Part shown: positions 1 through 46,027 of the stretch, piece after piece
Layout: each line of letters begins with the position of its first letter
Numbering within the stretch: the stretch's first letter is position 1
DNA from: Candidatus Kerfeldbacteria bacterium
GTDB lineage: Bacteria > Patescibacteriota > Patescibacteriia > JACPL01
NCBI GenBank assembly: GCA_016182525.1
Contig: JACPGL010000005.1
Span: 1-46,027 of the forward strand
Direction: 5' to 3'
DNA: 46,027 nucleotides
The notes under the pieces: model-generated
What the model saw: the letters and a program-made list of their open reading frames with translations, nothing else
The model's database searches: none
Told to the model about the DNA's origin: nothing
Position numbers and translations under genes: made by a program

Positions 1-142
1 CTGTTTTGTTCACGAAAATGACGCGGCGCCCGTTTGCCTTTTTGCTTCGCAAAAAGTTTTCCGGCCGCTATTTTCGTTCCAAAACATCACCATTTTTCAA
101 CTGTTTCTCCGCTTGGTTTTTCAAACGCCTGTGTATTTTTTG
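1..142. repeat. Copy 1 of dnaA/dnaN-flanking long-hairpin element (truncated by window start)
   Basis: Bases 1-87 are identical to 3209-3295; the shared end acgcctgtgtatttttt also recurs at 126-142 and about 3296-3312. Confidence 0.9.
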
Positions 143-160
143 TTTTTTATGTGTGAACAA

Positions 161-251
161 GAAAAGAAAGGACAAATGGGAAGGCTCCGCCCGACGAGCT
201 GCGGGATCCGCGTGAGGCGGGCGGAAGGGCGCCCATTTGTCCTTTCTTTTC
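161..251. repeat. Long inverted repeat / hairpin upstream of dnaA
   Basis: gaaaagaaaggacaaatggg (161-180) is the exact reverse complement of cccatttgtcctttcttttc (232-251); inner tccgcccg/cgggcgga also pairs. Confidence 0.9.
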
Positions 252-259
252 TCGCTTCC

Positions 260-288
260 TTGACAATAAAAGAGCAAGGGGATTAAAT
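260..288 (+). promoter_or_regulatory. Candidate dnaA promoter (TTGACA-17-TTAAAT)
   Basis: Perfect -35 TTGACA at 260-265, 17-nt spacer, 4/6 -10 match. Confidence 0.5.
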
Positions 289-416
289 GGGAGAGCTTTT
301 CCACATTCCGTCCACAGAATATACACATTTCTCCCCCTTTTCACCCATACTCCTTGTGGATGATCTGTGGTATTCTAGGAAGAGAACACGAAAAAACACA
401 CCTAAAACCCGGAGGT

Positions 417-1817
417 ATGAAAACCGAAGAAATCTGGAAATCCGTGCTTGGCGAACTCGAGCTCTCGATCTCGCGAGCCAACTTCACGACGTGGTTTAAG
501 AGCACCTTTATTCTCAATCAGAAGGATAATGAGATGGTTGTGGCTGTCCCAAATACCTTCACAAAATCCTGGCTTGAAAATAAGTACCATAAGACCATTC
601 TTGAAGTCGTCCAGCATATCACTGATCATAAGGTCTGGAAGGTCACCTATGAGGTTGAAACGCGGCGTCCAGAACGGATGTTTGAGCAAAAATCTTTGAG
701 AAAACAGATTGTTGCGGCCCCTCACCCAAAGATTGAGCGTGCTCCGCGTCCACGAGTCACAGCGCCAGCTCCGGTGCAAACACCGGCTCAATCCCACAAT
801 CTCAACCCTCGCTACACCTTTGAATCGTTTGTGGTCGGAAAAACGAATGAACTCGCCCGCGCCGCTTCTCACGCCGTTGCAGAAAAGCCCGGCCTCCGCT
901 ACAACCCCCTGTTCATTTTTGGGGGCGTTGGACTTGGCAAAACCCATCTTATGCAAGCTGTAGGACACGACATTCTCCACCGCGACCCCACAAAACGTGT
1001 TTTATATATCACCTGCGAGGATTTTACGAACGAATTTATTCGAGCGGTTCAAAAAGGGAGTACGGATTCGTTTAAAAACATGTACCGGTCAGTCGACGTG
1101 CTCCTTGTGGACGACATTCAGTTCATCGCCGGTAAAGAAGGGACGCAAGAAGAATTTTTTCACACGTTTAACGCTCTCCACCAAGCGAATAGACAGATTG
1201 TCATCTCGTCTGATCGCCCGCCAAAGGCCATTCCAGCCCTTGAACACCGCTTGGTTTCTCGTTTTGAATGGGGAATGACGGCGGATATCTCTAACCCAGA
1301 CCTTGAAACCCGAATGGCGATTTTGAGTAAGAAATGCGAAGAAAAAGGATTTCAACTCCCTGAAGACATGGTCGAACTTTTAGCCACGAACATTTTTTCA
1401 AATATACGAGAACTTGAAGGGGCACTTAATAAAATTATTGCCTACCATGAGTTAAATAACGTGGAGCCCAACGAGGACTCGGTGAAACACATTATTTCAC
1501 TGATCAGCACTCGACCCCGTAAAGGCGCGATCACCGCTCGGGGAATCATGGCCACGGTTGCGGAATTTTTCGATATTTCTGTTGATGATTTAGCTGGAAA
1601 TAGCCGAAAAAAAGAGCTTGTGGTGCCGCGACAAATTACGATGTTTCTTATGCGAGAAGAAATGAAAAGTTCGTACCCAAATATCGGTCAGGAACTCGGT
1701 GGCCGCGATCATACCACAGCGATGCATGCCTACACAAAAATCCAGACTGAAATTGAACATGATGAAAAGATTAAACACGACATCGCAATCTTACGTGAAA
1801 AAATTTATGTGATGTAG
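417..1817 (+). CDS. dnaA: Chromosomal replication initiator protein DnaA
   Basis: EEIWKSVLGELELSISRANFTTWFKST N-terminus, Walker A GGVGLGKTHLMQA, C-terminal GGRDHTTAMHAYTKI. ORF track begins at 354; MKTEEIW start at 417 preferred. Confidence 0.98.
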   Translation: MKTEEIWKSVLGELELSISRANFTTWFKSTFILNQKDNEMVVAVPNTFTKSWLENKYHKTILEVVQHITDHKVWKVTYEVETRRPERMFEQKSLRKQIVAAPHPKIERAPRPRVTAPAPVQTPAQSHNLNPRYTFESFVVGKTNELARAASHAVAEKPGLRYNPLFIFGGVGLGKTHLMQAVGHDILHRDPTKRVLYITCEDFTNEFIRAVQKGSTDSFKNMYRSVDVLLVDDIQFIAGKEGTQEEFFHTFNALHQANRQIVISSDRPPKAIPALEHRLVSRFEWGMTADISNPDLETRMAILSKKCEEKGFQLPEDMVELLATNIFSNIRELEGALNKIIAYHELNNVEPNEDSVKHIISLISTRPRKGAITARGIMATVAEFFDISVDDLAGNSRKKELVVPRQITMFLMREEMKSSYPNIGQELGGRDHTTAMHAYTKIQTEIEHDEKIKHDIAILREKIYVM

Positions 1818-2048
1818 TGTGGGAAAGATGTGAATAGAGGGAGGGAAAGAGTGGGGAAATATTCATAAGGTGTGTATAAAAAAAAGAAAAAAATATATCT
1901 TCCACAATTCATCCCGAACCCTCTCTCTTCTTATCCCCTTCTCCACCTAATATTTTTCCGTTGTATTCCTTAAGAATACATCTTCTCACGAACACTTATC
2001 CCCTTATCCCCAGTCTCTATTATTACTCCTAGTTTATTATAGATATTT

Positions 2049-3155
2049 ATGAAACTTTCATGCACACAAGAGAATCTTGAACGAGGACTCGCAACTGTCG
2101 TCCATTTAGCAGGGAGGAATGTCACTCTCCCTATTTTAAATAACGTATTACTTAAAACTGAAAATGGAGTGATCCAGCTTATGACGACGAATCTTGAAAT
2201 GGGCGTGCGGGCAACTCTTCGCGGCAAAGTTGAGGAGGAAGGATCGTTTACCGTGCAAGCGCGATTGTTTATGGACTATGTCGGACTTCTCCCGAATGAC
2301 CGTGTGGATATTGAAGTGTCGGAGAATTTAATGCGCATTGTCGGTGGAGGGAATGAAACAACGATGAAGGGGTTAACCGCCGACGAATTCCCTCTCCTTC
2401 CAAGTATTGAGCAGCAAAATGGGATTGAAGTGGATCTTCATACTTTTCGTGATGCGGTTACTGAAACGCTGTTTGCCGCTGCGCTCGATGACACACGCCC
2501 GGAGATTAGCGGAGTGTATTGCGTAGTTGCGAATCAAACATTTACCTGTGTAGGAACAGATAGTTATCGTTTAGCTGAGCGAATCATTCCACTCCACAAA
2601 GCATTTTCTGGTGAAGCGCGATGGATTCTCCCCTTGCGAACACTTCAAGAACTTCTCCGTATCTTGTCCCAAGCTGAAGCGGGCACGCTCCAAATCTTCT
2701 GGTCAGAAAATCAAATCGCATTTCTGTGGGACGATGTGGAGTTTATTTCTCGCCTTGTGGAAGGGCAATACCCTGACTATCAACAAATTATCCCCAAAGA
2801 CTTTCGTACCGAAGCGATCGTGTCTCGCGATGATTTAATTAAAACAGTTAAAACCGCGAGTTTATTTGCAAAATCCGGAATTAATGATGTGGCGCTCCAA
2901 CTTTCAGCAAAAGAGAATATGCTTATTGTCTCATCAGCGAATCAGCAGGTCGGGGAGAATGTGAGTCGGCTTAAAAGTATTATAAAAGGCGACGACAATA
3001 CAATTGTGTTTAATTATCGGTATCTTTTAGAGGGGCTTGCCTCATTTGAAACGGACGAGGTAAAGCTGCAGGTGATTGATAGCGACAACCCGGGCCTCTT
3101 TCGCCCGAACTCCGACGACAAGCACATCTATCTCGTGATGCCGATTAAGAAATAA
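2049..3155 (+). CDS. dnaN: DNA polymerase III subunit beta (sliding clamp)
   Basis: MKLSCTQENLERGLATV...LPILNNVLL...YLVMPIK, adjacent to dnaA. Confidence 0.97.
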   Translation: MKLSCTQENLERGLATVVHLAGRNVTLPILNNVLLKTENGVIQLMTTNLEMGVRATLRGKVEEEGSFTVQARLFMDYVGLLPNDRVDIEVSENLMRIVGGGNETTMKGLTADEFPLLPSIEQQNGIEVDLHTFRDAVTETLFAAALDDTRPEISGVYCVVANQTFTCVGTDSYRLAERIIPLHKAFSGEARWILPLRTLQELLRILSQAEAGTLQIFWSENQIAFLWDDVEFISRLVEGQYPDYQQIIPKDFRTEAIVSRDDLIKTVKTASLFAKSGINDVALQLSAKENMLIVSSANQQVGENVSRLKSIIKGDDNTIVFNYRYLLEGLASFETDEVKLQVIDSDNPGLFRPNSDDKHIYLVMPIKK

Positions 3156-3312
3156 AAAAATACACAGGCGTTTTCCAAACCGGGCTCCAAAACAGTGAAA
3201 AATGGAGCCTGTTTTGTTCACGAAAATGACGCGGCGCCCGTTTGCCTTTTTGCTTCGCAAAAAGTTTTCCGGCCGCTATTTTCGTTCCAAAACATACGCC
3301 TGTGTATTTTTT
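3156..3312. repeat. Copy 2 of dnaA/dnaN-flanking long-hairpin element with ~17-bp terminal inverted repeats
   Basis: aaaaaatacacaggcgt ... acgcctgtgtatttttt ends; internal gttttg..cgaaaat..gcggc arms pair; loop arm ctttttgc-ttc-gcaaaaag. Confidence 0.85.
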
Positions 3313-3318
3313 TATTTC

Positions 3319-6300
3319 TTACGGCACAGTAATTGTCACGATGTTGGAGTTAAGACTTTCCTTTTTATACGGGTGGGTGGTGTCAACGGCGCGCGTCATG
3401 ATGGTGTGTGTGCCCGGAGAAAGGGTTTGTGTGAGTTCAAAGAAAAAGTTCGATGTCCCACCGCGCGGTTCGCGGCCTGTTGTGGTGCCAACATAGTGCC
3501 CATCCACAAAAACATTGACAAGGTTATGGTCTTTCACAACCCCTGCCGGGATGGGCGTGGATGACGTGATCTCGCCAGCTTGCGGATGGAGAATAATTGG
3601 AGCCGGGTTTGGATGGATCACGCGGAAATATACGGGTGCGCTTTCGCGAATACGTTCTCCATTCTCATTCACCTCGCGAATGAACACGCTGTGGATAGCG
3701 AGTTGGAGTGGTGCTTTGAGGATGTGCGCGAAGTTCAGTGTTGTTCGGTTGGTGAGCGTGGCCACAACGCGGTGATCGACAAGAATTTCAACCATGTGAG
3801 CGGTGGGCGCAAGGCCGACAATGGTTGGAGTTGGGCTGGAGGTGGTGTTCACCGGGTCATTCGTATAGTCGCGTTCAAAGGTATTTAATACTTTTGCTTC
3901 TTTTTTAGAGAAGATAAAGAAGAAGTGTTCATCGGAAAACACCGAGGTTGTTTCTCCGTCCACTGAACGGGCTTTGACGGTATGTTTGCCGGGTAACAGG
4001 GCAGGAGAGGTGAACGAGAAGTCGCCGACCCCAGAGGTGTGAACGCGCGTTGCTGTTGTTCCGCGGTTCACTCCATCAATCCAGATTTCAACATTCATCC
4101 CTGAACCAGCAAGCCCAGTTATAATAGGCCGAGTGTTTTCTGTGGTGAACCAATCTGCCGGCGCGACAAGTGATGGTGTGCGAAGGTCGCTTGCGGTCTC
4201 GTCTATTTCTTCGGGCTCTGGCGTCTCCTCTGGTACAGGTGATTGTTCGGGCTCTTCGTCACCCTCCTCTTCTTCCTCTTGCCCTTCGGTTTGGGTGGTG
4301 AATGAGAAGATGTCACTTACTCTTCCAGCGCCGTACGTATTCGTTGTGGTAATCGTGAATCGGTACACTGTTGCTGGGATCAATGATGTGAGAGTGATGC
4401 TTTGTGCGCTCTGTGATTGTTGGCCGAGATTTGTCCCTGCCTCATCAGTGCCGTATGAAAGAGTGTATGAGGTTGGTGTGCCGTATGGTGCATCCCAACT
4501 CAGTGTTGCCTCGGTTTCGCGCAGCGTTGCTCTCACCTCGCTAACTGTGCCCGGAAACCGCGATTCATCAGCTCCAATATCGACAAAGGACGTATCAAAG
4601 GGCCGAGCATGACCCTCGTAATCAGTGCGTGGCGCGTTGACCAATGTTCCAGCGTCGCGCGCGCCTGATGCCGCTTTCAGGTGCACGTCTCCCCCATCGG
4701 CATTGTGGAGATCGGGGTTGATTGCCAACGAGTGCGCATCTTGAGCTGTTGCGTTTTGCCAATCAGCAAGTACGGCGAGTGGTGTTGGTGTCCCGTCTGT
4801 CATCATCCCAACGTTTCCTGATTCTGGGTCAAAGGCGTTATAGTCGGATGTGTACTGTGCACCGCTCGAAGCAGAAATGTGCGTGGTGTTTTCAGAAAAG
4901 ATGGTATTTTGGATTGTCACAGTACTTGCTCCTGATGCGAGATTCACTCCTGTGCCATTTCGAAGCACGGTGAGGTTTGTCAGGAGAATGTCGTCGCCGC
5001 TCACGCGAATCGCATCCGTTTGCGCATCGGTGATGACCATATTCTTGAGCGCGCTGTCGTGATTTGCGCTCGCGATATCAACACCCCGTGTTCCGCCGCT
5101 CACCGTCACGCCGTCAAAAATCATCGGGTATTCTGTGTTCACCGCAAGAGTGGCGCCTGACGGAGTCCCTTGGACCGCGAACGGCGTCTCCCCCCAGCGC
5201 GTGATCGTTGTGGTTGTTAAGGGGCTGCTTGTAGCCGACGCTCCTCCGGCCTCCGCAAACTCAGGATTATTTAATTCAACATTTTCAGGAAACGTCCCGC
5301 GCGCGTACAGGGTCTGCCCTTGCCCAATGTGCATTTGGGAAAGCGTATACGTGAGTGTTTTACATGGAGTGACCGCGCTCGAACAGGTGCCTGTGTCGCT
5401 GCCAGTCGCACTGTCTGTATAAAACACGTCGAAAATGGCTTCTTTTGAAAACGCGGTTTCATGCGCGCCGATATCCACGCCGTTGCCTTGTGGTCGCGAG
5501 TTTCCGAGAATATCGTTTACTGGTGAAACGTTGGCAACTCCTGCATCGATATTGACGCTCGTGCCAAGAAGGGTAAAGTCTCCGTCGTCTGCATTCTGGA
5601 ATGCAGGGTCTTGTGAAAGCGATTGTGCATCCAGCCCGGTTGCTGCTTGCCATTCGGCGAGCGTGGCATACCCGCTTGAACCGACTTTCCCAAGCTTTTT
5701 ATTTGTGGAGTAGAATGTATTTCCGTTTGAAGCGGTAAAGCGATCTTCGGAAAATGGATCAAGAGCAATCGCGTAGTCACCGTTTTCTGATGAGACCGTG
5801 TTGTACAGCGTGTTTCCTGATGCGTCGCTCATTTGAATTCCATGCCCGCCGCTTTTATAAATAGAGTTTGAAAGAAGCGCGACAGATGATGTATTTGCAA
5901 GATGGATGCCATTGCCGCTATTCGTATCAAAAATGGAATTTGAAATGGTTGAACTGGTTGTGTTGGATGTCAGACTCACTCCATCATCACCGTTTTCACG
6001 CGCAATGGAATTTGTCACTGTGACCGATGAAGATGCGCTTACACGAACCCCGTCTGATGTTGCGTGTGTAACGGTCACGCCGTCGAGGGTGATGGATGAG
6101 CTGCTGTCGATCGCGATGTTCGCGTCTTGAGCGTTGGAGACGGTGATATCGGAAAGTGTGAGAAACGATGCGCCAGAAATGGAGATGCCGGTTGTGTTTG
6201 CGCTCGCATTGATCACTGGAGCGGTTCGCCCGCTGTCTGTCCAAGCAACAAATTGCGTTGGAGAGTTTGCTGCTCCACTGTGCGCTGATGTCAGGGAGAC

Positions 6301-8262
6301 GCTTTCGGTAAATGCGGTTTGCGTTGTTCCGGAGCTTAGATGGAGAATGTCTTCGCTTGCTCCCCCACGAACGGTTTGGAGCGCGCGGGTGATTGTTTTC
6401 CACGGCGCAGCGGTTGTTCCGTGGCCAGACGTATCGCTGCCCGAAAATGCATCAATGTAGATATTGCCGAGCGCTTCTTCGTATTCATAGGCGCCTGGCT
6501 CTACTCCTTTGCCCGACGGACGTGCCAGACCCCCGAGATCGGTTGCGGGTGCGCTTGCTGCATCGCCGGTATTGAGTGCTGTGGAATCTCCGCGCAGGTG
6601 GTAATCATCGCTTGCGCTGCTTACGAAACTGGGGTCGGCCGAGCGATCGTGAGTACTCGCCGATGTTCCGGGGCCGTACGCTCCGAGTGCATTATTCCAC
6701 AATAGGTTGTAGTCGACGTTGGTTGTTGGAACACTTGCACCAAGAGTGAGACCGTACCGGTCGGTGCTGCCGGTAATGATGTTATTTTTAACAACTGCCG
6801 TTGCCGGGTTTCCATAGAGTCCAAGACTCGCCGCATTGGTCGCTGAACCGTCAGTATTGCCGTGGATCGTGTTGTTCAGAATCGTCACGTCATTTCCATT
6901 TTCAACATGGATACCTCCGACGCCGGTTGTTGCCGCATTTTCATACACGACGTTGTTTTGCACTGTCACCATTTTGCCGTTCGCGCCACCGCCAATGTAG
7001 ATTCCTGCTCCGTATGTTGCTGTGCTTCCACTCACCGTATTTTTTTCAATAAGCGTCCCATTGAGACATTCCTGACATCGAATCCCCCCACCTTTGTAGA
7101 CAGCAGTGTTCGTGGTCATGCTGTTCCCGCGTATGGTCGCCTTACCTTGAAGAACGTAGATTCCTCCGCCGCCAGCTCGTTCAATATTATTTAAGTGCTT
7201 TGAAGATGAGTTTGAAATAATGGTGTTATTTTCAATAACGGGTGCGTAAGCGGTATTGTTGTTTCCATACACATAGATTCCTCCGCCGTAATCGTAGACT
7301 TGATTTGCCGATATCGTATTGTTTTGGACTCTCGCACTTGAGCGTGTGAGGGAAATTCCTCCCCCGTTGTAGCGCCCTCCAAACGTATAGCTTCCTCTGA
7401 TGTATCCATAAGAAACATAATTATTCTGGATCGTTGGCGACGCATCGCTTACACGGACTCCCCCTCCTTCCCAGTGTGATCCGCTGTCGTCACCACCTTT
7501 GTAGAGGTAGAGTCCTTCAATCGTACTTGAGTTGCCTCCTGACACAATAATAATGCTTCCGTGGTATTCGCACGAGGCTGGTTGAAAACCGTCGCAGAGC
7601 TCATCGCTGAGGCCTCCTTCATTATCCCAGAATCCTCGGAGAGTTGTTGTTGTGGGGTCGCTTACGTTGCCCCGAAGGATGATGTTTTTTTGCGATGATC
7701 CGAGTTGGATTTGTGCTTCATGGTATGCTCCAGACAACACTTGGACAATTTGGCCGTCTTGAGTTGCCGCATCGATCGCGCTTTGAGCAGTGGTAAAGCT
7801 CAAGTCCTTGCTATATCCTGCGTTCACACACGCTTGGACAGACGAACTAAAGCAAATGTCCTTCGCTCCGACACCAAAACTGAATCGTGGGAGCGTGTAT
7901 AGTATGCTGAAGATCAGCCACGCCGTGAGCGTAAGGAATGTTGCAGCAGTAACAAGGAGCGTAAGGTTTCGCTGACGTTTGAACTCGACATACGACTCAA
8001 TGAAATTTCCTTTCCAGTCACGTGCCGCCACTTCGCGGAATCCCTTGTCCACTGACATGAAAAAGAACACCGGCAACGTGACCGTGAAAATAAAGATATT
8101 CGTGAGGATGATGACCCACGCCAAGAACAGCTTGCGGAGTTCACACAATACAAAAGCTTTCCGCCAGCGTCGAATGTAGATGAAACAGTTTTCGCGGCGG
8201 ATTTCAGAACGTTTGAGATTTTCTCGCTCTTGCACAAGAAGAGCGCGAATCCCTAGCACCAT
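3319..8262 (-). CDS. Large surface protein: N-terminal TM segments, parallel beta-helix repeats, fibronectin type III-like and Ig-like C-terminal domains
   Basis: 1647 aa; two hydrophobic N-terminal segments; many NNxI..N/GGGI/L-type beta-helix repeats; acidic EEEEEGDEEPEQSP linker; PTSYTLSYGT..ATVYRFTITTTN FnIII-like. Confidence 0.85.
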   Translation of the reverse strand: MVLGIRALLVQERENLKRSEIRRENCFIYIRRWRKAFVLCELRKLFLAWVIILTNIFIFTVTLPVFFFMSVDKGFREVAARDWKGNFIESYVEFKRQRNLTLLVTAATFLTLTAWLIFSILYTLPRFSFGVGAKDICFSSSVQACVNAGYSKDLSFTTAQSAIDAATQDGQIVQVLSGAYHEAQIQLGSSQKNIILRGNVSDPTTTTLRGFWDNEGGLSDELCDGFQPASCEYHGSIIIVSGGNSSTIEGLYLYKGGDDSGSHWEGGGVRVSDASPTIQNNYVSYGYIRGSYTFGGRYNGGGISLTRSSARVQNNTISANQVYDYGGGIYVYGNNNTAYAPVIENNTIISNSSSKHLNNIERAGGGGIYVLQGKATIRGNSMTTNTAVYKGGGIRCQECLNGTLIEKNTVSGSTATYGAGIYIGGGANGKMVTVQNNVVYENAATTGVGGIHVENGNDVTILNNTIHGNTDGSATNAASLGLYGNPATAVVKNNIITGSTDRYGLTLGASVPTTNVDYNLLWNNALGAYGPGTSASTHDRSADPSFVSSASDDYHLRGDSTALNTGDAASAPATDLGGLARPSGKGVEPGAYEYEEALGNIYIDAFSGSDTSGHGTTAAPWKTITRALQTVRGGASEDILHLSSGTTQTAFTESVSLTSAHSGAANSPTQFVAWTDSGRTAPVINASANTTGISISGASFLTLSDITVSNAQDANIAIDSSSSITLDGVTVTHATSDGVRVSASSSVTVTNSIARENGDDGVSLTSNTTSSTISNSIFDTNSGNGIHLANTSSVALLSNSIYKSGGHGIQMSDASGNTLYNTVSSENGDYAIALDPFSEDRFTASNGNTFYSTNKKLGKVGSSGYATLAEWQAATGLDAQSLSQDPAFQNADDGDFTLLGTSVNIDAGVANVSPVNDILGNSRPQGNGVDIGAHETAFSKEAIFDVFYTDSATGSDTGTCSSAVTPCKTLTYTLSQMHIGQGQTLYARGTFPENVELNNPEFAEAGGASATSSPLTTTTITRWGETPFAVQGTPSGATLAVNTEYPMIFDGVTVSGGTRGVDIASANHDSALKNMVITDAQTDAIRVSGDDILLTNLTVLRNGTGVNLASGASTVTIQNTIFSENTTHISASSGAQYTSDYNAFDPESGNVGMMTDGTPTPLAVLADWQNATAQDAHSLAINPDLHNADGGDVHLKAASGARDAGTLVNAPRTDYEGHARPFDTSFVDIGADESRFPGTVSEVRATLRETEATLSWDAPYGTPTSYTLSYGTDEAGTNLGQQSQSAQSITLTSLIPATVYRFTITTTNTYGAGRVSDIFSFTTQTEGQEEEEEGDEEPEQSPVPEETPEPEEIDETASDLRTPSLVAPADWFTTENTRPIITGLAGSGMNVEIWIDGVNRGTTATRVHTSGVGDFSFTSPALLPGKHTVKARSVDGETTSVFSDEHFFFIFSKKEAKVLNTFERDYTNDPVNTTSSPTPTIVGLAPTAHMVEILVDHRVVATLTNRTTLNFAHILKAPLQLAIHSVFIREVNENGERIRESAPVYFRVIHPNPAPIILHPQAGEITSSTPIPAGVVKDHNLVNVFVDGHYVGTTTGREPRGGTSNFFFELTQTLSPGTHTIMTRAVDTTHPYKKESLNSNIVTITVP

Positions 8263-8401
8263 GCCAATTTCGTTGTTATTTTGGTTTTATTTTGTATTTT
8301 TACACTTTAATTATAGCTTATTTTAGCGTTTTTGTCAACCAACTTGAATAAAATATGGTTTTGAAGTAGACTACAGGAGTTCTTTTTCTTAAAATAAACG
8401 T

Positions 8402-8563
8402 ATGGAGGAGCGAAAAACGCATCTTTCTGGGGATTTATGGACAGTCATTTTGGTTGTCGGGGTTCTGCTTGCGGGAGTCTTGATTTTTAGCTCAGTAGAC
8501 ACCAATCGAACCCTCACGAGCTCGCTTGCGAAGCAATTGTACGAGTTTGTGTTGAATATATAA
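8402..8563 (+). CDS. Small single-TM protein (53 aa)
   Basis: MEERKTHLSGDLWTVILVVGVLLAGVLIFSSVDTNRTLTSSLAKQLYEFVLNI; below the length cut-off of the supplied ORF track. Confidence 0.55.
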   Translation: MEERKTHLSGDLWTVILVVGVLLAGVLIFSSVDTNRTLTSSLAKQLYEFVLNI

Positions 8564-8599
8564 TGTACGACGCCTAATTTAGGCGGTTATAAGCTAAAT

Positions 8600-8672
8600 G
8601 CCCTCGTAGCTCAGTTGGAAGAGCGAGGCACTCCTAACGCCTAGGTCCCCTGTTCGACTCAGGGCGAGGGCA
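8600..8672 (+). tRNA. tRNA-Arg (CCU)
   Basis: GCCCTCG...CGAGGGC acceptor, TTCGACT T-loop, anticodon loop CTCCTAA. Confidence 0.88.
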
Positions 8673-8765
8673 CGAGCGGTAATGAAATTGGCTAAGATGA
8701 GAGAAAGTTTATTCAGCGCCGATTAAATAATGATGATTACAACACGGATAGATCGACATGTCAAA

Positions 8766-8801
8766 TGTTCTACGTGCCTGCCTACCGGTAGGCAGGGAAC
8801 A
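8766..8801. repeat. 20-bp perfect palindrome cctgcctaccggtaggcagg splitting a parS-like site
   Basis: TGTTCTACGTG + [CCTGCCTACCGGTAGGCAGG] + GAACA; removing the insert leaves TGTTCTACGTGGAACA. Confidence 0.7.
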
Positions 8802-8823
8802 TTTAGGAATAACACTATGAGCT

Positions 8824-9189
8824 ATGACGCTTTCTGAAGCCCAAGGGGCAGTTCTAGAGTTTGCAAAGAAAAATGGGTGGGAAGACTACCCCAATATAGA
8901 CAAATTTGACCACATTCACGAAGAACTGCTTGAAATGAGCCAGTTCTTGCGGTATAAGTCCCGCGAAGAGCGTGAAAAGTTTGTTTCTGAGCACCAAGAA
9001 CTTTTCGAGAAGGAGCTTGGAGACGTGCTTTTCGGGCTGTTACGGCTCGCAAATCAGCTCGGAGTGGATGCAGAAAGGGGATTCCTAGCCGCAAAAGCGA
9101 AAATCGAGAAGAAATATACTTCTGGAGTAGCTGAAAACAAGACTATACATCAAAGCTCGGGAGATTCGCAGTTCGGGTCGCCAAGCTAA
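8824..9189 (+). CDS. MazG-like nucleotide pyrophosphohydrolase
   Basis: KFDHIHEELLEMSQFLR...EKELGDVLFGLLRLANQLGVDAERGF is MazG-like (EExxE/ExxD arrangement). Confidence 0.85.
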   Translation: MTLSEAQGAVLEFAKKNGWEDYPNIDKFDHIHEELLEMSQFLRYKSREEREKFVSEHQELFEKELGDVLFGLLRLANQLGVDAERGFLAAKAKIEKKYTSGVAENKTIHQSSGDSQFGSPS

Positions 9190-9190
9190 A

Positions 9191-9206
9191 TGTTCCACGT
9201 GGAACA
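9191..9206. promoter_or_regulatory. parS-like ParB binding site 1 (TGTTCCACGTGGAACA)
   Basis: 16-bp perfect palindrome matching the bacterial parS consensus (TGTTNCACGTGNAACA). Confidence 0.85.
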
Positions 9207-9270
9207 TTGACGAGAAGCGGATTTTGTGTCGTGATATACATATTACAACACAGATCTAATGTTCACGCAA

Positions 9271-9286
9271 TGTTCCACGTGGAACA
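9271..9286. promoter_or_regulatory. parS-like ParB binding site 2 (TGTTCCACGTGGAACA)
   Basis: Identical palindrome 80 bp downstream of site 1. Confidence 0.85.
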
Positions 9287-9343
9287 TTCGTTCCCAAGAC
9301 CTGCGAGCCCAAAAGTTATCACTTCGGAGTATATGAGGAACTA

Positions 9344-9522
9344 CCAGCCAGAATACCTTCTCGAACCACGCCCTCCGTTCGGGGAAAATTTTCGTCGTTC
9401 ACTTCGGGGAACCCTCGAAATTCGCTCGCTGATTACAGCTCGCTGCTTTCGTCTCCCTCTCGTTCACTCGTCCATTTGCAAGCCCTCACTACGGGAAGTG
9501 GTTCTCGAAAGTATTCCGGCTG
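9344..9522. repeat. Large imperfect inverted repeat
   Basis: ccagccagaataccttctcgaaccac (9344-9369) pairs with gtggttctcgaaagtattccggctg (9498-9522). Confidence 0.7.
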
Positions 9523-9548
9523 TCGTTCCACATCTTCTCAAGAGACAA

Positions 9549-9650
9549 GATCACGACGGGTGGCAGCGGGAAAGCGGTCACACCGAGCGTAGCTGCACGA
9601 AGTGCGTGGAGCGAGGTGTGACAGGGTGCCCGCTGACAGGACCCGTGACC
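9549..9650. repeat. Dispersed hairpin element (gatcacgacgggtggca...gacaggacccg), copy 1
   Basis: Shares both ends with 29510-29648; internal arms cagcggg/cccgctg and gtcacacc/ggtgtgac pair. Confidence 0.7.
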
Positions 9651-9741
9651 ACTGCAATTGAGACAGAGGAGGCCGGCCGATGCGGCTCGGAGTAGCAGCC
9701 TTGTTGGCAATTGAGGCGGTATGCAGAGTCTATGGGAATAT

Positions 9742-9814
9742 GGGCCAATAGCTCAGTTGGTAGAGCGCAGCATTCGCATTGCTGAGGTCAGGGGTTCGAC
9801 TCCCCTTTGGTCCA
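9742..9814 (+). tRNA. tRNA-Ala (CGC)
   Basis: GGGCCAA/TTGGTCC acceptor, anticodon loop TTCGCAT, T-arm AGGGG-TTCGACT-CCCCT. Confidence 0.88.
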
Positions 9815-9828
9815 CCGATGTTCCAGTA

Positions 9829-9847
9829 CCTGCCTGCCGGTAGGTAG
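9829..9847. repeat. Palindromic mini-repeat cctgcctgccggtaggtag
   Basis: Variant of the 8777-8796 palindrome, next to a TGTTCCA half-site at 9819. Confidence 0.6.
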
Positions 9848-9926
9848 AGAGCATTGCAGGAAATGTATATTTGTGTTCTAGTAAACATACTAGGACATAA
9901 AATACATAGAAAGTCAAATACTTAAT

Positions 9927-9946
9927 GTCCAAAGCTAAGCTTTGGC
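9927..9946. repeat. gtccaaagctaagctttggc palindromic mini-repeat
   Basis: Same family at 15114, 25094 and 27168. Confidence 0.75.
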
Positions 9947-9953
9947 CACTCTC

Positions 9954-10027
9954 GGGTCTGTAGCTCAGTTGGTTAGAGCGCACGATTCACATTCGTGAGG
10001 TCAGAGGTTCAACTCCTCTCAGGCCCA
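9954..10027 (+). tRNA. tRNA-Val (CAC)
   Basis: GGGTCTG/CAGGCCC acceptor, anticodon loop TTCACAT. Confidence 0.88.
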
Positions 10028-10080
10028 CTCGAAAGTTGATGGATTATAGGATTTATGTTGTAATATAGATTTAGCTTTCC

Positions 10081-10155
10081 TCATCCATACTTTGTCAATA
10101 TACTATCCACATCTTGCTCCTCTTTATCCACAGCATATCCAGATTCTTGTCCACT
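10081..10155 (+). promoter_or_regulatory. Cluster of DnaA-box-like sites (candidate origin or DnaA-titration region)
   Basis: CTATCCACA (10103), perfect TTATCCACA (10124), plus weaker TCATCCATA (10081), ATATCCAGA (10136), TTGTCCACT (10147); same orientation, AT-rich surroundings. Confidence 0.5.
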
Positions 10156-10212
10156 TGCTATACTTAAGGATGTTTTAAGGTCATGTTCACCAGTGAGAGG
10201 AGGTGATTCGGA

Positions 10213-10842
10213 ATGACAACAATTGAAACATGGGGGGAGCTCCTTGTGGGTTCTTTCCAAGATCTGTGGCTCCGTTTTATCAGCTTGTTGCCGGAACTTT
10301 TAGCAGCGCTCATCGTTTTCATTGCTGGGTGGCTCATTGCAATGGCCATTGAGCGTGTGGTTGTGCTCATTGTGGAAAAGCTGTGGATTGAAAAACTTGC
10401 TGAACGGGTGAAGTTGAATGAATTACTCGTGTTTCTCCTTGCCGCGTCAGACATCCTTGGTCTTTCAGAGGTGACGCAGTTTTTGAACCGTGTGTTGCTC
10501 TACGTACCGAACGTTGTCGTGGCTGTGCTCATCCTCCTGCTCGGTATTATTTTCGGTCGGTTTGCCGAGCGCGTGGTGCATGGGAGTTTGCAAGCGGCGA
10601 AGTTTGCATCAGCCGGCATGCTCGCTGGTCTTGCAAAATGGATGATCACGGTGTTTGCGATTCTTGCCGCGCTGATCCAACTCAAAATTGCCGAGACCAT
10701 GCTGAACACGCTCTTTACCGGATTTGTGGCCATGATTGCGCTTGCCGGAGGTTTGGCATTTGGACTTGGGGGCAGGGAAGAGGCGCAGCGCGCGCTTCAA
10801 CAACTCAAGAGTGATATTAGTCGTCGGCATGGGCCGATGTAA
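10213..10842 (+). CDS. Mechanosensitive-channel-like protein with conserved TM helix (MscS-related TM_helix family)
   Basis: Multiple TM segments, LPELLAALIVFIAGWLIAMAIERVV, GGLAFGLGGREEAQRAL motif. Confidence 0.8.
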   Translation: MTTIETWGELLVGSFQDLWLRFISLLPELLAALIVFIAGWLIAMAIERVVVLIVEKLWIEKLAERVKLNELLVFLLAASDILGLSEVTQFLNRVLLYVPNVVVAVLILLLGIIFGRFAERVVHGSLQAAKFASAGMLAGLAKWMITVFAILAALIQLKIAETMLNTLFTGFVAMIALAGGLAFGLGGREEAQRALQQLKSDISRRHGPM

Positions 10843-10851
10843 AGCGTCTCA

Positions 10852-10890
10852 AAAAAGATCCGTCTCGTGGTCGACCAGGCGGATCTTGTG
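10852..10890 (+). terminator. Hairpin terminator after the MscS-like gene
   Basis: aagatccg...cggatctt stem followed by gtgtttt. Confidence 0.55.
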
Positions 10891-10990
10891 TTTTCTAAAG
10901 GTTTTTGCTAGTCTGAATCAGAAATAACCGTCGCAAAAATTTGGTGCGCAGGGAGCGGAGCGACCGAGCACGAATTTTTGCGAAGAGCGG

Positions 10991-11106
10991 GACACGAACG
11001 GAAACTGGAGTCTCGCACCATAGATTTCTCGACAGCAGTTCGACAAGCTCACTGTGACATTGCTCGGAATGACATGGTGCGAGACGGAAGTTGCAGTTCG
11101 TGATCA
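10991..11106. repeat. Large inverted repeat upstream of tRNA-Ala(GGC)
   Basis: cacgaacggaaact..tctcgcaccat pairs with atggtgcgaga..agttgcagttcgtg; nested gtcattccgag-type repeat. Confidence 0.65.
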
Positions 11107-11111
11107 CGCGA

Positions 11112-11184
11112 GGGCCCTTAGCTCATTTGGTAGAGCGCGTCCATGGCATGGACGAGGCGACCGGTTCGATCCCGGTAGGGTCCA
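11112..11184 (+). tRNA. tRNA-Ala (GGC)
   Basis: GGGCCCT/AGGGTCC acceptor, CGTCC-ATGGCAT-GGACG anticodon arm. Confidence 0.88.
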
Positions 11185-11258
11185 CCACAAAAACTTCTAA
11201 CGAATTCGTTGAGGACGCTTCGATATCCAACGCGTCTTGAAAGGTACTCTCATACCCC

Positions 11259-11321
11259 TTGTTTTTTATTTTGAAAAGGTGTATAATTTAACTGGAAGTA
11301 ACCTTTAAGGTATTTTCCAGT
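11259..11321 (+). promoter_or_regulatory. Promoter (TTGTTT-17-TATAAT) with adjacent inverted-repeat operator
   Basis: -10 TATAAT at 11282-11287; inverted repeat actggaagtaacctttaaggtattttccagt at 11291-11321. Confidence 0.65.
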
Positions 11322-11328
11322 CCATAAT

Positions 11329-11928
11329 ATGCACAATAAACCAGGAAAAGGGGAGTATTTAGAAGTGTTATTGCGATCACCACGGACCGTCTTTTCGACC
11401 AAGGATGTGGCAATGCTTTGGGGCGAAGAAAGAGAAAGCACGGTCACGAGTCGGTTGAATAAATACGTGAAAGCCGGGAAGCTCGTCAGAGTTCGTCGCG
11501 CCCTCTATGCCAAAGATGAACACTACGATCGTCACGAATTGGCAACAAGAATCTATACCCCTTCCTATATCAGCTTCGAGACGGTCTTAACGCGAGCGGG
11601 AGTCAATTTTCAGTTTTACAATACTCTTTTTGTTGCATCGTATGTCACTCGCGAAATTGACGTTGCTGGGCAGAACATTTCTTTTATTCGGATGAAGGAC
11701 TACGTTTTGACGAACATTACGGGCATTGAACACCCGAACGGCATTGCGACCGCAACGAAAGAGCGCGCCTTTTTGGATCGAATCTATGTGAGTAAAGACT
11801 ACCATTTTGACAACTTGAATGTGTTGGATTGGGAGAAGGTTTTTGAAATTTTGCCGATCTATCATAACAAACGGATGGAGAAGAAAGTGAAGAAATACTT
11901 TGAGTATCATAAGAGTACAATCGTATGA
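11329..11928 (+). CDS. AbiEi-like type IV antitoxin / transcriptional regulator
   Basis: N-terminal winged-helix-like region (FSTKDVAMLWG..STVTSRLNKYVKAGKLVRVRRALYA) directly upstream of an AbiEii-like ORF, 4-nt overlap. Confidence 0.75.
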   Translation: MHNKPGKGEYLEVLLRSPRTVFSTKDVAMLWGEERESTVTSRLNKYVKAGKLVRVRRALYAKDEHYDRHELATRIYTPSYISFETVLTRAGVNFQFYNTLFVASYVTREIDVAGQNISFIRMKDYVLTNITGIEHPNGIATATKERAFLDRIYVSKDYHFDNLNVLDWEKVFEILPIYHNKRMEKKVKKYFEYHKSTIV

Positions 11929-12617
11929 TGATCGATTATGCAAAACATAAAAACATCCTGCTTCAAATTCTGAAGGATATCTATTCTGATCCCAGTATCG
12001 CGCCTTATGTGGGCTTTAAGGGCGGCACCGCAGCTCATTTGTTTTATGGCTTGAATCGAGATTCAGTTGATTTGGATTTCGATTTGCTCGACGAAAACAA
12101 GGAGCAAGTTGTGTTTGAAGAAATTCGAAAGATCGCCTCTGGGTACGGGAAAATCATTGAGTCTCGGATAAAGCGGTTTAATCTTTTCAATATGATATCA
12201 TACGAAACAAAAGCACAGAACATTAAGATCGAAGTCAATCGACGAAAGTTTGGTTCGCGGTATGAGCTCAAAACATTGCTCGGCATCTCAATGTTAGTGA
12301 TGGTCCAAGAAGATATGTTTGCCAACAAGCTTCTGGCAATGGTTGAACGTATCGGGAGAACGAGCCGTGATATTTATGATGTATGGTTTTTTTTAAAGAA
12401 CAACTGGCCAATACAGAGAGAGATCATCGAGCAGCGCTCCGGACTGTCGTTTACGGAGTTTTTGCAAAAGGGCATCGAGCAATTAGAAAAAATGAACAAC
12501 AAAAATATCCTTGTAGGCTTGGGCGAGTCGCTCACGAGATCACAAAAAGACTGGGCTCGCGCAAAGCTTCGAACTGAGACAATCTTTTTATTGAGAGCTC
12601 GACTGGAGAGCGAATGA
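11925..12617 (+). CDS. AbiEii/AbiGii-like nucleotidyltransferase toxin
   Basis: FKGGTAAHLFYGLNRDSVDLDFDL is the AbiEii nucleotidyltransferase signature. Confidence 0.85.
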   Translation: MMIDYAKHKNILLQILKDIYSDPSIAPYVGFKGGTAAHLFYGLNRDSVDLDFDLLDENKEQVVFEEIRKIASGYGKIIESRIKRFNLFNMISYETKAQNIKIEVNRRKFGSRYELKTLLGISMLVMVQEDMFANKLLAMVERIGRTSRDIYDVWFFLKNNWPIQREIIEQRSGLSFTEFLQKGIEQLEKMNNKNILVGLGESLTRSQKDWARAKLRTETIFLLRARLESE

Positions 12618-12624
12618 AACAGCC

Positions 12625-12663
12625 GCCGGGTTCAGGGACTCCGTGATGGAGTGTGAACCCGGC
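12625..12663 (+). terminator. Hairpin after the AbiE-like operon
   Basis: gccgggttca-ggactccgtgatggagt-gtgaacccggc. Confidence 0.55.
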
Positions 12664-12688
12664 TGGCCAACGTAAGCAGGAACGCTGC

Positions 12689-12961
12689 TCACGTAAAGGT
12701 AAAGCTCACGGCGAGTAACTTCCGCTCGCCGAGGCCCACCCACACTGTTGTCTTGCCCACCGTGAGGTGGGGGCCGACGACGAGGTCACGATACAGGTTC
12801 TCGGCTGTCACCCCCACGCCGTGGTGGGTGATACGGCCGAGATAGTACCAGCGATCGTCAAGATCGGGGAAGTGCTCGACCACCGCGAATGCCGATCCAC
12901 GGTTCTTCAACCAGTTCGCCGTCATAAGTGCGGCGACCGCGAACTCCGGCGCGTCATGCAA
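12689..12961 (-). CDS. Hypothetical small protein, possibly a fragment
   Basis: 90 aa, no clear signal peptide; C-terminus (KTTVWVGLGERKLLAVSFTFT) resembles the end of a beta-strand-rich protein. GC-rich island. Confidence 0.4.
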   Translation of the reverse strand: MHDAPEFAVAALMTANWLKNRGSAFAVVEHFPDLDDRWYYLGRITHHGVGVTAENLYRDLVVGPHLTVGKTTVWVGLGERKLLAVSFTFT

Positions 12962-13309
12962 GTTCCATGTGGAACCTGCTCTTCCTCCGAGCCAGCTTTC
13001 GACCGATCCGATCTGGAGACGACGCTGCAGGCCGATCTCTCCAAGTCCCCAGCCGGCAGTCCCCCCGCCCGAAAATGAGAGCTGCCCAGCTTGGATGAAG
13101 AAGGGGACCCTTGAATGTCAACCCAAAGTGCAAATGCGTGAAGTAGCCGCCCCGCCGTTTGGCGGTTTTTTGGAGTGAGCGCGAGTTCGTTTATGGATTT
13201 GCAATTTTTTGAGAGGTATGGTAAGGTTCGCCGAAATTCCTTGTTGGGCAAATGGCGCGCCTAACAGGAGTTTATGAAGCCTGACAGCAGGCTTCGTGGA
13301 GGCCATTCT

Positions 13310-13759
13310 ATGGCCAGTATCAGAAGGTTCTTCGCGGCCGCCGTTCTGGGTCTCGCTTCCGTCGTCCTTTCCGGCCGGGTCGCCGACGCGTTCGTCGGCA
13401 CCGACCAGTTCGCCGTCGAGGGCGACGCGACGGTGACCTTCACCTTCGGCATGTATTTGAAGTGGCAGCCGAGTGAGTCGAGGTTCCTCTGCACCATCTT
13501 CTGGCCGGACGCCACGCAGGACGTGTTCGTCAAGGTCAAGGAGGAGCAGTTGGACATGCTCATTCACGACGCCACCACCGGAGGTGGAACGCTGTTCAAC
13601 GGCACGTGGTTCCCTCTCGTCGACGATGGCGCCTACGAGATCTCGGTGCGCGTGGACTACGAGTCTGGGAAGCCGGTGAACACGGAGCTCGTCGCCCTCA
13701 CGGACGTGAGCGACCAGTTCACTGAGAACCCGATCGTCAGCCCGAGGAAAAGGTTCTGA
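13310..13759 (+). CDS. Secreted hypothetical protein
   Basis: Signal peptide MASIRRFFAAAVLGLASVVLSGRVADA; strong SD gtggagg upstream. Confidence 0.75.
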   Translation: MASIRRFFAAAVLGLASVVLSGRVADAFVGTDQFAVEGDATVTFTFGMYLKWQPSESRFLCTIFWPDATQDVFVKVKEEQLDMLIHDATTGGGTLFNGTWFPLVDDGAYEISVRVDYESGKPVNTELVALTDVSDQFTENPIVSPRKRF

Positions 13760-13764
13760 CCCCC

Positions 13765-13815
13765 AAGACGCCAGCCCCGTCGGCCGCTTTCATGCGAGCC
13801 GGCGGGGCGTCTTCG
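13765..13815 (+). terminator. Terminator-like hairpin after the secreted protein gene
   Basis: aagacgcc..ccccgtcggc ... gccggcggggcgtctt. Confidence 0.65.
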
Positions 13816-13869
13816 ATTCGGTGAAAACCAAAATCCGCTTCGTTAGAGAGAGCGGATCGTGGTCCGGCG

Positions 13870-15042
13870 TTATCGTTTCTCCGGCATCATGAACTGCACA
13901 GCGCGGTTCGCGTCTTTGCAGTAGCGAAGGCCGAGATACACGTTCGTGGTTTTTTCGACAACGGTCTGCCAGTCGAAACGCGCGAGGGTTTCCTCTTGAA
14001 TTTCTGGTGAGCGTGCCATGAGCACATCGTGCCTCGCCAACATCTCTCGCAGCTTTTGTACAATACTTTGAACATTACGAAGTGCATACGTTCCGGCAGT
14101 TGCTGCAATTTCATGATTCACGGGGATGCTCGACACGAGCACCGGCTTGCCATAACTCATGGCTTCAAGCGTTGCCGTTGGGCAGCCTTCGGAGTTGGAC
14201 ATGTTGACATAGAACAGACAGTTCGAAAACAGTTCCTCTAACATCTCCCCATCTTGCCGTCCGCAAAATACGATACGATCGTCGCCGTCAGAAAGAGCGC
14301 GGAGAGATGCCTCATAAGAATCTGTATACGATGCATCGCCGGCAATCGCGAGTGTGACGTCTGTCTGAATCTGCTTGAAGGCTTCAATCACGAGATGAAT
14401 ATTTTTGTGCGGGATTAAGCGGCTGGCGATGAGGATGTATTCATTCGCGCACAACCCAAACTGTTCCGTAATCTTTTGCGCTGGGCGAGACACAGGGCGA
14501 ACCACGCCGGTCGGAATGACGATCGCGTCTTTGTTGTATGTGCGTCGCGCATAGGCAGCATTGGTTTCGGATGTTGTAATCGTGACATGAGGGAACGTCA
14601 GAGCGGTCCACTCCGCGCATCGCAACACCCACTTTGCGAATCGTCCCCATTTGCCGTGCTCGCGGTCAATACTGTGGAACGTCACCATCACGCGCGCGTG
14701 CGGCCGGAACAGACGAGGCACAAACGCAAGGAGCGACGGGCCAATGCTTTGAAAATGGAAAATGTCCGCGCCAATCCACACGGCGTGGAGTGTTGCAAGA
14801 AGGGTGTGGGTGATCGTGTCTAAATGTTTGGTTCGAAGCGACGGCAACCGTTTCACGCGCACGCCGCCAATCATCTCCTCATCTTTGGATGTCGTGTAGG
14901 GTCGAGCGTACACAATGACCGGGAATCCTTTTTCCGCAACCCGAAAGCTGAGTTCCCGAACATGAGTTTCGACGCCTCCGGTGACGTTTGAGATCCCCTT
15001 TTGCCCGATAAAGGCAATAAGGGGTTTTGAAGAGGTTGACAT
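13870..15042 (-). CDS. Glycosyltransferase family 4
   Basis: GGVETHVRELSFRVAEKGFPVIVYARPY, IVIPTGV, LIASRLIPHKNIHLVIEAF, NSEGCPTATLEAMSYGKPVLVS. Confidence 0.92.
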   Translation of the reverse strand: MSTSSKPLIAFIGQKGISNVTGGVETHVRELSFRVAEKGFPVIVYARPYTTSKDEEMIGGVRVKRLPSLRTKHLDTITHTLLATLHAVWIGADIFHFQSIGPSLLAFVPRLFRPHARVMVTFHSIDREHGKWGRFAKWVLRCAEWTALTFPHVTITTSETNAAYARRTYNKDAIVIPTGVVRPVSRPAQKITEQFGLCANEYILIASRLIPHKNIHLVIEAFKQIQTDVTLAIAGDASYTDSYEASLRALSDGDDRIVFCGRQDGEMLEELFSNCLFYVNMSNSEGCPTATLEAMSYGKPVLVSSIPVNHEIAATAGTYALRNVQSIVQKLREMLARHDVLMARSPEIQEETLARFDWQTVVEKTTNVYLGLRYCKDANRAVQFMMPEKR

Positions 15043-15113
15043 AAAGATCATGCACCTTACCACAAAATTTGTTGCGCTGTCAAGCCTCCTTTTTTGCTAA
15101 TCTTCGCAATTTT

Positions 15114-15134
15114 GTCCAAAGCTAAGCTTTGGAC
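15114..15134. repeat. gtccaaagctaagctttggac palindromic mini-repeat
   Basis: Near-perfect palindrome; same family at 9927, 25094, 27168. Confidence 0.8.
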
Positions 15135-15143
15135 ATATGCTTC

Positions 15144-16967
15144 CTATTTCACGACACCTTTGCCTGTAAGAGCGGGATCTTTGGTGAGATTCGTGGTGAT
15201 CGCTGGGGTCGTAGAGCTTCGCGTCCCCTGGTCGGTGTTCATACGTAACGTTGCCTCGCCAAGAAGCGTCGGAGCAGTGCCCTTGTGCGCCGTGGTGGGG
15301 ATGAGTTGCACATCGAAGCTTGCCGAAATCGTCTCGAGTTCGTCTGGTGTCGATGGAACGTTCCACGTGATCGTTCGTGTTTGAGCGTCAAAGGCGGGTG
15401 CGCCGCCAGCCAGTGAGGATGGGTTGCCGGCAAAGAGCACAGCGCTTGGCAAGAGTGCGGTAACGGTGAATGAACGAACGTTTTCAAAGTTCGCGACCTC
15501 CATAACCACGCGATAGAGTGTTGGGGTGCCGACTTCAGGCGGGATGGGCCCGGCGCCGACATCGGTGTACAGTGCGTAGGTCGCAAAGCTGATGGCAGGG
15601 ACAACCGTGAGCGAGCGAGGAGCTGTATACACGGTGATCGGAGTCTCGGTGTTGTCGGCACGTTGCTCTGCGGTGGCTGAGCACGAGAGCGATACAGTTC
15701 CGTTTAATCCAAGAGTTTGTGGAGTGAAGGAAAATGTTCGCGCGAGCGATGCGCCGGCAGCGAGATCTGCGAGCTCCGAGAGTGTTGTGTAAGAGAATGA
15801 AATTCCGTGGTTCGTGGCAACACCACCGTCTCCACGGAAGGTCATCTTTGTATCGCCATCACCAAGACAACTCATCACCACATTGCGGAGTGTGTGCTCG
15901 CCGGTGTTGGTGATGGTCATGCTTGCGGTGGTTGACGCTCCAACCTCAATCGTGTCATCAGAAAGGGCAAGCGTAAGTTTTGCCTCGGGTCGAACCACGG
16001 TGAGTGGGAGAATCTGTCGGTCGATCACGATCGCTTTGTCGTTCACACGAACGCGTGCAGTGACCGTGAGGGTGTGTTCTCCAACTACGTCATCATTCAT
16101 TCGCGCTTGGATTTTTACATCGCTCGCTTTGTGATCAACATCAGTATTTTTTTTGGAAAAATTCGCTTCGGCCGATGATTCAATCTCGATCGTTTCATTG
16201 TCCACAAACGAACCGCGAACAGGAGTAATCGTGACGTCAAAGTATTGATTGCCGGCAACCGTTTGTAGCGCGTCTATGCGCATGGCAAGATCGGTGGCAA
16301 GGACGGGGAACGAGAGCGTGGTCGTCTGCCCGCGTCGACTGCCCTGATCGTCGTATGTGATAATTGTTTTCACCTCACGTGATTCATTGATCATGCCATA
16401 GGGGGTGAGCTGAACGGACATCGTCTGTTGTTCATCGCGGGCAAGTTCGTCCGCATGCGTAGAAAGTTGCTGACTGTCGGGAGTCGCAGATCCATCGTCA
16501 GGAATAATACGAATCTCAACATTCGTGAGAACGTGTCCGCTGTCGTTCGTCAACACGATGGGGAAGCGATGCGCACGACCGGCGGTAAATGGGCCGGTTT
16601 CGTCTTGCCCAATGGGAGAGAGAAGCGACGGCGTTGCGGTGACATGAATGTCGTCAATAAAGAGCCGACGAATCTGCGCGCGGAAATAGATCCCGGCTCC
16701 AAGCAACACAAACATAAGCATGGCAAGAAACGTATCAAGCACATAGTGGTGTTTCTTGCCGATGTAGCGGCCAGTATGGAAATGCGCAAGCGGCGGCAGA
16801 AAAATATTGACCGTACCAATGTAGAGGCGTTTGCCCCAATGCACAACACCTTTCCCATCATGGCCTTTGAGCTGGATCATTTTTTCTGGTTTATGGTCGT
16901 CCATATCTTTAGTAGGTGTAATCTCTACGGGTCCTGCCGGACGGGAAGAGCTGAACACATCTTTCAC
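15144..16967 (-). CDS. Single-TM protein with extracellular CARDB/DUF11-like Ig-fold repeats
   Basis: TM LDTFLAMLMFVLLGAGIYF; TVEVGASTTASMTITNTGEHTLRNV type repeats. GTG start lies inside a repeat element. Confidence 0.75.
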   Translation of the reverse strand: MKDVFSSSRPAGPVEITPTKDMDDHKPEKMIQLKGHDGKGVVHWGKRLYIGTVNIFLPPLAHFHTGRYIGKKHHYVLDTFLAMLMFVLLGAGIYFRAQIRRLFIDDIHVTATPSLLSPIGQDETGPFTAGRAHRFPIVLTNDSGHVLTNVEIRIIPDDGSATPDSQQLSTHADELARDEQQTMSVQLTPYGMINESREVKTIITYDDQGSRRGQTTTLSFPVLATDLAMRIDALQTVAGNQYFDVTITPVRGSFVDNETIEIESSAEANFSKKNTDVDHKASDVKIQARMNDDVVGEHTLTVTARVRVNDKAIVIDRQILPLTVVRPEAKLTLALSDDTIEVGASTTASMTITNTGEHTLRNVVMSCLGDGDTKMTFRGDGGVATNHGISFSYTTLSELADLAAGASLARTFSFTPQTLGLNGTVSLSCSATAEQRADNTETPITVYTAPRSLTVVPAISFATYALYTDVGAGPIPPEVGTPTLYRVVMEVANFENVRSFTVTALLPSAVLFAGNPSSLAGGAPAFDAQTRTITWNVPSTPDELETISASFDVQLIPTTAHKGTAPTLLGEATLRMNTDQGTRSSTTPAITTNLTKDPALTGKGVVK

Positions 16968-17147
16968 GCGGCACCAGAATCGATCGGATCGACTCGGCCG
17001 GCCGTTCTTTTACTTTGTCATCCTGAGGTCGCACGGAACGGGCGACCGAAGGATCTCTAAGAGATCCTTCGACTCGCTTCGCTCGCTCAGGATGACAAGG
17101 TATAATCTCAGGATGGTAATTTCGTGGGCGCCGCGTGAAAGAAGTGT
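16957..17147. repeat. Hairpin element (ctttcacgcggcaccagaatcg family) with a nested gtcatcctgag repeat
   Basis: acacatctttcacgcggc ... gccgcgtgaaagaagtgt arms; 16961-16982 identical to 21362-21383; gtcatcctgag...aggatgac nested at 17017-17096. Confidence 0.8.
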
Positions 17148-17164
17148 TTGTCTTTTCCATTTTC

Positions 17165-19216
17165 TTAGAATTCAATAGATCCATCAAAGGTCAAAATCTC
17201 TTCAAAGCCATCGTCATCCACGTCTTGAATGGCCACGCGCATGCCGCGGCGGGAGGATTTGTCATAGGCGAAAAATCCTGGATTTTCAAGTGTGCCAAAT
17301 CGGTTGAAGATGCGCACGTGCGGCCCGCCGCCCGGCCCCGCGCCAGTCACGATCTCGGCTTGCCCATCGTGATCAACGTCGCCAACGGCCATGTTCACGC
17401 CAATGCGGATGCGCGGGTCATAGGCAAAGAAGCCAAGCACCACGGGTTTGCCATTGCCGTCGAACACGCGAATGTGCGGCCCGCCGCCTTCACCCGGGCC
17501 GGTGACAATCTCGTCTTTGCCATCGCCGTTCACATCCCCAACCGCAATGCGCACGCCCGTGCGGATCTGTTTGGCGTAGGCAAAGAATCCGGCATTCTTG
17601 AGTGTTCCATCTGCGTTGAAGATGCGCACTTGGGTGCCGCCGCGCTGGCCGGTGCCGGTGACAATTTCTTGGTGGCCATCACCATCCAGATCACCTGCAT
17701 CGAAGAGCACGTTACCGGTGAACACATTTCCGTATGGATAAAACTCTTTGCGCAATGTTCCATTTTCATTTTTGATTTGGATGCGATTGCCGGCAGACAT
17801 CAAAATTTCGCGTGAGCTATTGCCTTCAAGATCCGTGATTTCGGTTAATCGGCCACCTTCGGCAAACGGCGTGTAGGCGTAAAACCCTTGACGGATTTCG
17901 CTGCCCCAGCGGTTCACGACGTTGGCAAATGTGCCGTTCACAAACGGCGTGTCATAGAGCACCGACAATCGGCGGAGCAGGATAATGCCGTCGTTGGCTG
18001 GGATGGTGACCGACGTTGTCAGTTCGCCGCTGTTCACTGATCGATCTTGCACGCCATTTACGCGTTCGAACCCACCCTCGAGCACCACTTTTTGCGAAGA
18101 CGAGGTAGAGTTCACGAACACCACACCCTTTTCAAAATCTCGGCGCCAGACTCCAGCCTGAACCGTGGCAGAATTCGTCAACACATTTCGCGCCGTGTTG
18201 ATGGGTTTGCCGAGTGCTGCGTCATATTCATCGTACCACCAGAATTGTGTGTGGTCTTCGGTGCCCCAATCGTAGCTAAAGAATCCATCATCTAACAGCG
18301 TTGAGGTGAGCGCGAATCGCATGTCTTGCCAGTCGGTGTAATCGCCGGTGTTGAGCGTGTCCCCGTTCACAATAATGAGCTGATGCTCTTGTGCGTTTTT
18401 CGAAAGATCAAAATAATTAGGCATAGATCCTTTCCATTCACCTTCCCAGATATTCGGGAAACTTTCAAACATCCGGCCGTTCAAATAGTCCATGTATCCG
18501 TTTCCGCCGTTCGAGATTAAAATCGCATCATCGCCTAATCGCTCTCGTGACTCGCGCAAGATGATCGTCATCCCTTCTTTCCACGCCCGATCAATCTCTG
18601 CCGCGTCGTCAATTTTGCCGTCGCGATCAAAATCGAAATTGCCGTCGTTCACCCAACTTGCCGTCTCCCAAATGTTGTCAAAGAAAATTCCATCCCAATA
18701 TCCGGTGGACATCACCTCTTCTTCAAGAAAGCGGGGGAGATACGTGTTCCATCGCTCTCCGTCAATTTTCGATGCATAGTTTGTTGGGTCGATCGTGTAC
18801 TGACCGGGCCAAAAGACAACATGATCGCCGTCGTCTTCCAGCGCCCACCACTCATCGCCCATGTGATCTTGAATCTGGTGCCACGGGCCATCTTCACTTT
18901 CAATGTATGGCAACCAAAACCACGGAAAGCTGTGGGTAATGACGTACGCAAGAATAATCACGTCAGGATTTTTTTCGCGGATGCGTGCGAACGCTTCGGG
19001 ATTGGTATCTTGCACGGACATTGCGAGCACAACTGTATCCCAGTCGGCCACACGATCAATTTCTTCGTCGGTGAGCGGAGACTTGAGGTAGAGATTGGCA
19101 AGACGCGGAAACCCGACGCTTGGAAAATCCAACGCGTCTACTGTAAACGGGTGCAAGAACGAGACGAAAAGAAGGAAGAGCGTGAACGGGGCGATGATTC
19201 TATGCATGCGCGACAT
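17165..19216 (-). CDS. Secreted putative glycoside-hydrolase-like (GHL-type TIM barrel) protein with C-terminal FG-GAP/VCBS-like repeats
   Basis: Signal peptide MHRIIAPFTLFLLFVSFLHPFTVDA; GYWDGIFFDNIW; repeated GDVNGDGKDEIVTGPGEGGGPHIRVFDGNG units. Confidence 0.8.
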   Translation of the reverse strand: MSRMHRIIAPFTLFLLFVSFLHPFTVDALDFPSVGFPRLANLYLKSPLTDEEIDRVADWDTVVLAMSVQDTNPEAFARIREKNPDVIILAYVITHSFPWFWLPYIESEDGPWHQIQDHMGDEWWALEDDGDHVVFWPGQYTIDPTNYASKIDGERWNTYLPRFLEEEVMSTGYWDGIFFDNIWETASWVNDGNFDFDRDGKIDDAAEIDRAWKEGMTIILRESRERLGDDAILISNGGNGYMDYLNGRMFESFPNIWEGEWKGSMPNYFDLSKNAQEHQLIIVNGDTLNTGDYTDWQDMRFALTSTLLDDGFFSYDWGTEDHTQFWWYDEYDAALGKPINTARNVLTNSATVQAGVWRRDFEKGVVFVNSTSSSQKVVLEGGFERVNGVQDRSVNSGELTTSVTIPANDGIILLRRLSVLYDTPFVNGTFANVVNRWGSEIRQGFYAYTPFAEGGRLTEITDLEGNSSREILMSAGNRIQIKNENGTLRKEFYPYGNVFTGNVLFDAGDLDGDGHQEIVTGTGQRGGTQVRIFNADGTLKNAGFFAYAKQIRTGVRIAVGDVNGDGKDEIVTGPGEGGGPHIRVFDGNGKPVVLGFFAYDPRIRIGVNMAVGDVDHDGQAEIVTGAGPGGGPHVRIFNRFGTLENPGFFAYDKSSRRGMRVAIQDVDDDGFEEILTFDGSIEF

Positions 19217-20414
19217 CGGCGTAGAGGTGAAGAATAGAGTCAACATGGCGGGCGAACGTGAATCCCTCACTGTGTATCCTAGCAGATTCTCCGAATTTCG
19301 CGAAAGAGGCAGGGTGATCAAGCGCCCACTGCATTTTTGCGGCAAGATCCGCGGGGTTTTTGGGTTCAAAGAGAAGTCCAGTTACATGATCCTGGACAAT
19401 TTCTGGCAGGGCGCCAATCCGTGAAGCAATCACCGGTGTACCACAGGCCGCGGCTTCCAGTGCGGACAACCCGAACGGTTCCACGAATCGCGACGGGACA
19501 ATCACGCCCCGCGCTCGAGACATGTGTTCAAAAATGTGCTCGTGAGGAACATGCCTCAGAAACTGAACATTCGTCAGTCCGTGTGTTTGCGCAAATGCTT
19601 TGAGTTGGTCTTCGTCTGGCCCTGTTCCAATAATGCGAATGCGCGCTTGTGGGACACGCCGCGCCGCTTCGAGGAGCACGTCACACCCCTTTTCCCACTT
19701 CAGTCGCCCCACAAAGAGCACATGATCTTTTCGTTCCACGCCTTCAACTCGGGGTGATGCGATGCCATGCGAAATCATTCGGATGCGATCAACGGGGTAC
19801 CCAGCACGGAGCAGAAGATCGCGCATACAGATGCTTGGGGCGACGATTGTCGTGACGTGACGATAGAGTTTGAGAACACGATGCAATGCCGTTTCTAGCA
19901 CCACAATCACTGACGCCGTGAGTGACGCGCGGAATCGTCGGTGGAGGAGAATATCCCAGGCCTGTTTCCATGGTCGCCCGACAAGAGCAGTATCTCGCTC
20001 CTCCAGTGTATAGAGTGGTGACACGAGTTTGTGATCATGCGCGGTTAGAACAATCGGGATGTGATGTTTGGCAAGAGTTGTAAGGAGAGAAGGCGAGAGT
20101 TGATGGTAGATGTTGTGTACGTGCGCCACATCCGGTGTGAATTCTGCAAGAAGCGCTTCCAGTTTCTGTTGCGCTTCACGAGAATAGAACAGCCGACCGA
20201 GCGTTTTGAATCCGCTTTTTATCCCGCTCATGTTTTCTGTTTCGACAAACGACGGGAAAAATTGCGACCATGACGTAGGCAGATTTTCCGGGTGAGCCAT
20301 GGCAAATGGCACCACGGTATGGCCGCGTTCTTTAAGCGCCTGCGAAAGTTCGAGCATATACTGATCTGCTCCACCGGCTGGGGAATAGAATTTGTTGATC
20401 TGGAGAATGTTCAT
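19200..20414 (-). CDS. Glycosyltransferase family 4
   Basis: MNILQINKFYSPAGGADQYMLELSQALKERGH; FVGRLKWEKGCDVLLEAAR; EPFGLSALEAAACGTPVIAS. Confidence 0.93.
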   Translation of the reverse strand: MNILQINKFYSPAGGADQYMLELSQALKERGHTVVPFAMAHPENLPTSWSQFFPSFVETENMSGIKSGFKTLGRLFYSREAQQKLEALLAEFTPDVAHVHNIYHQLSPSLLTTLAKHHIPIVLTAHDHKLVSPLYTLEERDTALVGRPWKQAWDILLHRRFRASLTASVIVVLETALHRVLKLYRHVTTIVAPSICMRDLLLRAGYPVDRIRMISHGIASPRVEGVERKDHVLFVGRLKWEKGCDVLLEAARRVPQARIRIIGTGPDEDQLKAFAQTHGLTNVQFLRHVPHEHIFEHMSRARGVIVPSRFVEPFGLSALEAAACGTPVIASRIGALPEIVQDHVTGLLFEPKNPADLAAKMQWALDHPASFAKFGESARIHSEGFTFARHVDSILHLYADVAHA

Positions 20415-21328
20415 GATTTTCGTGCATGAAGAATCCATCCTGATGCGAAGTGGGCGGGCACATGATCGGTGAGTTTTCCATCAAGAGTATCAAGTCGGCG
20501 AAAGAGTGAGAAGTCGCGGCGGATGAAAAACCGTCCCAGGATATAATACAGTTCACGGATAAGAGAAGAGGAACCGCACGCCTGTTCGATCGTGAATCCC
20601 GCCTCTTGAATACGTGAACGAATGGCGCGGAGCGTAAAGAATTGCACGTGTGGGCTGTCGCTCGGGCTTTGCACATCGCGTGATTGCATCATCTGTTTCA
20701 ACCGGCGCTTTGCGTGCTTCGTGACAAGATTGGCATTGGCGATGCGACGCAGGATCTCCTCCACGCACCATCCGTTTGGAACCGTAACGAGCAGCAATCC
20801 GTTTGGCGCTAAGATTTCGCGAGCATGTCTCAGGGCAGAAGCAGGATCCTGCATGTGTTCGAGCACTTCGGACATGATGATCACATCGAAGCTGCCGGCA
20901 GATCCGTTCTTGTCTAATGACGAGAACGGATCTCGTCCGGCGAGGTCACTCGCGAGGAGGTCGCCTGTGGCGACCGACGAAGCAATCCGACCCGAAGGGT
21001 CATCCTGAGCAAAGCGAAGGATCTCTAGAGATCCTTCGGCCTTCGGCTTCAGGATGACAATAGTACCAGTAAGGATATTCATCATCGCTGCCTCTGGAGT
21101 TTTGCGAAGCTCGTCTGTGGCTCGTGCATCCGCGTCAAGAGCGGTCACATCATATCCAAGAGCGGCGAGCGGCCGCGAGATATTGCCCGAACCGCATCCA
21201 ACATCAAGAATCCGGACGGTTTTCGGATCTTGCGGAAATGCGCGGCGAATTGCCGCAACAAAATCCTCCAGCTTGCGCAATCCGCCGGGTTCTCTATCAA
21301 AGTTTGTATGGAGACTCGTATTGACCAT
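20411..21328 (-). CDS. Class I SAM-dependent methyltransferase with an in-frame repeat-derived insertion
   Basis: ILDVGCGSGNISRPLAALGYDVTALDAD ... SFDVIIMSEVLEHMQDPASALRHAREILAPNGLLLVTVPN; about 50 aa between them come from palindromic repeats. Confidence 0.88.
   Translation of the reverse strand: MVNTSLHTNFDREPGGLRKLEDFVAAIRRAFPQDPKTVRILDVGCGSGNISRPLAALGYDVTALDADARATDELRKTPEAAMMNILTGTIVILKPKAEGSLEILRFAQDDPSGRIASSVATGDLLASDLAGRDPFSSLDKNGSAGSFDVIIMSEVLEHMQDPASALRHAREILAPNGLLLVTVPNGWCVEEILRRIANANLVTKHAKRRLKQMMQSRDVQSPSDSPHVQFFTLRAIRSRIQEAGFTIEQACGSSSLIRELYYILGRFFIRRDFSLFRRLDTLDGKLTDHVPAHFASGWILHARKS
20901..20932. repeat. gatccgttctcgtc...gacgagaacggatc palindrome, copy 1 (inside CDS)
   Basis: gatccgttcttgtctaatgacgagaacggatc; also 22971-23002 and 29568-29599. 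Confidence 0.85.
20999..21058. repeat. gtcatcctgag...aggatgac palindromic repeat, copy 2 (inside CDS)
   Basis: gtcatcctgagcaaagcgaaggatctctagagatccttcggccttcggcttcaggatgac. Confidence 0.85.
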
Positions 21329-21344
21329 TGGAGTAGGAGTAGAT

Positions 21345-21504
21345 GGAAAAGAGAAATACTCCTTTCACGCGGCACCAGAATCGCTCGCCTCCTGCGGGCG
21401 AGCGTTCTTTTCCCTCGGCAATTTCGCCTCAGCTCTTCGAGCTTCGGACCAAGCCGAAATTGCCTGCGGGACATGCCGCTTAGAAAGGAGTATTTCTCTT
21501 TTCC
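21345..21504. repeat. 160-bp hairpin element with 22-bp perfect terminal inverted repeats
   Basis: ggaaaagagaaatactcctttc (21345-21366) and its exact reverse complement (21483-21504). Confidence 0.9.
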
Positions 21505-22904
21505 TGTCCTGATAGGATCCGATTCTATCCTTTTGTTTTTCAAAGAATAGTGGTGCCACGAGTAATGCCGCGAATGTCCAGAAAAACAGCAAGTACATGT
21601 TTGTTTGAAAGTATGTGCCGAACGCCGTGATCGTGAGCATCGTGATTAAGAATGCCACCACGCCGATCATGGCAGGTTTCATGTCTTGCGGAATGACGGC
21701 ATAGGCGTGTCGTCCTTCTCGAGCAAGGCTTACAAGCATCATCCCGAACGCGAGCAATCCTACCACACCCATCTGCACCGCAAGTTCAGCATAGGTATTA
21801 TGAAGCTCTCGAATTTTTTGTTCGCCAGTCCAGTCTGACACGTCCACATCGATCGATCGGCCAAATCCCACACCGGCGATCGGATTTTGCACGAAGGCAC
21901 GCATGCCCTCTTTGAAAATAACCGCGCGAAATTCCGTGCTTGAATCTTCAATGCGCGTGGGGTTCAGAATCGCAATGCGTTCAAGAAGAGGGCGACTCGC
22001 AGCTTCGATCTTGGAAAAATTGTTGAGAAAGAGAATCGATCCCGCAATGGCGAGCATCACAACACTGCTCGCGAGTACTCCCGTTTTGAGGAAGAGTCCA
22101 AGGAGTCGTACACGCTGCTCTCGTGCCACCACACCAAAGGTCAGAATTGTTGCAATGGCAAATCCGAGCCAGAGATTTCGGAACAGCCCAACGAGAATAC
22201 CGAGCGACCCGATCGTAAAGAGCGGAACAGCCCATTGGCCAAGGGCGGCGATTCGTCGATCTCGGTGTGCGTACAGATTCATGAACAGGATCAGACCGGT
22301 GAGAACGAAAAAGCTGTGCGGCGCGCTAAGCATGCGCGTGCCTTCGGTTGAAAGCGGTGTCATATCCACCCACACACCTTTGCCAGTCGCGACTCCATAG
22401 GCGATGAAGGGGATGAGCGTGATGCCACCAAGAAGAAAAGTGGTGATCACGCGCTTCCATGCTTCACGTGTTCGGACAAGTGTCAACACAATGAAAAAGA
22501 TCACTGGATAAAACGCTGCGTTTTTGAATGGTGATGGAAATAGATACAGGGAACTGCAACGAGCGGATGCGCGCATGGGCAAGTGCGCTTGCTCCGGTGA
22601 GCGCGAGCGTGATGTCGAAGAGAAAGAGTTTGACTTGATGATCGCCGAACATGATTGGCTGAAGCGCAAAGAGGTGTTCGAACGTCATCGTTGCAAGGAT
22701 GAGGATGTGTAGGCCGGATTCCGGAGTTCGAATGATCGGGATGGCAAGGAGGAGTGTGGCAACAAGGAAGAGTGGAGGCGTAAGGCCGGTGACCAGCGAG
22801 AGGCCGAGGATGAGCGCAATTCCAAAATACCCGAGAAGCGTGCTTTCAAAAATGTCTCGTGCAGGCGTGGGTTGTATTTGGACTTGAGAATATGTTGACT
22901 TCAT
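21365..22904 (-). pseudogene. O-antigen ligase/polymerase-like membrane protein, frame-disrupted
   Basis: N-terminal TM part in ORF 22464..22904 and the remainder (PVIFFIVLTLVRTREAWKRV...NPIAGVGFGRS..HNTYAELAVQMGVVGLLAF) in ORF 21365..22669, in different frames. Confidence 0.7.
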
Positions 22905-22910
22905 ACATAG

Positions 22911-22947
22911 GTCATTGCGAGGTCGCGCTTTCGCGACCGAAGCAATC
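22911..22947. repeat. gtcattgcgag...gaagcaatc palindromic repeat, copy 1
   Basis: gtcattgcgaggtcgcgctttcgcgaccgaagcaatc. Confidence 0.8.
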
Positions 22948-22970
22948 TAGCTAAGGGATTTTTGTCGGCA

Positions 22971-23002
22971 GATCCGTTCTCGTCTACTGACGAGAACGGA
23001 TC
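22971..23002. repeat. gatccgttctcgtc...gacgagaacggatc palindrome, copy 2
   Basis: gatccgttctcgtctactgacgagaacggatc. Confidence 0.85.
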
Positions 23003-23023
23003 TCGTCCGACGGGGTGAGCACT

Positions 23024-23096
23024 CCAGAATGCGTGAAACGTTCACGCGCTCTGGGGTATGCCGGTACGTATGTATCGCTCATTGTCGTACCGGCCC
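23024..23096 (-). terminator. Two-hairpin 3' module downstream of the collagen-like protein gene
   Basis: ccaga.gcgtgaa/ttcacgc.tctgg hairpin plus ggtatgccggtacg..cgtaccggcccc; 17 bp shared with 25331-25347. Confidence 0.6.
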
Positions 23097-23116
23097 CCTA
23101 TCCATCCATCTCTGTT

Positions 23117-24151
23117 TCAGAACGGCCATCCGGCGTATGAGACGCCGGCCCAGCCCGTGAGCGGGCTGTAATCCGCGACACCGGTCGGCGTCGCGGATTC
23201 CCAGGGGCCGAGTGCGCCCCCGATCGTCATGCGCAGGCCGCCGACCAGGCGCACTTGCGCTTCGGCGAGTCCGTAGACACCGGGCGCTTGCGCCCGGTTC
23301 GGGTGGTCGACGCTTCCGCCGACCTCGCGCTGCCAGCGGCCCCACTTCCACGTGCCGACCCCGACGCCGACTGAGACGCGGCCAGCAAAGACGCGGCCAG
23401 CAAGCCCGTCGACTGCCCAAGACGTGAAGTCCCGAGAGCCGACGCTGATGCGTGGCGCTTCAACGAACCACGAGTCAGCCTGCCACCGAAGGCCAGCGAG
23501 GCCCTCCGGAATGGCGACTGATCCGCTTGGCCGCGTCAGCTCTCCGAAGCGGGCTTGGCCTCCGATGATGAGAGAGATGGGCGCCTGGCCCGGGTCTCCC
23601 TTTTCACCGCGAGCACCGCGCTCGCCACGCTCGCCCTTGTCCCCACGGTCGCCTTTGGAGCCGCGCTCGGGGGTCGGGCGGGTGCGGCGGAGGTAGGGCT
23701 CGAACTCGATCCCGCGTCCCTCCGGGCCGGCTGGCCCGTACATTTCGCCGCCGATGCGCGCGTCGTAGCCAAAATCAAGCAGGGCGTCGCGGCCGGCCTT
23801 GGCACGCTCGGTCGTGAGGTTCGGATCCCTCACATCCGAGCGCTCGACGCCCCGGCTTGCCCAGCCGTGCACCGTCCAGTACGCGACGGTGTCGAGTTTG
23901 ACCTCGGCTGTCGCCTCCCGGAAAGCGTCCTGAATCTCGCCGATGCTCGGCACCTTGTTGAGCCGAGCCGAGATCCAGACCTTGCCGGGCAGGTCGGGTG
24001 TGGTCACGAGCGCCGCGGGAGTGGTTGCAGATGGCTCGTCGCCGAGCCGCGCCTGCAGCCGGTCGAACGCATCGCTCTGCGCCGCGGCAGGTGCCGCGAG
24101 CGCAAGGAGAGACATGACGGTCGCAATGACCGTCGTGAGCAGGTGACGCAT
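23117..24151 (-). CDS. Secreted protein with collagen-like GXY repeats
   Basis: Signal peptide MRHLLTTVIATVMSLLALAAPAAAQ; GSKGDRGDKGERGERGARGEKGDPGQA; beta-strand-rich C-terminus ending in F. Confidence 0.85.
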   Translation of the reverse strand: MRHLLTTVIATVMSLLALAAPAAAQSDAFDRLQARLGDEPSATTPAALVTTPDLPGKVWISARLNKVPSIGEIQDAFREATAEVKLDTVAYWTVHGWASRGVERSDVRDPNLTTERAKAGRDALLDFGYDARIGGEMYGPAGPEGRGIEFEPYLRRTRPTPERGSKGDRGDKGERGERGARGEKGDPGQAPISLIIGGQARFGELTRPSGSVAIPEGLAGLRWQADSWFVEAPRISVGSRDFTSWAVDGLAGRVFAGRVSVGVGVGTWKWGRWQREVGGSVDHPNRAQAPGVYGLAEAQVRLVGGLRMTIGGALGPWESATPTGVADYSPLTGWAGVSYAGWPF

Positions 24152-24263
24152 GGGATGCGCCCTTTCTGCCGCCCCCGAAAGGGCGACGGTTCGAGTCTGA
24201 ATTCTGTTCTGAATGAGCGTCCACACCACAGGGGAGTGATGTGGATTCCGAGAGGCGTGAGTT

Positions 24264-24334
24264 GTCATCCTGAACCAAGCGAAGCGAGGTGAAGGATCTC
24301 CTCAAGAGATCCTTCGGCTCCGCCTCAGGATGAC
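24264..24334. repeat. gtcatcctga...aggatgac palindromic repeat, copy 3
   Basis: gtcatcctgaaccaagcgaagcgaggtgaaggatctcctcaagagatccttcggctccgcctcaggatgac. Confidence 0.85.
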
Positions 24335-24469
24335 AGAATCTCATACTCCTTGGAATCCCCCCAACCCCCACGAGCGCGTCACCGAAGTGACTGCGCCCGC
24401 GAGGATTAGGGTTGCCGCGCTTCTCGTGTGCCCAAGAAGGGCACGACACACGTGGCGACGGATTATCCG

Positions 24470-25078
24470 TCAGTTGTTGCAGGCGAACGGGCTGGCGCCC
24501 GCGCCTTCGTCGCAGATCTGGTAGTCCCATCCTCCGACGCCGTTCGGCGCCGTCTCAACGTACGGGTACCACTTGGCGCTGTGCTCCTGAATCAGCGACC
24601 AGACGATCCCGAACGCGTCCTCGGCGTGCGGATTCAGCCGCACGAACGGCTTGGAGGTGGGCGGGTAGGGGACGAGCACGCCACCGGGGGTCTTGGCCCC
24701 GTAGTACCCGACCCCGTCGGTCTTGGACGGGTTCGTCCAGTTGCCCCGATCGTACGTCCCGCCGCCGTCGAAGGAGCCGATGTCCATGAACCAGGCCCCG
24801 CGGGAGGTCATCACGAGGCCATCGTACCAGTCGAGCATGGGCCCAACGTCCCCCCACTTCCGCTCCGGAGGGTCGATGATGGTACGCGGGAGGAGCAGGC
24901 TGGGACCATCGGGATCTCCCAGGAACGGGAAGGCCTGCTCTGCCCAGTCCGGCGGGTTCTTCCAGAAGTCGACCCACTCCTGACTTCCGGGGTCGCCAGG
25001 GATCGTGTACTGTGCCGCGGCAGGTGCCGCGAGCGCGAGAGACATGGCCGCGAGCGCGGCGCGGGCGAACGTGCGCAT
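24470..25078 (-). CDS. Secreted hypothetical protein
   Basis: Signal peptide MRTFARAALAAMSLALAAPAAAQ; strong SD ttggagga upstream; C-terminal VWSLI..W motif shared with the neighbouring 614-aa lipoprotein. Confidence 0.75.
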   Translation of the reverse strand: MRTFARAALAAMSLALAAPAAAQYTIPGDPGSQEWVDFWKNPPDWAEQAFPFLGDPDGPSLLLPRTIIDPPERKWGDVGPMLDWYDGLVMTSRGAWFMDIGSFDGGGTYDRGNWTNPSKTDGVGYYGAKTPGGVLVPYPPTSKPFVRLNPHAEDAFGIVWSLIQEHSAKWYPYVETAPNGVGGWDYQICDEGAGASPFACNN

Positions 25079-25093
25079 GGGGTCCTCCAACCT

Positions 25094-25116
25094 GTCCAAA
25101 GCTTGAGCCTTTGGAC
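25094..25116. repeat. gtccaaagcttgagcctttggac mini-repeat
   Basis: Same family as 9927, 15114, 27168. Confidence 0.75.
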
Positions 25117-25208
25117 ATTTTGCGCGGTTGTTTTCGATGAGAAGGATTCCCATCCCAGACAAGACGAGCCGCTCATCTTTTCTGGGACGGGGGTCGCGGG
25201 TGACGGGA

Positions 25209-25276
25209 GTCATTGCGAGCGAAGCGAAGCAATCTCATAAGATCGTCACGTCGGCCTTCGGCCTCCTCGCAATGAC
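25209..25276. repeat. gtcattgcgag...cgcaatgac palindromic repeat, copy 2
   Basis: gtcattgcgagcgaagcgaagcaatc ... cctcgcaatgac. Confidence 0.85.
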
Positions 25277-25300
25277 ACAACGCCACTACTGCTTCTCTCA

Positions 25301-25370
25301 CCCCACAGAACACGAGAGATTCATGTGCTGTGGGGTATGCCGGTACGAATTCGCGCACCGGCTCCCCTCC
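25301..25370 (-). terminator. Two-hairpin 3' module downstream of the lipoprotein gene
   Basis: ccccacag..ctgtgggg hairpin plus ggtatgccggtacg..caccggctcccc. Confidence 0.55.
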
Positions 25371-25413
25371 TACCCTCCTTTCCTTGAATGCCCCCCCTCT
25401 CTCGCGGTGTGCC

Positions 25414-27117
25414 CTAGCGCACGCCGATGTTCAGCCGGATGGTGCCTTCCGGCTCGAACGAGTTGATTCCCTGGTCAGGATCGAGCTGCCAGGTGCAGCT
25501 CCTTCCATCGCACCAGATGAGGAATCCCTCGGGCGGCGTACCGCCTTCCGGCACGTAGCTCCACACCCGCTGCTCGCAGGCCGGGGTGAAAAGGTCCCAC
25601 CCCTCCGGGATGTCGAGCACCCAGCGCCCGTTCATCTCCGTGGCCTGCGCCCAGTAGCCCCACTCGAAGCCGCGGGAGTCCTGGACGAAAGCCTCGGGAT
25701 AGCAGCCCTCCCACGAGACGACACGGCCGTCACGGCGGAGATCCTCCACCATCGGGCCGACGTTCGGCTGAAACACGATGTCCGGGCACCCGCCGTCGCA
25801 ATCGCCCGGCTCGGTCTCGCCTCCGTCCCTCCACAAATCGATCTGGTAGGCCTTGCCCATCCCAGGGTGCTCCACAATGGAAGCTCCCGCGGGGACGAAC
25901 GTTTCCCAAACGATGAGAGACCACACCAGCTCGATATCGGGTTCGCACCAGTAGGTGAGGTTGCACTGGGTGAGCGTGGAGTCCTCACCCGTGGGACGGG
26001 GGGCGAACATCTCGTTGCCGCGCTCCTGGAGCGGAACCGTGAGGACCTTCGCGGCCCAGCCCATCTCACCGAAGAACTGGACGTCCGTCCACGGTCCGCG
26101 CTCAAAGTACACTCCTTCCTCGGTGACGCGGGTCATCCGCGCCTGTTCGGTCGAGGTGGCCTCCATCCACGGCCCGTTCTGAGCAGGGTGCTCCGAATTG
26201 TACACGATCGGGCACCCGTCGAACGACTTGCGCATCCACGCCGTGATCCGGATCGCGGCATCGCCACTTGCGTGGCGCACGATCTTCGCTCCTGTCGGGA
26301 GCGGCGTGGAATCCACGAGCAGCGACCAGACACGCGACGTGTCGCTGTTGCAGTAGTAGCCCATGTTCAGGTCATGCAGGGCCGTATCGGTCGGTGCGGC
26401 CACGAAGCCGTTGGAACCAATCACCGCGTGCTCGACGCCCGCGGCAATCCCCCGCTCACCGAACCACCAGAGGTCGGTCCACGGAGTGTCCGTCGAGATC
26501 CAGATGCCGTCGTCGTCCACGCGGACGAGACTGCCCTGGATCGTCGAAGTCGCCCACCACTCCCCGCTCTCCGTATCGAACTTCACAGAGTTGGGAATGA
26601 TGTCGCAGCCGGCGAAGGGATCGTCATCCGGCGGTTCGGGCGTGCAGATCCACTGGTAGGCCCACTCCTTGGTCGTGGGATCCTGCCAGACAGTGAACCC
26701 CGTCAGACCCTCGGCGGACAGCGAGTCCACGTAGGACCAGACGGTCAGGTTGTCGTCGACGCACTTGACGTTGACGGTCGGTCGCTCGCAGGTGAGACCC
26801 ACGAACTCCGTGCCGTCGTCGAGGCGCGTACCCATCTCCGTGATCGCCGGGACGCTTCCGTCCGGGCTGAAGAATTCGGCCACCATGTAGGCGGTCGAGT
26901 CGTTCAGCTCCGGCACGAAGAGCTTCCCGTTGCGGATCTGGAGGAAGTCGACCTTGGGGCCGACCTTGCTGCCGTCCGGGGAGGTATGGATTACCTCCGG
27001 GCAGCTCGAACTCCTCGGCTCCGGGTAGTTGTCGGGGCCGGCTGGAGCTGCGGTATCTCCGCAGCCCGTCAGAGCGAACATGGCAGCCGCAATGGCTGCC
27101 GGGATCCAGTGACGCAT
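25414..27117 (-). CDS. Putative lipoprotein with internal repeated VWS-containing units
   Basis: MRHWIPAAIAAAMFALTGC lipobox; VWSYVDSLS.., VWSLLVDST.., VWSLIVWET.., VWSYVPEGG.. units. Confidence 0.8.
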   Translation of the reverse strand: MRHWIPAAIAAAMFALTGCGDTAAPAGPDNYPEPRSSSCPEVIHTSPDGSKVGPKVDFLQIRNGKLFVPELNDSTAYMVAEFFSPDGSVPAITEMGTRLDDGTEFVGLTCERPTVNVKCVDDNLTVWSYVDSLSAEGLTGFTVWQDPTTKEWAYQWICTPEPPDDDPFAGCDIIPNSVKFDTESGEWWATSTIQGSLVRVDDDGIWISTDTPWTDLWWFGERGIAAGVEHAVIGSNGFVAAPTDTALHDLNMGYYCNSDTSRVWSLLVDSTPLPTGAKIVRHASGDAAIRITAWMRKSFDGCPIVYNSEHPAQNGPWMEATSTEQARMTRVTEEGVYFERGPWTDVQFFGEMGWAAKVLTVPLQERGNEMFAPRPTGEDSTLTQCNLTYWCEPDIELVWSLIVWETFVPAGASIVEHPGMGKAYQIDLWRDGGETEPGDCDGGCPDIVFQPNVGPMVEDLRRDGRVVSWEGCYPEAFVQDSRGFEWGYWAQATEMNGRWVLDIPEGWDLFTPACEQRVWSYVPEGGTPPEGFLIWCDGRSCTWQLDPDQGINSFEPEGTIRLNIGVR

Positions 27118-27167
27118 GACGTGCGTCCTTTCCAAAGTCGCCCACGAACAGGCAACAGTGAGCGGGT

Positions 27168-27188
27168 GTCCAAAGCTTAGCTTTGGAC
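27168..27188. repeat. gtccaaagcttagctttggac mini-repeat
   Basis: Palindrome; same family as 9927, 15114, 25094. Confidence 0.8.
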
Positions 27189-27316
27189 ACAGGAAGAAAT
27201 ACATTGTCAAGCAGCGACCCGCGAGATGCGAGTCACTACAGCGATTCGAAGAACGGTTTAGAAGTCCCGTCCTCGGAACAATCGAGAAGCCCTTCTCAAC
27301 TGTTCTGAAGATGGCT

Positions 27317-27994
27317 TTATTTTTGAAACACCAGACACACATTCCCCATCCATCGAGAGAATCCTAAACGATTGATCACTCGGTCATACGCTCGACTGAT
27401 CCACGACAGCACTAGGAACTTATATAAATACCCTTCCGTAAATGAGAAGCGCTGAACATCGATGCATCGTAAACCCGCGTTTTCAAAAACCTGAATGAGA
27501 TGGGTACTATCCGTATAGGTGTACTGTGTCTCGTGTGCTTCTTCATGTTCCTCATGTCCGCGGATCCACTGGTGAAATGTCAACGGTGTGTATTTGGCAA
27601 GACGAAATTCCGGTGCTGTCGGATTCGGGAGCGAGGCGATAAAAATTCCACAGGGCTTGAGGACACGGTGAATCTCGCGTGCTGAACCGTCCAGATTTTT
27701 TATATGTTCAAGAACGTAGTTCGCAAACGCCAGATCATACCCATCCGACGCCACGGGTTTCATGTCTTCGATCGATGCAACGAAATATTGTCGCACGCTC
27801 GGGTGGCGTACCTCATGGCGGAACACATCGAGACGATCTTCGGTAAACGTGACACCGGTGCGGGTGAGATGATTTTCGATGGATACGCTTTTGCCCGCGC
27901 CAATGTTTAATAGAACACATGCACGTTGAGGCTCGTGAATGAGTGCTGCGCGAACAATCATCTGAATTAAATGCTTTTCAGCAGGGGTTTGCAT
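27317..27994 (-). CDS. Class I SAM-dependent methyltransferase
   Basis: LLNIGAGKSVSIENHL; YDLAFANYVLEHIKNLDGSAREIHRVLKPCGIFIASLPN. Confidence 0.85.
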   Translation of the reverse strand: MQTPAEKHLIQMIVRAALIHEPQRACVLLNIGAGKSVSIENHLTRTGVTFTEDRLDVFRHEVRHPSVRQYFVASIEDMKPVASDGYDLAFANYVLEHIKNLDGSAREIHRVLKPCGIFIASLPNPTAPEFRLAKYTPLTFHQWIRGHEEHEEAHETQYTYTDSTHLIQVFENAGLRCIDVQRFSFTEGYLYKFLVLSWISRAYDRVINRLGFSRWMGNVCLVFQK

Positions 27995-28003
27995 ACAAGA
28001 AAT

Positions 28004-28969
28004 TTATTCAGTTCTCCCGTTTGCAGAATCCGTTCCAGCAACGCGCTGCTTCCACATCCATCGCGCTTCATCTTTGCGTCGTTTTGGCAACATGCGCACC
28101 AACGCCTCCATGGCTTTTTCTTGCGAGGTCATGTCAGGCGTTTCTTCCATCACTGGAGAAAACATCGGTGCAGGCGCATACGGCTCTGGCACATCTTCGT
28201 CATCATCCTTTGAAACATCTTCCACCACCTCATCTTGAACCGCGTCGTTATATTGTGGTTGTGGCTCGGCTTCATACGGTAACTCAACTGGCGCGGGGAC
28301 TGGCACAGGAGCAACAAACGGCCGCGACTCATCCTCCCGTTCACGCACGTCGCCACGACGAAATTCCGTTTGCGCGATAATCGCAAGCACAGCTACAAGC
28401 ACCGCGGCAAACGCTCCACCAAAAATATTCACCGGATAGTTCGGTCGCACCGGAAAGCGAGAAACAATGGGTCGGTCAATCGTGTACAACAACACCGACG
28501 CATTTCCACCAAGATACGATGCGCCTTCGTTTTCCAACACGTGAATCACCACGGTCATCACGCGTTGTGCGTCAACCGAACGTCGCGCATACACCGACAG
28601 ATGCAAAATGCCGGTATCGGGTTTCACCGAGCCGTCAATGGATTGCTCCCACGCTTCTCGAATTTCGCGTTCGGTGCCACTATAGAATGAGGCAATCGAC
28701 TGATCCTGCAGCACCACTTTATTATAGAAGGACATCGAGGGCAGCACAGAGGTGAGCGTGCCGGCGTACTTTTCGGCCGATCGTGACGCTTGGTAGCCGT
28801 CGCCCACTCCTCGTGGGATGATCAGAATCGAGGCTTCTGATCGGTACTCCAAAGGCTGAAAGAGACTCACAAGAAGCGCTAAAAGAACCCCGCCAAGAGC
28901 CGAGGCCACAAAAATGCCGCGTCGCTCGCGGAAAACATCACTATATGGGGGGTTTTCGGGAGTATTCAT
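28004..28969 (-). CDS. Wzz/chain-length-determinant-like membrane protein
   Basis: N-terminal TM, YRSEASILIIPRG, second TM after RFPVRPNYPVN, acidic C-terminal tail. Confidence 0.75.
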   Translation of the reverse strand: MNTPENPPYSDVFRERRGIFVASALGGVLLALLVSLFQPLEYRSEASILIIPRGVGDGYQASRSAEKYAGTLTSVLPSMSFYNKVVLQDQSIASFYSGTEREIREAWEQSIDGSVKPDTGILHLSVYARRSVDAQRVMTVVIHVLENEGASYLGGNASVLLYTIDRPIVSRFPVRPNYPVNIFGGAFAAVLVAVLAIIAQTEFRRGDVREREDESRPFVAPVPVPAPVELPYEAEPQPQYNDAVQDEVVEDVSKDDDEDVPEPYAPAPMFSPVMEETPDMTSQEKAMEALVRMLPKRRKDEARWMWKQRVAGTDSANGRTE

Positions 28970-29143
28970 AAACGGAAAGAGTCCAAGAAGAATGGTCAAA
29001 AAAGATCTTGCACTATACGAAATCCCATAGGATATGTCAAGCGCTCTGCCGCTAGACGCGCGAAAGGGTTTTCGGTATAATACAGCCACTCATGGGCAGG
29101 TGTGACGCCCATGTCTTATTCTTACTCTTGAACCGACCTTTGT

Positions 29144-29467
29144 ATGGCAGAAATAACGCTGACTGATCAGAATTTCGAGGCCGAAGTGCTCCAATCCAGC
29201 ACCCCGGTTTTAGTGGATTTTTGGGCGAGCTGGTGTGGGCCATGCAAGCAGCTTGGGCCTGTTCTTGAAGAGGTGGCCAAAGAATACGAAGGCAAACCAG
29301 TGAAAATCGCCAAATTGAACGTGGACGAGAACTCCGCGACCGCGCAGAAATATGGCATTCAAAGTATTCCGAGCTTGCTCATCTTCAAGGGCGGACAACC
29401 TGTGGATCAATCACTGGGCTTCATCCCCAAGCCACAATTGAAAGCGTTTATTGATAAGCATCTGTAA
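29144..29467 (+). CDS. trxA: Thioredoxin
   Basis: VDFWASWCGPCKQLGPVLEEVAKEY; YGIQSIPSLLIFKGG. Confidence 0.97.
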   Translation: MAEITLTDQNFEAEVLQSSTPVLVDFWASWCGPCKQLGPVLEEVAKEYEGKPVKIAKLNVDENSATAQKYGIQSIPSLLIFKGGQPVDQSLGFIPKPQLKAFIDKHL

Positions 29468-29509
29468 GAAGAAAGGGAATAGGGGTGATGGGATCTTCCT
29501 TCAAGAGCG

Positions 29510-29648
29510 GATCACGACGGGTGGCAGGCTTGCTCGACCGCCGCGCGAGCCGCTAGACGCCGGACGAGATCCGTTCTCATCAGTAGACGAGAACGGATCT
29601 GCCGGCGAGATAGGCCCGTGCTCGGCGGGCGGGGAGGGACAGGACCCG
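29510..29648. repeat. Dispersed hairpin element (gatcacgacgggtggca...gacaggacccg), copy 2, with a nested gatccgttctc palindrome
   Basis: Ends shared with 9549-9650; nested palindrome at 29568-29599. Confidence 0.75.
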
Positions 29649-29670
29649 AGAATCCTCTACTTTGTAGGTT

Positions 29671-30648
29671 ATGAATTCATCTGAAACACAATATGACGTC
29701 GTGATTGTGGGAGGAGCGGCTGCTGGCCTCACCGCGGCGTTGTATAGTGCGCGGCGCACGCTCTCCACACTCGTCATCTCCAAAGACATTGGCGGCCAAG
29801 CGTCCATCACCTCCGAAATTGAAAATTATCCCGGCCGCGGATTGGTGGATGGATTCGAACTCATGGATGATTTTCGCAAGCAGTCAGAAAAGTTCGGCGC
29901 ACGAATCGTGATTGATGAAGTAACGCGCGTCACTCCGAAAAGTGAGACGTCATTTGAAATCACGACGGTTTCCGGCACAACGTATTCGGCAAAAGGCGTT
30001 ATCCTTGCGTTTGGATTAACGCCGCGTGATCTTGGGGTGCCCGGTGAAGCGCAATTCAAAGGCCGCGGCGTGTCTACGTGCGTGACGTGCGATGGGCCGC
30101 TGTATAAAGGAAAGACCGTTGCGGTGGTTGGCACAGGCTTGCCGCTTGTCGATGGCGCTGAACTCATGATCAAAATTGCTGCACACGTCTACGCCGTGGA
30201 GAAGAAGCAAAAATTCGTTGGCGAAAAAGCCATGATCGCTCTTGTCGAAGCCGCTCCAAATGTCGAAAAATTGTTTTCTTCTGAAGTCACCGAAATTTTG
30301 GGCGATCAAAAGGTGACGGGCATCCGCGTCAAAAACTCGGTAAGTGGAGAAGAGAAAAATATTGCCGTCGACGGCGTGTTCACCGAACTTGGCTACATTG
30401 CCAAAACCGATTGCGTGAAAGGCGTGATAGAACTTGACGGCGAGAATCATATTGTGATCGATGAGAAGAATGCAACCGATGTGCCGGGAGTCTTTGCAGC
30501 CGGCGACATTACGAGCGTGTCGTATAAGCAAGTGGTTGTCTCGGCCGGAGAAGGCGCCAAGGCCGCGTTATCATTGTATACATATCTTCAATCGAAAGGC
30601 GTGATCGCACGCGGCGTAAATATCGATTGGGGAATTGTTAAAGCGTGA
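29671..30648 (+). CDS. trxB: Thioredoxin reductase-like flavoprotein
   Basis: VGGAAAGLTAALYSARR; IGGQASITSEIENYPG; CVTCDGPLYKGK; GVFAAGDIT. Confidence 0.92.
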   Translation: MNSSETQYDVVIVGGAAAGLTAALYSARRTLSTLVISKDIGGQASITSEIENYPGRGLVDGFELMDDFRKQSEKFGARIVIDEVTRVTPKSETSFEITTVSGTTYSAKGVILAFGLTPRDLGVPGEAQFKGRGVSTCVTCDGPLYKGKTVAVVGTGLPLVDGAELMIKIAAHVYAVEKKQKFVGEKAMIALVEAAPNVEKLFSSEVTEILGDQKVTGIRVKNSVSGEEKNIAVDGVFTELGYIAKTDCVKGVIELDGENHIVIDEKNATDVPGVFAAGDITSVSYKQVVVSAGEGAKAALSLYTYLQSKGVIARGVNIDWGIVKA

Positions 30649-30654
30649 TTTTTT

Positions 30655-31851
30655 ATGCCCTTACTATCACATCGGATTCAGTCAGCGGTTGCATCGCCGT
30701 TGCGCAAGTACATTCCTTTAGCTGAAGCAGCAAAGGAACGCGGCACATCCATTTACCACCTGAACATCGGCCAACCCGATCTTGCCATCCCGGAGAAAAT
30801 GATGAAGAGTATTCGCGCATTTGATCACAAAGTGTTGCCGTACTCGCATTCCGCCGGAATTGCCGAGCTGCGTGATGCATGGGCGCAGTATTATCAGAGC
30901 TACAATATTCCATTTACACGTGACGACATTTTAGTGACAACGGGCGGATCCGAAGCCATGCTTTTTTCGCTCTTGGCCGTGTGCGATCCCGGCGACGAGA
31001 TCATTGTGTTTGAGCCGGTCTACTCGAACTACAAGATGTACGCAGCCATGCTGAACGTGGTGCTTGTGCCGGTGCCGTGTTCTGCTGAATCCGGTTACCA
31101 TCTGCCAGTGCGCGCGGAAATTGAGAAGCGGGTGAGCGAGAAGACGCGCGCCATTCTTGTTGTCAATCCGAATAATCCCACAGGGACTGTGTATACAGAT
31201 GACGAACTCAAAACCGTTGTGGATATTGTGAACGCGCATGACCTTTTTTTGCTTGCTGATGAAACGTATCGCGAAATCGTGTTTGATGGAGAAACGCATC
31301 GTAGTTTATTCTCGTTCGAAGGAGTGAACCCGCGAGCCATCATGATTGACAGCGTTTCGAAGCGATTCAACATTTGCGGATCGCGCATGGGGTGTATTGC
31401 CTCACGCAACAAAGATCTTATTACGAATATGTTGAAGGCCGGCCAAGCGCGTCTCTCGCCACCGACCCTTGATCAGTACGTGATTCTCGATTTGTTCCCG
31501 GATGTGAAAGAGTACACGAAACGCGTTTGCAAAATCTACGAAGAGCGGCGCAATGTTGTGCTTGGTATATTGAAGAGCGAACCGTCGATTGTGACTCCAC
31601 ACCCCAAAGGCGCGTTCTACATTATGATTGGTTTGCCGGTCGCAAGCGCCGATGATTTTGTAAAATGGATGCTGAACGATTTTTCGCGCAATGGAAAAAC
31701 GACGATGGTCTCTCCATGCGAAGATTTCTACATCACGCCCGGTAAAGGGAAAAATGAAATTCGAATAGCATATGTTCTGGAAACTGATCAATTAAAAGAC
31801 GCAATGGAAATTCTTGTTGATGGTGTGCGCGAGTATCAAAAGAATCACTAA
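30655..31851 (+). CDS. Class I/II pyridoxal-phosphate aminotransferase
   Basis: LNIGQPD, VVNPNNPTGTVYTDDEL, DSVSKRFNICGSRMG. Confidence 0.93.
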   Translation: MPLLSHRIQSAVASPLRKYIPLAEAAKERGTSIYHLNIGQPDLAIPEKMMKSIRAFDHKVLPYSHSAGIAELRDAWAQYYQSYNIPFTRDDILVTTGGSEAMLFSLLAVCDPGDEIIVFEPVYSNYKMYAAMLNVVLVPVPCSAESGYHLPVRAEIEKRVSEKTRAILVVNPNNPTGTVYTDDELKTVVDIVNAHDLFLLADETYREIVFDGETHRSLFSFEGVNPRAIMIDSVSKRFNICGSRMGCIASRNKDLITNMLKAGQARLSPPTLDQYVILDLFPDVKEYTKRVCKIYEERRNVVLGILKSEPSIVTPHPKGAFYIMIGLPVASADDFVKWMLNDFSRNGKTTMVSPCEDFYITPGKGKNEIRIAYVLETDQLKDAMEILVDGVREYQKNH

Positions 31852-31879
31852 TCTTATTTTTTTGAATTAACTCTTTTGT

Positions 31880-33160
31880 ATGTCTACAAAAAACGGGAAC
31901 CCATTTACAAACGCCATGCGTCAGCTTGATAAAGCGGCAAAGGCCATGAATCTCGAGCCGCATTTCAAAGAAGTGCTCGAGTCTCCGCGCCGGATTATTG
32001 ACGTTTCGGTGCCGGTGACCATGGAAAAAAAAACAAAAAAGATCTTCCGAGGGTATCGCGTGCAATACAACTTTTCACGCGGGCCGGTCAAAGGCGGAAT
32101 TCGATTCCACCCGTCTGTGAATTTGAGCGAGGTCAAAGCGCTCGCGTTCTGGATGATGATTAAGTGTGCGGTTGTTGGCATTCCGTACGGCGGTGCCAAA
32201 GGCGGCGTTGCGGTGGATCCGAAAAAACTTTCCGGAACTGAACTCGAAAAATTGTCGCGCCGATTTATTCAAGCGCTGAAACCCAATATTGGCCCGAATG
32301 AAGATATTCCGGCTCCTGACGTCAACACGAATGCGGCGATTATGGGATGGATGGCTGATGAATACAGCAAACTCGCCGGGCAATATTCTCCAGCCATAGT
32401 CACTGGCAAGCCGCTCGACTTTGGCGGTTCAGAAGGCCGTGAGGAGGCAACAGGTCGCGGAGGACTCATGGTGCTCGATGCGTACTGCAAGATCCACAAG
32501 ATGAACCCGAAGAAAACAACGGTCGTTGTGCAAGGGTTTGGCAATGTTGGCTACAATTTCTCGCGTCTTGCGCATAAAGCGGGCTACAAAATTATTGCCG
32601 TGTCCGAAGCCGCTGGCGGGATTTTTGACAAGCGTCGAGAGGGCATGGATCCTGACCACATCCAAAAAACCAAAAAAGCGCGCTGGACGATTGATGGAGT
32701 GTACTGCCGAGGATCAGTGTGCGATGAAAAGAACTACAAGTTCGTCACAAACAAGCAGCTCTTGGAATTGCCGTGTGACGTGTTAGTACCGGCGGCCATC
32801 GAGAATCAAATCACCTCAGCAAACGCCTCACGCATTCGCGCAAAAGTGGTGCTGGAACTTGCGAATGGGCCGACATCAGCAGACGCAGATGAGAAACTGA
32901 ACAAGCGCGGCATTGTGATTATTCCTGATGTGCTTGCCAACGCCGGCGGCGTGACTGTTTCGTACTTCGAGTGGCTCCAAAACTTGCACAACGAATATTG
33001 GCCCGTCGAGCAAGTGAATGAAAAGTTGGCGTACTATATGACCCGCGCATTCAACGGCACATTTGAACAAGCGCGTTTGTTCAAAACCGATCTCCGCATT
33101 GGCGCATTCATTCTTGCGCTCACCCGCATCACCGGTGCCATGCGCGCGCGCGGATACTAA
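31880..33160 (+). CDS. Glu/Leu/Phe/Val dehydrogenase (glutamate dehydrogenase-like)
   Basis: GPVKGGIRFHPSV, GGAKGGVAVDPK, VVVQGFGNVGYN, LANAGGVTVSYFEW. Confidence 0.94.
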   Translation: MSTKNGNPFTNAMRQLDKAAKAMNLEPHFKEVLESPRRIIDVSVPVTMEKKTKKIFRGYRVQYNFSRGPVKGGIRFHPSVNLSEVKALAFWMMIKCAVVGIPYGGAKGGVAVDPKKLSGTELEKLSRRFIQALKPNIGPNEDIPAPDVNTNAAIMGWMADEYSKLAGQYSPAIVTGKPLDFGGSEGREEATGRGGLMVLDAYCKIHKMNPKKTTVVVQGFGNVGYNFSRLAHKAGYKIIAVSEAAGGIFDKRREGMDPDHIQKTKKARWTIDGVYCRGSVCDEKNYKFVTNKQLLELPCDVLVPAAIENQITSANASRIRAKVVLELANGPTSADADEKLNKRGIVIIPDVLANAGGVTVSYFEWLQNLHNEYWPVEQVNEKLAYYMTRAFNGTFEQARLFKTDLRIGAFILALTRITGAMRARGY

Positions 33161-33199
33161 GTCGCACGAGCCCGACGGTTCTCAGCGATAATACTCTCT

Positions 33200-34069
33200 A
33201 TGGCTATTCCCCAACCCACACCTCAAGAAAAACGAGACGCAGCGTTTCGCGCCATTGGAAAAATCACGCGAAAGCAAGTTGCAGGCGACCATGGTCAAGG
33301 GGTCGGGAGGATGCGAACGCTGCGCCCTGCTGAACAGGCGCGTCTTGTTCGGCGTGATAAAACCCTACGAACCGCGTTCAGGCGCCTGCGAGTGAGTTCG
33401 GCGAGCGCAGCCGGGACATCGATGAAGATTCGTGGTATTGTCAAGAATTTGCGGACACGAATCCGCACAGAAGGTGGCGTGAAGTTTCGAACCCGAGCGG
33501 GTGGCAAAGAGTACCTTCTCAAAGAGACCGTTCGCAGTCGAAAAGGGAAAGAAGGAGTGAAAGGGCTTTCACGCAAGGCCGTGCAAGAGGTTGTTGTTGA
33601 AGCAGAAAAGAAACGAGAAGAGCTTTCGGGCAAAGGAGAGAAAGCAGCTCGCATTGCGCGTCGCCGCAAACGTGATGACGCCGATGAGCGCCGCAAGAAA
33701 CGCATGGCCGAGATTCGCATGACGCGCGAGGGTCGATCTGACCGGAGGCGCCAAGCGCTGGAGGACGTCGACGACCCCAAGCATGGGGCGAGCTCTCTTG
33801 ATGACCATGAGAAAGAGGGAGGGACGGTCGGAGCGTATGAGAAATCACCTGAATCGTCTGTTGTCGAAGGGTTAGGTGGCGTGGCATCGGTGACAAATCC
33901 AGAAGAACTGACGACTCAAACATCAGTCGCCGATATTGCACACGAGGCCTCATCACCAGCACAAGAGGAACCAACAGGAGACGCGTTTACACCAGTTGAG
34001 GACACCGCGCTTGACATGCCCGGGATGGACGCAGGCGAGGGTTCGAACTCAGATGAAACAGAGGCTTAG
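33200..34069 (+). CDS. Hypothetical basic (K/R-rich) protein with acidic C-terminal tail
   Basis: Long ORF colinear with neighbours; no recognisable family. Confidence 0.65.
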   Translation: MAIPQPTPQEKRDAAFRAIGKITRKQVAGDHGQGVGRMRTLRPAEQARLVRRDKTLRTAFRRLRVSSASAAGTSMKIRGIVKNLRTRIRTEGGVKFRTRAGGKEYLLKETVRSRKGKEGVKGLSRKAVQEVVVEAEKKREELSGKGEKAARIARRRKRDDADERRKKRMAEIRMTREGRSDRRRQALEDVDDPKHGASSLDDHEKEGGTVGAYEKSPESSVVEGLGGVASVTNPEELTTQTSVADIAHEASSPAQEEPTGDAFTPVEDTALDMPGMDAGEGSNSDETEA

Positions 34070-34111
34070 CGCCCTTGCTTTTCTTCATATTTTTGAGTAC
34101 AATCAAAACCT

Positions 34112-34720
34112 ATGATTATCACGTGGCACGGCGAGAGCTGCATCAAGATTCAGTCCGGCGAAACCGTCATCTATCTTGACCCCATTCAACAACCCGGTTT
34201 TACCCCTCCTCGTTTCTCCAAAGCAACGATTGTGGCGTTGACCAATGATACCGGCAAGCAGGATTTCCCGAAAGACACGTTTGTTGTTTCTGAACCTGGC
34301 GAGTATGAAGTTGCTCAAGTCTTTTTCTATGCGTATCCGTGGTACGACAACGGCGATCGGCGCAACATTTTTTCGATTGAGATGGAAGGGATGACTCTTG
34401 TGCATCTCGGCAACATCCACGAGTCGCTTGGCGACGATGTGCTTGAGAATTTAGAAGGCGCTGATGTGGTGATGGTTCCGGTGGGTGGACAAGGCGTGTA
34501 TGATGCCAAAAAAGCGTCCGAAGTGATCGCCTCGATCGAACCGCGGATTGTGATCCCGATGTCGTATTCTGTGAAAGGTGTGGATGTGAAACGCGACACA
34601 CTTTCGCCGTTTGCGAAAGAAATGGGAATCTCGGCATCTGAACCGTTAGACAAACTCAAAATGTCGGCGCGCGATCTGCCGCAAGGCGAGATGCGCATCT
34701 TGCCGTTAGTGAAACAATAA
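34112..34720 (+). CDS. MBL-fold metallohydrolase-like protein
   Basis: MIITWHGESCIKIQSGETVIYLDPIQQPGFTPPR; GADVVMVPVGG; canonical HxHxDH motif not seen. Confidence 0.8.
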   Translation: MIITWHGESCIKIQSGETVIYLDPIQQPGFTPPRFSKATIVALTNDTGKQDFPKDTFVVSEPGEYEVAQVFFYAYPWYDNGDRRNIFSIEMEGMTLVHLGNIHESLGDDVLENLEGADVVMVPVGGQGVYDAKKASEVIASIEPRIVIPMSYSVKGVDVKRDTLSPFAKEMGISASEPLDKLKMSARDLPQGEMRILPLVKQ

Positions 34721-34944
34721 TGGCGCATCAATCTTCGCGTCACATTACGACTGAACAGCGCGTTGATGGGCACCGAGTGCTCATTGCGACGTTTCTTAGT
34801 GTGACGGTGATCGGCGTGTCGCTCATACTCTGGTGGCTTTCCTTGCGTATGACTCTGGCCGAGACCGAAGGGGAGCAAGAAGGAGTGTTTGGCGCGATCC
34901 GCAACTCGTTTAACGAAGTCAAAGGAAGCACGAAGTCCGAATAA
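34720..34944 (+). CDS. Small single-TM protein
   Basis: 74 aa, hydrophobic [21 protein letters not shown]; start overlaps the previous stop. Confidence 0.7.
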
Positions 34945-34964
34945 TTTTCCCCTCCGAATCTTCT

Positions 34965-37472
34965 ATGGCACGACGACGAATTCTTCAACGAAAAGCAGGC
35001 AGCGCGGCTTCAGCACTCACGCTGAACGCGCCGATTGCTGCAGCGATCATCCCACAACCGATTGTCGAGGAAATGCAGTCGTCGTATTTGGATTATGCAA
35101 TGTCGGTGATTGTGTCTCGCGCGCTCCCTGATGTGCGTGATGGATTGAAGCCGGTGCATCGACGCATTTTGTATGCGATGTGGACACTTGGGTTAAAGCC
35201 AAATGCAAAGTTTCGTAAGTCGGCAACGGTAACAGGCGAGGTTCTTGGGAAATTTCATCCGCATGGTGATGTTGCGGTGTATGACTCACTTGTCCGCATG
35301 GCACAAGATTTCTCCATGCGCTACCCTTTGATTCATGGTCAGGGGAACTTCGGTTCAATGGATGGCGACGGCGCTGCGGCAATGAGGTATACGGAGTGTA
35401 AACTTTCCAAAATTTCGGAAAACTTACTCACGGATATTGAAAAAGAAACAGTCCTGTTTGTTCCAAATTATGATGGCTCACAAAAAGAGCCAACAGTTCT
35501 ACCCGCTATTCTCCCGAATTTATTATTGAATGGAACCGTTGGCATTGCCGTTGGAATGGCAACAAACATTCCGCCGCATAACCTCACTGAACTTGTCGAT
35601 GCAATCATGCATCTTGCCGATCATCCGCGCGCGAACGTGGAAGATCTCATGACATTCATCAAGGGGCCGGATTTCCCGACAGGCGGCGAGATTTACGATG
35701 CCGAAGAAATTCAGCGCGCCTATGCCACTGGCCGAGGCGCAATCGTGATCCGCGCCAAAACCGAAATTGTTGAAACGAAAAACGGCGACTTTCACATTAT
35801 TGTCACGGAAATTCCGTATCAAGTGAACAAAGCGCTTCTTGTCGAGAAGATTGCCGACCTTGTGCGCGAGAAAAAGATCGACGGCATTCGCGATCTGCGC
35901 GATGAATCCGACAAAGACGGCGTGCGTGTGGTCATCGAGCTCAAGAAAGGGAGCTACCCGCGTAAAATTTTGAACCGCTTGTTCACGCTCACCTCGCTCC
36001 AGACCACGTTCCATGTGAATTTGCTTGCGCTTGTGGACGGGATTCAACCCCGCGTGCTCACGCTCAAGATGATTTTAGAAGAATACTTAAAACACCGCAC
36101 GGATGTTGTGCGTAAACGCACGCAATATGATTTGACCAAAGCGGAAAATCGCGCGCATATTTTGGAGGGATTAAAAATCGCGCTCGTCAAAATTGACGCG
36201 GTGATTGACACGATCAAAAAATCCAAGGATAAAGATGTGGCACGTGAAAATTTGATGAAGAAATTCCGACTGTCGGAATTGCAAGCTATTGCGATCTTGG
36301 AAATGCGCTTGCAGCAACTCGCGAACTTGGAACGATTGAAAGTGCTGCAAGAATTGAAAGAAATGTTGGCGCTCATCGAAGAACTGAAAGGCGTTCTCAA
36401 ATCTCCGGCAAAAATTTTGGCGATCGTAAAAAAAGAACTTGGCGTGCTCAAAGAACAATTCGGCGACGAACGCCGCACGAAAGTGTTCCCCAATCCGGTT
36501 GGCAAGTTTACGCAAGAAGATCTGATCCCGAAAGAATCGACCATTCTCATGGTGACGCGCGACGGATACATCAAGCGCCAGCCGCCCGAAGCGTTTAAGA
36601 CCCAAGGCCGCGGCGGCAAAGGCGTGATTGGCCTCACGACCAAAGAAGAAGACATGGTGGAACACTTCTTCTCCCCGAACACGCACGCCGACATCTTGTT
36701 TTTTACGAGCAAAGGCCGCGTGTTCCAACTCAAAGCGTACGATATCCCTGTTGCGTCGCGCACGGCAAAAGGCCAAGCCCTTGTGAACTTCCTCCAGCTT
36801 GCACCGGAAGAGCGCGTGTCGGCAATCCTCTCGGCTGACGATCTTTCGAGCTACGAAGCGCTCATCATGGTCACCAAAAACGGACTCATCAAACGCGTGG
36901 AAGTGGAAAGCTTCCTCAACGTGCGCAAGTCCGGGTTGATTGCGATTAAACTTAAAGGCGACGATCGTCTGGAATGGATCAAGCCGTCCGAGGGCAAAGA
37001 CGAAGTGCTCTTGATATCGAAGAACGGACAAGCAATTCGCTTTAAGGAGAAAGACATTCGCGTCATGGGACGCGTTGCTACTGGAGTTCGCGGTATGCGT
37101 TTGAAAAACGGCGATGAAATTGTAGGCATGGATTTAGTCACGACCGATGTCCCGTTTGCGAGCCAGCAGGTTTTTGTTGTCATGTCCGAAGGTTTTGGAA
37201 AGCGAACCGGCCTAACGAACTATAAAGTGCAAAATCGGGGCGGGTCGGGCGTGAAAACGGCAAAAATAAGCAAGAAAACAGGAGCGATCATTGCCGGCTT
37301 TATCGTGGCGGATGGCCGAACCGAGCAAGATGTGCTTGTCATCTCGACCAAAGGCCAAGTGATTCGCTTGCCGCTCAAAAGCGTGTCGGTGCATGGCCGC
37401 GCAACGCAAGGCGTACGCCTCATGCGATTCAAAGAGTCGGAGGATCATGTGGCAAACGTGACGCTGCTGTGA
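34965..37472 (+). CDS. gyrA: DNA gyrase subunit A
   Basis: [66 protein letters not shown]; GyrA-box-like QGRGGKG. Confidence 0.97.
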
Positions 37473-37479
37473 GGCGATT

Positions 37480-37524
37480 CATGTGGGGATTCCTGCCTAC
37501 CGGCAGGCAGGCACTCCCCACATG
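37480..37524. repeat. Nested palindrome after gyrA (catgtgggga[...cctgcctaccggcaggcagg...]tccccacatg)
   Basis: Outer 10-bp arms and inner member of the cctgcctaccgg(t/c)aggcagg family; may act as a terminator. Confidence 0.8.
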
Positions 37525-37635
37525 AGCCTTGCTAAATCCGATAATGTGTGGTACAGTCTTGAAGATCTTTAAGAATTATTTTATACCCAAACCGAGTCAG
37601 GCTTTGCCTCGCGAGGTTCGGCTCCTCATTACTCT

Positions 37636-37911
37636 ATGAGCGTACCTGGAAAACGACGATCACGTTCGACATCCGGCCGGCGCCGTTCGCATGATGCTCT
37701 CGCGAAACTCAGGCCGCAATCGTGTCCAAAATGTGCTTCTCCCATTCTCCCGCATCACGTCTGCACGAACTGCGGGTACTATCGTGGGCGAAAAGTTCTT
37801 GCGATCGAAAATCCGTTTGCGAAAAAAGCTGAAAAGCGAAAAAAGGAAAAAACTGAAGAGAAAGAAAAAGCTGCATCAAGCGCTCCGGAACAAAAAGTGA
37901 AGGCGTCCTGA
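37636..37911 (+). CDS. rpmF: Ribosomal protein bL32 with extended C-terminal tail
   Basis: MSVPGKRRSRSTSGRRRSHDAL..CPKCASPILPHHVCTNCGYYRGRKVL. Confidence 0.93.
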   Translation: MSVPGKRRSRSTSGRRRSHDALAKLRPQSCPKCASPILPHHVCTNCGYYRGRKVLAIENPFAKKAEKRKKEKTEEKEKAASSAPEQKVKAS

Positions 37912-37923
37912 CCCTGAACCTCC

Positions 37924-38370
37924 ATGTCCAATCGTCACCTTTCACGAACCGTTGCTCTTCAAACACTGTACGAGTGGGATTTCCGTGAAAAGAAAGATGA
38001 TCTTGCCGCACTCCTTGCCGCGAACACGAAAGAGTTTGCGCCGGGCATGGAGGACGAAGGCTTTAGCGGAAAACTCGTGCACAGTGTGCAGGAGCACATC
38101 GTCGAGCTTGATCACACAATCACCGAGTACGCACCCGAGTGGCCGATTGATCAGATCACGGGTGTTGATCGCAATGTGTTGCGCATCGGCATCTATGAGC
38201 TGCTTTTCGACCCCGACATTCCGCCCAAAGTTGCGATTAACGAGTCCATCAAACTCGCAAAAGCGTTTGGCGGCGTTTCATCCGGCAAGTTCGTGAATGG
38301 GGTGCTCGGCAGCATCTTCAAAGACATGCAAAAAGACAACCATCCAAAACTTACAACATTTACAGAATAA
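37924..38370 (+). CDS. nusB: Transcription antitermination factor NusB
   Basis: LQTLYEWDF...[51 protein letters not shown]. Confidence 0.95.
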
Positions 38371-38425
38371 TTTTCCTGGTAGGTGTGAGGCAACTGCCTG
38401 ACACGTGCCCGGGACAGTCTCATCT

Positions 38426-39121
38426 ATGGAAAAAGATTTGACCCCGCTTGAACGTCGCTTGGGCGTTACATTTAAGAATCAAGACATGCTGCGCCAAGCT
38501 GTGGTGCATCGTTCGTATTTGAACGAGCATCGCGATTTTGCGCTTGATCACAACGAGCGACTCGAATTTTTGGGCGATGCCGTGCTCGAACTGATCGTCA
38601 CCGAGAACTTGTATCGCAACTACCCGAACCCGGAAGGCGAGCTCACGAACTGGCGCGCCGCGCTCGTGAACAGTCAAATGCTGTCGGTTGCGGCTGCGGC
38701 ATTTGAGCTGGATCACTATCTATATCTTTCACGAGGCGAATCGCAAGATCAGAATTCCAAAGCGCGACAATCCATCTTGGCCAATGCCTTTGAAGCGATT
38801 ATCGGCGCGATCTATCTTGATCATGGATTTGAAACCGCCAAGACGTTCATTGAAGGGTCCATCTTAAAAGAATTGCCGCGGATTTTGGAAAACAAGTTGT
38901 ATCTTGACGCCAAGAGTCGCTTTCAAGAAGCGGCGCAAGAGCATTTGGGCGTCACGCCGACATACGAAGTGCTGGAGGAAACCGGCCCGGATCATGACAA
39001 ACAGTTTGTGGTGGGCGTGTTCATCGGTGAGGAGATGATTGCGCAGGGCGATGGCTCGAGCAAGCACGAAGCGCAATTCAAAGCAGCGGAAAAAGGGCTT
39101 GCCGCGAAAGGCTGGAAATAA
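38426..39121 (+). CDS. rnc: Ribonuclease III
   Basis: NERLEFLGDAVLELIVTENLYRNYPNPEGELT; C-terminal dsRBD. Confidence 0.97.
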   Translation: MEKDLTPLERRLGVTFKNQDMLRQAVVHRSYLNEHRDFALDHNERLEFLGDAVLELIVTENLYRNYPNPEGELTNWRAALVNSQMLSVAAAAFELDHYLYLSRGESQDQNSKARQSILANAFEAIIGAIYLDHGFETAKTFIEGSILKELPRILENKLYLDAKSRFQEAAQEHLGVTPTYEVLEETGPDHDKQFVVGVFIGEEMIAQGDGSSKHEAQFKAAEKGLAAKGWK

Positions 39122-39159
39122 ACAAAAACGAGAACGGATCTCGTTGCTGGAATACAAAC

Positions 39160-41838
39160 ATGTTTCTTCGGAGGATCGAACTTCAAGGATTCAAATCCTT
39201 TGCGCATAAAACAGCGCTTGATTTTTCAAAGAACGTTGTTGCCATTGTTGGCCCGAACGGTTCAGGAAAGTCGAACATCTCTGATGCGATTCGGTGGTGT
39301 TTAGGCGAGCAGAGTTCGAAGCTGTTGCGCGGCAAGCGCTCGCACGATGTGATCTTTTCGGGCAGTGACGTGAAGACGCGCCTCGGATTTGCCGAGGTGA
39401 GTCTGCTTTTTGATAATCGAAAAAAGATATTCCCGCTTGAGAATCCGGAAGTGGAAATCACGCGCCGGATTCATGGAGATGGAGAATCGGAATTTTTTGT
39501 GAATCGCCGGCCGGTACGATTGCACGAGATGATTCTGCTCTTGGCCAGAGCCCGCGTCGGCCAAAAGAGTTACTCGGTGATCGGGCAGGGGATGATCGAT
39601 CACATGATCACCGCAACGCCGCAAGAGCGGAAAGAATTTTTCGATGAAGCAACCGGCGTGAAAGAATTTCAAATCAAGCGCGATCAAGCGGTGAACAAAC
39701 TTCGCCGGTCTCGAGAAAATTTGACGCAAGGGCAAGCGGTGCTCGCCGAAATTACGCCGCGGCTCCGATCGCTCAAGCGCCAAGTGCACCGCTTAGAACA
39801 GCGCGAAGCGAAAGAAAAAGAATTGCGCGAGGCGCAGCGTCAAGCGTACGGGTCGCTCTGGCGCGAAATCGAGTCCCAAACGCATGTCGAGCGCCGCCAT
39901 CTTGCTTCAGAAGAAGGCACACTGGCTGAGAACGAACGGCAGCTTGCGGATGTGCAAGCGCTCTTAACCCACGCATCCAAAGAAAAGGGAAATGTTCAAG
40001 CATTTCACGAATTGCAGCAGGATGAACGTGCGCTTTTGGATGAAAAGAGCATGCTGCTCCAAAAACAGGCCGTGCTGAAAAGCCGCTTGGAAACCGAACA
40101 CGAGCGTGCAGGAGGGACTGACCTTGTGTGGCTCGGCCGCCGGCGCGACCACGTTGCGAAACGCATCGCCTTCGACCGCGAAGAACTGTTTCGGCTCACC
40201 AAAAAACTCAAGGACGTCGATGCGGACACGCTCGTCAAACGCGGCGAGCAAGATCGGATCGTCAAAACTTTCCGCGAGCTTGAATACAAAATGTTGCGGC
40301 TCAAAGAAAGCGAAGACGGTAACGTGCATGAACATCTTACCAAGCGGATTAAAAAATTGTACGCTGAACAAGAAGCGTTTTTGAAACAACTGATCGCGAC
40401 CACAGACATGCAGTCGTTCAAATCTGTGAAACGGCAAGCCGTGCAGCTCACGAAGGAGTTTGCACTCCTTGTGGATGAACTCGAATCGTCCACGGCCTCT
40501 GTCGCCCGTGTGTCCGAACTCCACGCGGTACAAAAAGAACTCGAATCCTTTTCGCGTTCTCGCGATACCGTTGTGGATGAGCTTTCGGCGCTGCAAGTAG
40601 AACAGCAAACCATGAAAGAAAAATGCGCCCTCATTGAACACGAAATTGTGCAACTTGAAAAGGAGCGGCGCGATCTTGATCACGAGATTGATCACGCCGA
40701 AGCGAAAAATGCCGCACGGAGCCGGCAGGATATTGTGCGTCAGGTGGAAGCTGAACATCGCGTGCTTCAAGAATCCATCGAAGCGTTTGAAACGAAACTC
40801 CGTGCGGTGCGTGACAAACTCTCGGACTTTCAACGCGAAGAAGAAAAAAAGCGAAAGCAGATTTTTGCGTGGCAGCATGAGGCGCAGGAGGTGCAGACGA
40901 ACGTGAACCACGTGCAGTCGCGCGTGAATGATATTCGCGTCGAACTTGCGCGTCTGGAAACGCGCCAAGATGATCTTATCGAAGAACTTCGCCACGAAGT
41001 GCCGACCGAATTTATCGCCGAGATTCATGCCTACACTGGGACGCCCGAGATGAATCATTCCGACCTCATGTCGCGCATTCAAAAACTCAAGCACGATCTT
41101 GAACTCATCGGCGGCATTGATCCGGAGACGATTGCCGAATACGAAGAGACATCACAGCGCCATGAATTTTTGTCCACGCAGACAACGGATCTTGAGTCGG
41201 CGTGTGATTCGCTCGAAAAGATTATTGAAGAACTTGACGCGACGATTCGTGATCAGTTCCGCTCCACCTTCCAAAAGATCAACGAGAATTTTCATACCCA
41301 TTTCCGCATGCTGTTTGAAGGCGGACATGCCAAGCTTTCGCTCATTCAAGAGGTGCCAGCGGATGAAACAGAGGAGCAAACACTTGCGTCTCTTGCGCAT
41401 CCCGATGAAAACCTTGACGAAACGCAGCCGGAGGAACCGCGACCCAAACTCGCAACCTCTCGAAAGAAAAAAGTGATCACCGGAATCGAGATTGAAGCCC
41501 AACCCCCAGGCAAGCGACTCAAAACCCCAACCGCGCTTTCGGGCGGCGAAAAAGCGCTCACCGCTATTGCGCTCGTTTCAGCCATTCTCGGGGCCAATCC
41601 CACGCCGTTTGTCGTGCTTGATGAAGTGGAAGCGGCGCTTGACGAAGCGAACTCGCTCCGCTTTGCCGGTATCCTAGAAAAACTGGCGCGACATACCCAG
41701 TTTATTGTGATCACCCACAACCGCGTCACGATGAATGCCTCGGACATTTTGTATGGCGTGACGATGGGGCTGGATGGCGTTTCTAAGGTGCTCTCGGTCA
41801 AGCTCGAAGAAGTGAGCGACAAGGTGATCGGCAAGTAG
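39160..41838 (+). CDS. smc: Chromosome segregation protein SMC (short, no recognisable hinge)
   Basis: LQGFKSFAHKTALDFSKNVVAIVGPNGSGKSNISDAIRWCLGEQ; KINENFHTHFRMLFEGGHAKL; TALSGGEKALTAIALVSAIL; FVVLDEVEAALDEAN. Confidence 0.95.
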   Translation: MFLRRIELQGFKSFAHKTALDFSKNVVAIVGPNGSGKSNISDAIRWCLGEQSSKLLRGKRSHDVIFSGSDVKTRLGFAEVSLLFDNRKKIFPLENPEVEITRRIHGDGESEFFVNRRPVRLHEMILLLARARVGQKSYSVIGQGMIDHMITATPQERKEFFDEATGVKEFQIKRDQAVNKLRRSRENLTQGQAVLAEITPRLRSLKRQVHRLEQREAKEKELREAQRQAYGSLWREIESQTHVERRHLASEEGTLAENERQLADVQALLTHASKEKGNVQAFHELQQDERALLDEKSMLLQKQAVLKSRLETEHERAGGTDLVWLGRRRDHVAKRIAFDREELFRLTKKLKDVDADTLVKRGEQDRIVKTFRELEYKMLRLKESEDGNVHEHLTKRIKKLYAEQEAFLKQLIATTDMQSFKSVKRQAVQLTKEFALLVDELESSTASVARVSELHAVQKELESFSRSRDTVVDELSALQVEQQTMKEKCALIEHEIVQLEKERRDLDHEIDHAEAKNAARSRQDIVRQVEAEHRVLQESIEAFETKLRAVRDKLSDFQREEEKKRKQIFAWQHEAQEVQTNVNHVQSRVNDIRVELARLETRQDDLIEELRHEVPTEFIAEIHAYTGTPEMNHSDLMSRIQKLKHDLELIGGIDPETIAEYEETSQRHEFLSTQTTDLESACDSLEKIIEELDATIRDQFRSTFQKINENFHTHFRMLFEGGHAKLSLIQEVPADETEEQTLASLAHPDENLDETQPEEPRPKLATSRKKKVITGIEIEAQPPGKRLKTPTALSGGEKALTAIALVSAILGANPTPFVVLDEVEAALDEANSLRFAGILEKLARHTQFIVITHNRVTMNASDILYGVTMGLDGVSKVLSVKLEEVSDKVIGK

Positions 41839-41910
41839 CGCGGGCGGATTGACAATTCTCGAGAAATCCCGTAGGATGCTAACGGTTCATTCACTATCAT
41901 CCATTCCTCT

Positions 41911-42249
41911 ATGCTCGTTATTCGACTCTCTCGTATTGGCCGGCGGAATCTTGCGCAGTGGCGCATTGTGCTCCAAGAAAAGACACAGTCCCCAAAGGCA
42001 AAAGCGATCGAACTTCTTGGTCACATGAATCCGCATACGGATCCGCGAACAGTTGTCTTGAAAGAGGATCGCGTAAAGTATTGGCTGTCGCAAGGTGCGC
42101 AACCGTCTCCCACGATTCACAACCTTCTTGTGGATCTTGGAATTTTGAAAACCGAAAAAGTGAAAGCATACAAGGTGAAGAAAAAGGCAAAGACGGAAGG
42201 CGAAGAAGTAAAACCAGAGGCGAAAGCTCCCGAAGCAAAAACTGAATAA
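41911..42249 (+). CDS. rpsP: Ribosomal protein bS16 with charged C-terminal tail
   Basis: MLVIRLSRIGRRNLAQWRIVLQEKTQSPKAKAIELLGHMNPH. Confidence 0.92.
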   Translation: MLVIRLSRIGRRNLAQWRIVLQEKTQSPKAKAIELLGHMNPHTDPRTVVLKEDRVKYWLSQGAQPSPTIHNLLVDLGILKTEKVKAYKVKKKAKTEGEEVKPEAKAPEAKTE

Positions 42250-42403
42250 AACAAGATAGAAAACAAGATCCGTTCTCGTTCCACCAGAACCGATTTTGTT
42301 TTCTTGACACGTCAATCGGTTCTGGTATACTCATTTGTATCACCCTCTCCGTTGTGCAGTCGACAACGAAAGGAGTGACTAGAAGAACATTGACATTCTG
42401 AAC

Positions 42404-42751
42404 ATGGAAAAGGATCAAGAATTTGTTGAATACGTTGTCAAATGTCTTGTCGACAACCCAAGCGCGGTTTCAGCCGAGCGGACGGTCGATGAGATGGGCG
42501 TGCTCATCACGCTCAAGGTCGATCCAAAGGATCTCGGCCAAGTGATTGGCCGCAGCGGTCAGACAGCGAAGAGTCTCCGGACGCTTTTGCGCGTTGTCGG
42601 AGCAAAGAATCAAGCGCGTGTGAATCTCAAGATCTATGAACCGGAAGGTTCGCGTCCTCCGCGAGGCCCACGAGCGGCAATGCCCGCGGCACCGGCAATG
42701 CCGGCGGCCATGGATACCGACGCAACAGGACTTGAAGATCTCAAGCTCTAA
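42404..42751 (+). CDS. KH-domain RNA-binding protein (KhpA-like)
   Basis: DPKDLGQVIGRSGQTAKSLRTLLRVVGAKNQARVNLKIYEPEG. Confidence 0.92.
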   Translation: MEKDQEFVEYVVKCLVDNPSAVSAERTVDEMGVLITLKVDPKDLGQVIGRSGQTAKSLRTLLRVVGAKNQARVNLKIYEPEGSRPPRGPRAAMPAAPAMPAAMDTDATGLEDLKL

Positions 42752-42762
42752 CGATCGTTCAT

Positions 42763-42797
42763 CAGCTCCCCCCGTTTTTCGGGGGGAGTTTTGTTTT
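42763..42797 (+). terminator. Rho-independent terminator
   Basis: agctccccccgtttttcggggggagttttgttttt. Confidence 0.85.
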
Positions 42798-42878
42798 TAG
42801 GGAGAGTATGGTTTAATAGAGGGAGACTCTCCGAGGGGCGGAGAGCGTTCATTTCATCAGAACCCGTGGAGGTTCGTC

Positions 42879-43214
42879 ATGCAGGCAAGTGTGCAGAACA
42901 GAAGTGATTCACTCTGGCACCGTGATCCTCTACTTGGAGGATCTGTCGTGACGGCCATGTGTTCGCTCGCGACATTCTTCGGCGCTCTCACCTGGGGGAC
43001 ATTCATAACCCCGGGACTTCGCGCCCAAGGAATAATGATAGGAACTATCTTCGCTATCATCGTTCTTCGGATGTGGGTCGCGTACTACGAAAGAGCCAAG
43101 GTGTGCTCTACAGAGGAAGGGGGGCGGGCGGGTGAGTTGCTTTTCAACTTCCTTATGACTGGTGGGGGGCTCGTCCTTGCCGTGGTGTTGGTGGGGTTCG
43201 GCAGTCAGGGATGA
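42879..43214 (+). CDS. Small multi-TM hypothetical protein
   Basis: 111 aa, several hydrophobic segments; SD gtggagg upstream. Confidence 0.65.
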   Translation: MQASVQNRSDSLWHRDPLLGGSVVTAMCSLATFFGALTWGTFITPGLRAQGIMIGTIFAIIVLRMWVAYYERAKVCSTEEGGRAGELLFNFLMTGGGLVLAVVLVGFGSQG

Positions 43215-43297
43215 GGGATACCAACGTGGTGAACCGTCGGCATAGGCAACCTATTGCCTAGAGAGGAGAATCTCATGAGCAACCTCGTGAGCAGAGT

Positions 43298-43588
43298 TTG
43301 CCGCTCGGCTCGAGTCCGTGGAGTCGGGCAATCCGCCCTGGGATCGCCGTCGGACTTCTCATGGCGCTCCCCGTAGTTTTCGGAAACCTTGGTCTTGGAG
43401 GCGGGAGTCAGCTGTCGTGGCGTATCGTGTTATTGAGCTTCTGCACGGTTGTCTGCATTTCCGAGTACAGGAGAAGCGAAGCGCTCAAGGAGATGTACTG
43501 GCCGCACATCCGCCAAGGGACGGCCGCGATGTTCACCACATACGCGGTGGTTTCCATCGTGGCGATTGCCCTCATCGCTCGCTCCTAG
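43298..43588 (+). CDS. Small membrane hypothetical protein, possibly frameshifted at the 5' end
   Basis: TM segments IRPGIAVGLLMALPVVFGN; SD-preceded ATG at 43275 is out of frame. Confidence 0.45.
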   Translation: MPLGSSPWSRAIRPGIAVGLLMALPVVFGNLGLGGGSQLSWRIVLLSFCTVVCISEYRRSEALKEMYWPHIRQGTAAMFTTYAVVSIVAIALIARS

Positions 43589-43712
43589 GCGAGCGAGCCG
43601 CGGGTTCGGGCCGGCAGGCGTGTCACCACGACGCGCCGCCGGCCACCCATCCTTCTATTGAAAAGATTCCCACAAAGCGGTATGCTCTGGGTTGATCCAT
43701 AATACTTTCGTC

Positions 43713-44381
43713 ATGACCTTCGATATCCTCACCCTCTTTCCTGAATCGTTTGGCTCGTACTTTGGTGCGAGTATTGTGAAGCGCGCGATTCAGGCAAAAA
43801 AGATTCATATGCGGTTTCACAATTTCCGTGATCTGGCGACGGATAAACATCATACGGTTGACGATGCTCCGTATGGCGGAGGCGCGGGCATGGTGTTAAA
43901 AGTGGAACCAATCTATCGCGCTCTCAAGAAAATTCGTCGAAAGAAACATTCACGCGTCATTTTACTTACGCCGAAAGGAAAAATCTTGAACCAACCGATG
44001 GCGCGTGCGTTTGCGAGATGCGATCAGCTCATCCTCATCTGCGGCCGGTATGAAGGATTCGATGAGCGCGTCCGTGCGTTTGTCGATGAAGAGGTCTCGA
44101 TTGGCAACTACGTGCTGACCGGCGGGGAGCTGGCAGCGATGGTGATCGTGGACGCGGTGGCTCGGCTCATCCCCGGGGTGCTTGGCGATGACGCCTCGTC
44201 CGAGGATGAGTCGTTCCGCGCCGGTGCAGACGATCTTGAATACCCGCACTATACCCGACCAGAGACGTTCACTCCCCGCGGCGGAAAAGCTATGTCCGTC
44301 CCGCCCATCTTGCTTTCCGGTGACCACGCCAAAATCCACGCATGGCGCGAATCCCAGCGAAAAAAACAGGATCCGATCTAA
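43713..44381 (+). CDS. trmD: tRNA (guanine-N1)-methyltransferase
   Basis: MTFDILTLFPESFGSYFGASIVKRA; VDDAPYGGGAGMVLKVEP; ICGRYEGFDERVRAFVDEEVSIGNYVLTGGELA. Confidence 0.97.
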   Translation: MTFDILTLFPESFGSYFGASIVKRAIQAKKIHMRFHNFRDLATDKHHTVDDAPYGGGAGMVLKVEPIYRALKKIRRKKHSRVILLTPKGKILNQPMARAFARCDQLILICGRYEGFDERVRAFVDEEVSIGNYVLTGGELAAMVIVDAVARLIPGVLGDDASSEDESFRAGADDLEYPHYTRPETFTPRGGKAMSVPPILLSGDHAKIHAWRESQRKKQDPI

Positions 44382-44468
44382 AAGGGCTCAAAAAGGTCGG
44401 ATCCAAAAGGGTCGTTTTAGATCCGATCTTGTGGATAGGCTGTGGAGATTTTACTGGCTCCGCTCGTC

Positions 44469-44497
44469 TTGACAAGAGCACAAAGGTTCGCTATAAT
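44469..44497 (+). promoter_or_regulatory. rRNA operon promoter (TTGACA-17-TATAAT)
   Basis: Perfect consensus hexamers and spacing about 400 nt upstream of the 16S gene. Confidence 0.85.
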
Positions 44498-44896
44498 CCC
44501 TGTGCTCTTTTAAGATTCTTCATTTGAAGATCGCACACATTCGTTTTTCGCCAATCTAGAGCCACGACGCACGTCGTGAAGAGAAAACAGCGAAATCAGA
44601 TCCCTCTCGCCTACACATTTCTTGTCTGAATTCGAGAGAGGCATCTCAATGGTTTCCTGTTTTTTCTTCGCCCGGAACACAGGAGTGCGAAACGAAAAAA
44701 GCGAAGAGGTTCATTGACAATCAAATTGTGGTAAGAGGAATCGTTGTATTCCTTTGAGTTCGCTCGGTCGCTCATCAGGGTGACCGAGCAACGGAATGAT
44801 ACACCGTCCCAGAAAATGTATCACAATGGTTGTGTATGATCGGTTCAATCGAACCGACTGCATGATCGGTGTTTGTCTGTAACAAACAGCAAACAT

Positions 44897-46027
44897 TCTT
44901 ACGAGAGTTTGATCCTAGCTCAGGATGAACGCTGGCGGCGTGTTTTAGGCATGCAAGTCGAGTGGTGCCGCAAGGTAACCACGGCAAACGGGTGAGTAAC
45001 ACGTGGACAACGTACCCCGAAGTGGAGCATAACCAGTCGAAAGATTGGATAATACTCCATGTGCTCGTTGAATTTTGTTCAACGCGCAAAGATTTATCGC
45101 TTCGGGAGCGGTCTGCGCCCCATCAGCTTGTTGGTAAGGTAACGGCTTACCAAGGCTCCGACGGGTACCGGGTGTGAGAGCACGACCCGGCTCACTGGGA
45201 CTGAGACACTGCCCAGACTCCTACGGGAGGCTGCAGTTAAGAATCTTCGGCAATGCGCGAAAGCGTGACCGAGCGACGCCGCGTGAAGGAAGAAGCCCTT
45301 CGGGGTGTAAACTTCTTTTCTCAGGGAAGAACTTTTGACTGTACCTGAGGAATAAGGGGCTGCTAACTCTGTGAACCTTTCAGTAGGTTGGTGCAGAGCT
45401 TCTCGAGTAATCGAGAATAGGAAAACTCAGCTTATATGCTGGAACATCGAACTTCGTCCGCTGAAGTCTTCTCTAAATATGGGAGGCGCGGAGTTCGACA
45501 ATCAGCAGGGAAGATTGATTCAACACTCTACCAAAGAAGATTATTCATATATAGATATATGAAAGCAATTTTGATTTGACGCGGCTGGGTATCGAAATGG
45601 TCCAAGATACTGCAAACGTGAACTTGTGGCCTTGGGTAGCCATTCGATATATCAGCGCAAATACCAGTGTAGTGAATAGATCCTGTTCACGCAGGGTAGT
45701 CTATACACTAGACTGGCGCGTCATCTTCTTTGGAAAAGCGTTGGGTCAATCCCCTCAGAGACTGATCCCTTTAAGGGTGAGATCGAAAGTGTCACGCAAG
45801 TGAAATTATACTTTTGATCAGACGCTGAGCTCCCGATTTTTTTCGGGATGATGATATAGTCCAAGGACTTCATGGAGAATGGAGTGGCCAGCAGCAGCGG
45901 TAATACAGAGGCCCCGAGCGTTATCCGGATTTATTGGGCGTAAAGAGTTCTAAGGCGGAACAGGAAGTCAACACGCAAATCTTGAGGCTCAACCTTAAGC
46001 TCCGTGTTGAAACTCCTGTTCTTGAGG
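44897..46027 (+). rRNA. 16S rRNA gene, 5' part (truncated by window end, interrupted by an intron)
   Basis: agagtttgatcctagctcaggatgaacgctggcggcgtg; actcctacgggaggctgcag; cagcggtaatac. Confidence 0.97.
45373..45886 (+). other. Group I intron in 16S rRNA (after E. coli position U516)
   Basis: Exons join as gctaactctgt|gccagcagcagcggtaatac; P1 exon CUCUGU pairs with intron GCAGAG with a U-G pair at the splice site; last intron base G; S-like gatatagtcc at 45853 and R-like tcagagactga at 45755. Confidence 0.88.

Follow-up and report, generated by a model that had tools for sequence, protein, structure and literature searches.

The window analysed here is a stretch of 46,027 nucleotides from a Candidatus Kerfeldbacteria genome (hereafter G000; 1.04 Mb in 63 contigs, 79% complete). 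It carries on its minus strand a methyltransferase gene (20411..21328) whose translation gave 305 open codons without a stop and whose product belongs to Methyltransf_23 (PF13489, E 1.7e-29 in Pfam). Aligned with its homologues, the protein has conserved the SAM motif LDVGCGSGN, the acidic DAD, FDVIIMSEVLEH and the C-terminal family motifs; the codon score is positive outside the insert described below. An O-antigen ligase type gene (Wzy_C) adjoins it in the window, and the same neighbour accompanies the homologues at loci L032 and L033. Searches of viral contigs for relatives of this methyltransferase found none. Residues ~91-145 are encoded by a stop-free block of ~55 codons (20894-21058) made up of three kinds of palindromic unit, termed A, B and C, plus a linker, which in the methyltransferase frame reads VILKPKAEGSLEILRFAQDDPSGRIASSVATGDLLASDLAGRDPFSSLDKNGSAG. 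This bears out a preliminary description of the locus, which had placed palindromic repeats in frame inside the gene: the peptide it quoted is present, and its coordinates (20895-21066) were right to within a few bases, the edges lying at ~20894 and 21058.

In coordinate order, the block comprises the C unit (20894..20942), a near-perfect palindrome AGATCCGTTCTTG..CGAGAACGGATCT that reads GCCGGCAGATCCGTTCTTGTCTAATGACGAGAACGGATCTCGTCCGGCG, followed by a B unit variant, GTCACTCGCGAGGAGGTCGCCTGTGGCGACCGACGAAGCAATC, on the plus strand (20945..20987; palindrome GTCACTCGCGAG..GAAGCAATC). A palindromic linker of 13 nt, GACCCGAAGGGTC (20988..21000), joins B to the A unit (20999..21058), which is a head-to-head pair, GTCATCCTGAGCAAAGCGAAGGATCTCTAGAGATCCTTCGGCCTTCGGCTTCAGGATGAC, of the form GTCATCC..GGATGAC. 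Together these modules fold into three strong hairpins (-90.8 kcal/mol). Across the block taken as 201 bp, the methyltransferase frame is the sole stop-free one, the other five containing 1 to 5 stops. Since random genomic windows of the block's length (165 nt) are also open in a random frame ~30% of the time, the open frame by itself is weaker evidence for an insertion than an alignment.

The case for an insertion is carried by the alignment with insert-free homologues. Our homologue search covered 57 and then 381 genomes of the same class, none of them of the same order as the source. In five distinct methyltransferase homologues from this class, ~48 residues are absent at the position of the insert, while both flanks are conserved and colinear; the nearest of them is ~43% identical, because no same-order genome was among those compared. 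The preliminary description had asked whether the block of ~50 residues is unique and had named homologues with the same peptide as a counter-finding; none of the homologues found carries it. It had also proposed modelling the structure to look for a surface loop. In the AlphaFold model, the core reaches a pLDDT of ~80, and insert residues 95-144, which emerge between strands 3 and 4 of the methyltransferase fold, stay below 50 (~30), a low confidence that is only suggestive given that the underlying alignment comprised 3 sequences. The top Foldseek matches of the predicted structure were methyltransferases. With moderate confidence, we thus regard the insert as a predicted disordered loop of ~50 residues.

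Taken together, we put at roughly 0.85 the probability that the block arose by compound insertion of REP-like mobile palindromes into a methyltransferase gene that presumably still works and is still translated. A C unit and a B-linker-A compound adjoin each other at a single site, the loop between strands 3 and 4. With no stop in the gene's frame and a length that fits, the block should be translated as a loop of ~50 residues, and we infer that this peptide is neutral and that the enzyme retains its activity. Our confidence is strong for the repeats, the in-frame block and the recurrence of such insertions in other genes (see below), moderate for the neutrality of the insert and weak for any function of the peptide. 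That the gene might instead be a pseudogene, left open across the repeats by luck, strikes us as unlikely: although each unit has several open frames, random windows are not rarely open and maf in the same genome is apparently truncated by an A unit, the 305 open codons, the conserved SAM and C-terminal motifs and the positive codon score outside the insert all speak for an intact gene, as do the retained O-antigen ligase neighbour and the essential genes that show the same in-frame pattern. The gene is thus not visibly the pseudogene that the preliminary description had named as a possible counter-finding. Still less probable is a short-read assembly error that put repeats into the gene, for which the 63 contigs and their wealth of repeats may be adduced. 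Exact matches of the block do not exceed 24 nt at the other fetched loci of its own genome and 22 nt elsewhere in the window, so that the modules can be told apart at ordinary read length; besides, a false join would unite unrelated genes, but both flanks here belong to one gene that is colinear with its homologues.

The three modules had also been said to occur in intergenic DNA, and they do so abundantly. The 201-bp block gave 77 BLAST matches to its own genome, and strict patterns retrieved 57 A (half-unit matches), 28 B and 22 C palindromes from the 1.04 Mb, ~100 in all, with reversed-pattern controls yielding 0; a chance origin of the repeats is excluded. We read ~92 repeat clusters in ~196 kb of stretches around the copies and found them mostly intergenic, C copies likewise lying mostly between genes. 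Examples in the window are B plus C copies in non-coding context (22912..23002), an intergenic C copy, 94% complementary to that of the block (29558..29606), two apparently intergenic A pairs (17018..17095 and 24265..24333) and a short B unit on the plus strand (25210..25234). A subfamily of C carries a DnaA-box-like TTATCCACA in its loop that is repeated outside as an inverted pair (contigs C4, C17, C20, C46, C55, C60 and C61).

A and B are built on a common plan. GTCAT is followed by an outer stem, which is short (ATCCT/AGGAT or ATTGC/GCAAT), by GAG and by a centre that varies between copies and frequently forms a palindrome itself; 51 A units had 36 different centres and 27 B units had 20. 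Within the fetched loci we encountered the B-linker-A compound at 6 sites, tsaD and a prepilin-like gene being among them. A and B make up a second family of palindromes that is widely distributed in the class: among the 381 genomes, A is present in 130 and B in 128, and the genome richest in B contains 133 copies. The exact 31-nt B unit was also found in 27 stretches of viral contigs, and plasmids of Methylosinus and Methylocystis carry B-like stretches. A literature search with the letters of the repeats returned only unrelated primer-type matches.

The methyltransferase is not the only gene affected, as the suggested scan of the genome for further in-frame copies shows. Of 11 gene-internal repeat sites recognised in G000, nine preserve the reading frame without a stop (if frame were random at p 0.25-0.33, a binomial P of 1e-4 to 1e-3), with the reservation that calls were made by inspecting ORFs and codon scores, which may favour intact ORFs and miss frame-breaking copies in unrecognised genes. 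Besides the methyltransferase, these comprise lepA (TIGR01393, 732 bits; ~15 extra residues before GEKYALNLIDTPGH compared with 2ywe), uvrC (19 extra residues before WPIPDLVIIDGG compared with 2nrt), two sites in tsaD (L098:830-1972), valS (little net length change against the T. thermophilus structure), a glycosyltransferase (L119), a membrane protein (L106) and a low-complexity linker (L117). Four further candidates suggested by codon score alone (L059, L069, L075 and L107) were rejected as boundaries between two genes. The prepilin-like gene at L101 was left out of the count because its start may lie beyond the repeat. There, at L101:1301-1379, an in-frame B-linker-A compound separates a start codon (MKKTH) from the prepilin-like MTNGFTLLETII; it either extends the leader or lies upstream of the true start. 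The excess of in-frame sites suggests that gene-breaking insertions were lost by selection, and that tolerable ones may persist as disordered loops.

The two disruptive sites are found in maf (L020/L092) and leuS. An A unit at L092:4777-4802 appears to cut maf short early and is likely a disruptive insertion. A B-type repeat splits leuS into two ORFs (L091:36-1328 and 1238-2551; G000 C41:8958-11443), which match TIGR00396 positions 1-392 and 393-843, and no second leuS copy was detected elsewhere in the 79% complete assembly. At its end, CGCAATGAC, this repeat provides a TGA stop that overlaps with an ATG start (ATGA), and the split reflects either a two-subunit LeuRS made by the repeat or a sequence error. 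Contig C1 begins with the leuS repeat, followed by a near-identical ACCAAAAAAGTGAGTTTTTCTA tail. The tsaD of L098 furthermore lacks ~54 residues that the proteins of Thermotoga and of another genome of the class, G288, possess (DDAA being joined to AVLYE), owing either to an in-frame deletion or to a fault of the assembly. As the split leuS and the gap in tsaD show, not all insertion-bearing genes are intact here.

The strong hairpins of the block and the out-of-frame interruption of the single-copy leuS might suggest that the repeats are excised from the mRNA or bypassed during translation, so that no peptide is made, as with mitochondrial byp elements and T4 gene 60. If such a process were general, the reading frame would be irrelevant, yet it is kept open at 9 of the 11 gene-internal sites, and leuS is explicable by the ATGA overlap within its repeat; we accordingly give removal or skipping very little credence.

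Repeats within genes are not confined to G000. In G288, which belongs to an unrelated genus of the same class, B units lie in frame in a pfkB kinase gene, holA, a reverse transcriptase gene and tsaD, the last at a loop that also carries one of the two tsaD inserts of G000. The units differ between the two genomes, and the inserts are therefore taken as two independent events. Independent hits on one loop could be read as a sign that the inserts, including that of the methyltransferase, are beneficial, domesticated peptides (regulatory loops or binding segments) under positive selection. We think this improbable, for the insert peptides differ among genes and genomes, the methyltransferase insert is predicted to be disordered, and the inserts lie at length-variable loops, where same-loop hits are expected if only tolerant loops survive. 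A broader proposition is that mobile palindromes constitute a lineage-wide source of new coding sequence in Patescibacteria. Here A and B, being open in most frames, would add loops to essential proteins, and leuS would have been split into two translationally coupled subunits; we consider this conceivable but doubtful. Neutral insertion of mobile palindromes into tolerant loops remains our preferred reading.

As to how the palindromes move, G000 contains two Y1_Tnp genes of ~230 codons from stop to stop, RAYT-1 and RAYT-2, which match NCBIfam REP_Tyr_transpos weakly (39.8 and 31.7 bits, under the cut-off of 80). On either side of RAYT-1 (L120:1291-1977, minus strand) stands an 83-nt inverted repeat composed of C, the two being 95% complementary. 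REP/RAYT systems were defined by RAYT genes with inverted REPs on both flanks (PMC2817692), and because inverted C copies bracket RAYT-1 in just this way, we treat C as its REP. The name rests on association with RAYT-1, for which the evidence is strong, and not on a tag: beside the C hairpin no GTAG or GTGG head was seen, the C flanks reading GCCGGC and CGTCCGGC. Judging from RAYT biology, the C unit would most likely have been pasted into the methyltransferase gene as single-stranded DNA by RAYT-1. Five TGTCCAAAGCTTAGCTTTGGACA-type palindromes accompany RAYT-2 (L121:1309-2001), one lying in frame inside its ORF (GVQSLALD) and another encoding its C-terminus; palindromes of this type also occur in the window at 9926, 15113 and 27167. 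Mobilisation of A and B by RAYT-1 or RAYT-2 was considered and rejected, as A and B flank neither gene in this 79%-complete assembly. Among the Y1_Tnp loci of G000 and of other genomes of the class, none had A or B on both sides, though G181 and G342 each possess one Y1_Tnp locus with B pairs nearby, on one side only.

Intragenic REPs have been described in several bacteria, including in uvr genes and tRNA synthetases, where clusters encode 43-82 aa, and have been argued to be neutral and located in flexible regions (PMC3733652). The GTAG and CGTC superfamilies of that 2013 survey resemble the present repeats in being palindromes in frame in unrelated genes, often as dimers or clusters (PMC3733652). 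They differ in their hosts, the present ones being found in a class of Patescibacteria, in that C has no GTAG tag, and in architecture, REPs having stems of 8-9 bp and loops of 4-5 nt where A and B have outer stems of ~5 bp and a variable inner palindrome (PMC3733652). The CGTC superfamily has a 5' CGTC tag (or TGTC/CCTC) and A-T pairs at stem positions 1 and 2. As to the tag, 45 of 56 A units read TGTCAT, the viral B copies are split between CGTC and TGTC, and the B units of G000 are mixed. A and B may thus resemble this superfamily in tag and in AT start, although the AT start was part of our search pattern. The stem of 8-9 bp, the loop of 4-5 nt and the CCA tail of that superfamily were not seen as such in A and B, in which stem and loop lengths differ and a CCA tail is not the rule.

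The preliminary description had likened the insert to Rickettsia palindromic elements, and the comparison holds up as regards arrangement. As in Rickettsia, palindromes sit in frame in many unrelated protein genes, encode surplus peptides and have extragenic copies; in-frame insertions absent from homologues were found here in the methyltransferase, lepA, uvrC, tsaD and others. The differences lie in the phylum and in the cognate RAYT for C. By analogy, the repeats thus appear to work like these elements, the likeness being one of arrangement, and the taxon and the transposase evidence point to REP/RAYT elements. The two classes are not foreign to each other, as RPE-4 and RPE-6 of Rickettsia conorii have been equated with CGTC REPs (PMC3733652); the frequency in Rickettsia was called unusually high in a 2024 review (PMC10969869). 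With REP/RAYT systems (PMC2817692) and REPINs (PMC3116915), G000 shares a Y1_Tnp gene between inverted copies of an abundant palindrome and compounds comparable to BIMEs. In contrast to these systems, its RAYTs score below the NCBIfam cut-off, and RAYT-2 holds its own palindrome inside the ORF. Among the open-licence papers searched, we found no report of REPs or RAYTs in Patescibacteria. We thus place the repeats with a known kind, hitherto described from Rickettsia, Proteobacteria and few others, in a new lineage and with a cognate RAYT for one unit.

This extends the conversion of repeats into protein to ultra-small Patescibacteria with compact genomes. Insertions that are tolerated in single-copy essential genes (lepA, tsaD, uvrC and tRNA synthetases) would reveal free loops, and the tsaD loop struck independently in two genera offers a natural test of insertion tolerance. 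RAYT-1 together with the C palindrome represents a testable mobiliser for one unit. For annotators, the present data imply that VIARSEATKQS, SLRGAKRRSN and EILRFAQDD in these proteins should be taken as repeat-derived segments and not as domains. Apart from the units treated above, the window contains a perfect direct repeat of 87 nt (1-87 and 3209-3295), its copies 3.2 kb apart, in an inverted-repeat environment (ACGCCTGTGTATTTTTT).
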